A stretch of 50,435 bases of DNA from an uncultured Bacteroidia bacterium. Its GTDB lineage: Bacteria; Bacteroidota; Bacteroidia; J057; CALLMJ01. Shown here piece by piece: positions 1 to 50,435 of the stretch. The position numbers and the translations under genes were made by a program. How positions within the stretch are numbered: the stretch's first letter is position 1; every line of letters starts with the position of its first letter. The notes beneath the pieces are model-generated. The model saw nothing but the letters and a program-made list of their open reading frames with translations. It was not told the origin of the DNA and did no database searches. The stretch spans positions 1 through 50,435 of the forward strand of contig CALLNY010000024.1 of the NCBI GenBank assembly GCA_938005475.1. Direction: 5' to 3'.

Positions 1-964
1 TGATGGCTTATCCGACCCCACTATCCCCAATCCTATGGCAAGCCCCCAAAATACTACTGTTTATACGGTAACAGGAACTACTGTATCAGGCTGTGAAATT
101 AGTGATATCGTTATTGTGAATGTTATTCCTTTTACAGCACCTGTAATTTATGGAAGTGATGCCTGCCAAGGACTGTATGATTTTTATATTTACGCTATTA
201 AAGATGCTACTTGTGGTAATACTTTATGGTTTAATGGGAATATTTCAGAAGTACTAGCGGCAGGTCCATTAAACTCCTCTAATCCAAGATTTATTAGCTT
301 TGAGGATTCTATCCCTGTAAGTGCTGCAAACCTTGGTAATTATCAATTTACCCTTGCTTGTGTAAATACTAGTACGGGCTGTATTGGTCTTGATGAGTTT
401 GATTTGAGAATTATCGGATTGCCTACTGCTACTTTTACGGCTGATAAAACTTTATGCACTTATGACGACAGAACGGTGCAATTTACTTCAACTTCTAACA
501 ATGCGGTTTTTCACTATTGGCAATTTGGAGACCCCTCTACGGGAGATTTGAATTGGGATACTATTCCTAATCCTTCGCATACCTTTTCTGGACCCGGTAA
601 ATATAATATCGCTTTATTTGTGTTGAATGAACTGGGTTGTCCTGATTTAATTATTTTGGATGACTACATCGAGGTGGCTCCGCCCAATTATTTTTTACCT
701 TCCGCTTTTTCTCCGAATGGCGATGGTTTAAATGATATTTTTAGGGTATTACCCCCTAACTCAGCGAATGTATTGAGTATGAAAATATGGGACCGTTGGG
801 GAGCCTTGATTTTTGAATCGGAAAATGATAATAAAGGTTGGACAGGTTACACTCCTGACGGTAAACCTTTTGACCCTGGTACCTATACCTACAAAGTAGT
901 TATTCAATTGCCTCAATTTAGTGAACCTAAAGTGTATACTGGTTATGTAACTTTAATCCGTTAA
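1..964 (+). CDS. C-terminal part of a large secreted protein with type IX type B sorting domain (5' end outside window)
   Basis: The frame is open to the left edge, so only the C-terminal ~320 residues are visible and the N-terminus is missing. The first residues resemble the Ig/PKD-like repeat ends common in gliding and adhesin proteins (pattern TTVYTVTGT...GC). A PKD-like domain follows, with the motif WQFGDPSTGD and then HTFSGPGKY. The last ~90 residues are the gliding-motility C-terminal domain (CHU_C, type B): FSPNGDGLNDIF, then KIWDRWG, then GWTG, ending in VYTGYVTLIR. In the family this domain sends proteins through the type IX secretion system to the cell surface or medium. The PorP/SprF gene begins 6 bases downstream, the usual partner of type B substrates. 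The protein's own role (adhesin, motility or other) cannot be read from this fragment. Confidence 0.9.
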   Translation, partial: DGLSDPTIPNPMASPQNTTVYTVTGTTVSGCEISDIVIVNVIPFTAPVIYGSDACQGLYDFYIYAIKDATCGNTLWFNGNISEVLAAGPLNSSNPRFISFEDSIPVSAANLGNYQFTLACVNTSTGCIGLDEFDLRIIGLPTATFTADKTLCTYDDRTVQFTSTSNNAVFHYWQFGDPSTGDLNWDTIPNPSHTFSGPGKYNIALFVLNELGCPDLIILDDYIEVAPPNYFLPSAFSPNGDGLNDIFRVLPPNSANVLSMKIWDRWGALIFESENDNKGWTGYTPDGKPFDPGTYTYKVVIQLPQFSEPKVYTGYVTLIR

Positions 965-970
965 TGCATC

Positions 971-1984
971 ATGAAAAAGATAATTTTTGCAATTTTATTT
1001 ATACCGATAAAAATTTTTGCACAAGACCCTAACAGTTCTTTGCAATATGCAGTACCTTCTATGTTAGCACCTACCATGGTAGGGCAGGTAGATGGAAAAT
1101 TAAGAGTTTCTGCTACGCATCGCTACTTGCGGGTTTTAGACGATGCCAATTATAATACGAATTGGTTTGCTGTGGATATTCCATTTGAAAGTAATTTTGC
1201 TAATGGGGGGTTCGGTTTAATTGCAGGGACAGACTATGCAAAAGGTATGAATACAACGCATTTTATGCTGGGAGGAGCTTATGAAGTTCCTTTAGGAGTA
1301 AAAGTGCGTTATCACCATTTACGTGCCGGTTTTCAAGCGGGTTTTGTCAATAGAAAAGTTGTAAGACCTGATTTATATTTTGAAGACCAGTTCGATGGGT
1401 TTGGTTTTTCAGGACAAACCTCCGAGCAGTTTGTGGGCTTAAGTAAAGGTTACGCCGACCTTTCCATGGGGCTAATGTGGTACAGAACCCAAAAAATTAA
1501 AGGTAACCCTGAATTTAATCCTTGGTTTAGTGCTTCTATTCATCATATAACACGTCCTAATGTCCGGTTTTTTAATGAACCCTCAGAACGTTTGACCTAT
1601 CGTTATTCCTTTATTGCAGGCGGAAAACTACGTACTCGTACTCCTTTTGATGCCAATATTAACCTTTCTTATTTTATACAAAATAATTCTAACTTGTTTT
1701 CTATTGGGCTTTTTGGAAGATATGTCTTTTATGAAAGAAATATTTGGTTTGATGATGAAAATGGTGATTTAATGATAGGTTTCTTTTTAAGACCTTACCG
1801 CTCTATTGTGTATATGGTAGGAGCAGGTATTAAGAAAAATTACCATCTTGCAGTGGGTTATGATATGCTGGTAGCAAAAGATAGAATTTTAAGTGGCAAT
1901 TTTGGTGGAATTCAATTTATGTTTGCTTATACTTTAGGAGGCAGAAAGTATGATAAACCTTTTTTACCGTATCCTATCTTTTAA
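971..1984 (+). CDS. PorP/SprF family type IX secretion outer-membrane protein
   Basis: The 337-residue protein starts with a signal peptide (MKKIIFAILFIPIKIFA, cleavage near residue 18) and continues as an aromatic-rich chain of alternating strands typical of the PorP/SprF outer-membrane beta-barrel family. Family features are the early SLQYAVPSMLAPTMVG segment and the late glycine/aromatic strands ending in AYTLGG. Known members are needed for secretion or surface attachment of a particular type B substrate encoded next door. The start lies only 6 bases after the stop of that substrate gene, so the two are almost surely co-transcribed and functionally paired. Family assignment is firm; the partner assignment is inference. 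Confidence 0.88.
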   Translation: MKKIIFAILFIPIKIFAQDPNSSLQYAVPSMLAPTMVGQVDGKLRVSATHRYLRVLDDANYNTNWFAVDIPFESNFANGGFGLIAGTDYAKGMNTTHFMLGGAYEVPLGVKVRYHHLRAGFQAGFVNRKVVRPDLYFEDQFDGFGFSGQTSEQFVGLSKGYADLSMGLMWYRTQKIKGNPEFNPWFSASIHHITRPNVRFFNEPSERLTYRYSFIAGGKLRTRTPFDANINLSYFIQNNSNLFSIGLFGRYVFYERNIWFDDENGDLMIGFFLRPYRSIVYMVGAGIKKNYHLAVGYDMLVAKDRILSGNFGGIQFMFAYTLGGRKYDKPFLPYPIF

Positions 1985-2021
1985 TTTTTCTTCAAAACGA
2001 ATTAAAAAATTCAAAAATCTT

Positions 2022-2029
2022 TATTTTTG
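2022..2029 (+). promoter_or_regulatory. Bacteroidota -7 box before the M3 peptidase
   Basis: TATTTTTG matches the Bacteroidota -7 consensus TAnnTTTG and lies 18 bases before the ATG at 2048. No convincing -33 TTG is visible at the expected distance. The box covers the possible TTG start at 2027, which argues for the ATG at 2048 as the true start. Confidence 0.55.
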
Positions 2030-2047
2030 TTGTTTTATTTTAAGCCC

Positions 2048-3766
2048 ATGATAACTCAAACCGTCAAAGAAAGAAGAAGATATATTTCACCGAATTTTGA
2101 AATTCAAGATTGGCAAAGTCTGGAGCCTTACTACGAATCATTAAAAAATTTTCCTATCCACTCTAAAGAGCAGTTGGAAGAATTTTTATTACGGTCTAAT
2201 GAACTTTCTAGTGTAGTAAGTGAGGCTTTCGCTTGGATTTATATTTCCATGACCTGTAACACGAATGACCAATTTTTTGCTGAAAAATATCAATATTTTG
2301 TTACCGAAATCCTTCCTAAAATAGGTCCTTATGAAAATGAATTACAAAAAAAATATTATCATTCTCCATATCGAAGCCTTTTAGATAAAGAAAAATTTTT
2401 AATTTTTGACCGTTCTGTTGCGAATGAAATGGAGTTGTATCGTGCTGAGAATGAAGAGATTTGGGGTAAAGCGAGGGTTAAAGCTCAGGAATACGATAAT
2501 TTGGTAGCAAACTTAACCGTTTTGCATAAAGGCGAAACGTTAACTATGCAGAAAGCTGGTTCTTTATTAGAATTACCTGACCGTGAGGAACGCGAAATCA
2601 TATGGCGTAAGATGCAGGATGCCCGTTTTGCTATTGAAACTAAGGTAGATACGATTTTTGATGAGTTAATACAATTACGGCATCAAATCGCAAAAAATGC
2701 AGGTTTTTCTTCTTTTACGGATTATATGTTTCGTAAGTTGGGTAGGTTTGATTATACACAGAAAGATTGTGAGCAGTTTCACGAAGGAATAGAAAAGGAA
2801 ATTAAGCCCATTTATATTAAAATCATGGAAAGCCGTAAGCGAAAAATGGGTTTAACTAGTTTAAGACCATGGGATACTGTTGTAAACCCTGAAAATTTAC
2901 CTCCTTTGAAGCCTTTTGAAAATGGAAATGATTTATTAGAAAAGGTCATTGAGATGTACCAACAAATCAAGCCTGAACTTGCGGAAATAATTATTACTAT
3001 GCGTTCAATGGGGCATTTTGATTTAGAAAGTAGAGAAGGAAAGGCACCAGGTGGTTACAATTATCCATTGGCAGAGACTGGTATCCCGTTTATTTTCATG
3101 AACGCAGTTGGTACTCAATCTGACTTAACGACGATGGTTCACGAATGTGGGCACGCTTTCCATTCTTTTCTAACTCGCCACTACGAACTCAATGCATTTA
3201 AAGAACTCCCTTCCGAAGTAGCTGAATTAGCTTCAATGAGTATGGAATTTTTGTCTATGCCTTTTTGGGCTGTTTTTTATGATAATCCTGAAGATTTAAA
3301 GCGTGCTCAATATGAGCAAATTGTAAGAAGTATCATTATCTTACCTTGGGTAGCCTCTGTGGATTTATTCCAGACTTGGGTTTACCATCATCCTGAGGCT
3401 ACTTCTGACCAAAGAAAAGCAGAGTGGTCTAAAATTTATGAACGATTTCATGGCGATGTAATAGATTGGAGTGGGCTAGAAAAAGAAAAATCTATTTTGT
3501 GGCAAAAGCAAGGGCATATCTTTGATGTTCCCTTTTATTATATTGAGTATGGAATTGCTCAGATTGGTGCGCTGCAAGTATGGAAAAACTCCTTAAAAGA
3601 TTATGATAAAACTTTAAATGATTACTTGAACGCTTTAAAGTTAGGTTATACTAAGCCTATTCCCCAGATTTATGCAGCCGCTAACGTTGTTTTTGATTTT
3701 TCTGCTGATAAGTTACGAGAACTGTCTCGTTTTGTTACTGATCAGTTAAATAAATTAGAAAAATAA
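2048..3766 (+). CDS. M3 family oligoendopeptidase
   Basis: A 572-residue zinc metallopeptidase of family M3 (oligoendopeptidase F / thimet-like), expected in the cytoplasm where it cuts short peptides. The zinc motif HECGH is at residues 365-369 (TMVHECGHAFHSF), with the downstream glutamate helix in SEVAELASMSMEF. No signal peptide is seen. Length is normal for the family (~560-600). I prefer the ATG at 2048 over a TTG at 2027 because the latter lies inside a -7 promoter box. It appears to be its own unit, followed 51 bases later by a rhodanese gene with its own promoter. Confidence 0.93.
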   Translation: MITQTVKERRRYISPNFEIQDWQSLEPYYESLKNFPIHSKEQLEEFLLRSNELSSVVSEAFAWIYISMTCNTNDQFFAEKYQYFVTEILPKIGPYENELQKKYYHSPYRSLLDKEKFLIFDRSVANEMELYRAENEEIWGKARVKAQEYDNLVANLTVLHKGETLTMQKAGSLLELPDREEREIIWRKMQDARFAIETKVDTIFDELIQLRHQIAKNAGFSSFTDYMFRKLGRFDYTQKDCEQFHEGIEKEIKPIYIKIMESRKRKMGLTSLRPWDTVVNPENLPPLKPFENGNDLLEKVIEMYQQIKPELAEIIITMRSMGHFDLESREGKAPGGYNYPLAETGIPFIFMNAVGTQSDLTTMVHECGHAFHSFLTRHYELNAFKELPSEVAELASMSMEFLSMPFWAVFYDNPEDLKRAQYEQIVRSIIILPWVASVDLFQTWVYHHPEATSDQRKAEWSKIYERFHGDVIDWSGLEKEKSILWQKQGHIFDVPFYYIEYGIAQIGALQVWKNSLKDYDKTLNDYLNALKLGYTKPIPQIYAAANVVFDFSADKLRELSRFVTDQLNKLEK

Positions 3767-3775
3767 TTTTATTAC

Positions 3776-3806
3776 TTGCATGGAGCGTTATAAGTTGTTA
3801 TTTTTG
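3776..3806 (+). promoter_or_regulatory. Bacteroidota -33/-7 promoter for the rhodanese-WD40 pair
   Basis: TTG at 3776-3778 and TATTTTTG at 3799-3806 are separated by 20 bases, matching the Bacteroidota primary sigma factor consensus. The ATG follows 11 bases after the -7 box, giving a very short leader. Confidence 0.7.
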
Positions 3807-3817
3807 TAAAAAAAATT

Positions 3818-4138
3818 ATGCAAGAGATAACTGTTTTCGAACTCAAAAGAAAATTAGATGAGCAACAAAATGTGGTTTTAGTGGATGTTAGAGAGCCTGA
3901 AGAGCGAGCGGTCTCCCATATTGGGGGCTTTCATATTCCCTTATCAAATTTACCTAGTAAAATTTGGGATTTAGAAGAATATAAAAACACGGAGATTGTG
4001 GTTTACTGTCGTTCAGGGGCTAGAAGTGCTAATGCTGTTGCTTATTTTATGCAGATGGGCTTCACTAAGGTTGCTAATTTAAAAGGAGGTATGAAAGCAT
4101 GGAAAAGTGAAATAGACAATACCATCGAAGTAGCTTAA
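3818..4138 (+). CDS. Single-domain rhodanese-like sulfurtransferase
   Basis: A 106-residue single rhodanese domain with no signal peptide, so cytoplasmic. The early VDVREPEE motif is followed by the active-site loop YCRSGARS with the catalytic Cys64 that would carry a persulfide. The C-terminal LKGGMKAW is typical. It resembles GlpE/PspE-type sulfurtransferases; the physiological donor and acceptor cannot be told. It has its own promoter and lies 5 bases before the WD40 gene, so the two are probably co-transcribed. Confidence 0.9.
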   Translation: MQEITVFELKRKLDEQQNVVLVDVREPEERAVSHIGGFHIPLSNLPSKIWDLEEYKNTEIVVYCRSGARSANAVAYFMQMGFTKVANLKGGMKAWKSEIDNTIEVA

Positions 4139-4143
4139 AATGA

Positions 4144-5088
4144 ATGGCTTATCAAAGACCTTTTGTTAGGGTTCAAAAGTTACATGAATATACTGGGCAC
4201 AAGGCTCCTGTTTTTGGGCTTTGCTCGGATAAACAAGGAAATTTTTTTAGTGCCTCGGGCGATGGTTTAATTGCTAAATGGGATTCTCAATCTTTAAGTG
4301 ATGCAAAAGCACTCTTCCAAGCGTTTGTACCTTTTTACACAGTCAATTTACTCAATAATTTCATTTTGGCTTGTGGTGCATCGAACGGAATTATTTATTT
4401 TTATCACTTAAAAAACCAAAATTTTATTAAAAGTGTTCAAGCACATGAAAAAAGTATCTTTCAAATTTTACCTATCTCGCAAGATGTATTTTTAAGCATA
4501 GGTGGTGACGGTGTCCTTAACTTATGGGACACCATTTCATTGACCATTCAAAAAAAAATCGCTATCTCTCATCAAAGTTTAAGAACGATTTTTTACGACC
4601 CTCAACAAAAACGACTTTTTATTGGTGCATCCGATTCCAAAATAAGAGCGTTTGAACTTCATGATGTCAATCTTTTGCTTCTGAAAGAATGGAAAGCACA
4701 TGAACCATCCGTTTTTAGTTTAATTGGAACACCCCAATATCCTTATCTCATTTCAGCAGGTAGGGATGCAAGCATAAGAGTGTGGAACTCCCACAATTTT
4801 GAGTTGATATATGAAATCCCTGCTCACATCCAAACTATTAACCATTTACAATTAAGCCCTGATGCTTCTTACTTGTTATCGGTGAGTATGGACAAACTTA
4901 TTAAGTTATGGGATATACACCATGATTTCCGCCTAATTAAAGTGATTGACAAAAACCGTAATGACTCCCATACCGCTTCTGTGAATCATGTACTCTGGTT
5001 AGATTATAATGACTCGATAATTAGTTGTAGTGACGACAAAAAAATCATTCAATGGGCAATTGATATCAATCCCCAAGATAAAGAATAA
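4144..5088 (+). CDS. WD40 repeat beta-propeller protein
   Basis: A 314-residue protein built almost wholly of WD40 repeats, probably one seven-bladed propeller. Blades end in characteristic pairs such as AKWDSQ, LNLWDT, IRVWNS and IKLWDI, with upstream AH/GH dipeptides at regular ~40-residue spacing. No signal peptide or other domain is seen, so it is probably a cytoplasmic protein-binding scaffold; the partner is unknown. The start at 4144 is 5 bases after the rhodanese stop. An overlapping ATG at 4140 is out of frame and soon hits a stop. Confidence 0.88.
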   Translation: MAYQRPFVRVQKLHEYTGHKAPVFGLCSDKQGNFFSASGDGLIAKWDSQSLSDAKALFQAFVPFYTVNLLNNFILACGASNGIIYFYHLKNQNFIKSVQAHEKSIFQILPISQDVFLSIGGDGVLNLWDTISLTIQKKIAISHQSLRTIFYDPQQKRLFIGASDSKIRAFELHDVNLLLLKEWKAHEPSVFSLIGTPQYPYLISAGRDASIRVWNSHNFELIYEIPAHIQTINHLQLSPDASYLLSVSMDKLIKLWDIHHDFRLIKVIDKNRNDSHTASVNHVLWLDYNDSIISCSDDKKIIQWAIDINPQDKE

Positions 5089-5189
5089 TAGGTTTTGACT
5101 AGTCTCTGTTCTACTAGGTTTAACTCAAAGGGCTTACCAAATCCACAGTTTCTTGTGTAAACAAACGTATCATCAAACCGATGCAACAT

Positions 5190-5250
5190 TCAACGTTCAC
5201 GTTTCGGTATATTCGCTATGCTCATTACTCAACGTTCACATTTCGGTATA
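5190..5250. repeat. Two 22-bp direct repeats in the glpD downstream gap
   Basis: Copies lie at 5190-5211 and 5229-5250 and match at 21 of 22 bases (one G/A change), with a 39-base period. The core is AACGTTCAC then TTTCGGTATA. The surrounding 5089-5349 holds no convincing gene; a 10-bp palindrome AGGATATCCT is at 5284-5293. Read on the minus strand, each copy ends a short frame with IPK(R/C)ER before a TGA. It may be a dispersed repeat or a decayed element. Confidence 0.6.
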
Positions 5251-5349
5251 GTTTCTTGCACCGAAGGAATTTGTCCCTGCTGTAGGATATCCTCCATATT
5301 TGGTCTAAATGAGGGAAGTGGAGTCTAATCGAACTTGCGGGTAGCAGTG

Positions 5350-6870
5350 TTACCATTTAATTACTTGTAGTAATGTATTCATAGCTTTTTTTGCGGCATG
5401 GTGGTCTATGATTCCAAGTCTAGTTCCTCTCAATAAGGTGTCTTCTGCAGTAATAATTTGTGCGTGTTCTTTTAGGAAAAAGATTTCTCCGATGGTAAAA
5501 GGGTAACCATCAACAATAAAGTCGGTTCCATAATTTTGGAGATATTTCAGCAGGACGGGGTATTCTGCGCCGTAATAATGTAAGTGTTGGTGAATGTTAG
5601 GGGGTAGGTTTGTAAAATTATGAAATTTTTGGGTGGAAGCGCCGATAAGGGGCAAATGATGGGTTTTACAGGATGTTTGGGGCAGATTTAGTACATGATA
5701 AGCGGCATTAACGGCTTCTTCAGCCATCTGGCGATAGGTTGTCCATTTACCTCCTAATACACTAATGAAATGTTTTTGTTTGAATACTTCTACTTCATGA
5801 CTTCGTATTAAAGCTTCTGTTTTGGATTTATTGGCTTTGACTAAGGGTCGTAGTCCTGCAAAACTTCCAATAATATCATTAACTTGAATGGGCTGTGATA
5901 AATAAGGATTTACTTGTCTTAAGATGTAGTTTATATCTTCTTGGGTTACGGTTGGGAGTTCAATAGGATGAGTTGGTTCGGTGTCAGTTGTACCAATGAT
6001 TACGGCGTAGTACCATGGAATGATAAAAATCACTCTACCATCTTCAGTGGAAGGGATTAAAAGTGCTTGGTTGGTAGGTAGCCATTTACGGGGTAAAACG
6101 ATATGAGCTCCCTTACTCGGGCGTAATCGGGGTTCTAGGGTAGGGAAGACCATTTTTCGGATAGTATCTGCCTGAACACCAGCACAATTGATTAGCAATT
6201 TTGTTTTTACTTCGTAGCTTTCACCTTGAATAGCATCCTGAACTTTTAGGAGGTAGAGTTTATGAATATTATCCCATTCTGCATGTAATAGTTCAACGTA
6301 ATTAAGACAGCAAGCGCCATATTGAATAGCGGTTCGCATTAAAGCCGTTGCATAGAAAGCATCATTAAATTGCCCGTCATAATATAAGATAGAGGCTTTG
6401 AGTTTATCATGATTGAGAGGTGGGAATTGGAGTAGAGTATCGGATTTGGAGAGGATGGTTGAATGAGGAATGTCATTTTTTCCTGCAATGAGGTCGTAGA
6501 TTTTTGTGCCGAGAAAGTAATACCATTTTTGGGGGTTAGAATAAACGGGAATAATAAAGGGTATAGTATTGCTGATATGTGGAGCGTTCTGTAACATGAT
6601 TTGACGTTCGTGGAGAGCATCTTTTACTAAGCGATACTGAGCGAGGTTTAATTCTTTGATAGCTTTTTCTAAATATCGTATACCACCGTGTATAAGTTTC
6701 GTAGAAGTGGAGGAGGGTCCTGATGCGTAGTCTTTTTTTTCTAGGAGAGCTACTTTTAATCCACGGGAAGCGGCATCTAATGCTACTCCAAGACCAGTAG
6801 CCCCTCCTCCAATTACTAGAATATCCCAGATTGTTTTAGGTAATTTTTCAATCAGGATGTTACGGTTCAT
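5350..6870 (-). CDS. glpD: Aerobic glycerol-3-phosphate dehydrogenase
   Basis: A 506-residue FAD enzyme that oxidises sn-glycerol 3-phosphate to dihydroxyacetone phosphate and passes electrons to the quinone pool at the inner membrane. The FAD-binding GGGATGLG is at residues 21-28, followed by the family motif TKLIHGGIRYLE; the C-terminal part contains LGGKWTTYRQMAEEAV. Length fits GlpD/GlpA type enzymes. Its ATG overlaps the TGA of ftsE as ATGA, so translation is probably coupled to the ftsE cluster, an unexpected metabolic partner. No glycerol kinase or facilitator is nearby. Confidence 0.95.
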   Translation of the reverse strand: MNRNILIEKLPKTIWDILVIGGGATGLGVALDAASRGLKVALLEKKDYASGPSSTSTKLIHGGIRYLEKAIKELNLAQYRLVKDALHERQIMLQNAPHISNTIPFIIPVYSNPQKWYYFLGTKIYDLIAGKNDIPHSTILSKSDTLLQFPPLNHDKLKASILYYDGQFNDAFYATALMRTAIQYGACCLNYVELLHAEWDNIHKLYLLKVQDAIQGESYEVKTKLLINCAGVQADTIRKMVFPTLEPRLRPSKGAHIVLPRKWLPTNQALLIPSTEDGRVIFIIPWYYAVIIGTTDTEPTHPIELPTVTQEDINYILRQVNPYLSQPIQVNDIIGSFAGLRPLVKANKSKTEALIRSHEVEVFKQKHFISVLGGKWTTYRQMAEEAVNAAYHVLNLPQTSCKTHHLPLIGASTQKFHNFTNLPPNIHQHLHYYGAEYPVLLKYLQNYGTDFIVDGYPFTIGEIFFLKEHAQIITAEDTLLRGTRLGIIDHHAAKKAMNTLLQVIKW

Positions 6871-7535
6871 AGCTCAACTACTTTTCCCGCTTGGCACTGT
6901 AAGGTTCGGGAGGGGAATTTTTGCATTAAAGAATAATCATGACTGGCAATTAGAATAGCGGTTCCGCTATGGCTGATGTTTTTTAGTAACTCTAAAATTT
7001 GTTCAGATACTTCGGGGTCTAGATTACCGGTAGGTTCATCTGCAATAAGGAGAAGAGGGTGATTGGAAATAGCTCTTGCAATGGCAACCCGTTGTTGTTC
7101 TCCACCTGAAATTTGGTAAGGCATTTGATTTACTTTCATTGCTAGACCTACTACATTCAATACTTCCATCACTCGTTCTTTGATGTATTTGCTATCCTGA
7201 TGCCCCACAGCCCTTAATGCAAACGCTATATTTTCACCGATTGAACGGTCGGGTAATAATTGGAAATCTTGAAAAACAATACCTAATTTCCTTCTCAAAA
7301 ATGGAATGTCTTTTTTCTGAATTTGGTGTACTCCCCAATTATCTAAAATAATTTCACCAGAGAGTACGGGGTGGTCTGCATAGATAGCTTTAAGTAATGA
7401 GCTTTTTCCAGAACCTGTTCTACCGACTAAATACACCAGTTCTGAACTTTGAATTTCAAAGGATACTTCTTTGAGGACGATATGGTCATTGTAAGCAATA
7501 GAGACATTTTTTACGGTTAAGATGGTTTTGTTCAT
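6867..7535 (-). CDS. ftsE: FtsE-type ABC transporter ATP-binding protein
   Basis: A 222-residue ABC ATPase. Walker A GRTGSGKSS is at residues 38-46, the signature SGGEQQRVAIARA and Walker B LLIADEPTGNLD follow, and SHD is the H-loop. These are features of the FtsE/LolD/MacB class. With FtsX, FtsE controls septal peptidoglycan hydrolysis; no ftsX is visible here. I start at the ATG at 7535: a longer frame to 7688 gives an N-terminus that is only a shadow of the 74-aa gene upstream. The symbol rests on the LPDRSIGENIAFAL region and the neighbouring gene; a LolD role is the alternative. Confidence 0.82.
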   Translation of the reverse strand: MNKTILTVKNVSIAYNDHIVLKEVSFEIQSSELVYLVGRTGSGKSSLLKAIYADHPVLSGEIILDNWGVHQIQKKDIPFLRRKLGIVFQDFQLLPDRSIGENIAFALRAVGHQDSKYIKERVMEVLNVVGLAMKVNQMPYQISGGEQQRVAIARAISNHPLLLIADEPTGNLDPEVSEQILELLKNISHSGTAILIASHDYSLMQKFPSRTLQCQAGKVVEL

Positions 7536-7551
7536 GAAAGGAAAAGGTAAA

Positions 7552-7776
7552 TTAAGATCTGGGTGGTATCTCGATTTTAATGATTTTACCAAAGTCAAGG
7601 CTTTCAGCGATTTGTTCGATGTATTGCAGTGTATTATCATCGATTTGTTTATTAGTTTTTTCGCTTCGACCGGGTCTAAAATAACCAACTAACGTAAAAT
7701 CATGGTCTCTTACTTGTATGTAATCAGGAATTTTTGCTTTACCTTTGACTTTGAGTAAATAATAAATTTGAGCCAT
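7552..7776 (-). CDS. Conserved 74-residue Bacteroidota protein upstream of ftsE
   Basis: A small cytoplasmic protein starting MAQIYYLLKVKGKAKIPDYIQ, then VRDHDFTLVGYFRPGR, and ending in GKIIKIEIPPRS. I recognise this as a conserved hypothetical often found directly before ftsE in Bacteroidota, but no function is known to me. It has no signal peptide or membrane segment. It begins 15 bases after the DUF4293-like gene and ends 16 bases before ftsE, so the four genes to glpD form one operon. The overlapping frame that extends ftsE through this region is rejected in its favour. Confidence 0.8.
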   Translation of the reverse strand: MAQIYYLLKVKGKAKIPDYIQVRDHDFTLVGYFRPGRSEKTNKQIDDNTLQYIEQIAESLDFGKIIKIEIPPRS

Positions 7777-7791
7777 GGACTTAAAACAAGG

Positions 7792-8265
7792 TTAATCCCA
7801 TAGACGGTTCATTTTTTTTATTTTGGCTTCGTCTAAACGCAAGAAAATGCGAGCAATGAATAAAAAGAGGATGGCTAAGATAGGGAACATTATTCCGAAA
7901 TAAACTAATTCTCCTTTTATTCCTTCAACAAATTGATACATCAGTAAAAATTGGAAAGCGGCAGGGAAAGTCCCAAATAGACAAAATTTCATTTGTTTAC
8001 TTCTTTCATTAGGCATAGTTACGCCGTAAAGCGTAGTCATTCCCGTAATAACAGCGAAAGTAAAAGCAATTTGTATTCTCCAAATTTCGTTTTTAGTAAG
8101 TTCAGTAATAATCTTGGATTCCAGGTTTAGCAATCTTGTTAAAGAGTAACTTACGGAATCTATTTTTACAAAAGAAAAGATTACGGAACAAAAAGTACAT
8201 AATACTGCAAGAAGCATCATGTAGGTTTTGGGTCTATAGAAATCAGGGTTTTTAAGAACGTTCAT
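7792..8265 (-). CDS. DUF4293-like four-helix membrane protein
   Basis: A 157-residue integral membrane protein with about four hydrophobic segments: YMMLLAVLCTFCSVIFSFV, a central IAFTFAVITGMTTLYGV, FPAAFQFLLMYQFV, and FGIMFPILAILFLFIA. The tail RLDEAKIKKMNRLWD resembles the conserved end of Bacteroidota DUF4293 proteins (a D/E...V..M.RLR pattern). Function is unknown. The start at 8265 is chosen over an ATG at 8343 because a -33/-7 promoter lies between them at 8286-8317. It heads the operon leading to ftsE and glpD. Confidence 0.72.
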   Translation of the reverse strand: MNVLKNPDFYRPKTYMMLLAVLCTFCSVIFSFVKIDSVSYSLTRLLNLESKIITELTKNEIWRIQIAFTFAVITGMTTLYGVTMPNERSKQMKFCLFGTFPAAFQFLLMYQFVEGIKGELVYFGIMFPILAILFLFIARIFLRLDEAKIKKMNRLWD

Positions 8266-8285
8266 AATGTAATAAAAAATTCGGG

Positions 8286-8317
8286 CAAATATACAAGAAA
8301 ATTTTGATAAATTGCAA
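8286..8317 (-). promoter_or_regulatory. Promoter for the DUF4293-ftsE-glpD operon
   Basis: On the minus strand, TATATTTG (8286-8293) matches the -7 consensus exactly. TTG at 8315-8317 is 21 bases upstream. The chosen ATG at 8265 lies 20 bases after the box. Confidence 0.65.
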
Positions 8318-8369
8318 GCAGTAAAAAAGCCTTGGTAAACCATAGGTTTTGGGTGGTTAAGAGATAGTT

Positions 8370-10070
8370 TTATTCAGGAAAGATTGTGGTTAATAATTTT
8401 TTTATTAAAAACCAGGAAGAAAACATAATTACAAAGCATAAAACAGAGGATAGGAATTTAGCGAGAATGAAATAACCTATTGCAAATAAACCGCTATAAA
8501 TTCCTAGAATGCCGAGTATCCAACATGAGAACAAGTAAAAAAGTTGTGAGGATTGATTATTGCTGACAGTAAATTGCCCCCAAAATCCTATGGGTTTAAT
8601 TTTTTGATAAAATTTTATGAGGGTATTAAAATCAGTAGGTGGGGTTAGGTATGTTGCGAGGAGGGTTATTGTAACAGTAATAAAAACTAGGAGGTACAAA
8701 TTTTGATTATCTCTTAAAAAAGCAAGTGGCTCAAGAAGGAAACTTAAAGATAATATGATAGGGGGGGTTAAGGTAGCAGTAATTTCGGACCAGGCTGAAA
8801 TTCTCCACCAGAACCAACGCGCTATAAGCACAAAGCCGATTCCTGCTCCACATTGTAATAAAAATTCCCATGCTTGTTTAACGCTTTCTAATTGCGTGCT
8901 TATCCATAAAGAAAAAAACAGGAGCATGAATACTGTAATTTTTGAAATTTTTAACAAGGTATTCTCTGAAAAATTAAATAATACATTAATTCCATCATTG
9001 ACAAGATAGGAGGTTCCCCAATTTAGTTGAGTGGATAAAGTGGACATGTAAGCGGCAAGGAAAGCTACCAGTAGTAAGCCTTTTAGTCCTGTTGGTAATT
9101 GATATTTCATGATAAGCACGAAAGAGGAGGCGGCATTATCGGGTTCTGGGTAAAGGATATAGGCGCATAAACCAACTATAATCCAAGGCCAGGGTCTTAA
9201 TGCGTAATGGGCAAATTGAAAAAAAAGAGAAGAAAAAATTGCGTCTTTTTCGGATTTAGTAGACATTATTCGTTGCGCTACATAACCTCCGCCTCCGGGT
9301 TCGGCTCCAGGATACCATATTGCCCACCAATTAAATAACAAGTATCCAATTACAGTGCTTAATGGCAAATTATTCGAAGTAGGAAAAAAAGATAAATAAT
9401 TCTCGGGTACTTTTTCTATCAAACCGTTTATTCCGCCGATAGCGGGCTGATGGACGACGTATATAGCCATTCCTATACAACCTAACATAGCTAAAAAAAA
9501 TTGTAAGGCATCGGTGACCATGATTCCTTTTAAGCCAGCAATGGAGGAATAAAAAGCAGTAAATAACATTAAACCTAATAGGATGATGATACCTGTTATT
9601 TTATCTAAATTAAAAAAAATCATTAAAATTTTTAACATAGCAAAATTCACCCAACCGATGATAAGAGCATTCATAAAGATGCCTAAGTAGCAGGCTCTAA
9701 AAACTCTTAAAACCGTTGCGGCAGTTCCTGAATAACGAATTTGTATCAGTTCTAAATCGGTTGTAATATTAGCTCTTTTCCAATAACGAGCAAAAAAGAA
9801 AGTTGTAAGCACGCCGCTCATCAACATATTCCACCAAATCCAATTACCGGATATTCCATTTTTATTTACTATCTCAGCAACAGCTAATGGTGTGTCTGCA
9901 GCAAAAGTAGTTGCAACCATCGATAAACCTGCTAACCACCACGTATTATTCCCGCCACCTAAAAAATAGGTTTTTATATTTGAGCGTTGTCTTTTACTCC
10001 AATATATTCCAATCCCTAAACTCATTGATAAATATATAACAATAATAAGCCCATCCCACCAGGTTAACAT
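8370..10070 (-). CDS. Sodium:solute symporter family protein
   Basis: A 566-residue inner-membrane protein with about 13-15 hydrophobic segments of the SSF family, which uses the sodium gradient for substrate uptake. Diagnostic stretches are YFLGGGNNTWWLAGLSMVAT near residue 40, TTFAADTPLAV, and the helix-rich core with IAGLKGIMVTDALQFF. The substrate (sugar, amino acid or other) cannot be predicted. The ATG at 10070 is preferred to a TTG at 10082. It lies alone between a 163-base gap after hlyD and a separate promoter for the next operon. Confidence 0.88.
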   Translation of the reverse strand: MLTWWDGLIIVIYLSMSLGIGIYWSKRQRSNIKTYFLGGGNNTWWLAGLSMVATTFAADTPLAVAEIVNKNGISGNWIWWNMLMSGVLTTFFFARYWKRANITTDLELIQIRYSGTAATVLRVFRACYLGIFMNALIIGWVNFAMLKILMIFFNLDKITGIIILLGLMLFTAFYSSIAGLKGIMVTDALQFFLAMLGCIGMAIYVVHQPAIGGINGLIEKVPENYLSFFPTSNNLPLSTVIGYLLFNWWAIWYPGAEPGGGGYVAQRIMSTKSEKDAIFSSLFFQFAHYALRPWPWIIVGLCAYILYPEPDNAASSFVLIMKYQLPTGLKGLLLVAFLAAYMSTLSTQLNWGTSYLVNDGINVLFNFSENTLLKISKITVFMLLFFSLWISTQLESVKQAWEFLLQCGAGIGFVLIARWFWWRISAWSEITATLTPPIILSLSFLLEPLAFLRDNQNLYLLVFITVTITLLATYLTPPTDFNTLIKFYQKIKPIGFWGQFTVSNNQSSQLFYLFSCWILGILGIYSGLFAIGYFILAKFLSSVLCFVIMFSSWFLIKKLLTTIFPE

Positions 10071-10131
10071 GATTGTATTCAAACCACAAAGAAAAATAAA
10101 TTTTTGATACTATGAATTTTTAATGTATCTC

Positions 10132-10160
10132 TGCAGAATTTTGAGTCTCCAAATTCTGTA
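10132..10160 (-). other. Inverted repeat downstream of the efflux adaptor gene
   Basis: Arms CAGAATTT (10134-10141) and AAATTCTG (10151-10158) pair perfectly around a 9-base loop and extend by a G-T and a T-A pair. No T-run follows on either strand, so it is a weak terminator candidate or a binding site. Confidence 0.35.
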
Positions 10161-10233
10161 ATCAGAAGCGGAAATAATCATATTAAAAACTACAATGCTT
10201 TTGAGGTTTATAAATTGTGCATCATAAGGAAGT

Positions 10234-11571
10234 TTATTCTTGATTATAATTTTTTTTAGATTTATTTTGCGTAGAATTATGGAAATCAGGTTCTTTGGTT
10301 TGAACTTTCATGCTATCTTGAAGTTGTTTAGAGACTACGATGTAAGGACCAACAATAATATCTTGATTTTCTGATATTCCATCTACAATTTCGATGAATT
10401 CATCATCGCTGATGCCGGTTTTAATGGGAGTTTTGAGGGCAAATTGGTTTTGGTAGCGAAATAAGATTTCTTGGGGTTTAGCATTTTCTTTTTTTTGGGT
10501 GAGGTCTACGGTTACGGCTTGAATAGGGACGGCGACGACGTTTTCTTTTTTGTCTGTGTAGATACTGACATAAGCAGACATTCCGGGTCTGAAAGGGCTT
10601 TGTTCGGGTTTGGGTATATGTTTTTTTAAGTCGGGGTCTTGAAGATAACTAAGGGGATCAATAAGGACTTTTACCGTAAAGTTAGTAATTTGGTCAGTAG
10701 TACCGATAGCATTTTGGGAGGCTGAGTAAGCAATATCTTTGACAAACCCTTTAAATTTTTTTTCGGGGAAGGCATCCACTTCAATGAGGGCGGAATCACC
10801 GAGCGATATATTAACGACGTCATTCTCGTTAATTTCTACTTTGACCTCCATACGGGAGAGGTCAGCAATTTTCATTACTTCTGTACCTTGCATTTGCCCT
10901 GTACCGACGACTCTTTGTCCTTTGGTAACAGGGAGTTTGGTCACAAAGCCATCCATTGTAGAATAGACGCTGGTACGTTGTAAATTTTCGCGTGCCTGCT
11001 TCAAGGAAGCGTTTGCACTCTCTACTCTATAGAAAGCGGCTTTGGCAAGTTTTTGGTTAGCCTCTAAACGAGATTTTGCAATTTGATATTTCAATTTTGC
11101 GGCTTCATACTCCGTTTGAGAAACTACTTTTTTTTGATAGAGCCCGCTGATTCTTTGGTAGTCTAAGGAGTCTTGGAGGTAGTTTGTTTCAGCTTGTGAG
11201 ACATTAGAGAGTGCATTTTCATAATCGGACTTTGCGGCGTTTAAAGATGCTTGAGCCTGTTCTAGTAAAGCTTGATAATTATCTGGCTTGATAACGAAAA
11301 GTAATTGCCCTTTGCGAACAAAATCCCCTTCTTTGACTGTGATTTGTATAATTTCTCCTGAGACGTCTGGTGCGACCGATAACTCGGTGACGGGTTGTAT
11401 AGTCCCTGATTCAGAGACTTTCGCGATGAGCGTTTTTCTAACCGATTTCCCAATTTCTACAGTAATCATTTTGGGATTGCCCCAAAAACCTAACCAACGA
11501 GTTAATCCTGTTAATAATAAAAATGCAATTCCAATTATTAGATACTTTCGTAAACGATTTTTATTTTTCAT
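10234..11571 (-). CDS. HlyD/MacA-type periplasmic adaptor of an efflux pump
   Basis: A 445-residue membrane fusion protein anchored by one N-terminal helix (YLIIGIAFLLLTGL). It bridges an inner-membrane transporter and an outer-membrane TolC channel. The first half of the lipoyl domain is SVAPDVSGEIIQITVKEGDF, followed by KGQLLFVIKP. A long coiled-coil hairpin covers roughly residues 100-195 (LNAAKSDYENALSNVSQAET...), then the second lipoyl half DGFVTKLPVTKGQRVVG and the barrel domain. It begins 2 bases after the TolC gene. No ABC (MacB) or RND pump follows, as would be usual, so the partner pump must be elsewhere. Confidence 0.9.
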   Translation of the reverse strand: MKNKNRLRKYLIIGIAFLLLTGLTRWLGFWGNPKMITVEIGKSVRKTLIAKVSESGTIQPVTELSVAPDVSGEIIQITVKEGDFVRKGQLLFVIKPDNYQALLEQAQASLNAAKSDYENALSNVSQAETNYLQDSLDYQRISGLYQKKVVSQTEYEAAKLKYQIAKSRLEANQKLAKAAFYRVESANASLKQARENLQRTSVYSTMDGFVTKLPVTKGQRVVGTGQMQGTEVMKIADLSRMEVKVEINENDVVNISLGDSALIEVDAFPEKKFKGFVKDIAYSASQNAIGTTDQITNFTVKVLIDPLSYLQDPDLKKHIPKPEQSPFRPGMSAYVSIYTDKKENVVAVPIQAVTVDLTQKKENAKPQEILFRYQNQFALKTPIKTGISDDEFIEIVDGISENQDIIVGPYIVVSKQLQDSMKVQTKEPDFHNSTQNKSKKNYNQE

Positions 11572-11573
11572 GT

Positions 11574-12929
11574 TTAAAACGAAGTAATGTTTTTACCTTG
11601 GTATATCTCTAAAATTTTTAAGCGTAGCCAGAATTCATATTTCGCTTGAATAAGGTCTGATTCTGCCTTAAACTTGGAACCCAATGTTTCATAGAAAGTG
11701 TAAAAATCAATGGTTCCAGCTTGATAACGTTGTTCCGCAAATTCATAGGCAGAGGTTAATGCTTTTGATTGTTCCATGACTGCATAATAACGATTTTGTG
11801 CATTGATAGCATCTAAATAAGCTTGTTGAACTTGTTTGGTGATAGTATTTTGGGTGATTTCTAGCTCAATTTGTGCGTTTTTGATGTTGTAATCTGCAAT
11901 TTTATAGGCTCTAATATTTTGCCAACGAGAAAAAATAGGCACGTTTAAGGTCAACCCTATATTTTGATTAAAGTTATCTTCGAGTTGATTGAAGTAAGAA
12001 GTTCTTTTTTTACCAATAAGCCTGAAAGTGAGGGGGTCAAATTCGGCGATACCACCGTTAGAAGAATAAGAGGACCCTAAACCACCGTTCATACTGATAG
12101 TAGGAAAGCGATTAGCCAAGCTTATCTTTTTAGCATATATTAGGGATTGTAGGCGCATATTAGCTTGTTTTATTTCAGGAAGGTTCTGTATAGCTTTTTG
12201 AATCAATTCTTCTAAATTAGGCAGTTTTTGGTTCATATCTAATTCAGGAAGATTAGGAAAAACAAATTCTCCGTCCAAATTTTCTTCTTCGATGAGTTGA
12301 AGAAGGGTAAGTTTATCTTTTTTGAGTTGGTTTTGTAAATTGACAATATTTAGTTTTTCATTAGCAATTTGAGCATTCAAATTAAGAATTTCATTGGTAT
12401 TTCTTATTCCTGCATCTACGAGCGCGGAGATTTTTTCTAGTTGTTTATTTAAGGATTCGAGGCGATTTTGAGCAACATTGAGGTTTTCAGTATTAAAGAT
12501 AATAGATAAATAAGCACCGAAGACGTTCATTAAAACGGTATTTTTAGTTACTTCTACGGCTTGTTCAGAAGTGGCATAATTATAAAATTGTTGTTTACGG
12601 GTATAATGGTTGGCGAAACCTGCAAAGATTGTCCAAAAAACATTGACACGAGGAGTAGAAAAAGTGGAGGTACGTTGTAGACGCTGAAAAGTGATTTGGT
12701 CAAAAGAGGTACCGAAAGTTCTAGTCCAATTTAAGGAGGTGTTAAGATCGGGGAGGTAATTATATTTGGATTGGTCAAAATTAACTTTGGCAATGTCTTT
12801 GGTTAATTGAGCTTGTTTAATTTGTAAATTTTTTTCAAGAGCGAATTGAATGCATTGTTCGAGGGTAAGTACTTTTTGGGCTGATGCAGAGTACTGTAAT
12901 AAAACAAGAACCGTTAAGAAGCGAAACAT
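11574..12929 (-). CDS. TolC family outer-membrane efflux protein
   Basis: A 451-residue outer-membrane channel. A signal peptide (MFRFLTVLVLLQYSASA) is followed by LTLEQCIQFALEKNLQIKQA, the typical first helix of the OEP family; a second, similar repeat starts in the latter half near LTLNVPIFS. Two long helical hairpins form the periplasmic tunnel in known members. The start at 12929 (ATG) is chosen over an in-frame TTG three codons upstream because it gives a clean signal peptide. It is the first gene of a tolC-hlyD pair. Confidence 0.92.
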   Translation of the reverse strand: MFRFLTVLVLLQYSASAQKVLTLEQCIQFALEKNLQIKQAQLTKDIAKVNFDQSKYNYLPDLNTSLNWTRTFGTSFDQITFQRLQRTSTFSTPRVNVFWTIFAGFANHYTRKQQFYNYATSEQAVEVTKNTVLMNVFGAYLSIIFNTENLNVAQNRLESLNKQLEKISALVDAGIRNTNEILNLNAQIANEKLNIVNLQNQLKKDKLTLLQLIEEENLDGEFVFPNLPELDMNQKLPNLEELIQKAIQNLPEIKQANMRLQSLIYAKKISLANRFPTISMNGGLGSSYSSNGGIAEFDPLTFRLIGKKRTSYFNQLEDNFNQNIGLTLNVPIFSRWQNIRAYKIADYNIKNAQIELEITQNTITKQVQQAYLDAINAQNRYYAVMEQSKALTSAYEFAEQRYQAGTIDFYTFYETLGSKFKAESDLIQAKYEFWLRLKILEIYQGKNITSF

Positions 12930-13030
12930 TTTTGCCAAACAAAAGTTTAGGTTGCAAAGTTCAAGAATTAAGCATTTAAAACAAAATATATTCTGATTAA
13001 CGGATTTTTTGGTATTAAAGTGGTAAAAAA

Positions 13031-14149
13031 TTAGTTTTTAGCGTGTAAAAAGAGATAGTAAGAGGGTTTATTGTTTAGAAAGAAGAGACGTAATTTTTTT
13101 TCTCCTCTATAAAGAGAAGAGTCTTGCAAGTAGCAGTTCATAGGAATATCAATAAAAGGGAGGTTTTCAGGGTAGTCGGAGATGAGGTCTTTTAAATCAA
13201 TAATTTTTTGGTTTAGGGTAATTAGATCAAAGATACGAATTTTTTTTCTTGTAAAATCATAGAAGACACCGATTTTAAGGGTATCTGATTTAGCAAAGCA
13301 AATTTGTTTACCGAAGATTTCATCTTCACAGATGCCATCAAATCGCAATTTATAAAGGGTATCACCATTTAAATTGAAGATGATGAGGTTGGGATCTATG
13401 CTATCTTTAATAGTAACGCGGTAGTATTCAATTTTTTCATTTCCCCATTCGTCGATGATGGTTTCTTGGAAAAAAGTATCACCGAGTACGGGGTCATCTA
13501 AAATAAAAAAAGCTTGGCTATTCAAGAAGCCTGAGAAGATAAACGGCTTTTGTATTTTAGTAATTTTTTCGTTTTCTAATTGAATAATATAATTTCCTAG
13601 GAGTAAGGCTTCTTCGTCTTTGGAGATAAAATGGTTATATTTATTAAAGCTTAAATTAGAGATAATATCAGAGAACCAGTTCTTACCTTTATGATTGATA
13701 GAGACTACACCTTTATTAAAAGCTTGCTGATTAGGTAGCCCTATATTAAAATCGAGAAAAATTTTTTGGTATTTAGATGAGAAGAAAAGGATTTCAGGAT
13801 TAGATATTTGTGTAACTGCAATCAAGGACGAATCTAAGATATGCTTAAAAATAGAAGGGTTAATGATAAACGAATAGTTGTAAATGTGGTTTTTAAAGCA
13901 GTTTAAATAATAGTCGGAGTAGGATTGAATGTCTTTGTAAAGTTCAAAGGAAAAAGTATCTTGTGAGACTACGAAGTTTGTGTCGGAGATGAGCTGATAA
14001 CGGAAGTTGGGTTCTAATAAATTTTGAGCGAGCACAGGGGGTTTTTGAATAATGAGCGTATCATGGTTATCATTGTCAAACCATTTGAAGGAATTGGTAA
14101 ATTTATTTTCTTGGTTGCAAGCGGTTAAAATACAAAACAACCATGTCAT
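13031..14149 (-). CDS. Lipoprotein of unknown function
   Basis: About 372 residues starting MTWLFCILTAC, where the hydrophobic stretch and LTAC look like a lipobox with the lipidated Cys at residue 11. The signal lacks the usual early Lys/Arg, and a GTG start at 14209 would add 20 residues including RR directly before this Met, so the start is uncertain. The rest is beta-rich with many aromatic and Asp/Asn residues and no motif I recognise. It may be a beta-propeller of the DUF4221 type common in Bacteroidota, but this is only a guess. It is probably cell-envelope located. Confidence 0.65.
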   Translation of the reverse strand: MTWLFCILTACNQENKFTNSFKWFDNDNHDTLIIQKPPVLAQNLLEPNFRYQLISDTNFVVSQDTFSFELYKDIQSYSDYYLNCFKNHIYNYSFIINPSIFKHILDSSLIAVTQISNPEILFFSSKYQKIFLDFNIGLPNQQAFNKGVVSINHKGKNWFSDIISNLSFNKYNHFISKDEEALLLGNYIIQLENEKITKIQKPFIFSGFLNSQAFFILDDPVLGDTFFQETIIDEWGNEKIEYYRVTIKDSIDPNLIIFNLNGDTLYKLRFDGICEDEIFGKQICFAKSDTLKIGVFYDFTRKKIRIFDLITLNQKIIDLKDLISDYPENLPFIDIPMNCYLQDSSLYRGEKKLRLFFLNNKPSYYLFLHAKN

Positions 14150-14262
14150 TCTACGAAAAAGGATACAAGAAAAAGCCCCGGCAAACAACTGCTGAGAGAA
14201 CGATAACACGGGAAAAAGTACTACAAAATTACAGAAGTTTTTTTATAGATAAAATTTAATTT

Positions 14263-14541
14263 TTATTGATTTTTTACGGGCTCTTGATTGGGATTTTTTT
14301 TGTCTTGTTGTTGATTGTAAGTCATAAGAAAAGCACAAAAAGCAATAGAAAAAGCAAAGATGATGTAATCTTTGGGATATTCTTTGGGGAAATCAATATA
14401 ATCGTTTAAACCGACTTGATACATGATACCGGCGGTCATCATAGAGATGAGTAAGTTTTTTAAGAATAGTTTTATCGTTACCATAACTAAACTACGGAAA
14501 TTTTGGGCAAGATATAAAGAAAAAAAAGCTTTGTCAAGCAT
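14263..14541 (-). CDS. Small two-helix membrane protein
   Basis: A 92-residue protein with two hydrophobic segments (LFLKNLLISMMTAGIMYQV and YIIFAFSIAFCAFLMTY) and a polar tail rich in Q, K, N and P. A conserved-looking loop NDYIDFPKEYPKDY joins them. An internal ATG at 14484 would give a 73-residue form and may be the real start. As drawn, it overlaps the ABC permease by 8 bases, which points to co-translation. I know no function; it could be a small accessory subunit of the permease. Confidence 0.6.
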   Translation of the reverse strand: MLDKAFFSLYLAQNFRSLVMVTIKLFLKNLLISMMTAGIMYQVGLNDYIDFPKEYPKDYIIFAFSIAFCAFLMTYNQQQDKKNPNQEPVKNQ

Positions 14542-15835
14542 TTTTATAAAAAATCCATTTTAAAGCATCTTTGAAGGTATATCTTTTACCATAGAGCAAG
14601 ATACCGACTCTGAAAACTCTCGCGGATAACCAACCTAAACCAATGACAGCCAGTATTAAAAGGGATTGTGATAAAAGGATTTGTAACCATGGGACATCAG
14701 TAGCGGCAAGCCTTATCATCATCGTAATAGAAGAGAATAAAGGAAAAATAGACATAAAAATCGCTAAACCACCGTTTGGGCTTTGAATAAAGTTTCCTAA
14801 AAAGAAAACAGGAATCATGACCGGTAGGATAATCATAAAAGATAACTGTTGAGCATCAGTTTCGTTATCTATCATAGCACCAATTGCCGCAAACAAACTC
14901 CCATACAGTATGTAACCGCCTAAAAAATAAAATATAAAATGAAAAATTAAACTAATCTTGAAGCTATTCAAAGCAAAATAAATTTCGTTCATCATATTTT
15001 GCATTTCAGAACGGGTTAAAGTTTGGGTTTCATTTACAGGTAATTCAGAGCTAATGAATAACCCAATAACAAAATTAAAGACAAGAATGATGATAGTCCA
15101 AATTGAGAACTGGGTCAAACCGACCAAAGCAATTCCAAAAATTTTTCCTATCATAAGCTCCATAGGTTTTACGGTAGAAACAATAATCTCCATGATCCGA
15201 TTACTTTTTTCTTCAACTACTCCCCGCATTACCATAGAACCGTACATCAACAAAAACATGTAAATCAATATTGCCATTACATAACCTATTCCGACCGCTA
15301 AAAGGGCAGAAGTTTTTTCTTCGCCTTCCTCTAAAATTTTTACGGTATTTATATCTAAATCAAAATTTAATTTTTCTTTTTGTTCCTTTGTAACATTGGC
15401 TTGTGTCAGTTTATATTCGGATATTTTAGAGTTAAGGTGGGTCTTAATCCGATTGATAAGATTGATAGACAAAGATTTTGAGCTATAAAGCGTTACGTTA
15501 AGATTCTTTGGTTCAAAAGATTCAGGAAGGACTAAAATGGCTTCGTCTGTTTGATTTTTAAGCTCTTTTTTTAAGGTATTTAAATCTTTTTGGACTGCTA
15601 TGAAAGTAATTTCAGAATTACTCATAGTTTCTAAATCGTTGGATAACAATTTCTTATCATCTATCACCCAGACTGTGATTTTCTCGGTATCTGTTGACCA
15701 AAGCGTTATCAACGTTGGGAGGATAATCAACAAAATAAAGCCCAAGGGGGTCAAGAGTGTAGCAATAATAAAAGTTTTTTGTCGGACTCTTGTCCAATAT
15801 TCTTTTTGAAGAACAATTCCTATATTTCTTAACAT
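14534..15835 (-). CDS. ABC-2 type transporter permease (NatB-like)
   Basis: A 433-residue inner-membrane permease: one N-terminal helix (FIIATLLTPLGFILLIILP), a periplasmic domain of ~130 residues, then about five helices. The family stretch MRGVVEEKSNRIMEIIVSTV, followed by PMELMIGKIFGIALVGLTQ, is typical of NatB/YhaP-type sodium or antibiotic exporters. Such permeases need an ABC ATPase, usually encoded next door, but none is present here; upstream is an acyltransferase gene 7 bases away. The substrate is unknown. Confidence 0.88.
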   Translation of the reverse strand: MLRNIGIVLQKEYWTRVRQKTFIIATLLTPLGFILLIILPTLITLWSTDTEKITVWVIDDKKLLSNDLETMSNSEITFIAVQKDLNTLKKELKNQTDEAILVLPESFEPKNLNVTLYSSKSLSINLINRIKTHLNSKISEYKLTQANVTKEQKEKLNFDLDINTVKILEEGEEKTSALLAVGIGYVMAILIYMFLLMYGSMVMRGVVEEKSNRIMEIIVSTVKPMELMIGKIFGIALVGLTQFSIWTIIILVFNFVIGLFISSELPVNETQTLTRSEMQNMMNEIYFALNSFKISLIFHFIFYFLGGYILYGSLFAAIGAMIDNETDAQQLSFMIILPVMIPVFFLGNFIQSPNGGLAIFMSIFPLFSSITMMIRLAATDVPWLQILLSQSLLILAVIGLGWLSARVFRVGILLYGKRYTFKDALKWIFYKNA

Positions 15836-15842
15836 GGTATTT

Positions 15843-16490
15843 TTAATTAGGTTTAACGATTTGAGCAGGGTTACCTATGACAGAATTTCCTTTTTTTACG
15901 GATTGAAAAACCGTAGCCCCAGACATTACTACGGCGTTTTCCTCTAATTTGATGTGGTGATGTATCGTAGCATTCAAGCCAATAAACACGTTTTTTTCTA
16001 TTATAACTTTATTTCCTAATATGGAACCTGATTGTATAACACAAGCTCTATCAATTTGTGTATTTGCACCGATAACTACATGGCTACCGATAAAAGTATC
16101 TGCTTCAATACTTACTCTTTCACTAATACTACAATAAGGACCAATCATTACTCCATAAGCTAATGAGGCAGAACGAGCAACATATGCTGTAGGATGAATA
16201 ATGGAAATTGGATGTTTATTACAAGCTTTGAAGATATTTTGGGATACTTCAATCCTTTTTTGTGGTTCTTTTAATGCAATAAAATATTGAATATCAGGAT
16301 TTTTTAGTAGGTCTAAATAGGTTTTATTGTTATAACTTCCAAGTACGGGAATATCTAAAATTTCTTTAATATCAACTTGCTCCTTTTCAGACAAAAAACC
16401 ATAAATCACTGCATCTTGTTCAAGTAAATAACCTGCCGCTGTCCATGCTTCTTCATTTGTTCCTATGATAATTACTACCAGTTTCTTCAT
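15843..16490 (-). CDS. NeuD/PglD-like sugar O-acyltransferase
   Basis: A 215-residue enzyme with an N-terminal Rossmann-like half (LVVIIIGTNEEAWTAAGYL) and a C-terminal left-handed beta-helix of hexapeptide repeats (VMIGPYCSISERVSI, FIGSHVVIGANTQI, VFIGLNATIHHH). Family members transfer acetyl groups from acetyl-CoA to sialic acids or UDP-amino-sugars. The probable catalytic His is in the IHPTAYVARSA stretch near residue 100. The acceptor is unknown and no surface-polysaccharide cluster is nearby. It follows purA by 13 bases and precedes the ABC permease by 7, so it sits inside an operon. Confidence 0.85.
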   Translation of the reverse strand: MKKLVVIIIGTNEEAWTAAGYLLEQDAVIYGFLSEKEQVDIKEILDIPVLGSYNNKTYLDLLKNPDIQYFIALKEPQKRIEVSQNIFKACNKHPISIIHPTAYVARSASLAYGVMIGPYCSISERVSIEADTFIGSHVVIGANTQIDRACVIQSGSILGNKVIIEKNVFIGLNATIHHHIKLEENAVVMSGATVFQSVKKGNSVIGNPAQIVKPN

Positions 16491-16503
16491 GCTTTATTTT
16501 TAA

Positions 16504-18098
<1,595 letters not shown>

Positions 18099-18125
18099 AT
18101 TATCTACTAATTCCATAAATAGCTG

Positions 18126-18155
18126 CAAATATAGATTTTATTTTTTGTTATCACA
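18126..18155 (-). promoter_or_regulatory. Promoter for the STAS-purA operon
   Basis: On the minus strand, TTG (18153-18155) and TATATTTG (18126-18133) are 19 bases apart, a full Bacteroidota promoter. The -33 half lies inside the end of the fur gene. Confidence 0.7.
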
Positions 18156-18611
18156 AGAAGGATTTTTACAATTACCATACAAAACAAGGGAATGATGATT
18201 TACAGAAAAATCTAAAAGGTTACCTATCATATTCTGAATTTCAGCGACTCGAGGGTCACAAAATTCAAATACATTACCACAATCTAAACAAATCAGATGA
18301 TCATGTTGCCTGAAGCCATAGGCTTTTTCGTAAAGAGCTTGCCCTGTATTAAATTGATGTTTCGTAACTAAATTACAATTTACTAACAAATCTAAAGTGT
18401 TGTAGACCGTTGCTCTGCTCACGCTATGATTTTTATTACGTATTTGGAAGTAAAGTGTCTCTACGTCAAAGTGGTCTGAACGTTTATAAATTTCTTCAAG
18501 GACAATAAAACGCTCTAAAGTTTTTCTATGCCCATTTTTATCTAAATAAGCGGAAAAAATTTTTTTTATTTCTTCTAGTTTTTCTTCGGTTAATGGGGCG
18601 TTTTTATCCAT
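18138..18611 (-). CDS. fur: Fur family metal-dependent transcriptional regulator
   Basis: A 157-residue repressor with an N-terminal winged helix (recognition segment SVSRATVYNTLDLL) and a C-terminal dimerisation domain. HDH at 103-105 and the two Cys pairs C108/C111 and C148/C153 fit the regulatory and structural zinc sites of Fur/PerR. The N-terminal HRKTLERFIVLEEI is typical. Whether it senses iron, peroxide or zinc is not settled by the sequence, so the symbol is used in the broad sense. It lies 39 bases before the STAS gene, which has its own promoter. Confidence 0.88.
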   Translation of the reverse strand: MDKNAPLTEEKLEEIKKIFSAYLDKNGHRKTLERFIVLEEIYKRSDHFDVETLYFQIRNKNHSVSRATVYNTLDLLVNCNLVTKHQFNTGQALYEKAYGFRQHDHLICLDCGNVFEFCDPRVAEIQNMIGNLLDFSVNHHSLVLYGNCKNPSCDNKK

Positions 18612-18666
18612 ATTTATAGTAAGTAGCGTTAAGCAACAGGTCGCTAAATTAAGAAAAAAACAAATT

Positions 18667-18674
18667 CAAAAATA
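18667..18674 (-). promoter_or_regulatory. -7 box for fur
   Basis: TATTTTTG on the minus strand, 55 bases before the fur ATG. The nearest upstream TTG is only 17 bases away, so the -33 part is doubtful. Confidence 0.4.
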
Positions 18675-18686
18675 TTCTTTGTAGAG

Positions 18687-19490
18687 TTAATCAAATTCAG
18701 CCCAAAAATTTAATAAAAGGTTTACAAATTTTTCTGTATGGGTATAAATGAGTGCATGTCCTGCACCTTCAATGGACCTCAGCCTAGCATTAGGAATATT
18801 GGCTACTAAAAATTCTTGATGGTGGGGAGGAACGACCAAATCTTCTTTTGAACTTATGACGAGAGTAGGTTGCCTAATATTTTTGAGCCAATCACGGCTA
18901 TCAAAGTTCATGATAGTTCTGACCCCTAGATAAATTTTTTCATCATCGCACATGGTAATCATCTTTTTATAGGCTTGCCAGTCCTCATCTTTCATTTCCA
19001 TACCCCCGGACATTCCTTTGAAGACGTACCTGGCTAATCCTTTTGCCCCCAATCTTTTGATTATATAAGGAGCCATACTTTTTTCCATCTTTTCTTTGAT
19101 AGACAAAGGTTTGTAAGCGAAAGTACAACACAACGTTAATGTTTTGACATACTCCGGAAAATCCTTTACAAATTGTTGAGAGATTATACCACCTTTTGAA
19201 TAACCAACTAAATGTACTGGTTCTTTGAGGTTCAGGTTTTCTAAAATCCAATATAAATCTTTTGCGAGTTCTTTAATATCCATAGAGCTACCAACTTGGG
19301 AACTTCTGCCGTGCCCACGAATATCGGGAATGATTAATTGGTACTGATTTTCCAAATAAGGGATTATCGGAGCATACATATCGCCATTAGCTAAATAACC
19401 ATGTACTAAAAGGACAGGACTCCCTTGACCCGTCGCTTTATAATAAATCGTTTCTTTATTATTGTTTAGCGTATGAAGTTCCATTTTCAT
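18687..19490 (-). CDS. Alpha/beta hydrolase fold protein
   Basis: A 267-residue cytoplasmic hydrolase of the abhydrolase_1 type. The oxyanion segment LVHGYLANG is near residue 30, the nucleophile Ser98 in GYSKGG, the acid Asp in SSKEDLVVPP, and the His in GAGHAL. DIRGHGRS is the usual loop before the nucleophile. A long lid region lies between residues ~120 and 200. The substrate is unknown. I use the ATG at 19490, which follows a -7 box at 19506-19513; an ATG at 19484 is possible. It is a single gene upstream of fur. Confidence 0.87.
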   Translation of the reverse strand: MKMELHTLNNNKETIYYKATGQGSPVLLVHGYLANGDMYAPIIPYLENQYQLIIPDIRGHGRSSQVGSSMDIKELAKDLYWILENLNLKEPVHLVGYSKGGIISQQFVKDFPEYVKTLTLCCTFAYKPLSIKEKMEKSMAPYIIKRLGAKGLARYVFKGMSGGMEMKDEDWQAYKKMITMCDDEKIYLGVRTIMNFDSRDWLKNIRQPTLVISSKEDLVVPPHHQEFLVANIPNARLRSIEGAGHALIYTHTEKFVNLLLNFWAEFD

Positions 19491-19505
19491 TTTTTCAAAA
19501 GGATA

Positions 19506-19513
19506 CAAAAATA
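19506..19513 (-). promoter_or_regulatory. -7 box for the alpha/beta hydrolase
   Basis: TATTTTTG on the minus strand, 15 bases before the ATG at 19490. No clear -33 TTG is seen. Confidence 0.5.
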
Positions 19514-19605
19514 AATAATTTTCAATTAAAATTGAAAAATACAATAAAAATTCCGTATTTTTACTTATAAATTGTTGATAAGTTTCTAAAATTACTGCTT
19601 AAATG

Positions 19606-19637
19606 AAAAAACTTCCTTTTGTTTTTACAAAAGGAAG
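19606..19637 (-). terminator. Intrinsic terminator
   Basis: Arms CTTCCTTTTGT (19612-19622) and ACAAAAGGAAG (19627-19637) form an 11-bp perfect stem with a TTTT loop. On the minus strand six T residues follow (19606-19611). It ends the transcription unit of the secreted-protein pair at 19747-21250. Confidence 0.8.
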
Positions 19638-19746
19638 CATAACCACTCAATCGCAAACTTTAAATTATTAGAATAATTAATGACTGCAAAGATAAATACA
19701 TTTTTTTGTATTTTCAAATTTTTTTGAAATTTTTTTTGTATCTTTT

Positions 19747-20595
19747 TTATTTTGAGTTTTTTAGTGTAAACAAGAATATACCGTCTTTATCCAAAATATA
19801 AATCTGATTATCAATTAAATAAGCATCAATAATTTCATTATTATGTTCGTAAATAGGAATAAAGTTTTCATTTTTAAGGAAGAGAAGGATCTGACTTTTT
19901 TGATAGGCCATCAGATTATGGTAATCAGAAAATATATTTTCAATAGAAAATGAAAAATTAAAAACTTTTTTGAAATTAGTATTATAATCAAAGTGGAATA
20001 ATTGATTTTGATTGAAAACCCAAACATATAATCCTTCTTTGGTGTAGGTAAGTTTGGCATAATCTGTAATAGAAGCTTCGGCGAAATTATTTCCTCCCAT
20101 AACCCGGTCAATTTCACCGAAAACATTTACGCGATAAATCATTGCATTCAATTTATTTTGAATAAACATTTCACCAGTAGGAGCAATGGTAGCGGTTTGC
20201 AACTGAAAAGGTTGGTAATTTTCATGAATTAAATTAAAGTTCCAAATTTTTTGTATTTTAAGATTAGTATTTAAGAATTTAATATCGTTGGCAAGCAAAT
20301 CCACCACAAAAATGGTTTTGCTGTCGGGAATTAAAATATCTGTAGGTTTAATGAAACTTTCTTTTGAAGAGAGGTTATTTCCTCCGACCACTATCGAGGA
20401 ATCGTAATGTAGATTATAAAAAAACTTGGTAAGGGTAGCTTCTTTAGGAGAAAGTAGATAGATATTTTTTTGTTCATCCACAGCGATTTGTTCGTAGGAA
20501 TGATTAACAAATTGTTTGATATAAATTTGAGCGTTCAGTATGTGAATAAAAAAAATATTAGCGACGCAAATCCAAACCTGATAATTTCCAACCAT
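19747..20595 (-). CDS. Secreted protein, possible six-bladed beta-propeller
   Basis: A 282-residue protein with a signal peptide-like start (MVGNYQVWICVANIFFIHILNAQ). The mature part contains repeated strand-turn patterns such as DEQKNIYLLSPKE, DSKTIFVVDLLANDI, PTGEMFIQNKL and DNQIYILDKDGIF, suggesting NHL- or 6-bladed propeller repeats, a family common in Bacteroidota envelopes. Function is unknown. The chosen ATG lies inside the end of the upstream gene (38-base overlap). The frame extends further upstream to 20637, but that would add an implausible polar extension before the signal peptide. Confidence 0.68.
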   Translation of the reverse strand: MVGNYQVWICVANIFFIHILNAQIYIKQFVNHSYEQIAVDEQKNIYLLSPKEATLTKFFYNLHYDSSIVVGGNNLSSKESFIKPTDILIPDSKTIFVVDLLANDIKFLNTNLKIQKIWNFNLIHENYQPFQLQTATIAPTGEMFIQNKLNAMIYRVNVFGEIDRVMGGNNFAEASITDYAKLTYTKEGLYVWVFNQNQLFHFDYNTNFKKVFNFSFSIENIFSDYHNLMAYQKSQILLFLKNENFIPIYEHNNEIIDAYLIDNQIYILDKDGIFLFTLKNSK

Positions 20596-21250
20596 TGGGG
20601 ATTCTGAATTGTTCTTTTTGTAATTTTCGGGGTTCAATCTTGACTGCAGTGGTAGTTATTTGTAATTGATTAGTTTTTTGGATGGTTTTTAAAGGGATTC
20701 TGCCGTCTAATCCTTTGGTTAAGAATGCGGCTTGTGCATTGGTCTTTCCTTTAAAGAAGGTAGTATTTAAACGATATTTATCGGATACGTAGTATAAAAT
20801 AGTACGATTGGGCTTCTCAACTTTATATTCTTGGCACTCTATTCCTGCTACAACTAATTTATTACCAGTTGGAACGGCTGTAGGTGGAGTTTTAGACTCT
20901 GTCTCGTATTGTTCAAAACGAAAAACTCTTTGATTGGGCATATCCAAAGTATAAGTTCGGTTAGAGTCAGCAATAAATAAACGGGTAGTAGGAAATTCTC
21001 CGTTGTATAAATTAATAACAAAATCACCATCTTTATAAAAAATATCCATGTTTCTACAAGGTTTTTTTTCTAAAAAGGCTTGTGATTCTCTGCTAGGTAT
21101 CCCTTTAATTCCCGTAATATCAATGTTATACTTGATTAAGCCTTCAAAATATTTAACATTATCCGATGCATCGAGAGTTTTCTCTATTTGAGCATTTAAA
21201 TTTAGATAGATAGATATGAAACCTGTAATAACTACAAAATGAAATTTCAT
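20558..21250 (-). CDS. Secreted DUF4412/GLPGLI-like protein
   Basis: A 230-residue exported protein with signal peptide MKFHFVVITGFISIYLNLNAQ. The body is beta-rich and has the pattern VAGIECQEYKVE, then LYYVSDKYRL, then IPLKTIQKTN, and ITTTAVKIEPRKL, resembling Bacteroidota DUF4412/GLPGLI-type periplasmic proteins, which look LolA/LppX-like in layout. The family match is by pattern memory, not a search. The ATG at 21250 is preferred over a TTG at 21280. A -7 box ends only 4 bases upstream, so the mRNA may be leaderless. It overlaps the next gene by 38 bases. Confidence 0.7.
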   Translation of the reverse strand: MKFHFVVITGFISIYLNLNAQIEKTLDASDNVKYFEGLIKYNIDITGIKGIPSRESQAFLEKKPCRNMDIFYKDGDFVINLYNGEFPTTRLFIADSNRTYTLDMPNQRVFRFEQYETESKTPPTAVPTGNKLVVAGIECQEYKVEKPNRTILYYVSDKYRLNTTFFKGKTNAQAAFLTKGLDGRIPLKTIQKTNQLQITTTAVKIEPRKLQKEQFRIPNGWKLSGLDLRR

Positions 21251-21254
21251 GATG

Positions 21255-21262
21255 CAAAAATA
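21255..21262 (-). promoter_or_regulatory. -7 box almost touching the start codon at 21250
   Basis: TATTTTTG on the minus strand ends 4 bases before the ATG. If used, transcription would start at or within a base or two of the start codon. Confidence 0.5.
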
Positions 21263-21304
21263 ATAATTTAAATCAAGCAAAAATAATCCAAAGTGAGAAT
21301 TTTG

Positions 21305-22609
21305 TCAAGAGAGAAATTTTTTATAATTATCCAGGGCTTTTTTAGCGGAAGCATGAATATCCACAATAGGTTCAGGGTAGTCAGAAGTATTTATTTCGGG
21401 TAACCATTTTTTTATGTAAAGAAGTTGGGGGTCAAATTTTTGAGTTTGTAGAATAGGGTTGAATATACGAAAGTAAGGGGCGGCATCTACACCACAACCA
21501 GCGACCCATTGCCAAGATCCATTGTTAGAAGCTAATTCAAAGTCTAAAAGTTTTTCAGCGAAATAGATTTCTCCCCAACGCCAGTCAATCCATAAATTTT
21601 TTGTTAGGAAGCTAGCGGTAATCATTCTTATGCGGTTATGCATGTAGCCTGTTTGGTTTAGTTCGCGCATTCCAGCGTCTACGATAGGAATCCCTGTTCT
21701 ACCTTCGCACCATAACTGAAATAATTTTTCATCATTATTCCATTGAATATGTTCATATTCAGGTTTAAAACAACGATTAACAACATGAGGAAAATGATAT
21801 AAAATCATCATATAAAACTCACGCCATATCAACTCGTTAACAAACTTTTCACTTACTTGAACTGCCTGTAAATAAACCTTTCTTATGCTAATCGTTCCAA
21901 ACCGTAAATGTACACTTAATTTAGAAGTTCCCGTTTCATCACTAGGAATATCGCGGCTTTCTGCATATTTTTTTAAAGTTGTATTGCTTAATTCAGATGA
22001 AAAGAATTTTATAGACTGGTTCTGAAAACCTAATTCTTCAAGAGAATGCAAATAAAAATCATAAGATTTAACTAATTGATGTAAAAATTTTTCAGAAGGA
22101 TAATTAGGAATTCCTTTTTCTTTTACGATTTGTTTCCATTTTTTGGAATAGGGCGTATAAACTGTGTAAGGAGAGCCATCCTCTTTCATCACTTCCAATT
22201 TTTCACAAATTACTTGGTCTTTAAAAGAAAAAAAATCTATACCATTTCGGTTGAGCAAATCTTGAATTTCTTTATCACGTTTAATAGCATAAGGTTCATA
22301 ATCATGATTGATATAAACCTGTTTTACTTTAAAATCTGTGATAATTTGTTTCCAAACTTCAAGCGGATTTCCATAAAAAGTTTTTATTCCTGATTGATAG
22401 GTTTGCAGTTTTTGGCATATTGTTTGGAGTTGTTGGTGTATAAAAATGAGTCTTTTATCGAGTTTGGGTAAGGTATCTAGAATTTGTTTATCAAAGATGA
22501 AAATAATAAGGACGGGCAACCCTGATTGTAAGGCTTTAAATAAAGCATGATTATCATCAAGTCGTAAATCTCTGCGTAACCAGCAAATAGCGATTGACTC
22601 TTTTTCCAT
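21305..22609 (-). CDS. phr: Deoxyribodipyrimidine photolyase / cryptochrome family protein
   Basis: A 434-residue class I photolyase-type flavoprotein. The N-terminal antenna-binding domain starts ICWLRRDLRLDDNHALF. The C-terminal FAD domain has KLSVHLRFGTIS, WREFYMMILYHFP, and the signature segment RTGIPIVDAGMRELNQTGYMHNR, followed by NGSWQWVAGCGVDAAPYFR. In the family this repairs UV-induced cyclobutane dimers using blue light; a DASH or other cryptochrome role is less likely given the length. The ATG at 22609 is preferred to a TTG at 22630. No light-sensing regulator is adjacent. Confidence 0.92.
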   Translation of the reverse strand: MEKESIAICWLRRDLRLDDNHALFKALQSGLPVLIIFIFDKQILDTLPKLDKRLIFIHQQLQTICQKLQTYQSGIKTFYGNPLEVWKQIITDFKVKQVYINHDYEPYAIKRDKEIQDLLNRNGIDFFSFKDQVICEKLEVMKEDGSPYTVYTPYSKKWKQIVKEKGIPNYPSEKFLHQLVKSYDFYLHSLEELGFQNQSIKFFSSELSNTTLKKYAESRDIPSDETGTSKLSVHLRFGTISIRKVYLQAVQVSEKFVNELIWREFYMMILYHFPHVVNRCFKPEYEHIQWNNDEKLFQLWCEGRTGIPIVDAGMRELNQTGYMHNRIRMITASFLTKNLWIDWRWGEIYFAEKLLDFELASNNGSWQWVAGCGVDAAPYFRIFNPILQTQKFDPQLLYIKKWLPEINTSDYPEPIVDIHASAKKALDNYKKFLS

Positions 22610-22677
22610 AAAACGGTAAGTTGCTAACAAAATTTTAGAAAAAAAGTTTAATATAGACTAAAAATTTTCATACCAAA

Positions 22678-23271
22678 TTATCCGATAAAATCTTGAGCAA
22701 TGAAAAAAATTTCCTTGGATTCTTTGCGAGTACTTTTGGGTCTTAATACATTAACTTTTTTAAAATGGGTGAGAAGTTGTTTGTTATAGTTTTGAAATTC
22801 GTTGGAGTCGAACATTTTGCAAACGAAGTTACCATGAGTTTTGAGTAGATTAAGAGCGACATTAAGCGCCATTTGGGATAGTTCATAAGAGCGAGCCTGG
22901 TCTGTGATACGGATTCCAGTTGTTTTCGGAGCCATATCAGATAGGATGACATCAAATAAATCTGTAAAGCCTTCTTTTTTAGCAAGTTCTATTAAATCAA
23001 TTTTGAAAATATCAGCGAGAACAAAAGTTACATAAGGAATTTCTTGAGAGAGAGGGTTGAGGTCAATGGACAAAATTTTTGTTTGATTGCCTAACTTTCT
23101 ACTGACGTATTGAGACCAGGAGCCTGGGGAAGCGCCGAGGTCTAAAACCTGTTTTGCGCCTTTGAAAATATTATATTTTACATCAATTTCTTGTAATTTA
23201 TAAATAGAACGAGCGGCAAAATTTTCTTCTTTTGCTTTTTTAGTGTAATAGTCATTAGGTTTATATGCCAT
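22678..23271 (-). CDS. rlmE: 23S rRNA 2'-O-methyltransferase RlmE (FtsJ)
   Basis: A 197-residue SAM-dependent methyltransferase that methylates the 2'-hydroxyl of U2552 in the A loop of 23S rRNA. The start MAYKPNDYYTKKAKEENFAA is followed by RSIYKLQEID (catalytic Lys), the SAM motif VLDLGASPGSWSQY, the catalytic Asp in ILSDMAP, and the KMFDSNE/RPKSTRKESKE end. Length fits RlmE. I prefer the ATG at 23271 over one at 23292, which sits in a -7-like box. It is divergent from the bactofilin gene. Confidence 0.93.
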   Translation of the reverse strand: MAYKPNDYYTKKAKEENFAARSIYKLQEIDVKYNIFKGAKQVLDLGASPGSWSQYVSRKLGNQTKILSIDLNPLSQEIPYVTFVLADIFKIDLIELAKKEGFTDLFDVILSDMAPKTTGIRITDQARSYELSQMALNVALNLLKTHGNFVCKMFDSNEFQNYNKQLLTHFKKVNVLRPKSTRKESKEIFFIAQDFIG

Positions 23272-23345
23272 GATTTTTTTGCGAAAATACATAAATTCTT
23301 TTAAGTTTATAAAAAAAAACCATTATTTTGCGGCTTAAAATAGAA

Positions 23346-23771
23346 ATGGCTTTTTTTTCAAGCAATAAAAAAGAAGATAAACCTGCTGTTCAAGAATCTT
23401 CTTTGAGCATAATTGCTTCTGGCATGCAGATTCAAGGGGACCTAATCATTGAAGGAGATATTCGGATTGAGGGAGTAGTGAAAGGTGATGTATATTGTAA
23501 ATCTCGATTGGTGGTTGGTCCGAAGGGTAGAATTATAGGAAAAATAGATAGCAATTTTGCAACCGTATCAGGAATAATTGAGGGTAAAATCATTGTTCGT
23601 GATACATTACAATTAACAGAAACGGCTAATATACAAGGGGATATCATAACAGACAAAATGACAGTCCAAGCGGGGGCTGTTTTTAGTGGCAATTGCAAAA
23701 TGGGAGAAGAAGCGAAAGAAATTATACAAAAAGATTATCCAATAGACAAAATACCTCAATCGTTAACATGA
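23346..23771 (+). CDS. Bactofilin (polymer-forming cytoskeletal protein)
   Basis: A 141-residue bactofilin: a right-handed beta-helix of hydrophobic/glycine repeats from about residue 25 to 115 (IQGDLIIEGDIRIEGVVKGDV, then VGPKGRIIGKI, GIIEGKIIVRDTLQL), flanked by polar ends. Bactofilins assemble without nucleotides into membrane-associated filaments that shape cells or place wall enzymes. The ATG at 23346 is chosen over a TTG at 23328. Its TGA overlaps the atpZ ATG (ATGA), a gene order familiar in Bacteroidota. Confidence 0.93.
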   Translation: MAFFSSNKKEDKPAVQESSLSIIASGMQIQGDLIIEGDIRIEGVVKGDVYCKSRLVVGPKGRIIGKIDSNFATVSGIIEGKIIVRDTLQLTETANIQGDIITDKMTVQAGAVFSGNCKMGEEAKEIIQKDYPIDKIPQSLT

Positions 23772-23950
23772 ATTCTTTTTTTAAGTATTCTTCATTAGGT
23801 TTACAGATTGTTATAACCATTGTTATTTTTGTTTTAATAGGCAGATATTTAGATAATTATTTCAAAACGATAAAGCCATGGTTTACTTTGTTCATGGCTT
23901 TGCTAGCTAGTACAGGAATAATAGTAATGATTATTCAAAAATTGAAGTAA
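23768..23950 (+). CDS. AtpZ/AtpI family ATP synthase accessory protein
   Basis: A 60-residue membrane protein with two helices (GLQIVITIVIFVLIGRYL and FTLFMALLASTGIIVMII). The conserved G(R/W)xLDxxF and P pattern appears as GRYLDNYFKTIKPW. Members sit before atpB and are thought to help assemble the F-type ATP synthase or act in ion transport. It overlaps bactofilin by ATGA. Unusually, no atpB or other atp gene follows; the next gene is convergent. Confidence 0.85.
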   Translation: MNSFFKYSSLGLQIVITIVIFVLIGRYLDNYFKTIKPWFTLFMALLASTGIIVMIIQKLK

Positions 23951-23968
23951 AAAAATAAGATTTTTTTA
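23948..23968. terminator. AT-only hairpin between convergent genes
   Basis: Arms 23948-23956 and 23960-23968 form a 9-bp all-A/T stem with a 3-base loop. It covers the ends of both atpZ and the SpoIIE gene. It could stop transcription both ways, but the stem has no G/C. Confidence 0.3.
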
Positions 23969-25231
23969 GAAACGTATAGCAATCATGGTAACGTCATCGG
24001 TTTGTTCTTCGTCGCCTTTCCAATCTTTCCATACGATATTCAGTAAGGCTCTTTGAGTGGACATAGGTTCATCTTTGTTATCAATAAGTACTTGTTTCAA
24101 TTTTTTGGTAGAGAATTTTTTGAAGTCAGGTCCGCCAAATTGGTCTACGAGCCCATCTGAAAAAAGATAGATGCTGTCACCGGATTCATATTCTAATTCA
24201 TGATTTTCATAAGTTCTTTCTTCTTCCATTTGTTCACCACCAATAGCAAATTTAGTAGCCTTGATTTCAATGAGTTCATTATTTTTAATCATGAATAGAG
24301 GTCTATTAGCGCCTGCATACTCAAATTTATCGTCATATTTATTAATGACCACGAGGCAAACGTCCATACCATCACGAGATTTGGAATCTGCGGCATCTTG
24401 TTTTAAGGTAGCCCTTACTTGATTATGTAATTCGGTTAGAATTTGACCAGGTTTATGAATATTTTTTTGCAGAACAATTTGATTAAGTAAATTATAACCT
24501 ATCAAAGACATAAAAGCACCAGGAACGCCATGCCCTGTACAGTCTACCACAGCAACAAAAGCTTTATCAACTACTTGATTGAACCAATAGAAATCTCCCG
24601 AGACGATATCTTTGGGTTTAAATACCACAAAGTAATCATCAAAGACTTCGTCCATAGCTTTTTTATCAGGAAGGATAGTTCGCTGGATTCTTTTAGCGTA
24701 ACGTAAGGATTCTAATATATCATTTTGTTTAGCTTCATTTTCTTCTTCTTGTTTTTTTTGGTTAGTAATATCGAAGGCAACGCTCCAAAAACTTACTATT
24801 TCACCAGCGCTATCAAAGATAGGGGCAACAAAAATCGAAACCCAATAGTTTTCATAATCTTTTGCACGATTTTTAAGTTCGCCTATCCAAGGTTTTTTTA
24901 GCAGAATATTAGTCCATAAATCTTGGTACACACCAGCAGGCATATGTCCTGACCGTAAAATACGAATATTCTGACCTATGATTTCATCTTTGGAGTATTT
25001 GGAAATTCTTAAAAACTCATCATTTACATAAATGATATTTCCTTTCAAATCAGTTTGTGCAATAATAGGTTCCAAATGAAAAATTTTCAAGTGAGAAAGT
25101 AATTTTTTGAGAATAGTTGTATCCTCTTGGGTTAATCCATTAACGCTATTTTGCTGTATATAATCATTTAAATCTCGCTCAATTTGATTGGTACGGTCAA
25201 CTAGTTTAATGACTTCTTCGAAATTGTACAT
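23966..25231 (-). CDS. PAS domain and SpoIIE/PP2C-type serine phosphatase
   Basis: A 421-residue soluble signalling protein. A PAS domain spans about residues 55-165 (TDLKGNIIYVNDEFLRIS, GQNIRILRSGHMP), then a linker LRYAKRIQRTILP, and a SpoIIE/PP2C phosphatase domain from ~200 to the end. Metal-binding Asp positions include KDIVSGDFYWF, VVDCTGHGVPGAFMS, LFSDGLVDQFGG and QTDDVTM. Such enzymes dephosphorylate STAS proteins; a candidate substrate is encoded at 17760-18098. The gene follows pheS by 15 bases and is probably co-transcribed with it. Confidence 0.92.
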   Translation of the reverse strand: MYNFEEVIKLVDRTNQIERDLNDYIQQNSVNGLTQEDTTILKKLLSHLKIFHLEPIIAQTDLKGNIIYVNDEFLRISKYSKDEIIGQNIRILRSGHMPAGVYQDLWTNILLKKPWIGELKNRAKDYENYWVSIFVAPIFDSAGEIVSFWSVAFDITNQKKQEEENEAKQNDILESLRYAKRIQRTILPDKKAMDEVFDDYFVVFKPKDIVSGDFYWFNQVVDKAFVAVVDCTGHGVPGAFMSLIGYNLLNQIVLQKNIHKPGQILTELHNQVRATLKQDAADSKSRDGMDVCLVVINKYDDKFEYAGANRPLFMIKNNELIEIKATKFAIGGEQMEEERTYENHELEYESGDSIYLFSDGLVDQFGGPDFKKFSTKKLKQVLIDNKDEPMSTQRALLNIVWKDWKGDEEQTDDVTMIAIRF

Positions 25232-25246
25232 AATAATTTAGTTATT

Positions 25247-26266
25247 TTAAGATAATGAGAAATAATGAAATTGTTTTAAAAATCTTATATCGTTTTGGTC
25301 CATGAGTCGGATATCGGTAATTTTGTGGAGAAGCATAGTAATACGTTCAATACCTAATCCAAAGGCATATCCTGAGTATTGTTCAGGGTCTATGTTACAA
25401 TTGATAAGGACTTGGGGGTCTATCATACCACAGCCGAGAATTTCTACCCATCCAGAATGTTTACAGACGGAACAGCCATTTCCCCCACAAATAAAGCAAG
25501 TTATGTCTACCTCAGCGCTGATTTCTGTAAAGGGAAAATAGGAAGAGCGAAGTCTGATTTTAGTATCTCTACCAAATAATTTTTGAACAAACCATTCTAA
25601 AGTTTGTTTTAGGTCAGCGTAACTTACTTTTTTATCTACAACAAGCCCTTCAACTTGGTGAAAGAAACAATGGGAACGAGCCGTAATCTCTTCATTTCTA
25701 TAGACTCTTCCTGGCATAATAGCACGAATTGGTAGTTCTTTTTTTTCCATTAAACGTACTTGAACAGAAGAAGTATGCGTTCTCAACAAATAATTAGGAT
25801 TTTCTAAAAAGAAGGTGTCTTGCATATCTCTTGCGGGATGGTTATGAGGAAAGTTTAGTGCCGTGAAATTGTGCCAGTCATCTTCAATTTCAGGACCTTC
25901 TGCAATTTGAAAACCCATCTCTGAAAAAATTTTTATTATTTTATGAAGTGTGATCTGGATAGGATGCCTTGAACCTTCCGATTGAGTAATTCCTTTTAAT
26001 GTCAAATCGTATGGTTCTCTTGAATAATTCGTCTCGAACTTTTCTTGATAATATCTTTCTTTTTCTTCTGCTCTGCGTTTTAGTTCATTTAAAGATTTGC
26101 CTATTAATGCCTTTTCGCTTTTGTCCAATTGTTTTAATTCTTCAAACAACGTAGTTATAATACCTTTCTTAGAGGTATAATTCCTTTTAAATTGCTCCAA
26201 AGTTTCTTTATTTATAATTTCAAAATCATTTATTTCTGTTAGAAGGGACAAAATTTTATCCTGCAT
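25247..26266 (-). CDS. pheS: Phenylalanine--tRNA ligase alpha subunit
   Basis: A 339-residue class II aminoacyl-tRNA synthetase subunit that charges tRNA-Phe as an alpha2-beta2 enzyme with PheT. It has an N-terminal coiled coil, GSRHPIQITLHKI, the motif 2 region MPGRVYRNEEITARSH with FFHQVEG, a Cys-rich CFICGGNGCSVC segment, and motif 3 YAFGLGIERI. Length is standard. The ATG at 26266 is preferred over a GTG at 26278. pheT is not adjacent, as is common in Bacteroidota. Confidence 0.97.
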   Translation of the reverse strand: MQDKILSLLTEINDFEIINKETLEQFKRNYTSKKGIITTLFEELKQLDKSEKALIGKSLNELKRRAEEKERYYQEKFETNYSREPYDLTLKGITQSEGSRHPIQITLHKIIKIFSEMGFQIAEGPEIEDDWHNFTALNFPHNHPARDMQDTFFLENPNYLLRTHTSSVQVRLMEKKELPIRAIMPGRVYRNEEITARSHCFFHQVEGLVVDKKVSYADLKQTLEWFVQKLFGRDTKIRLRSSYFPFTEISAEVDITCFICGGNGCSVCKHSGWVEILGCGMIDPQVLINCNIDPEQYSGYAFGLGIERITMLLHKITDIRLMDQNDIRFLKQFHYFSLS

Positions 26267-26291
26267 ATTAGAACACACTCAAATAATATCG

Positions 26292-26299
26292 CAAATTTA
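26292..26299 (-). promoter_or_regulatory. -7 box for pheS
   Basis: TAAATTTG on the minus strand, 25 bases before the pheS ATG. No clear -33. Confidence 0.5.
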
Positions 26300-26348
26300 G
26301 TTATTCTAATTATATTAACCATTAAATTTTATTTTTTTATAAGTATAG

Positions 26349-27740
26349 TCATTCTTTAAATTTCCACATTTCATAGTTTTGGTATTTCCAAAGTTTTTTA
26401 TAGTTCATTTTTTGAAAGGTGTGTTGATATTCGGTAAAAGCATATTGGCTGACCAAAAAATATCTTTCTTTTAAAGGTTGTTGAATTCTATAACTAGATA
26501 TAGGAGGAACGGGAGTAGTTTTAATGGACGTATTCTTCAAGTAAGGAATGATTTCTAGTTCATAAGTAAAAAAATGAGTAATTCCTGATTGGTTTATTTT
26601 TTGAGATATAGTTTTCAATTCTTGATTTTTTTTCCATTGATTATACCAATAAAGTGGGTTCATAGTATTTTGCCCGCCTAAAAGTAATAATAAAATTACC
26701 ATAACCAAACGCTTAAAAAAGGTTTTGCAGATAAAATGCCATAGAAAAGCAATCCATTCAGAAGCATAAAATAATGCAATAGGTAATAAAACAATTCCCA
26801 TTCTATCATATCCTTTAGTCATTATAAAAAAAATGAAAAGTAAAGTTTGTAATATGCCCATAAAAATATCAGGAGTTTTTTTTTTGATAAGAATTTTGAT
26901 AATCAATGCAATAAAACCAAGTAATATCAAAGGTTTTTTTAAAATAAAAATTATGCTGTTGTTATCAAAACTTAAAAACTCTTGTTGGTAATCCGACTTG
27001 AGATGCCAATAATTTATAAACGAACTAAAATCGTGAAAATGAAAAATATAAAAAATAATGGAAGCTAATGGTAAAGTCAGTCCTTGAAAAAAAAGGAAAT
27101 GGAATATTTTTTTAGTTTTACGTGCGTAATAAATCCAGGCAAAAAGTAAGTACAATCCAAGGGGCAAGGCAATATATTCTTTGGTAAGGATAGCTCCCCA
27201 GAAAAAAAGTTGAGAAGAAGCTAATAAAAAGGTTTTTTGTTGAAATATTGCTTGAAATTGGAAGTATAATCCCCATAATACACATTGCAACATGAAGATT
27301 TCACCGATGTATTGCCCACCATATACTAAAAATTGAACATTTAAAAGGAGTAAAATTATTGAGAATTTATAAGATTTCGGATTAAAATAATTTTGAGAAA
27401 ACTTATAAATTAGGATAGAGAAAAATGCATTAAGGCAAACCATTAAAATTCTTAAATTAAAAAAATTCCATTCGAATAGTTTACAGAAGATAACCGCAGG
27501 GTAATGCAAAGCTGGGCCAATCGTAATCATTGTGGAATACATATTCCACGTTTTAAGTTCAGGATAGTCAATAGGGAAAGCTAAAATATTAATCTCATAA
27601 AGTGCATAGACCACAAGACTATGCGTTGTATCATCATACCAATAAGGGGTAATCCAACTAATAAAAAACAAAAAAATTAAGTATAAAAGATATAATCGAA
27701 ATGATTTAAGCAAGTCTTTGTTTTTCGATATTGAATACAA
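26349..27740 (-). CDS. GT-C-like integral membrane glycosyltransferase (non-ATG start)
   Basis: A 463-residue protein with roughly 10-11 membrane helices and a small C-terminal soluble domain. The N-terminal loop after helix 1 carries YWYDDTTHSL, the acidic pair expected in PMT/ArnT-like GT-C enzymes that use lipid-linked sugars, followed by ITIGPALHYP. Substrate unknown. There is no ATG near the start: the options are TTG at 27740 (35-base overlap with the LRR gene) or TTG at 27713 (8-base overlap). The end of the LRR gene overlaps either, suggesting translational coupling. Confidence 0.75.
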   Translation of the reverse strand: MYSISKNKDLLKSFRLYLLYLIFLFFISWITPYWYDDTTHSLVVYALYEINILAFPIDYPELKTWNMYSTMITIGPALHYPAVIFCKLFEWNFFNLRILMVCLNAFFSILIYKFSQNYFNPKSYKFSIILLLLNVQFLVYGGQYIGEIFMLQCVLWGLYFQFQAIFQQKTFLLASSQLFFWGAILTKEYIALPLGLYLLFAWIYYARKTKKIFHFLFFQGLTLPLASIIFYIFHFHDFSSFINYWHLKSDYQQEFLSFDNNSIIFILKKPLILLGFIALIIKILIKKKTPDIFMGILQTLLFIFFIMTKGYDRMGIVLLPIALFYASEWIAFLWHFICKTFFKRLVMVILLLLLGGQNTMNPLYWYNQWKKNQELKTISQKINQSGITHFFTYELEIIPYLKNTSIKTTPVPPISSYRIQQPLKERYFLVSQYAFTEYQHTFQKMNYKKLWKYQNYEMWKFKE

Positions 27741-28776
27741 CTCTTTTGTTTTGTAGATAATCTAAAACATCAGCGTTATCACCTATTATTTTGATTTTAT
27801 TATTAGAGAGATTTACTTCTTTTAGGGAGAGCATTTGTTTTAAAGGGGTTATATCTTCAATATAATTATTTTCAAGGTTTAAAATTTCTAATTTGGGAAG
27901 ATGAATGAGGGGTTGAATAAACTTAATTTTATTTTCGGATAAATCTAAATCTTCTAGAAGTTCAAGGGCATCTAAGTTTTGGATAGTATCAATCTCGTTG
28001 TAACCTAAATTCAAACGTTTTAGTTTTTTTAATGAGAAAAGCCCTTGAATGCCAAGAATTCTGTTACCATAAAGGCTTAGTCTTGTTAATTCAGTTTGAT
28101 TTTCTAGTCCTTGTATCATTGTAATTTGATTATTTTCTAAAAAAAGACGTTTAAGATTAGTTAGTTTATTTAAACCTTGAATATCTTCGATATTGTTGTA
28201 ATTTAAGTATAAATCTGTTAATTGGGTTAAATTATCTAAATTTTCAAGGTAAGATATGTTATTAGAATTTAAGTTTAAGAATTTTAAACTGGTTAAGTTT
28301 TCTAGTCCTCTAATTTCTTTAATGATGTTAGAACTTAGATTCAATTTTTGTAAAGAAGTTAAGTTTTGAAGATTTTCAATTTTTCTGCATTGAATTTTAG
28401 CGATTTCAAGTTCTTTAAGTTTAATTTGATTGTCTAGGCCTTGAATTTTTTCTATATTGGGGTTACATGATAAATTGAGATATTCTAATTTTAGTAAGTT
28501 TTCTAATCCCTGAATTTTAGTAATTTGGTTGTCTTGTAAGTCGAGCGCAATAAGTTCAGGGAAGTTATTGAGGAAATTAATGTTTTGAAGGTTACTTTTA
28601 CAAATTCGTAAAGCGATTAAGTTTTCATTTTCTGCGTAATAGCCCAATTTTTCGTAAGGCTCTTGTTCTATGAAACTATCTAAATCTTCATAAGCATAAA
28701 AATTAGATGGTTCAACGCCTATATCGATACACATAGCGTTGAAAAATTCTTCATCTAATCCCCCTAATTTACTCAT
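27706..28776 (-). CDS. Leucine-rich repeat protein (SDS22/internalin-like)
   Basis: A 356-residue protein with an N-terminal ~55-residue region and then about 13 repeats of 22 residues (pattern LxxLxLxxNxIxxIxGLxNLT), for example KLNLSSNIIKEIRGLENLT. The repeat type is SDS22/internalin-like, giving a curved protein-binding solenoid. No signal peptide is seen, so it is probably cytoplasmic; its partner is unknown. A -7 box ends 4 bases before the ATG, so the mRNA may be leaderless. Its 3' end overlaps the membrane glycosyltransferase gene. Confidence 0.9.
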   Translation of the reverse strand: MSKLGGLDEEFFNAMCIDIGVEPSNFYAYEDLDSFIEQEPYEKLGYYAENENLIALRICKSNLQNINFLNNFPELIALDLQDNQITKIQGLENLLKLEYLNLSCNPNIEKIQGLDNQIKLKELEIAKIQCRKIENLQNLTSLQKLNLSSNIIKEIRGLENLTSLKFLNLNSNNISYLENLDNLTQLTDLYLNYNNIEDIQGLNKLTNLKRLFLENNQITMIQGLENQTELTRLSLYGNRILGIQGLFSLKKLKRLNLGYNEIDTIQNLDALELLEDLDLSENKIKFIQPLIHLPKLEILNLENNYIEDITPLKQMLSLKEVNLSNNKIKIIGDNADVLDYLQNKRVVFNIEKQRLA

Positions 28777-28780
28777 GATG

Positions 28781-28788
28781 CAAATATA
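28781..28788 (-). promoter_or_regulatory. -7 box almost touching the LRR gene start
   Basis: TATATTTG on the minus strand ends 4 bases before the ATG at 28776. No -33 TTG is found at 19-21 bases. The rest of 28777-28944 holds no gene that I can support. Confidence 0.55.
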
Positions 28789-28944
28789 AAAAAACCTATT
28801 AAGGCATAGAAAAGTATTTATTCACATTTACAAGTTGTTTGGGATAGTTTTTACTTCTATTGAAATTTTTAGTGGATTGGAGAGAGATTGTATTATTTCT
28901 GAAAGCTTCTATGTTGTTTTTTTTTTTGAGGAGGAATAGCATGA

Positions 28945-31893
28945 TTAAATTCTGTAAGTAAAACTGAAGGTAATCAATCTTCCTTGGATATATCTCGTAT
29001 TCAAGCGAGCTTGATTAAATTTGGCGTTGAGATTATTTTCAAAAAATTGAACTCTATAAAAAGGCTGATTAAAAATATCTTGGAAAATTAGGCGTAGTAA
29101 AAATTTATCTTTAAAGTTTTTAGAGATTTGAATATCCAATCTATCTCTTGGTAAGACAACAAGGTCATTAAATTCACCGGGTTTACCTACGACAACAATC
29201 TGCCTGCCGAAGCGATTATAGAAGATATCGCAACCCATTCCTGTTTTAGGTTCTTTAAATAAAATGCCTGGATTTAATAAAAAGGGGCTCAATCCTTGTA
29301 ATCTTCTGTTGGCTCTAATACCTTCTAATTGTTGATTTTCTTGGGTTACAACGGAATTCAATACCGTGATATTTCCATAAACACTGAGATTATTAAGGTA
29401 GTTGTCAGGGTCATAGGAGAATCTTTTTCTAAATTCTGTTTCAATGCCATAAGAGATGGCGGCACCGGCATTACTCAAAGTATACTTATTAAAATAAACA
29501 CCTGTTCCGGTAGTAGGGGAGACAGTTTGCTCGATAGGGTCTTTTAGGTATTTAAAGAAGGGAGTAATGGTAAGCATATCAAGCCCTTGCGGGAAGTACT
29601 CGAAACGTATGTCAAGATTAAAGATTTTAGTAGGTTCTAAATTAGGGTTTCCTTCCCATTCGGAGAGTGTTTGCCTATCGAAGAATTTAAAATAAGAGAT
29701 TTCACGAGCATCTGGTCTTGTAATAGTTTGGGAAACGCCTAATTTTAAATTGATTTTATCGTTCCAATGCCGAACCAAGGCTAAGCAGGGTAGAGGGTTA
29801 ATGAAAGTTCTTTGCCTAAAAGGAACAACTGAACCCGCTAGGGTAGTATTTTCAAGGTGTTCTAGGTAGGTGTCAAGGCGTAATCCTAATAAAAAGCTCC
29901 ATTTTTTTGATAAATTTACTTCCGATTGGAGGTATGGGGCAATATTCAAAATTTTAGAACGAAAGTTATCTTTATCATCGGTTAATTCGGTTAAATAGAA
30001 ATAATTGGGGGCTATCAAACTAGAATTAAAAACGAATTGATTATTTTGAATGATTTGTTCTTTCAGAAGAGGAGAATCCCTTAAACTATCACCGGGTAAA
30101 AAACCAATATTCCTTGCTTGAAAGTGTTTCGTATAATATCCTAAATAAAAACCTCCTTTAACATTATAATTTATTTTCATACCTTTTTTTGAAAAAAAAG
30201 CATAACATTCAGTGCCTAACATTCTGTCCTTTTGTGAGCTTTGCATATTCATAAAAAGTAGCGCGTTGGTTCCTAATCTCACTTGGTCAGAGAAATACCA
30301 TTGATTTTGTTCATTTTTTAAAGCATTCAAAGTAGAATAAAAAGGATTAATAGTTTGTGCAAGGTTAATAAATAGGTTATTCGAGATTTTTAGTTCTTTT
30401 TTATCGTGGTTAAAGATTAAGTAATCAGTTTGGAGTTGGGAGGTCAAGAGTTGTTGTTGTTCAAAACGGCGAATCATTCTGCGGTAAGGAGTAGTATATA
30501 CAGTAGACGGATAAAAATAATCTCCATACATATCGATAGTTCTCCCTAAGTGATTGAAGATTAGGGCATTTTTGAAGCTAATAATAAATTTTTCTCCTTG
30601 ATAACCTAAGTTAGCCATTGAAGAAGTAAGCTGTTGTCTTTTAAAAATAGTACTATTAGAATAATCTGCGACGAGGCTATAACCCAGACCCGGAGAGTAT
30701 TCTGAAAGTACATTCAGATCTAAACTTTCTTTGGTATTAATGTTACTAGTATTAAGTCCTATAATCCAACCGAGAACTCTTTTATTACTGAGTTCTATTC
30801 TTTTTTTCCAGGAGGAATATAAATACAAATTAGGTAAAGCTTTTTTTTTAGTTACAAGGAAATTAGCGTTTACATTTTTTCCATATTCAGCGAGTTGAGG
30901 ATTGTCTTGAATGGAAGCCATGTTATTAAATTCATTAAAGTCAGGGAAATCAGGGGATAAGAACGAATTAGGCGAGCCCATAAATCCCAATAATCCTTTA
31001 TTTTGATTCATGGGGAGGATTTGATTTTGAAGGGAGGCCATTGTGTTGTAGCCTGTTATTCCACTGATAGAAAATTCATTTTTAGAGGGGATAGAGGCTG
31101 TTTCAAAACGGACAATCCCACCCCCGAGATTACCAGTTTGGTCGGCGGTAGCTGTTTTTATTAAATGAACTTGAGAAATAAAAGAACTAAAAAAGATATT
31201 AAAGTCGAAAGCCTGTCTTTCTACGTTCATGACAGGAAGAGGTACTCCATTAAATAATATTCCGTTGTATCTTTCAGGTAGACCTCTAATAGTTAAAAAT
31301 TTATCTTCTATTAAAGCAACTCCTGGCATCCTTCCTACTGAAGTGTTCGTAAATAAATCGGAAGAGGATTGTAAAATCATATCCCCCGAAAAGACGTCCA
31401 TTAAGCGGATATTTAACTTTTGTAAAATTTGAGCGGAGGCATCTGACTCTTTGCGAATATCGCTTGTTATGACTACTTCTTCAATATTCACTCCAACTTC
31501 TTCCATAGCAATAATGTATGGTTTATTTTCAGAAGGTTTTAAAATGAGGTTGGTCAGTTCTTTGGATTGATAAGATATGTAATTTAATTCAACGGTAAAT
31601 GGAGATTGTATATCTAAATCAGGGATGATAAAATTTCCTTCTAAATCGGTTTGGGTACCTATATTGAGTTCTTTAATTTTCACGGTTACTCCAATCAAGG
31701 GCTCACCTGTGTTAGCATCTATCACTTTACCTGTAAAACTTGCTTTAGATTGAATATATTGAACGGGGGTTTTATTTTTTTCGGTATTTTGAATAGTTTC
31801 TTGATTTTTTATTTTTCTTTTGGTTCTAGCTTCTTGTGCGTAGAGATTGCTAATAAGTGATGATATTATCAAGCATGTAATTAGTCTATTCAT
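28945..31893 (-). CDS. TonB-dependent outer-membrane receptor with CarboxypepD_reg-like domain
   Basis: A 982-residue receptor. Signal peptide (MNRLITCLIISSLISNLYA), a ~75-residue CarboxypepD_reg-like domain from about residue 50 (FTGKVIDANTGEPLIGVTV), a plug domain at ~135-270 (GRMPGVALIEDKFLTIRGLP, GNLGGGIVRFETAS), then a ~700-residue beta-barrel ending in the aromatic strand LITFSFTYRI. It takes up an unknown ligand with energy from TonB-ExbBD. No SusD partner is next to it, so it is not a standard SusCD glycan system. A Fur-regulated iron role is possible but I see no Fur box. Confidence 0.92.
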   Translation of the reverse strand: MNRLITCLIISSLISNLYAQEARTKRKIKNQETIQNTEKNKTPVQYIQSKASFTGKVIDANTGEPLIGVTVKIKELNIGTQTDLEGNFIIPDLDIQSPFTVELNYISYQSKELTNLILKPSENKPYIIAMEEVGVNIEEVVITSDIRKESDASAQILQKLNIRLMDVFSGDMILQSSSDLFTNTSVGRMPGVALIEDKFLTIRGLPERYNGILFNGVPLPVMNVERQAFDFNIFFSSFISQVHLIKTATADQTGNLGGGIVRFETASIPSKNEFSISGITGYNTMASLQNQILPMNQNKGLLGFMGSPNSFLSPDFPDFNEFNNMASIQDNPQLAEYGKNVNANFLVTKKKALPNLYLYSSWKKRIELSNKRVLGWIIGLNTSNINTKESLDLNVLSEYSPGLGYSLVADYSNSTIFKRQQLTSSMANLGYQGEKFIISFKNALIFNHLGRTIDMYGDYFYPSTVYTTPYRRMIRRFEQQQLLTSQLQTDYLIFNHDKKELKISNNLFINLAQTINPFYSTLNALKNEQNQWYFSDQVRLGTNALLFMNMQSSQKDRMLGTECYAFFSKKGMKINYNVKGGFYLGYYTKHFQARNIGFLPGDSLRDSPLLKEQIIQNNQFVFNSSLIAPNYFYLTELTDDKDNFRSKILNIAPYLQSEVNLSKKWSFLLGLRLDTYLEHLENTTLAGSVVPFRQRTFINPLPCLALVRHWNDKINLKLGVSQTITRPDAREISYFKFFDRQTLSEWEGNPNLEPTKIFNLDIRFEYFPQGLDMLTITPFFKYLKDPIEQTVSPTTGTGVYFNKYTLSNAGAAISYGIETEFRKRFSYDPDNYLNNLSVYGNITVLNSVVTQENQQLEGIRANRRLQGLSPFLLNPGILFKEPKTGMGCDIFYNRFGRQIVVVGKPGEFNDLVVLPRDRLDIQISKNFKDKFLLRLIFQDIFNQPFYRVQFFENNLNAKFNQARLNTRYIQGRLITFSFTYRI

Positions 31894-31919
31894 AATTCAA
31901 ATTTATTGTTCCAAGTCTG

Positions 31920-31927
31920 CAAATATA
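31920..31927 (-). promoter_or_regulatory. -7 box for the TonB-dependent receptor
   Basis: TATATTTG on the minus strand, 26 bases before the ATG at 31893. No -33 TTG at the expected spacing. Confidence 0.5.
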
Positions 31928-32075
31928 AAAAATTAATAAATTTGATTCATTAAAGTTTTTGCCCAAAATATCAATTTTTTGTCATGAATTATAAACAATT
32001 TATTTTATAAGACAATTTGTCAAATTTTTGTATTTATTACAAACGAAAAAGATGTCATTTTGTCTTATATTTAAA

Positions 32076-32091
32076 TTGGCACTATTTTGGT
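32076..32091 (+). promoter_or_regulatory. Candidate sigma-54-type promoter of hsp20
   Basis: TTGGCAC at 32076-32082 is a perfect -24 element. The -12 element aligned at GG-N10 reads TGGTA instead of TTGCA, two mismatches. It lies 33 bases before the ATG. No TAnnTTTG box exists here; the closest is TATATTTA at 32066-32073. Upstream, GACAATTTGTC (32011-32021) and GTCATTTTGTC (32054-32064) could bind an activator. Confidence 0.4.
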
Positions 32092-32124
32092 AGGGTAATA
32101 TATAGCACAAAATACTTAATTGAT

Positions 32125-32541
32125 ATGAGTAGCGATTTAAAGCCATTTCAAACATTATGGATGAGACCCTTTGATAAGTGGTTTGAAGACATGTTCCAGA
32201 TGCCTTCGGTATCTAACTTTTCTCCAAAAGTAGATATAGCCGAAACGAAGGAAGCGTTTGAGTTATCTATTCAACTACCTGGTGTCAATAAAGAAGACAT
32301 CAAAGTAGAATTAGATGGTAACTTATTAAGTATTAGTGGAGAAAGAAAATTTAACAAAGAAGAAAGTGACAAAACCTGGAGAAAGGTGGAGTCCTATTAT
32401 GGGGCGTTTTCAAGAAGTTTTACTTTGCCAGAAAATGTAGACAAAGAAAACATTAAGGCGAGCTCAAAAGATGGTATCCTGTTAGTCACAATTCCCAAAA
32501 AAATTGAGGAGAAGAAAACAAATTTGATTAACATCGAGTAA
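32125..32541 (+). CDS. Small heat-shock protein Hsp20 (alpha-crystallin family)
   Basis: A 138-residue ATP-independent holdase chaperone. The alpha-crystallin domain runs from ~40 to the end: KVDIAETKEAFELSIQLPGV, then DIKVELDGNLLSISGER and the C-terminal ASSKDGILLVTIPK (GxLxxxxPK). The N-terminus WMRPFDKWFEDMF is typical. Members bind unfolding proteins under stress and hand them to DnaK. The ATG at 32125 is used because the longer frame begins in the promoter region. The gene is monocistronic and ends at a terminator. Confidence 0.95.
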   Translation: MSSDLKPFQTLWMRPFDKWFEDMFQMPSVSNFSPKVDIAETKEAFELSIQLPGVNKEDIKVELDGNLLSISGERKFNKEESDKTWRKVESYYGAFSRSFTLPENVDKENIKASSKDGILLVTIPKKIEEKKTNLINIE

Positions 32542-32565
32542 CGAAAAGCAAAATTTAACAAGGTA

Positions 32566-32595
32566 CGGGATGGCGGCAGGTCATCCCGATTTTTA
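32566..32595 (+). terminator. Intrinsic terminator after hsp20
   Basis: Arms CGGGATG (32566-32572) and CATCCCG (32582-32588) pair perfectly around a 9-base loop, followed by ATTTTTA. It lies 24 bases after the hsp20 stop, between convergent genes. Confidence 0.85.
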
Positions 32596-32598
32596 TTA

Positions 32599-33618
32599 TT
32601 AGCCTTTCAAGAATAAAGCCCATGGATTTAAAGAACGGGAATGTTCTAAAATAATTCTTAAGGTTGCAGTGATAGGTAAAGCTAAAATCATGCCGGAAAA
32701 GCCCCATAAATTACCAGCTAAAATGATAAAAAAAATAGTGGCTAATGGATTTAAGTTCATAATTTTACCCATGATTTTTGGAGTAATAAAATTGGCTTCT
32801 ATAACATGAGTAATCCAAAAAATTATAAAAGCCCAAACCATAAAACCCCAACTTCCGTACATTAACACGCTGTATAAACTGACAGCTAATCCTACAGAAA
32901 AGATTCCTAAGTAAGGGATTATATTTAAGAAAGCGCCAAGAAAAGCAAAAAATAAGCTATGTCCTATACCACTAATGCCTAACAAAAACCATAAAATGCA
33001 AAATACCAATATCTGAACCTGAATAACCCCTAAAATGTAACCCGACAAAGTAGTAGATAATTTACCAAAGAAAGAAGAAGTATTTTCTTTCTGATGCTCC
33101 CCGAGTACTGCTTCAAAAGCTATATAAATATTTTTACGATACATTAACATCAAAAACGAATATATCGTTGCTAATATGAGATTGCCTGCTAAACTGGATA
33201 GCATGACCAAAGCACTGCCAATAATTTCGCTACCTTTGATTAAAATTTCATTTAATTTAGAACGAACTATATCATATCCTTCAATTCCCTCTGCTTTCAG
33301 CCAATTATCCATCTCGTTGAAAAATGTAATCGCTTTATTTTGGATAATTGGATAATCTGTCTGAAAAATAGATAAACTACTGTAAGTCCACCAAGAAATA
33401 AGAAATATCAACACATATATGGACATCAAGGAAAGAATAATAGCCAATATTTCTGGAATTTTCCATCGAATCAAAAATTTTACCCAAGGTAGAATGGTTG
33501 CACTTAATATAATGGCGTATAACATTGGCTGCAAAACTTCTTTTAAATAAATGAAAAAAAAGCCTGTTAGAAATATAGCTATCAAGCCAAATGTATAACT
33601 ATTAAAAGAATTTGTCAT
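32599..33618 (-). CDS. AI-2E family transporter (PerM-like)
   Basis: A 339-residue inner-membrane protein with about eight helices of the AI-2E/PerM/TqsA family. The central segment GAFLNIIPYLG and a late helix pair around ITHVIEANFITPKIMG with NLNPLATIFFIILAGNLWG are family hallmarks. Some members export the signal AI-2, others act as sodium/proton antiporters; no LuxS is nearby, so the substrate is open. The ATG at 33618 is chosen because a -7 box lies 15 bases upstream. It stands alone. Confidence 0.9.
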   Translation of the reverse strand: MTNSFNSYTFGLIAIFLTGFFFIYLKEVLQPMLYAIILSATILPWVKFLIRWKIPEILAIILSLMSIYVLIFLISWWTYSSLSIFQTDYPIIQNKAITFFNEMDNWLKAEGIEGYDIVRSKLNEILIKGSEIIGSALVMLSSLAGNLILATIYSFLMLMYRKNIYIAFEAVLGEHQKENTSSFFGKLSTTLSGYILGVIQVQILVFCILWFLLGISGIGHSLFFAFLGAFLNIIPYLGIFSVGLAVSLYSVLMYGSWGFMVWAFIIFWITHVIEANFITPKIMGKIMNLNPLATIFFIILAGNLWGFSGMILALPITATLRIILEHSRSLNPWALFLKG

Positions 33619-33633
33619 AACTATGCATAATTG

Positions 33634-33665
33634 CAAATTTATTACAAATCTTGATAAGATTACAA
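33634..33665 (-). promoter_or_regulatory. Promoter for the AI-2E transporter gene
   Basis: On the minus strand, TTG (33663-33665) and TAAATTTG (33634-33641) are 21 bases apart, close to the Bacteroidota consensus. Confidence 0.55.
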
Positions 33666-33689
33666 CGATTTTGGATAATTATGAATAGC

Positions 33690-33728
33690 AAAAAGGCACT
33701 TCTATGTATGAAACCTTGAAATGCCTTT
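33690..33728 (-). terminator. Probable terminator of the sulfur operon
   Basis: Minus-strand arms AAAGGCATTTC and GAAGTGCCTTT form an 11-bp stem (one G-T pair) around a 15-base loop. The stem ends in a run of five T residues. It lies 16 bases after the last gene of the operon. Confidence 0.5.
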
Positions 33729-33744
33729 AAAAAAAGGTATTTAA

Positions 33745-34257
33745 TTAGTGCGGTAATTTCTCTCTAAACTTTCCGTATACCCAAGTTCCTAGAATGGCGG
33801 ATAGTAGGGTTACAATAATCACTGGGGCACCTGACCCTATTTGAGCATAGAGAGGACCGGGGCAAGCTCCTGTTATACCCCAACCCAATCCAAAAAGTAA
33901 TCCTCCAATAATTTGTCCTTTATTAAAAGTTTTATTATGAAGTTGAATGGGCTCACCGTATATCGTTCTTATTTTAAATTTTTTAATCAGGGCTACTGAA
34001 ATCATTCCTATAAGCACCGCACTACCTATTACACCGTACATATGGAAAGATTGGAAACGAAACATTTCTTGAATTCTAAACCAACTGATTATTTCCGCTT
34101 TTACAAAGGTTATCCCAAACAGGCAACCTAAGATTACATATTTAATATTGTGCCACCATTGGTGTCGTAATTTACTTTCATTGACGCACATAGCGTCTAG
34201 TGAACGTTGTTCTAAATCTTTGATATCTAAAATTTCATTAGATATTTTGTTTTCCAT
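33745..34257 (-). CDS. YeeE/YedE half-transporter, DUF6691 type
   Basis: A 170-residue inner-membrane protein with about four helices. The key segment FGLGWGITGACPGPLYAQIGSG carries the conserved Cys of YeeE/YedE-type thiosulfate/sulfur transporters. In Bacteroidota the transporter is commonly split into two half-size proteins, and the other half is encoded 2 bases upstream. An N-terminal cytoplasmic stretch of ~35 residues precedes helix 1. The ATG at 34257 is preferred over a TTG at 34263. It is the last gene of the sulfur operon. Confidence 0.87.
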   Translation of the reverse strand: MENKISNEILDIKDLEQRSLDAMCVNESKLRHQWWHNIKYVILGCLFGITFVKAEIISWFRIQEMFRFQSFHMYGVIGSAVLIGMISVALIKKFKIRTIYGEPIQLHNKTFNKGQIIGGLLFGLGWGITGACPGPLYAQIGSGAPVIIVTLLSAILGTWVYGKFREKLPH

Positions 34258-34259
34258 AA

Positions 34260-34820
34260 TCAAAGTTGAAGAATAAAAGGTAAAATAAAGTTTGACATAA
34301 TAAAACCACCAATCATGAAACTAATTGTTGCTACAAGAGATGGCCATTGTAGGTTAGAAAGTCCCATAATAGCATGCCCACTTGTACAGCCTCCTGCATA
34401 ACGAGTACCAAAACCCACTAAAAATCCCCCTACTACCATCAATATTAATCCTTTCCAACTTAACAAATTCCCCCAATTAAATAACTCTTTAGGAATCAAT
34501 GAATTGTAATTTGTAATACCATAACTTGCAAGTTCAGATTTTAAATTTTCATGTATCTGAATAGGCTCTGTATCATTAAGGAAGTGCCCTGCAATAAATC
34601 CTCCAATAAAAATACCTGATACAAAAAGTAAATTCCATATTTCCTTCTTCCAATCATATTGAAAAAACGGTATATTAGAGGGGGCACAAGATGCACAGAT
34701 ATGCCGTAATGAAGAACTTATCCCGAAGGATTTATTCCCTAGAATTAATAGTGCAGGTACCATTAAGCCAATAATCGGACCTGCCACGTACCAAGGCCAT
34801 GGCTGAATTAAATTTTCCAT
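34260..34820 (-). CDS. YeeE/YedE half-transporter, first half
   Basis: A 186-residue inner-membrane protein with about five helices. It has RHICASCAPSN near residue 40 and the conserved RYAGGCTSGHAIMGLS motif near residue 145, both with cysteines thought to relay thiosulfate in YeeE. It forms a split transporter with the downstream gene. Uptake of thiosulfate or another reduced sulfur compound is the likely role, given the rhodanese, MBL and thioredoxin genes upstream. It begins 20 bases after trxA. Confidence 0.88.
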   Translation of the reverse strand: MENLIQPWPWYVAGPIIGLMVPALLILGNKSFGISSSLRHICASCAPSNIPFFQYDWKKEIWNLLFVSGIFIGGFIAGHFLNDTEPIQIHENLKSELASYGITNYNSLIPKELFNWGNLLSWKGLILMVVGGFLVGFGTRYAGGCTSGHAIMGLSNLQWPSLVATISFMIGGFIMSNFILPFILQL

Positions 34821-34840
34821 ATAATTATAATGAGCTTTTT

Positions 34841-35140
34841 TTATTGAAACTGTCTAATTACACTAACTAATTCTTGTTTGGATAATACACCACTTTTTCT
34901 CCATAGAACTTCTCCTTTTTTAAATAAAATTAGCGTAGGAACTGCTTGAATTTGGTATGCTCCTGCAACCACAGGATTTTTATCTACGTCAATCTTAATA
35001 ATAGAGGCTCTTTCTCCTATTTCATCTTTCACTTCTTTTAGGATAGGTGCTAACATTTTGCACGGTCCACACCACTCCGCCGAAAAATCTACTAATACTG
35101 GTTTTTCTGAATTTACTAATTCTTGAAAACTTTTTTTCAT
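34841..35140 (-). CDS. Thioredoxin
   Basis: A 99-residue cytoplasmic thioredoxin with active site WCGPC (Cys24, Cys27) and the cis-Pro in AVPTLILFKKG. Length is slightly short of E. coli TrxA. In this operon it would supply reducing power to rhodanese persulfides or thiosulfate. The ATG overlaps the stop of the small membrane-protein gene upstream (ATGA). The genome very likely has another housekeeping thioredoxin, so I leave the symbol empty. Confidence 0.92.
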   Translation of the reverse strand: MKKSFQELVNSEKPVLVDFSAEWCGPCKMLAPILKEVKDEIGERASIIKIDVDKNPVVAGAYQIQAVPTLILFKKGEVLWRKSGVLSKQELVSVIRQFQ

Positions 35141-35331
35141 ATTTGGGTCTTATTGCTTATTTTATCAAAGATACTAACAAATGTGATGCCTACAATAGCG
35201 CCATAAATTGAATTATTTAAAGCGCTGGATTTTATGGGACAATTCTCAGTACAACTCCACTGGTAACAATACAACCACCCCCATATTGCTCCCAATAAAA
35301 TCCCTAAAAAGTAGAACTTATATTTACTTAT
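35137..35331 (-). CDS. DUF6132-like small membrane protein with no standard start codon
   Basis: This 64-codon frame ends in a TGA that overlaps the trxA ATG. It reads ISKYKFYFLGILLGAIWGW, then LYCYQWSCTENCPIKSSALN, then SIYGAIVGITFVSIFDKIS. Two helices flank the Cys-rich CxxxC-P segment, which matches my memory of Bacteroidota DUF6132 proteins (C.SG.CPI.S.P..S...GA). No ATG, GTG or TTG occurs where the protein should start; the first in-frame codon of the expected N-terminus is ATA at 35331, while a TTG at 35295 would cut off part of helix 1. The start overlaps the rhodanese stop. The fit between two genes without gaps supports that it is real. Confidence 0.6.
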   Translation of the reverse strand: MSKYKFYFLGILLGAIWGWLYCYQWSCTENCPIKSSALNNSIYGAIVGITFVSIFDKISNKTQI

Positions 35332-35701
35332 TCTTAGCTTTTATTACTAATTCTGCTACATCATTCCAAGTACCTCCGTTATATACTTCTTGGATACCGT
35401 TTTTTTCTAGAATGGTCTTGGCTTGTGAGCTACGGTTACCACTTCGGCAGAATACAATAATACTAGGTTTATCTTTAAATTTATTTAAATTTTGTGATAT
35501 TTTATCTAATGGAATGTTTACTGCGCCTGGTGCGGAACCCTCAGCGAACTCCCATTCTGTCCTAACATCCACTAAAAACGCGCCATTTTTAATTAAATCT
35601 GACATTTTGTCTTTATCTTTTTGTGCCGAACCTTGACTAAAAAAGAAAAACATAAATATAACAATGAAAAGACTAATTAAGATAATAATTTGCTTTGACA
35701 T
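35324..35701 (-). CDS. Exported rhodanese-domain protein
   Basis: A 125-residue protein with an N-terminal hydrophobic segment (IIILISLFIVIFMFFFFSQG, then SAQ) that is a signal peptide or anchor, then one rhodanese domain: FLVDVRTEWEF, active loop FCRSGNRS with Cys85. It would act in the periplasm as a sulfurtransferase. The start overlaps the end of the MBL-rhodanese gene by 25 bases, and the stop overlaps the start of the small membrane gene, so all are tightly coupled in one operon. Confidence 0.9.
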   Translation of the reverse strand: MSKQIIILISLFIVIFMFFFFSQGSAQKDKDKMSDLIKNGAFLVDVRTEWEFAEGSAPGAVNIPLDKISQNLNKFKDKPSIIVFCRSGNRSSQAKTILEKNGIQEVYNGGTWNDVAELVIKAKNK

Positions 35702-37101
35702 ACATAATCGGTTTTAGGGACATTGGTTTTAGCGATTGCATTAAATCCTCCTTCAATTTCCTTAAAATTACGGTAACCACGAGATTGTAAAATAGATGCC
35801 GCAATCATACTTCGATAACCTCCCGCACAGTGAATATAAATGGGTTCATTAGGTTGTAAGTTTTTTATCCAATCATTGATATAAGCTAGTGGCATGCTGT
35901 ATGCGTCTTCTACATGCTCTGCGGCATATTCACTTTCTTTGCGAACATCTACCACTTTTGTTACTCCTTTTTGGAATTCCTTGGCGAATTGCTCTGCGGT
36001 AATACGATTAACGGTGTCTATTTCTTTTCCTGATTTTAACCAACTTTCAAAGCCTCCCTCTAAATAACCGAAAACATTATCAAAACCTACGCGAGATAAA
36101 CGTGTAACGACCTCTTCTTCTCTACCAGGCTCGCAAACCAACAAAATAGGTTGTTTTACATCTACAATCAAAGCTCCAACCCATGGGGCAAAGTCTCCGT
36201 CTATACCAATGTTGATAGCATTAGGAATAAATCCTTTCGCAAAATCATTGGGATTACGAGTATCTAAAATTAAAGCACCTGAACTTTCTGCTACGGCTTC
36301 AAATTCATAAGAGGTTAAACCTTTCAATGCTTGTTTATATACCTCCTCTAAACTTTTATAACCTTGTTTGTTCATCATCACATTATAACCAAAATAACCT
36401 GGGGGAGTAGTCAAACCTTCTAAAACTTCTTTGATAAACTCTTGTTCTGTCATATTGGCACGAAGTGCATAGTTCGTTTTCTTTTGTTCGCCAATGGTAG
36501 AAACGGTTTCTTTACTCATATTTTTACCGCAAGCAGAGCCTGCACCGTGCCCTGGATAAACGATAACATCATCTGGCAAGGTCATAATTTGTTTTCTTAA
36601 AGAATGATAAAGCAATGCGGCTAACTCTTCTTGTGTTTTGTTGGCGGCTTTTTGTGCAAGGTCGGGTCTTCCTACATCTCCGATGAATAAAGTATCACCT
36701 GTAAATACGGCATGTTCTTTACCATTTTCATCTAATAATAAGAAGCAAGAACTCTCCATCGTATGTCCAGGAGTATGTAGAACTTTAATTTTAATCGCTC
36801 CTAACTCAAAAATCTGCCCATCAGATGCACTTAAACAATCAAATCCACATTGAGCTAAAGGACCGTAAACAATCGTAGCCCCTGTTTTTTTACTCAAATC
36901 TAAATGTCCTGATACAAAATCTGCATGAAAATGGGTTTCAAAAATGTATTTTAATTTTACACTGTCCTTTTCTAATCTTTCTAAATAAGGTTTAGTCTCT
37001 CGGAGTGGGTCAATGATTGCCGCTTCTCCGTTGCTTATGATGTAATAAGCTCCATGGGCTAAACATCCTGTGTAAATCTGCTCAACTTTGAATGTACTCA
37101 T
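35677..37101 (-). CDS. MBL-fold hydrolase with two rhodanese domains (persulfide dioxygenase type)
   Basis: A 474-residue protein. The metallo-beta-lactamase domain (residues 1-~245) has THFHADFVSGH at 56-66, HTPGHT with His113, and FTGDTLF with Asp136. His57, His113 and Asp136 match the single-iron ligands of ETHE1-type persulfide dioxygenases. The residue after Asp61 is Phe rather than His. Two rhodanese domains follow: the first with the altered loop CEPGREE near residue 327, the second with HCAGGYRS and Cys425. The expected reaction is oxidation of glutathione or protein persulfide to sulfite, with the rhodanese parts transferring sulfur. It heads the sulfur operon. Confidence 0.9.
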   Translation of the reverse strand: MSTFKVEQIYTGCLAHGAYYIISNGEAAIIDPLRETKPYLERLEKDSVKLKYIFETHFHADFVSGHLDLSKKTGATIVYGPLAQCGFDCLSASDGQIFELGAIKIKVLHTPGHTMESSCFLLLDENGKEHAVFTGDTLFIGDVGRPDLAQKAANKTQEELAALLYHSLRKQIMTLPDDVIVYPGHGAGSACGKNMSKETVSTIGEQKKTNYALRANMTEQEFIKEVLEGLTTPPGYFGYNVMMNKQGYKSLEEVYKQALKGLTSYEFEAVAESSGALILDTRNPNDFAKGFIPNAINIGIDGDFAPWVGALIVDVKQPILLVCEPGREEEVVTRLSRVGFDNVFGYLEGGFESWLKSGKEIDTVNRITAEQFAKEFQKGVTKVVDVRKESEYAAEHVEDAYSMPLAYINDWIKNLQPNEPIYIHCAGGYRSMIAASILQSRGYRNFKEIEGGFNAIAKTNVPKTDYVCQSKLLS

Positions 37102-37124
37102 ATCTTTTATTCAATTTGTTGTTA

Positions 37125-37132
37125 CAAAAATA
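37125..37132 (-). promoter_or_regulatory. -7 box for the sulfur operon
   Basis: TATTTTTG on the minus strand, 23 bases before the ATG at 37101. TTGTTACA occurs twice (37119-37126 and 37163-37170, plus-strand reading) around the promoter and may be an operator. Confidence 0.5.
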
Positions 37133-37251
37133 GCAGGTTTATTATACTTATTACCGTTACTTTTGTTACATGAAGAAATTTTTTTTAGAATAAATCTTAT
37201 ATTATTGATTTACAATTTTTATCTTATGAAATTCTTTTATTTATAAAAAAA

Positions 37252-37283
37252 TTTGTTTCTTTTACTACAATTGTTTAATTTTG
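37252..37283 (+). promoter_or_regulatory. Full Bacteroidota promoter for the small gene at 37298
   Basis: TTTG (37252-37255) and TAATTTTG (37276-37283) are exactly 20 bases apart. The ATG is 14 bases after the -7 box. Confidence 0.75.
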
Positions 37284-37297
37284 CTGAATATTGCATT

Positions 37298-37567
37298 ATG
37301 GCGTTTATAAAAGTTGAAAATTTATTTGGAAAATTGAAAGTACAAATTGTTTCAGAAAATCCTGATATTTATATCTATCTTACAAAAAGCAAATTAGAGG
37401 CAAGTGGTAAAGATGAATGTTGGTACTACGTGGAAGTAGGTCATGATATTACAGTTACTTTTGTAGATAAAGACCCCGATATCAAAATTCAGTTCGTAGA
37501 TAAAAAAGAAGAAGCAAGATGGGTAACTAAAAATCACAAGTTATATAAAAGGTTAATTTATGTATAA
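37298..37567 (+). CDS. Small DUF6150-like protein
   Basis: An 89-residue cytoplasmic protein starting MAFIKVENLFGKLKVQI. It shows repeats of short strands ending in FVDKDPDIKIQFVDKKEEA and then RWVTKNHKLYKRL, which recall the repeated FVDSE...A pattern of DUF6150 proteins (function unknown). The match is by pattern memory and only moderate. The ATG at 37298 sits 14 bases after a consensus promoter, so the gene is probably well expressed as a single unit. It is divergent from the sulfur operon. Confidence 0.65.
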   Translation: MAFIKVENLFGKLKVQIVSENPDIYIYLTKSKLEASGKDECWYYVEVGHDITVTFVDKDPDIKIQFVDKKEEARWVTKNHKLYKRLIYV

Positions 37568-37664
37568 TTATGTAAAAGGTTAATTTACACATAAAAGGTT
37601 ATAAATGAGTAAAGCGACGACTATTTAGAATCATGGCTTTTTTTAAATATGCTTAAAAATAAGG

Positions 37665-39137
37665 CTATAATTTTGCTAAGAAGCCTGCTTTACCATACAG
37701 TATATCTAAATAACTTGATATTGGAGCAGGAATTATACCGATAATTACTATAATGAGTGCTAATACCATAATGGGGATTAAAATATTTTTTCTGATTTTG
37801 AGGGTTTTAGGTTGAATGTTGTCTTTTGGTTTTTCAAAGAACATAGTAACGAGCACTTTTAAGTAATAATAGGCACCTACAACGCTTGTTAAGATACCAA
37901 TTACAGCATGGACAACAAAACCGCCTTTAACAGCGGACAGGAAAACAAAATATTTACCGATAAAACCTGCAAAGGGAGGAAAACCAGCTAATGAAAACAT
38001 TAAAATTGACATAATCAAGCCGAAAGCTATGTTTTTAACACCTAAACCACTCCAATTTTGATAGTTTAGGTCTTCTTCTTTGTTTTCAATGGAGGATATG
38101 AGGGCAAAAGCGGCGATGGTCATGAACGTATAAATTAACATATAAAAGATTGCGGCTTTGTAACCTTCTGGACCGCCAGCAACTCCTAATAACATGTAGC
38201 CTGTGTGGGATATGCTGGAATAAGCCAAAAGACGTTTGATGTTCTGTTGTTGTGCGGCAACAATATTTCCATAGATCATAGAAAGTAGTGCTAAAATAGC
38301 AATAACTTGTGATAATTTATCACCGGATTGTGGAAGCAAACTATTTAAAATGAAGCCAAATGCAATCACGGAAGCCATTTTAGAACCAGTAGCCATAAAA
38401 CCAACTAACGGCGTAGGTGCACCAGTGTAAACATCAGGCGTCCATACATGGAATGGAAATGCACTCAATTTGAATAAGAAACCGATAGCAATCAAAGCTA
38501 TTGCGGGATAGAATAAAACAGGGAATTTATCTTTAATTAAGTTAGGGTCTATGGTTGTTATTCTGTCTAACATGGTAGTTCCTGTCATACCATAAACCAT
38601 AGATATACCGAGTAATAAGAATGCGGACGCAAAAGCACCTAAAAGAAAATACTTTAAACTTGCTTCATTAGAACGTAAATCTTTTTTGAAACTTCCTGCT
38701 AATATGTAAAGGGAAACGGACATGATTTCTAATCCTATGAAAGTCATCATTAAATCATTAGCAGTAGCCAGTAGGTTCATTCCAACTGAAGAAAAAAGGA
38801 TAAGCGAAAAAATCTCGCCTTGCAAATGTGTTTGATTATTTTTTTGAAGGTAATCAGTAATAAAAGGAACAGATAAGAGGCCTGATAAACAAAGCAATAT
38901 ATGAATTAGCCCAGCTAAACCGCCTGTGTAAATTTGATTATAAAAAGTTAGACGTATTTCTTCAGGGATTACTACGCCTGGTACTGCTAAAAGCATGGAA
39001 ATCAATATCCCTAAAATGGTTACAACAGAAGTAATCTTTTCATTCTTAAATGCATCTAAAAGCATTACAATCAAACCAAAACCTAGTAAGGATAAAGCGG
39101 GTAAGGTGTCTAATATAAATTGACTGTTAAACTCCAT
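37665..39137 (-). CDS. nuoN: NADH-quinone oxidoreductase subunit N
   Basis: A 490-residue antiporter-like membrane subunit of complex I with about 14 helices. Family segments are GLEIMSVSLYILAG, LKYFLLGAFASAFLLLG, FHVWTPDVYTGAPTPLVGFM (with the conserved Lys in SAFPF context) and LLAYSSISHTGYML. It helps pump protons as NADH electrons reach quinone. It is normally the last gene of the nuo operon, but here upstream is the infB-purS unit with its own terminator, so it stands alone. The ATG at 39137 is preferred to an in-frame start at 39209. Confidence 0.93.
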   Translation of the reverse strand: MEFNSQFILDTLPALSLLGFGLIVMLLDAFKNEKITSVVTILGILISMLLAVPGVVIPEEIRLTFYNQIYTGGLAGLIHILLCLSGLLSVPFITDYLQKNNQTHLQGEIFSLILFSSVGMNLLATANDLMMTFIGLEIMSVSLYILAGSFKKDLRSNEASLKYFLLGAFASAFLLLGISMVYGMTGTTMLDRITTIDPNLIKDKFPVLFYPAIALIAIGFLFKLSAFPFHVWTPDVYTGAPTPLVGFMATGSKMASVIAFGFILNSLLPQSGDKLSQVIAILALLSMIYGNIVAAQQQNIKRLLAYSSISHTGYMLLGVAGGPEGYKAAIFYMLIYTFMTIAAFALISSIENKEEDLNYQNWSGLGVKNIAFGLIMSILMFSLAGFPPFAGFIGKYFVFLSAVKGGFVVHAVIGILTSVVGAYYYLKVLVTMFFEKPKDNIQPKTLKIRKNILIPIMVLALIIVIIGIIPAPISSYLDILYGKAGFLAKL

Positions 39138-39244
39138 AATAATTTTTTTTATTTTCAATTCAGAAAGCGAAATTAAGATAGGATTTTGGTTCTGCAAAAT
39201 ATTATACAAAAAAATTGTGATTTTAAGTTTGATAGATTATTTAG

Positions 39245-39281
39245 AAAAAGTGGCTTTATAAAAGGTAATTTATAAAGCCAC
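39245..39281 (-). terminator. Strong terminator after purS
   Basis: A 13-bp perfect stem, GTGGCTTTATAAA (39250-39262) with TTTATAAAGCCAC (39269-39281), and a 6-base loop. Five T residues follow on the minus strand (39245-39249). It begins 11 bases after the purS stop and ends the rimP-nusA-infB-purS operon. Confidence 0.88.
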
Positions 39282-39292
39282 GCAATTAATGG

Positions 39293-39547
39293 TTAATCCT
39301 CTTTTATTTCTATAAAGAAGTTTTCTACAATGGGATTAACTAATAATTGTTTAGCGATTTGCTCTGCTGTGGAATGAGCTTCCTGTTTGTGATTTGCTTG
39401 CAAAGTAATTTCTATTCTTTTGCCAATTCTAGAATTTATTACCTTATCAAATCCTAGTTTGTGTAACGCTTGAAGCGTAGTTTTGCCAGCAGGGTCTAGC
39501 AAGACTTCATGGGGCATAATATGAATAACAACTATGTAAGTTTTCAT
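39293..39547 (-). CDS. purS: Phosphoribosylformylglycinamidine synthase subunit PurS
   Basis: An 84-residue small protein with the PurS pattern: [19 protein letters not shown], then [21 protein letters not shown] and the late [15 protein letters not shown]. PurS joins PurQ and PurL to form the FGAM synthase complex of purine synthesis. Its ATG overlaps the infB stop as ATGA, so it is translated with infB. No purL or purQ is in the window. Its presence implies the genome uses the split purS/Q/L system rather than the single large PurL. Confidence 0.88.
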
Positions 39548-42438
39548 GAATTATTTAATTTACGTTTTATTTCAATTTGTTCATAAGATTCGATGATATC
39601 ACCCACTTGAATATCGTTATAGCTTTGTATGGTTAAACCACAATCCATAGGAGCAAGTACTTCTTTAACGTCTTCTTTAAAACGTTTTAATGAGTCTAAT
39701 TTACCGGTATGGATAACAATACCGTCACGAATAACACGAATGGGTAGGTTTTTGAGGATTTTTCCTTCTGTAACTTGGCAACCAGCAACTAAACCTACTT
39801 TACTAATTTTAAAAATTTGTTTTATTTCAGCAGTACCTATAATTTTTTCTTCTATGGTTGGGGCAAGCATTCCTTCTATGGCATCTTTTACTTCATTGAT
39901 AGCATCGTAAATGATACTATATAAACGAATATCAATTTGCTCTTGTTCTGCTAATTTTCTTGCTGAGGCGGATGGTCTTACTTGAAAACCTACGATGATA
40001 GCATCAGATGAGGAAGCAAGTAACACATCACTTTCTGAAATTTGACCTACAGCTTTATGGATAATACGTACTGCTACTTCCTCGTTAGAAAGTTTTAAAA
40101 GTGAATCGGATAAAGCTTCAACAGAACCGTCTACGTCTCCTTTGACGATTAAGTTGAGTTCTTTAAAATTACCGACCGCTCTTCTTCTAGCAATTTCATC
40201 TAAGGTAATATGTTTTTGGGTACGAATAGATTGCTCACGTATGAGTTGTTGTCTTTTATTAGCAATTTCCCTGGCTTCTTTTTCATTATCAAGCACAATA
40301 AATTTATCACCTGCTTGTGGGGTTCCATTAAACCCCAGAATTTGTACGGGCGTGGAAGGTCCAGCTTTTTTAATGGGTTTAAGCCTTTCATCAAACATAG
40401 CTCTTACTTTTCCGTAATGTGTATTTGCTAAAATGATATCTCCAATTTTAAGGGTACCATCTTGAACCAAAACCGTAGAAACAACTCCCCTTCCTTTATC
40501 TAAACGAGCTTCAATGACTGTACCTTTTGCTTTTTTATTAGGATTAGCTTTAAGTTCAAGCATTTCTGCTTCTATAAGTATTTTTTCGAGGAGTAGTTCT
40601 ATGTTAATACCGTTTTTTGCGGAGATTTCTTGACATTGGTAGGTTCCCCCCCAGTCTTCAACTAGTAAGTTCATTTCAGCGAGTTGTTGTCGTATTTTGG
40701 TGGGGTCAGCGCCAGGTTTATCAATTTTATTAATAGCAAAAATCATAGGAACATTAGCCGCTTGGGCGTGGTTGATGGCTTCAATAGTTTGAGGCATGAC
40801 TTGGTCATCTGCGGCAATGACGATAATTGCGATATCCGTAACTTGAGCCCCCCTTGCACGCATAGCAGTAAACGCTTCATGACCAGGAGTATCTAGGAAT
40901 GTTATTTTTTTTCCGTTATCCAGCGTAACTTCGTAAGCACCAATATGCTGAGTAATTCCTCCCGCTTCGCCCGCTATCACATTGGATTTACGAATATAAT
41001 CAAGCAAGGAAGTTTTTCCGTGGTCTACGTGTCCCATCACCGTGACAATAGGAGCTCTTTCCACTAAATCCTCCTCCCTATCTTGTTCCTCTTCAATATC
41101 AATTTTATCTTCTACAGAAACAAATTCTACTTTATAACCAAATTCTTCAGCAATTAAAGAGATAACGTCCGCATCAATCCTTTGATTGATAGAAACAAAA
41201 AGTCCTAATTCCATACACTTAGCAATAACCTGATTGACAGGAATATTCATTAAACTCGCTAATTCATTAGCAGTTAAAAACTCTGTAACTTCCAATACAT
41301 TAGCTCTTTCCAGCATTTCTTGTTGCTGAATCTCTAATTTTTGAGCTTGCTTCTCTTTTTTATCTTTTCTTATTTTTTGTCTAACTTTTTTAATGTTCTG
41401 ATTCATGCCCATCATGGCTTTTTTTACCTGGGCATCTACTTTCTGGGTATCAGGTGTTTCTCTGATTTTAAAATTTTTGTTTTTTTCTTTGTTAGTTATA
41501 GGAGATTGGATGGGTGAAGTTAAATTGTTGGCTTTCTCCGATGCTGATTTACGATTTCTTTTTCTTTTTCTTTTTCGTTCGGTTGTTTTATTTTCTGATT
41601 TTAAAGAGGTTTCGGTAGTAGTTTTAGTTTGTAGGCTTTCCTGGCTTGGCTCTTCAGTTTTGATAACCTTTTTCTCTGATGATGGTAATTTCGTTTTATC
41701 TAATATAGATTTCTTTTTGTTTTGATTTTTTTTGTCATTTGAGACTTCTTTGGGCTTATTCGCTTCTAAATCTATTTTCCCTAAAATAACAGGACCCGTT
41801 AATTTAGGGGTTTTATCTTTAGCCCTGATTACCGTATCATCTTGAGATTTTTTAATCTCATCTTGTGATATCTCTTTCTTTAAAATCGTAGCTTCTTCAA
41901 TATTTTCTTCAACATCAAAAGTTTTAGGACTTTTTTCAAATACTAAAAGCTCTTCTTCTTCATTTATTATAGGCTCAACATTGTTTTTTTCTATTTCTAA
42001 GGAAGGTTCAGGAGTGGTAACCTGAGTGAGTTTTGATTCCTCCGTTGTACTTACCTTGTTATCAAATAAAGATGGCTGAGTTTCTTTTTTATTTTTTTTA
42101 CTTTTTTTATCAGGTAAATCTATCTTACCAAGTATTTTAAGAGTAGGTTTCTCAATTTCTGTTTTTAAAGTTTCTTGTTCTTTTAATGTTTTTTGAATTC
42201 TTTCCTTTTGTTCTTTATGTTGTTCTTTGAGCGTATCCGCTTTTTCCTTAACTACTTTATCTTTACCAAACTTTTTTAAGAGAATGCGGTACTGTTCCTC
42301 ATTAATCTTAAAATTAGGATTGTCTTGAATAGATTTATAACCTTGAAGAACCAAATATTCTACTAAGGTATTAGTGCCAACATTAAGTTCTTTTGCTACT
42401 TTACTTAATCTATAAAAAGGTTCTTTTTCGTCTGCCAT
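39544..42438 (-). CDS. infB: Translation initiation factor IF-2
   Basis: A 964-residue GTPase that places fMet-tRNA on the 30S subunit. An IF2_N domain lies at ~7-55, then a long Lys/Glu-rich low-complexity linker to ~370, a second IF2_N-like domain at ~385-440, and the GTPase core: [33 protein letters not shown], followed by domains II-IV to the end. The long charged linker is normal for Bacteroidota IF-2. It starts 12 bases after nusA and overlaps purS. Confidence 0.97.
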
Positions 42439-42450
42439 AATTCAACATGA

Positions 42451-43746
42451 TTAAAGTTCATCATCTTCATAAAACTCATCATTATCTTCTTCAAATTCAG
42501 CTTCTAAAATATCTAAGACTTGGCGAATTAAATTTTTGTCTAATTCGGTACGTCTATGTATTTCTTCCACTGACAAATTTAATAAACTTTTTGCGGTATC
42601 AAAGCCTACTTCTTTGAACGTATCAATAATCCATTCTTCAATTTCATCTTTGAATTCGTCTAAATCTACGTCTTCTTCATTAGGGTCGGGTTCTCTGAAC
42701 ACGTCAATGATATAGCCAGTTAATTTACTAGCAAGTTTGATGTTAATACCACCTTTTCCAATAGCCAGAGAGATTTGGTCTGGTTTAAAATATACACTAA
42801 TTTGTTTATTTTCTTCATCAATGATGGAATAAGAAGCTTTTGCAGGAGTTAATGCACGTTCTACAAAAATTTGAGGGTTACTAGAGTAATTGATGACATC
42901 AATGTTCTCGTTTCGTAGTTCTTTTACAATACCATGAATTCTAGAGCCCTTTATACCTACGCATGAGCCTACGGGGTCTATTCTGTCATCATAACTTTCA
43001 ACGGCTACTTTAGCTCTTTCTCCTGGCTCCCTTACAATACTTTTTATAGTGATTAAGCCATCTAAAATCTCGGGAACTTCTTGTTCCATCAAACGCTCTA
43101 AAAATATAGGTGAAGTTCTAGATATGACAATATAGGGAGAAGAGTTTTTCATTTTTACTTCTAAAATTAAAGCTTTAATGGTATCCCCTTTGTTAAATTT
43201 ATCTTTAGGGATTTGATGTTCTTTGGGTAAAATTAACTCATTTCCATTATGAATTACCAAGATTTCATTTCGCCATACTTGGTAGACTTCGCCTATTATA
43301 ATTTGGTTTAATTGAGCTTTGTAAGTTTCAAAAACATTAGATTTTTCTAAATCTTTTATTCTTTGTGCTAGTAGTTGTTTGGCAGATAATACTAATCTTC
43401 TACCGAATTCCTTTATATCGACGGCTTCCGATACTTCATCTCCGGGCGCAAAATCTTCGTCAATTTTTAGGGCTTCACTCAACGGAATTTGCGTACTTTC
43501 ATCTTCTACCTCTCCATCTTCTACCACTATACGGTCCCTGAATATTTGAATATCTCCTTTATTTACGTTTACAATAACGTTATAATTGCTATCAGAATGA
43601 TATTTCTTTCTTATCATGTTCCGAAATACATCCTCCATCACGCTGGTCAGTGTAGCATTGTCTATATTTTTATCTTTTAAAAACTCTAATAAGACATCAA
43701 TCATGATGCTTTTATCGTCTTTTACTATTGCTTTTTTCTTTGCCAT
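42451..43746 (-). CDS. nusA: Transcription termination/antitermination factor NusA
   Basis: A 431-residue RNA polymerase-associated factor controlling pausing, termination and antitermination. The N-terminal domain (1-~125) binds polymerase; the S1 domain follows (VYQVWRNEILVIH); KH domains appear at VGIKGSRIHGIVKELRNENI and AIGKGGINIKLASKLTG. The C-terminus is acidic (EAEFEEDNDEFYEDDEL). NusA is known in other bacteria to control its own operon through leader terminators, relevant to the hairpin upstream of rimP. It begins 2 bases after rimP. Confidence 0.96.
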   Translation of the reverse strand: MAKKKAIVKDDKSIMIDVLLEFLKDKNIDNATLTSVMEDVFRNMIRKKYHSDSNYNVIVNVNKGDIQIFRDRIVVEDGEVEDESTQIPLSEALKIDEDFAPGDEVSEAVDIKEFGRRLVLSAKQLLAQRIKDLEKSNVFETYKAQLNQIIIGEVYQVWRNEILVIHNGNELILPKEHQIPKDKFNKGDTIKALILEVKMKNSSPYIVISRTSPIFLERLMEQEVPEILDGLITIKSIVREPGERAKVAVESYDDRIDPVGSCVGIKGSRIHGIVKELRNENIDVINYSSNPQIFVERALTPAKASYSIIDEENKQISVYFKPDQISLAIGKGGINIKLASKLTGYIIDVFREPDPNEEDVDLDEFKDEIEEWIIDTFKEVGFDTAKSLLNLSVEEIHRRTELDKNLIRQVLDILEAEFEEDNDEFYEDDEL

Positions 43747-43748
43747 AA

Positions 43749-44243
43749 TTACTTACTTTTTTCTTTTTTCTTACCAACTTGTACTACCGCTTCTTTTATA
43801 TTTGTTAAATCTATTGTATGCTGTTGCAATTCTTTCTTTTTAGTTTTTGAATTTTTAGTCTCAGATTCTATGATAATTTGATAACCATCAAAACGGATTA
43901 ATTTACCTTCTAATTTTTCTCCGTTGTTTAATGTTACTTTTAGGTCTCTACCTATATTTTTTGCATACTGGCGGGGTAAAATCAATGGATTATTCAAACC
44001 GGGAGAGCTTACTTCTAGTTCATAAGAAAAATCAACTATATCATATTCATCAAAATAAGCACCAATTTTTCTACTCAATAAACTACATTCTTGGATAGTA
44101 ATTCCCGCATCAGTATCAACAAAAATTTGGATACTGCTTCTTGTAGAAATATTTACTTTAATACTTACTAGGAAAGCTTCTGGTAGAGCTTCCTGTATAA
44201 TTTTTTCTACGATAGGTCGAATACTTTCTACGGTTACAGTCAT
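43749..44243 (-). CDS. rimP: Ribosome maturation factor RimP
   Basis: A 164-residue protein needed for 30S subunit maturation. The N-terminal domain has SIQIFVDTDAGITIQECSLLS and YELEVSSPGLNNPL (the ExSSPGL motif is the family signature); the C-terminal SH3-like domain contains GEKLEGKLIRFDGYQI. The ATG at 44243 gives the expected N-terminus (MTVTVESIRPIVEKII); a longer frame to 44291 reads through a terminator hairpin and is rejected. It is the first gene of rimP-nusA-infB-purS. Confidence 0.94.
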   Translation of the reverse strand: MTVTVESIRPIVEKIIQEALPEAFLVSIKVNISTRSSIQIFVDTDAGITIQECSLLSRKIGAYFDEYDIVDFSYELEVSSPGLNNPLILPRQYAKNIGRDLKVTLNNGEKLEGKLIRFDGYQIIIESETKNSKTKKKELQQHTIDLTNIKEAVVQVGKKKEKSK

Positions 44244-44248
44244 GTTGC

Positions 44249-44276
44249 AAAAAACAAAAGAGGGAACCCCCTCTTT
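44249..44276 (-). terminator. Intrinsic terminator in the rimP leader (candidate attenuator)
   Basis: On the minus strand, AAAGAGGG (44276-44269) and CCCTCTTT (44264-44257) form an 8-bp stem with four G-C pairs and a 4-base loop, followed by TGTTTTTT (44256-44249). Only 5 bases separate the T-run from the rimP ATG, so any promoter for rimP must lie upstream of it. It is 58 bases after the acyltransferase stop. Confidence 0.8.
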
Positions 44277-44288
44277 CCTTATTAAACG

Positions 44289-44296
44289 CAAAATTA
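44289..44296 (-). promoter_or_regulatory. -7 box upstream of the rimP leader terminator
   Basis: TAATTTTG on the minus strand, ending 12 bases before the hairpin arm. Transcription from here would start about 8 bases before the stem. No -33 TTG is seen at the normal distance. Confidence 0.5.
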
Positions 44297-44334
44297 CAAT
44301 TTTATTTGATATAAAAATACTTTTCAGAAAACTT

Positions 44335-45198
44335 TTAGTTCATTTTTTTATGTTTCCATCGTTTGTGGCTCCAAAGCCAATTTGCGGGTTGGTTTTGAAT
44401 ACTTTTTTCTAGGAAAAGAATAAAGGCTTGTACTAATTCATTATTTTTCAATTGAGAAGCATCGTGAGTAAAAATTTGATAGGGAGTATGATATTTACCT
44501 CTTGATTTTTTTAATACTTCTATAAAGATGACAGCCATTTTTCTTCGTTGAGCAATTTTTTCGTAAGCGTTAATAAAAGCGGTCTCCTGATGAAAAAAGG
44601 TTGTCCATATGCAATTTTGTGAACTGGCAGGGCTTTGGTCTCCAATAATAAGGGTCAGAGTGGGTTTATTCGTAGGTGGTTGGAGTAAAGTTCTTACCTG
44701 ATTTGCTGGGACCATTTCTGCACCATATTTTCCCCTCAAATTTACAAGCCAAGCATCCAAATTTTTATTTTTAATTGGCATATATACTCCTTGCACGTGG
44801 AATTGGGTATTTCGGCTTAGTATCCACAGTCCCCATTCCCAATTAAATTGGTGCCCAAGCACCATTAAAACGGACTTTCCTTCTTTATATAAGCGATTAA
44901 GCTCTGATAAGTCAATTTCATAGTTTTTTTGTATGTAATCGTAGCTATTAGAAGCCATTAACAACATCTCCAAAAAAAAATCCGTCAGATTCTGATAAAA
45001 TTGTGATTGTATTTTTTGAATTTCCTTATTTGAAAGTTGTGGGAAAGCATTTTTCAAATTTTCTTGTATAACCTTTTTTCTATAACGTACTACGTTAGAC
45101 ATAAACCATGCAATAAAATTGGATAAATTATAAAAAAAAGGTTTAGGAATTATGAATAAAAATTTGCTTAAAAGATTAAGCAAAAATGTCCATTGCAT
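44335..45198 (-). CDS. LpxL/HtrB-like lysophospholipid acyltransferase
   Basis: A 287-residue inner-membrane acyltransferase. One N-terminal anchor helix is followed by RKKVIQENLKNAFPQLS, the catalytic HX4E motif in LGHQFNWEWG, and the end WLWSHKRWKHKK that typifies LpxL/LpxM-type Kdo2-lipid A acyltransferases. It probably adds a late acyl chain to lipid A, though ornithine- or other lipid targets are possible. It begins 3 bases after a lipoprotein gene. Its stop is followed by the terminator that lies in the rimP leader. Confidence 0.88.
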   Translation of the reverse strand: MQWTFLLNLLSKFLFIIPKPFFYNLSNFIAWFMSNVVRYRKKVIQENLKNAFPQLSNKEIQKIQSQFYQNLTDFFLEMLLMASNSYDYIQKNYEIDLSELNRLYKEGKSVLMVLGHQFNWEWGLWILSRNTQFHVQGVYMPIKNKNLDAWLVNLRGKYGAEMVPANQVRTLLQPPTNKPTLTLIIGDQSPASSQNCIWTTFFHQETAFINAYEKIAQRRKMAVIFIEVLKKSRGKYHTPYQIFTHDASQLKNNELVQAFILFLEKSIQNQPANWLWSHKRWKHKKMN

Positions 45199-45201
45199 GG
45201 A

Positions 45202-45867
45202 TTAAAAAGCATGCTTGAAAGTAGTTTTTTGTCCATTAGTTTCAAGGGTGAAGCTAATTAAATTAGGATTTTGGGTGTCAGGGGAGGCGACAATAGTAGC
45301 ATTATTGCCGTTAGATAGAGAACCATGAAAAACGATGGAGTTTGAATTTGTATAAAGGCTATGGGTATCCACAGGGGAAGGAATAAAAGCGTGAATAAAA
45401 GACTGTTGAGGGTCGGTTAGATAAAAAGGAGTAAATGAAGGTAATCCTGACGTAATGAGAACTGACTTTTTGTCATCAGATTCTATAAAAAATTCCTTAT
45501 TGAAGGTTAAATAATTATCAATTGAAAAAAATAAGGAAGCACCTGTACTAAAATCGGTAAATAATCTAATAGATTGATTGAATTCTGAGTAATTGACGAA
45601 ATAAAATTGGGGGTTCTCATTTTTAGAAAGTATAGCTAAGGGAATAAATTTTTTTTCTTCGGCAGGTTTATAATATGCCTCCACTACTTCATTATGCGAA
45701 GCATTGAATTTTAATTTTAGTTCATGAGTTCGGGTACCTATTCTATTAACAAAGTATTCAAAACTAGGATCTCTTGTTTTTATAGTAGGATTATTAGAAT
45801 TACAAGCTAAAAAAGAATATATTGCTCCGATTAGACAAAGTTTTTTTAATAAATTGTTAAAACACAT
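45202..45867 (-). CDS. Lipoprotein of unknown function
   Basis: A 221-residue protein with signal peptide KKLCLIGAIYSFLAC and a lipobox Cys at residue 22, so probably anchored in the outer membrane. The mature part is Asn/Ser/Phe-rich and beta-like (YFVNYSEFNQSIRLF, ASLFFSIDNYLTF), with no motif I recognise. It has its own -7 box and is followed 3 bases later by the LpxL-like acyltransferase, so a role in the envelope is plausible but unproven. Confidence 0.75.
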   Translation of the reverse strand: MCFNNLLKKLCLIGAIYSFLACNSNNPTIKTRDPSFEYFVNRIGTRTHELKLKFNASHNEVVEAYYKPAEEKKFIPLAILSKNENPQFYFVNYSEFNQSIRLFTDFSTGASLFFSIDNYLTFNKEFFIESDDKKSVLITSGLPSFTPFYLTDPQQSFIHAFIPSPVDTHSLYTNSNSIVFHGSLSNGNNATIVASPDTQNPNLISFTLETNGQKTTFKHAF

Positions 45868-45883
45868 TGTGTTGGGGATTGAA

Positions 45884-45914
45884 TTGCAAATTTAAATAAG
45901 AATTCGTATATTTG
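45884..45914 (+). promoter_or_regulatory. Promoter for trx-like-grpE-dnaJ, overlapping a divergent promoter
   Basis: TTG (45884-45886) and TATATTTG (45907-45914) are 20 bases apart. The divergent lipoprotein gene has its own -7 box TAAATTTG on the minus strand at 45887-45894, so the two overlap. Confidence 0.72.
45887..45894 (-). promoter_or_regulatory. -7 box for the lipoprotein-acyltransferase pair
   Basis: TAAATTTG on the minus strand, 19 bases before the ATG at 45867. It lies inside the spacer of the divergent plus-strand promoter. Confidence 0.55.
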
Positions 45915-45923
45915 CCGAAAAAA

Positions 45924-46466
45924 ATGAACAAAAAAATCTTTCAATTCATATTAGTAATAATTACTTTTATTTTCTATGGGTTAAGTAATAGAGTAAATTT
46001 TAATAAAGAAAGCGTTATATGCACGGATAAGATAGAGTGGTATTCATTAGAAGAAGCCTCTAAAATTGCGGAGAAAACAGGAAAAAAGATTATTGTAGAT
46101 GTATATACGAACTGGTGTGGTTGGTGCAAAATCATGGATCAAAAAACTTTTAGTAATCAGGAAGTCATAGAATACATTAAACAAAAGTATGTAGCAGTAA
46201 AATTAAATGCAGAAACCCAAGATAGTATAGTATATAAGGGAGTTAAATTTGGATATAATCCTCAGAAGCGAGCTAATCAATTGGCATATCTATTGCTGAA
46301 TGGTAAGATGAGTTATCCTACTACTGTCATTTTAAATGAAAAATCTGAAATTTTGACACCGATTGCGGGTTTTATAGAACCCCAAGTGATGCTAAAAGTA
46401 TTAAAGTACTACGGAGAAAACAAATTTTTGGAAATGAAGTGGGAAGATTACGAGAAAATGAATTAA
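45924..46466 (+). CDS. Exported thioredoxin-like protein
   Basis: A 180-residue protein with an N-terminal hydrophobic segment (FQFILVIITFIFYGL, signal or anchor) and a thioredoxin domain with the active site NWCGWC (Cys65, Cys68), followed by KIMDQKTFSNQEV, similar to DUF255/SoxW-type thiol-disulfide proteins. The cis-Pro is in SYPTTVIL. It probably reduces or isomerises disulfides in the periplasm. The ATG at 45924 is preferred over a TTG at 45912, which lies in the -7 box. It shares a transcript with grpE and dnaJ. Confidence 0.85.
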   Translation: MNKKIFQFILVIITFIFYGLSNRVNFNKESVICTDKIEWYSLEEASKIAEKTGKKIIVDVYTNWCGWCKIMDQKTFSNQEVIEYIKQKYVAVKLNAETQDSIVYKGVKFGYNPQKRANQLAYLLLNGKMSYPTTVILNEKSEILTPIAGFIEPQVMLKVLKYYGENKFLEMKWEDYEKMN

Positions 46467-46481
46467 ATTGATTATTAAGAT

Positions 46482-47075
46482 ATGCAAGAAAATATTCATA
46501 CACAAGAAAACAACATCCAAAACGAAGAAATTCAAAATTTAATAACAAAAGAATCCGTTTCCGAAGAAATTACTAATTCGCAGGTATCTGATACACAAAC
46601 GGATAGTTCTGCAAACGAAAATTTACAAAAGATGCAACAATTAGAAACAGAATTGAACGAAACCAAAGAGCAACTGCTACGTTTAGCAGCAGATTTTGAT
46701 AATTACAAAAAAAGGACGCTCAAAGAAAAAGCTGACATTATCACTTATGCGAATGAGGATTTAATTAAAGGCATATTACCGATTTTAGATGATTTTGATA
46801 GGACGCTTAAAGTGCTTCATACTTCTGATAATATTCAAGCCATAAAAGAGGGTATGGAACTGGTAGCTAAAAATTTATTTCATAATCTCTCTAAAAAAGG
46901 TTTAGAGTTAATTCCTGATTTAAATGAAGAATTTAATTCTGATTTACATGAAGCTATTGGTTCTTTACCAGTTGAGGAATCCCATAAAAAGAATAGGATT
47001 ATTGAAGTAATAGAAACTGGTTATAAGTTTCAAGGTAAAGTCATTAGACACTCTAAAGTGATTGTAGGCGCATAA
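46482..47075 (+). CDS. grpE: Nucleotide exchange factor GrpE
   Basis: A 197-residue co-chaperone that releases ADP from DnaK. A charged N-terminal tail (to ~60) is followed by a long coiled coil ([30 protein letters not shown]) and the C-terminal beta domain with HEAIGSLP and [16 protein letters not shown], the family signature. Start ATG at 46482 is 15 bases after the thioredoxin-like gene, and the stop is 4 bases before dnaJ. No HrcA/CIRCE element is visible upstream. Confidence 0.96.
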
Positions 47076-47079
47076 AACT

Positions 47080-48210
47080 ATGGCAAAACGAGATTATTAC
47101 GAAGTACTGGGGGTTTATAGAAATGCTTCTCAGGAAGAGATAAAAAAAGCTTATCGTAAGCTTGCTTTAAAATACCATCCTGACCAAAATCCCGGCAATA
47201 AAGAAGCAGAAGAAAAGTTTAAAGAGATTACTGAGGCGTATTCCGTACTCTCTGATGAAGAAAAAAGAGCGGCTTACGACCGTTATGGGCATGAAGGACT
47301 AAATGGCTTTCAAGGCGGTGGTGCAGATTTTAGTGATATTTTTTCACAGTTTTCGGATATCTTTGGCAGCGGATTTGAAAGTTTCTTTGGGGGAAGTTCA
47401 ACAAACAGAAAAAGAGGACAACGTGGCAGTGATGTAAAGATTACTGTCAAATTGACATTAGAAGAGATTGCAACAGGTTGTGAAAAAAAAGTAAAATACA
47501 AAAAATTAGTTGAATGTGATGCTTGTCATGGTAAAGGAACCAACAACCCGGATGGCATCAAAATTTGCCCTACTTGTAATGGTACAGGAGAAATACGTAA
47601 AAGAGTTGGTGGCGGATTTTTTCAGCAGATTGTTGTTTCTACTTGTCCTACTTGTGGAGGTAGTGGTAAAATTATTACAGACCCATGTAAAAAATGTAAA
47701 GGAGATGGAAGAATCAAAGATGATGTTTTTCAGACCTTAAATATACCTGCGGGGGTTGTTGGAGGCATGCAATTACTTCAGAGAGGTGGCGGTGGAGTTG
47801 GAAAAGATGGAGGACCTAACGGCGATTTAATTATCCAAATTGAAGAACTACCGCATGAGCATTTTTCTCGCGAAGGTGACAATTTAATCTATGAATTAGC
47901 TATTAATATTGCTGATGCGGCTTTAGGAGCTACGGTGGAAGTACCTACCTTGGAAAGCAAAGCTAAATTTAAAATAGAGCCCGGAACACAATCTGGTAAA
48001 ATCGTGCGATTAAAAGGAAAAGGTTTACCCAACTTAAACAAAAACTATACAGGAGATTTGTTAGTTCATATCAATGTATGGACTCCCCAAAATCTTACTA
48101 ATGAAGAAAAAGCTATACTCGAAAAAATTAAAAATATGCCAGGTTTCAATCCAAATCCCGTTAAAAAAGAAAAAAATTTCTTCGAAAGAATGAAAGAATT
48201 CTTCAAGTAA
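47080..48210 (+). CDS. dnaJ: Chaperone protein DnaJ
   Basis: A 376-residue DnaK co-chaperone of class A. The J domain (1-~70) has HPD at 33-35, followed by a Gly/Phe-rich segment, a zinc finger region with four CxxCxGxG repeats ([32 protein letters not shown]), and the two C-terminal substrate-binding domains. All cysteines are present. Length is normal. It follows grpE by 4 bases; dnaK is not in the window. Confidence 0.97.
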
Positions 48211-48257
48211 AATTAATTCGTTGATATTAGCACAGATACAAAAAAATATAAAAAAAA

Positions 48258-48289
48258 TTTTGATAATATAAAGTTTAAATTTAATTTTG
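48258..48289 (+). promoter_or_regulatory. Promoter for the tRNA-Glu pair
   Basis: TTTTG (48258-48262) and TAATTTTG (48282-48289) are 19 bases apart, a near-perfect Bacteroidota promoter 16 bases before the first tRNA. Confidence 0.78.
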
Positions 48290-48305
48290 CGTGACCTTTA
48301 AATAT

Positions 48306-48377
48306 GCCCCGTTCGTCTAGAGGTTAGGACCCAAGATTTTCATTCTTGTAACAGGGGTTCGATTCCCCTACGGGGTA
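48306..48377 (+). tRNA. tRNA-Glu (UUC), copy 1
   Basis: A 72-base cloverleaf: acceptor GCCCCGT/ACGGGGT (G1-U72 wobble), D stem GTCT/GGAC, anticodon stem CAAGA/TCTTG with loop TTTTCAT giving anticodon TTC, T arm AGGGG/CCCCT with loop TTCGATT, discriminator A. CCA is not encoded. Confidence 0.96.
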
Positions 48378-48398
48378 CATAATAATAAAAAGTCTTAC

Positions 48399-48470
48399 GC
48401 CCCGTTCGTCTAGAGGTTAGGACCCAAGATTTTCATTCTTGTAACAGGGGTTCGATTCCCCTACGGGGTA
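48399..48470 (+). tRNA. tRNA-Glu (UUC), copy 2
   Basis: Identical over all 72 bases to the copy 21 bases upstream, with different flanks. CCA is not encoded. It is probably co-transcribed with the first. No terminator is obvious in 48471-48604. Confidence 0.96.
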
Positions 48471-48604
48471 CTCTAAATTGAACTACACTTCATCTCTCTA
48501 AATTTATAGTTTACAGAAAATTTTGAGAGCCTTCAAGAAATTTCCTTTAAATCAAATTGCATTTTGAAAAAGTTTATAATTTTACGGCTCATTTAATTGG
48601 AATA

Positions 48605-50194
48605 ATGAAATTATCAAACGATTCACAAATGCAATATCCTAAAGGTCATCCAGATGGTCTATATTTACTTTTTTTCACAGAAATGTGGGAACGCTTCAGT
48701 TATTATGGTATGCGAGCAATTTTTACACTTTATTTACTCAATGCTCTCATGCTTAATAAGAGCCAAGCATCACAGATTTATGGCAGTTACACAGGGTTAG
48801 TGTATTTAACACCGTTGATTGGTGGTTATATATCAGACCGCTATTGGGGTAATCGCAAATCCATTTTGGTAGGAGGTTTGCTCATGGCTTTAGGACAATT
48901 TTGTATGTTCCTAAGCGCAAGTAACTATAGCCAATTTGAATTAGCTAATACTCTAATGCTCATTGGATTAGGTTGTTTAATTATGGGTAACGGTTTTTTT
49001 AAGCCCAATATATCTACTATGGTAGGAAGCCTTTATAGCCAAACAGATTCACGTAAAGATGCGGCTTTTACCATCTTCTATATGGGCATCAATTTAGGAG
49101 CTTTTTTCGCGCCGCTGGTATGCGGTTTTTTAGGAGAGCATTATGATTCAAATGGTAAAGCCCTACCTGAATATTTTAAGTGGGGATTTTTAGCCGCTTG
49201 TATTGGTATGTTGATTAGTATCATCTCTTTCGAATTATTAAAAAATAAATATCTAATTACTCCAACGGGGGAGCCCATTGGTAGTAAACCGAACCCCTCT
49301 AAATTCAAACAAAATCAAACGGATAATAGTGCGCACAAAGATAAAAGTATACTTCGTTTAGTTATATGGATTATTGGTTCTTTAATTTTATTTACTGCTC
49401 TTCCGTTGATACAAGGGGAGCCATTAGCTCAATTAGATTGGATTGGTATATTTATTTATTCTTTAACTTTGGCTGCGCCAGGTTCAATCATAACGGATCC
49501 CACTTTAACTAAAATTGAAAGGGAACGTATTTGGGTAATTTTCATTTCTGCGTTTTTTGTGATTGCCTTTTGGGCGGCTTTTGAACAAGCAGGAGCTTCT
49601 CTTACAGTTTTTGCAGCTGAACAAACCAATCGTAATCTATTTGGATGGGAAATGCCCGCTAGCTACTTCCAAAGCTTTAATGCAATTTTTATTGTTATTT
49701 TAGCTCCTGTTTTCTCCATAATTTGGCAAACACTTAATAAAAAAGGGCTGGAACCCTCCTCTCCGTTAAAACAGGCTTATGGACTTCTATTTTTAGCAAT
49801 AGGTTATATCATCATAGCACTCGGCGTAAAAAATTTAGACCCTGCTGTAAAAGTAAGTATGCTTTGGCTTACTACATTATATTTATTACATACTATTGGA
49901 GAGCTTTGTTTATCTCCTATCGGACTTTCTATGGTAAATAAATTAGCCCCTGCTCGATTCGCTTCGCTACTTATGGGCGTTTGGTTTTTATCCACCGCTA
50001 CCGCTAATAAACTAGCTGGTGTTTTTTCAGAATTATATCCCGACCCCTCTAACCCCCAAAAACCTGTACTTTTGGGTCTTCAAATTCATGACCTATACGA
50101 CTTCTTTATGGTATTCGTTATTTTTTCTGGTTTAGCGGCTATTGTCATGTTTGCAATATCCAAAAAATTAACTCAAATGATGCACGAAAATTAA
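48605..50194 (+). CDS. POT family proton-dependent oligopeptide transporter
   Basis: A 529-residue inner-membrane transporter with 12 or more helices that imports di/tripeptides with protons. POT hallmarks: EMWERFSYYGMRAIFTLYLL near the start (ExxERFxYYG), GGYISDRYWGNRKSILVGG, FYMGINLGAFFAPLVCGFLG (PTR2 signature), FWAAFEQAGAS and ELCLSPIGLSMVNKLAP. The ATG at 48605 gives the expected N-terminus; an in-frame TTG at 48557 is less likely. It stands alone after the tRNAs and is followed by a long hairpin. Confidence 0.93.
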   Translation: MKLSNDSQMQYPKGHPDGLYLLFFTEMWERFSYYGMRAIFTLYLLNALMLNKSQASQIYGSYTGLVYLTPLIGGYISDRYWGNRKSILVGGLLMALGQFCMFLSASNYSQFELANTLMLIGLGCLIMGNGFFKPNISTMVGSLYSQTDSRKDAAFTIFYMGINLGAFFAPLVCGFLGEHYDSNGKALPEYFKWGFLAACIGMLISIISFELLKNKYLITPTGEPIGSKPNPSKFKQNQTDNSAHKDKSILRLVIWIIGSLILFTALPLIQGEPLAQLDWIGIFIYSLTLAAPGSIITDPTLTKIERERIWVIFISAFFVIAFWAAFEQAGASLTVFAAEQTNRNLFGWEMPASYFQSFNAIFIVILAPVFSIIWQTLNKKGLEPSSPLKQAYGLLFLAIGYIIIALGVKNLDPAVKVSMLWLTTLYLLHTIGELCLSPIGLSMVNKLAPARFASLLMGVWFLSTATANKLAGVFSELYPDPSNPQKPVLLGLQIHDLYDFFMVFVIFSGLAAIVMFAISKKLTQMMHEN

Positions 50195-50206
50195 ACTCCG
50201 AATCAG

Positions 50207-50242
50207 CCTACAATTTACTTGTGTTGTCAAGTAAGTTGTAGG
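50207..50242 (+). terminator. Long hairpin after the peptide transporter gene
   Basis: Two 15-base arms (50207-50221 and 50228-50242) pair along their full length with one G-T wobble and a 6-base loop. It starts 12 bases after the transporter stop. The T-content after it is modest, and it lies inside the 3' coding end of the minus-strand gene. Confidence 0.65.
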
Positions 50243-50435
50243 TACTTATTTCTTCCACATAAAACTGTTCCTTCACCGCTACTACCGTCAGTAAATGCAT
50301 ATTAGGACGTGCTTGTAACGCTTTATCACTTTCGTAATATCCTAAAAGCTGTGTTTTCGCTTCCTGTTGTACCTTCTCTAACTCATGAGCTTGCTCTTTC
50401 TTCAAATACTTTAACTCTATCACATATTGATGATG
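50208..50435 (-). CDS. C-terminal end of a PD-(D/E)XK nuclease-like protein (5' end outside window)
   Basis: The frame is open to the right edge; 75 residues are visible. They read HHQYVIELKYLKKEQAHELE, then a helix and QLLGYYESDKALQARPNMHL, then a final strand. The IELK motif (E-x-K) with the following helix matches the PD-(D/E)XK domain at the end of AAA-ATPase-like/DUF1703 proteins common in Bacteroidota. Those are predicted nucleases of unknown role, often present in many copies. The ATPase part lies outside the window. Its last codons carry the hairpin described at 50207-50242. Confidence 0.75.
   Translation of the reverse strand, partial: HHQYVIELKYLKKEQAHELEKVQQEAKTQLLGYYESDKALQARPNMHLLTVVAVKEQFYVEEISTYNLLDNTSKL

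Follow-up and report, generated by a model that had tools for sequence, protein, structure and literature searches.

A promoter-proximal terminator before rimP-nusA-infB in Bacteroidota, a probable attenuator linked to NusA

Why does a complete intrinsic terminator stand directly before rimP, at the head of the rimP-nusA-infB operon, in an uncultured Bacteroidia bacterium? The window analyzed here (the whole stretch of 50,435 nucleotides of contig CALLNY010000024.1) carries on its minus strand rimP (43749–44243; Pfam RimP_N and DUF150_C), nusA (42451–43746; NusA_N and KH_5), whose product is the proposed sensor and regulator, infB encoding IF2 (39544–42438; IF-2, IF2_N, and GTP_EFTU), and purS (39293–39547; PurS), the last gene of the operon in the genus of the window. 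A 13-bp terminator hairpin detected by a terminator scan (39250–39281, minus strand) closes the operon. The start of purS overlaps the end of infB by four bases, and the infB-purS order is also present in another member of the genus (L274) and in a different genus of the same order (L277) and is absent in four other relatives checked. Farther along the window, the two genes of a tandem tRNA-Glu (TTC) pair (48306–48378 and 48399–48471) are identical at 73 of 73 bases. The terminator before rimP was originally predicted to be an attenuator of this operon. On comparative grounds, we regard a transcription attenuator of rimP-nusA-infB(-purS) as the probable answer and feedback by NusA as its likeliest mechanism.

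The element lies on the minus strand and begins with a −7 promoter box, TAATTTTG (44289–44296), corresponding to the Bacteroidota sigma-A consensus TAnnTTTG. A spacer, CGTTTAATAAGG, separates the box from a terminator stem-loop, AAAGAGGG-GGTT-CCCTCTTT (44257–44276), which is identified by its sequence, the terminator scan, its predicted fold, and class-wide conservation and covariation. The stem comprises 8 bp, including four G-C pairs, with a G-rich 5′ arm (44276–44269), a GGTT loop (44268–44265), and a C-rich 3′ arm (44264–44257). It is followed by a T-run, TGTTTTTT (44249–44256), and the sequence GCAAC then separates the T-run from the rimP ATG (44243), which is located 5 nt from the end of the T-run and 13 nt from the stem. 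Direct reading of the sequence confirmed the coordinates and description of box, stem, T-run, and ATG in the original prediction exactly, and in a mechanical terminator scan the 44276–44249 site ranked first among the short terminators directed toward rimP. Because the Bacteroidota sigma box is described as occupying positions −12 to −5 (PMC9723704), transcription is predicted to start at approximately 44284–44282 on the minus strand. This box geometry gives a predicted leader of approximately 40 nt, matching the earlier estimate of ~40 bases, and a predicted terminated RNA of approximately 35 nt with its 3′ end at the T-run. Approximately 7 nt of leader would precede the stem in the window, and the median in the class is 20 nt. 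The short leader (44284–44249) folds with −13.8 kcal/mol (z −2.5; 2 of 200 shuffles equally good). The fold of a longer stretch is less striking (z −1.5), and the statistical weight therefore lies in conservation and not in the single fold. The rimP reading frame is open upstream as far as a TTG at 44291, so that an automatic gene caller could choose a start codon within the terminator; a start at the 44243 ATG agrees with the relatives.

Homologous loci of relatives were fetched with RimP as the query. The first 30 loci spanned relatives from within the genus up to different families of the class. In every one of them a TAnnTT[TC]G box preceded a hairpin with a T-run by 12–31 nt, and in one (L020) the hairpin was weak. 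The class sample consisted of 90 rimP loci from approximately 70 families. A strict terminator was defined as a stem of at least 6 bp with four G-C pairs, a loop of 3–8 nt, and five T in eight bases, no more than 120 nt from rimP, and the box was defined as TAnnTT[TC]G no more than 42 nt upstream of the stem. The strict terminator was found in 82 of the 90 loci and was accompanied by the box in 79. Dinucleotide shuffles of the same leaders gave the terminator in 16 of 2700 cases (0.6%) and the terminator with the box in one (0.04%), and the corresponding counts at the starts of other genes in these loci were 5 and 0 of 283. Judged by both controls, the combination of terminator and box before rimP is not a matter of chance. 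Several of the eight misses result from the choice of a wrong start codon, because the hairpin is seen in another reading or by eye. The proposed attenuator thus passed the comparative test suggested in the original prediction, its stem, T-run, and promoter-proximal position being conserved in the class.

The distance between box and stem is tight (7–33 nt, median 25, in 79 loci), while the distance between stem and ATG is variable (5–99 nt, median 15, in the class loci). A GGG is present in the 5′ arm in 79 of 79 class loci. When stems were chosen without the T criterion, the following eight bases contained 5.6 T on average, compared with a background of 2.7. When 24 hairpins were aligned without gaps, each of the eight stem pairs showed changes on both sides and 97.9% of the cells were paired, which exceeds every shuffle and every slid register; since the aligned hairpins were pre-selected for pairing, the 97.9% figure supports the structure and is no proof by itself. 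The competing antiterminator considered in the original prediction did not emerge among the relatives: an upstream partner of the 5′ arm was present in 0 of 79 class loci, and no downstream partner of the stem was found above chance in these loci. Such an absence fits a terminator modulated by a protein or by the polymerase. A riboswitch, a T-box, and a leader-peptide attenuator were each considered and rejected, as an Rfam search of the window returned no match, the stem had no partner, and the leader is too short: with only about 7 nt before the stem, there can be no leader peptide.

Outside the class, 20 families of the same phylum were sampled with a scan slightly looser than the strict class definition. 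A terminator before rimP was found in 15 of the 20 by the scan (3.5% of shuffles) and in approximately 18 by eye. The stems in these families differ (GTGGG..CCCAC, GCCCG..CGGGC, and CGCCCG..CGGGCG), and in L140, L149, L150, and others their polarity is reversed (GCCCG..CGGGC). As judged from these leaders, not every rimP leader carries a G-rich 5′ arm, and it is evidently the function that is kept across the phylum, while the stems change in sequence and even in arm polarity. The conservation foreseen for relatives of the window bacterium therefore reaches the phylum level, with other stem sequences. The reversed polarity in other classes weakens the idea of a specific sequence read by NusA.

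The specificity of the motif was examined in genome-wide searches. The exact pattern AGGGGAC-N3-7-GTCCCCT-NTT, scanned in 60 whole genomes (~225 Mb), occurred at approximately 20 sites; 16 of them were at rimP, and the remainder were symmetrical 3′ terminators without the box. The pattern TTTG-N14-36-AGGGGAC-N3-7-GTCCCCT-NTTT, scanned in a genome collection of approximately 85,000 species, gave at least 83 matches in at least 80 loci. Among the matches listed, the next gene was rimP in 73 of 83; of the other ten listed, three were cut by contig ends at a rimP-like start and resemble the rimP sites, and three were opposite-strand readings of the palindromic stem. Judged by record title, the loci among the matches listed belong nearly all to Bacteroidota, with one Pseudomonas and one deltaproteobacterial bin as exceptions. 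A stem-only covariance model was less specific and also matched ordinary 3′ terminators after stop codons, and the mark of the element is therefore the combination of terminator, promoter, and operon placement and not a private fold. The idea that further genes share this leader and form a regulon was also rejected. The covariance model (R1) picked up numerous additional hairpins, but its best 20 non-rimP sites were ordinary 3′ terminators or lacked the box, which was found nearby in only one, and these sites gave no sign of a regulon sharing the leader.

Which product of the operon does the leader serve? Genomes without rimP provide a natural experiment on this question. Eighteen genomes of the class had no RimP match, and in 17 of them (G045 left out) no member of the RimP_N family was found over the cut-off. 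Three were left out of the count, namely, G045 (a reduced genome of 0.5 Mb), G279 (nusA at a contig end), and G043 (no nusA). In 14 of the 15 remaining genomes, representing five families, a hairpin with a T-run lies directly before nusA (shuffles, 1.1%). The genomes that keep nusA but have no detectable rimP (L095–L110; families f22, f31, f52, f68, and f75) are complete and make up entire groups within the class. In the cases located by the strict scan, the hairpin lies 32–155 nt from the nusA start, with no space for rimP between them. A TAnnTTTG box was recognized upstream of the hairpin in 14 of 14 by reading the sequence, and the stems are weaker in two of the 14 (G065 and G101). Because the element stays before nusA without rimP, RimP is not the sensor in these lineages. 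This retention argues for NusA rather than RimP as the product that is controlled and does the sensing; an input from IF2 or from a general growth signal would fit it as well. A more specific proposal, to which we give about even credence, is that the Bacteroidota element is tied to nusA and not to rimP: it would be a minimal, sensor-free attenuator of approximately 35 nt that responds solely to the NusA state of a polymerase only just clear of the promoter, and it would stay with nusA when rimP is lost.

We propose a mechanism for the element based on its anatomy. RNA polymerase would start approximately 5 nt past the TAATTTTG box, synthesize approximately 7 nt, and then enter the stem. Transcription would either terminate at TGTTTTTT, releasing the RNA of approximately 35 nt, or read through into rimP-nusA-infB(-purS). 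Abundant NusA would stimulate the hairpin terminator and lower the expression of its own operon, and a shortage of NusA would increase read-through. Since there is neither an alternative hairpin nor space for a leader peptide, the choice between the two would have to be made at the elongation complex. NusA, itself encoded in the operon, is a stimulator of intrinsic termination. The original prediction noted that NusA controls its own operon in other bacteria, and Bacillus subtilis supplies the precedent: an intrinsic terminator in the 5′ leader, stimulated by NusA, controls the nusA operon (Mondal 2016, reviewed in PMC12288461). We infer the link to NusA in Bacteroidota from this precedent, together with the support from the rimP-less genomes.

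The main rival is a promoter-proximal terminator with fixed read-through, which would lower the operon by a constant factor without NusA feedback. Such a constant brake would account for the absence of an antiterminator and of a sensory domain, and anatomy alone cannot show regulation. However, phylum-wide conservation and covariation would be costly when a weaker promoter would do, and NusA feedback is established at the same place in B. subtilis (PMC12288461); we consider the constant brake unlikely, though it is the alternative that survives best. A translational role, in which the stem, ending 13 nt upstream of the ATG, interferes with ribosome loading, possibly under the control of RimP, IF2, or NusA binding, has a much smaller probability. 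The median distance from stem to start codon (15 nt) does fall inside the ribosome footprint, but the conserved T-run is needless for a translational operator, it is the distance to the promoter box that is tight while that to the ATG ranges over 5–99 nt, and some lineages that have retained the element lack RimP. Least credible, and very improbable, is that the hairpin only ends the transcript of the lipid A type acyltransferase gene upstream of rimP (44335–45198, likewise on the minus strand; Pfam), with some read-through into rimP: the stop codon of this gene lies 57 nt before the stem with no second strong terminator in between, but the −7 box is just upstream of the stem in 79 of 90 loci, and 35 of the 37 class loci with a divergent upstream gene have the hairpin, compared with 37 of the 43 with a neighbor on the same strand, so that it is not merely the terminator of the upstream gene. 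The original prediction had allowed for this role; it fails as a general function, and in the window the hairpin may do both.

If the attenuator is controlled by NusA, as we consider probable, a control circuit of a core transcription factor would be extended from Firmicutes and Gammaproteobacteria to Bacteroidota, whose sigma factor is unusual, whose leaders lack Shine-Dalgarno sequences, and for which Rfam does not have the element. The rimP-less genomes point to NusA and exclude RimP there as the product served. In addition, the very short leader is a good test case for an elongation factor acting on a polymerase just past promoter escape.

The closest known system is the rimP-leader of Firmicutes and Gammaproteobacteria, for which NusA was proposed as the sensor (Naville and Gautheret 2010, PMC2965389). 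It is described as a short terminator hairpin with a U-run, 4–130 nt before rimP-nusA-infB, with no antiterminator; the main text makes no mention of Bacteroid* or Flavobacter*. In the window, the 5′ UTR of rimP-nusA-infB likewise contains an intrinsic terminator, with a G-rich 5′ arm, a C-rich 3′ arm (GGG..CCC), and a U stretch. This terminator has the same simple form, without a larger conserved element or antiterminator (0 of 79), and a distance to the gene within the same range (in the window, 5 nt from the T-run and 13 nt from the stem; 5–99 nt in the class). The rimP-leader consensus is GGGc..gCCC, whereas the stem here is GGGGAC..GTCCCC and the exact closing c-g pair is absent in the window, and the Bacteroidota element, unlike the rimP-leader as described, precedes nusA where rimP is missing. 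Rfam RF01770 (rimP), a 102-position model, likewise describes a terminator-containing rimP leader; neither the window nor any of the 21 searched genomes gave a match over the gathering cut-off, and its matches in relatives were scattered and below the cut-off.

In the same phylum and at the same gene, Flavobacterium psychrophilum has a transcribed, structured 5′ element of rimP, which is kept in other Flavobacteriaceae and has no Rfam match (PMC9723704). It is one of 64 such elements; the main text gives no mechanism, and conservation is stated for one family. Our literature search found no published test of the rimP leader in Bacteroidota, and the main text of the Bacteroides thetaiotaomicron map (PMC7366714) does not mention nusA. 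In Streptococcus agalactiae, RNA-seq revealed two transcripts, one short and one long, that share a start before the rimP-nusA operon; the short transcript stops 31 nt downstream of it (PMC4448216). The B. subtilis leader is approximately 180 nt long (PMC2965389), compared with approximately 40 nt predicted here, and NusA-dependent attenuation is experimental in B. subtilis (PMC12288461), whereas here we infer it from sequence. From its anatomy and placement, the element is a Bacteroidota version of the rimP-leader. The kind of switch and the Flavobacteriaceae element were already known; what is new is that the element spans the phylum and that genomes lacking rimP retain it at nusA.
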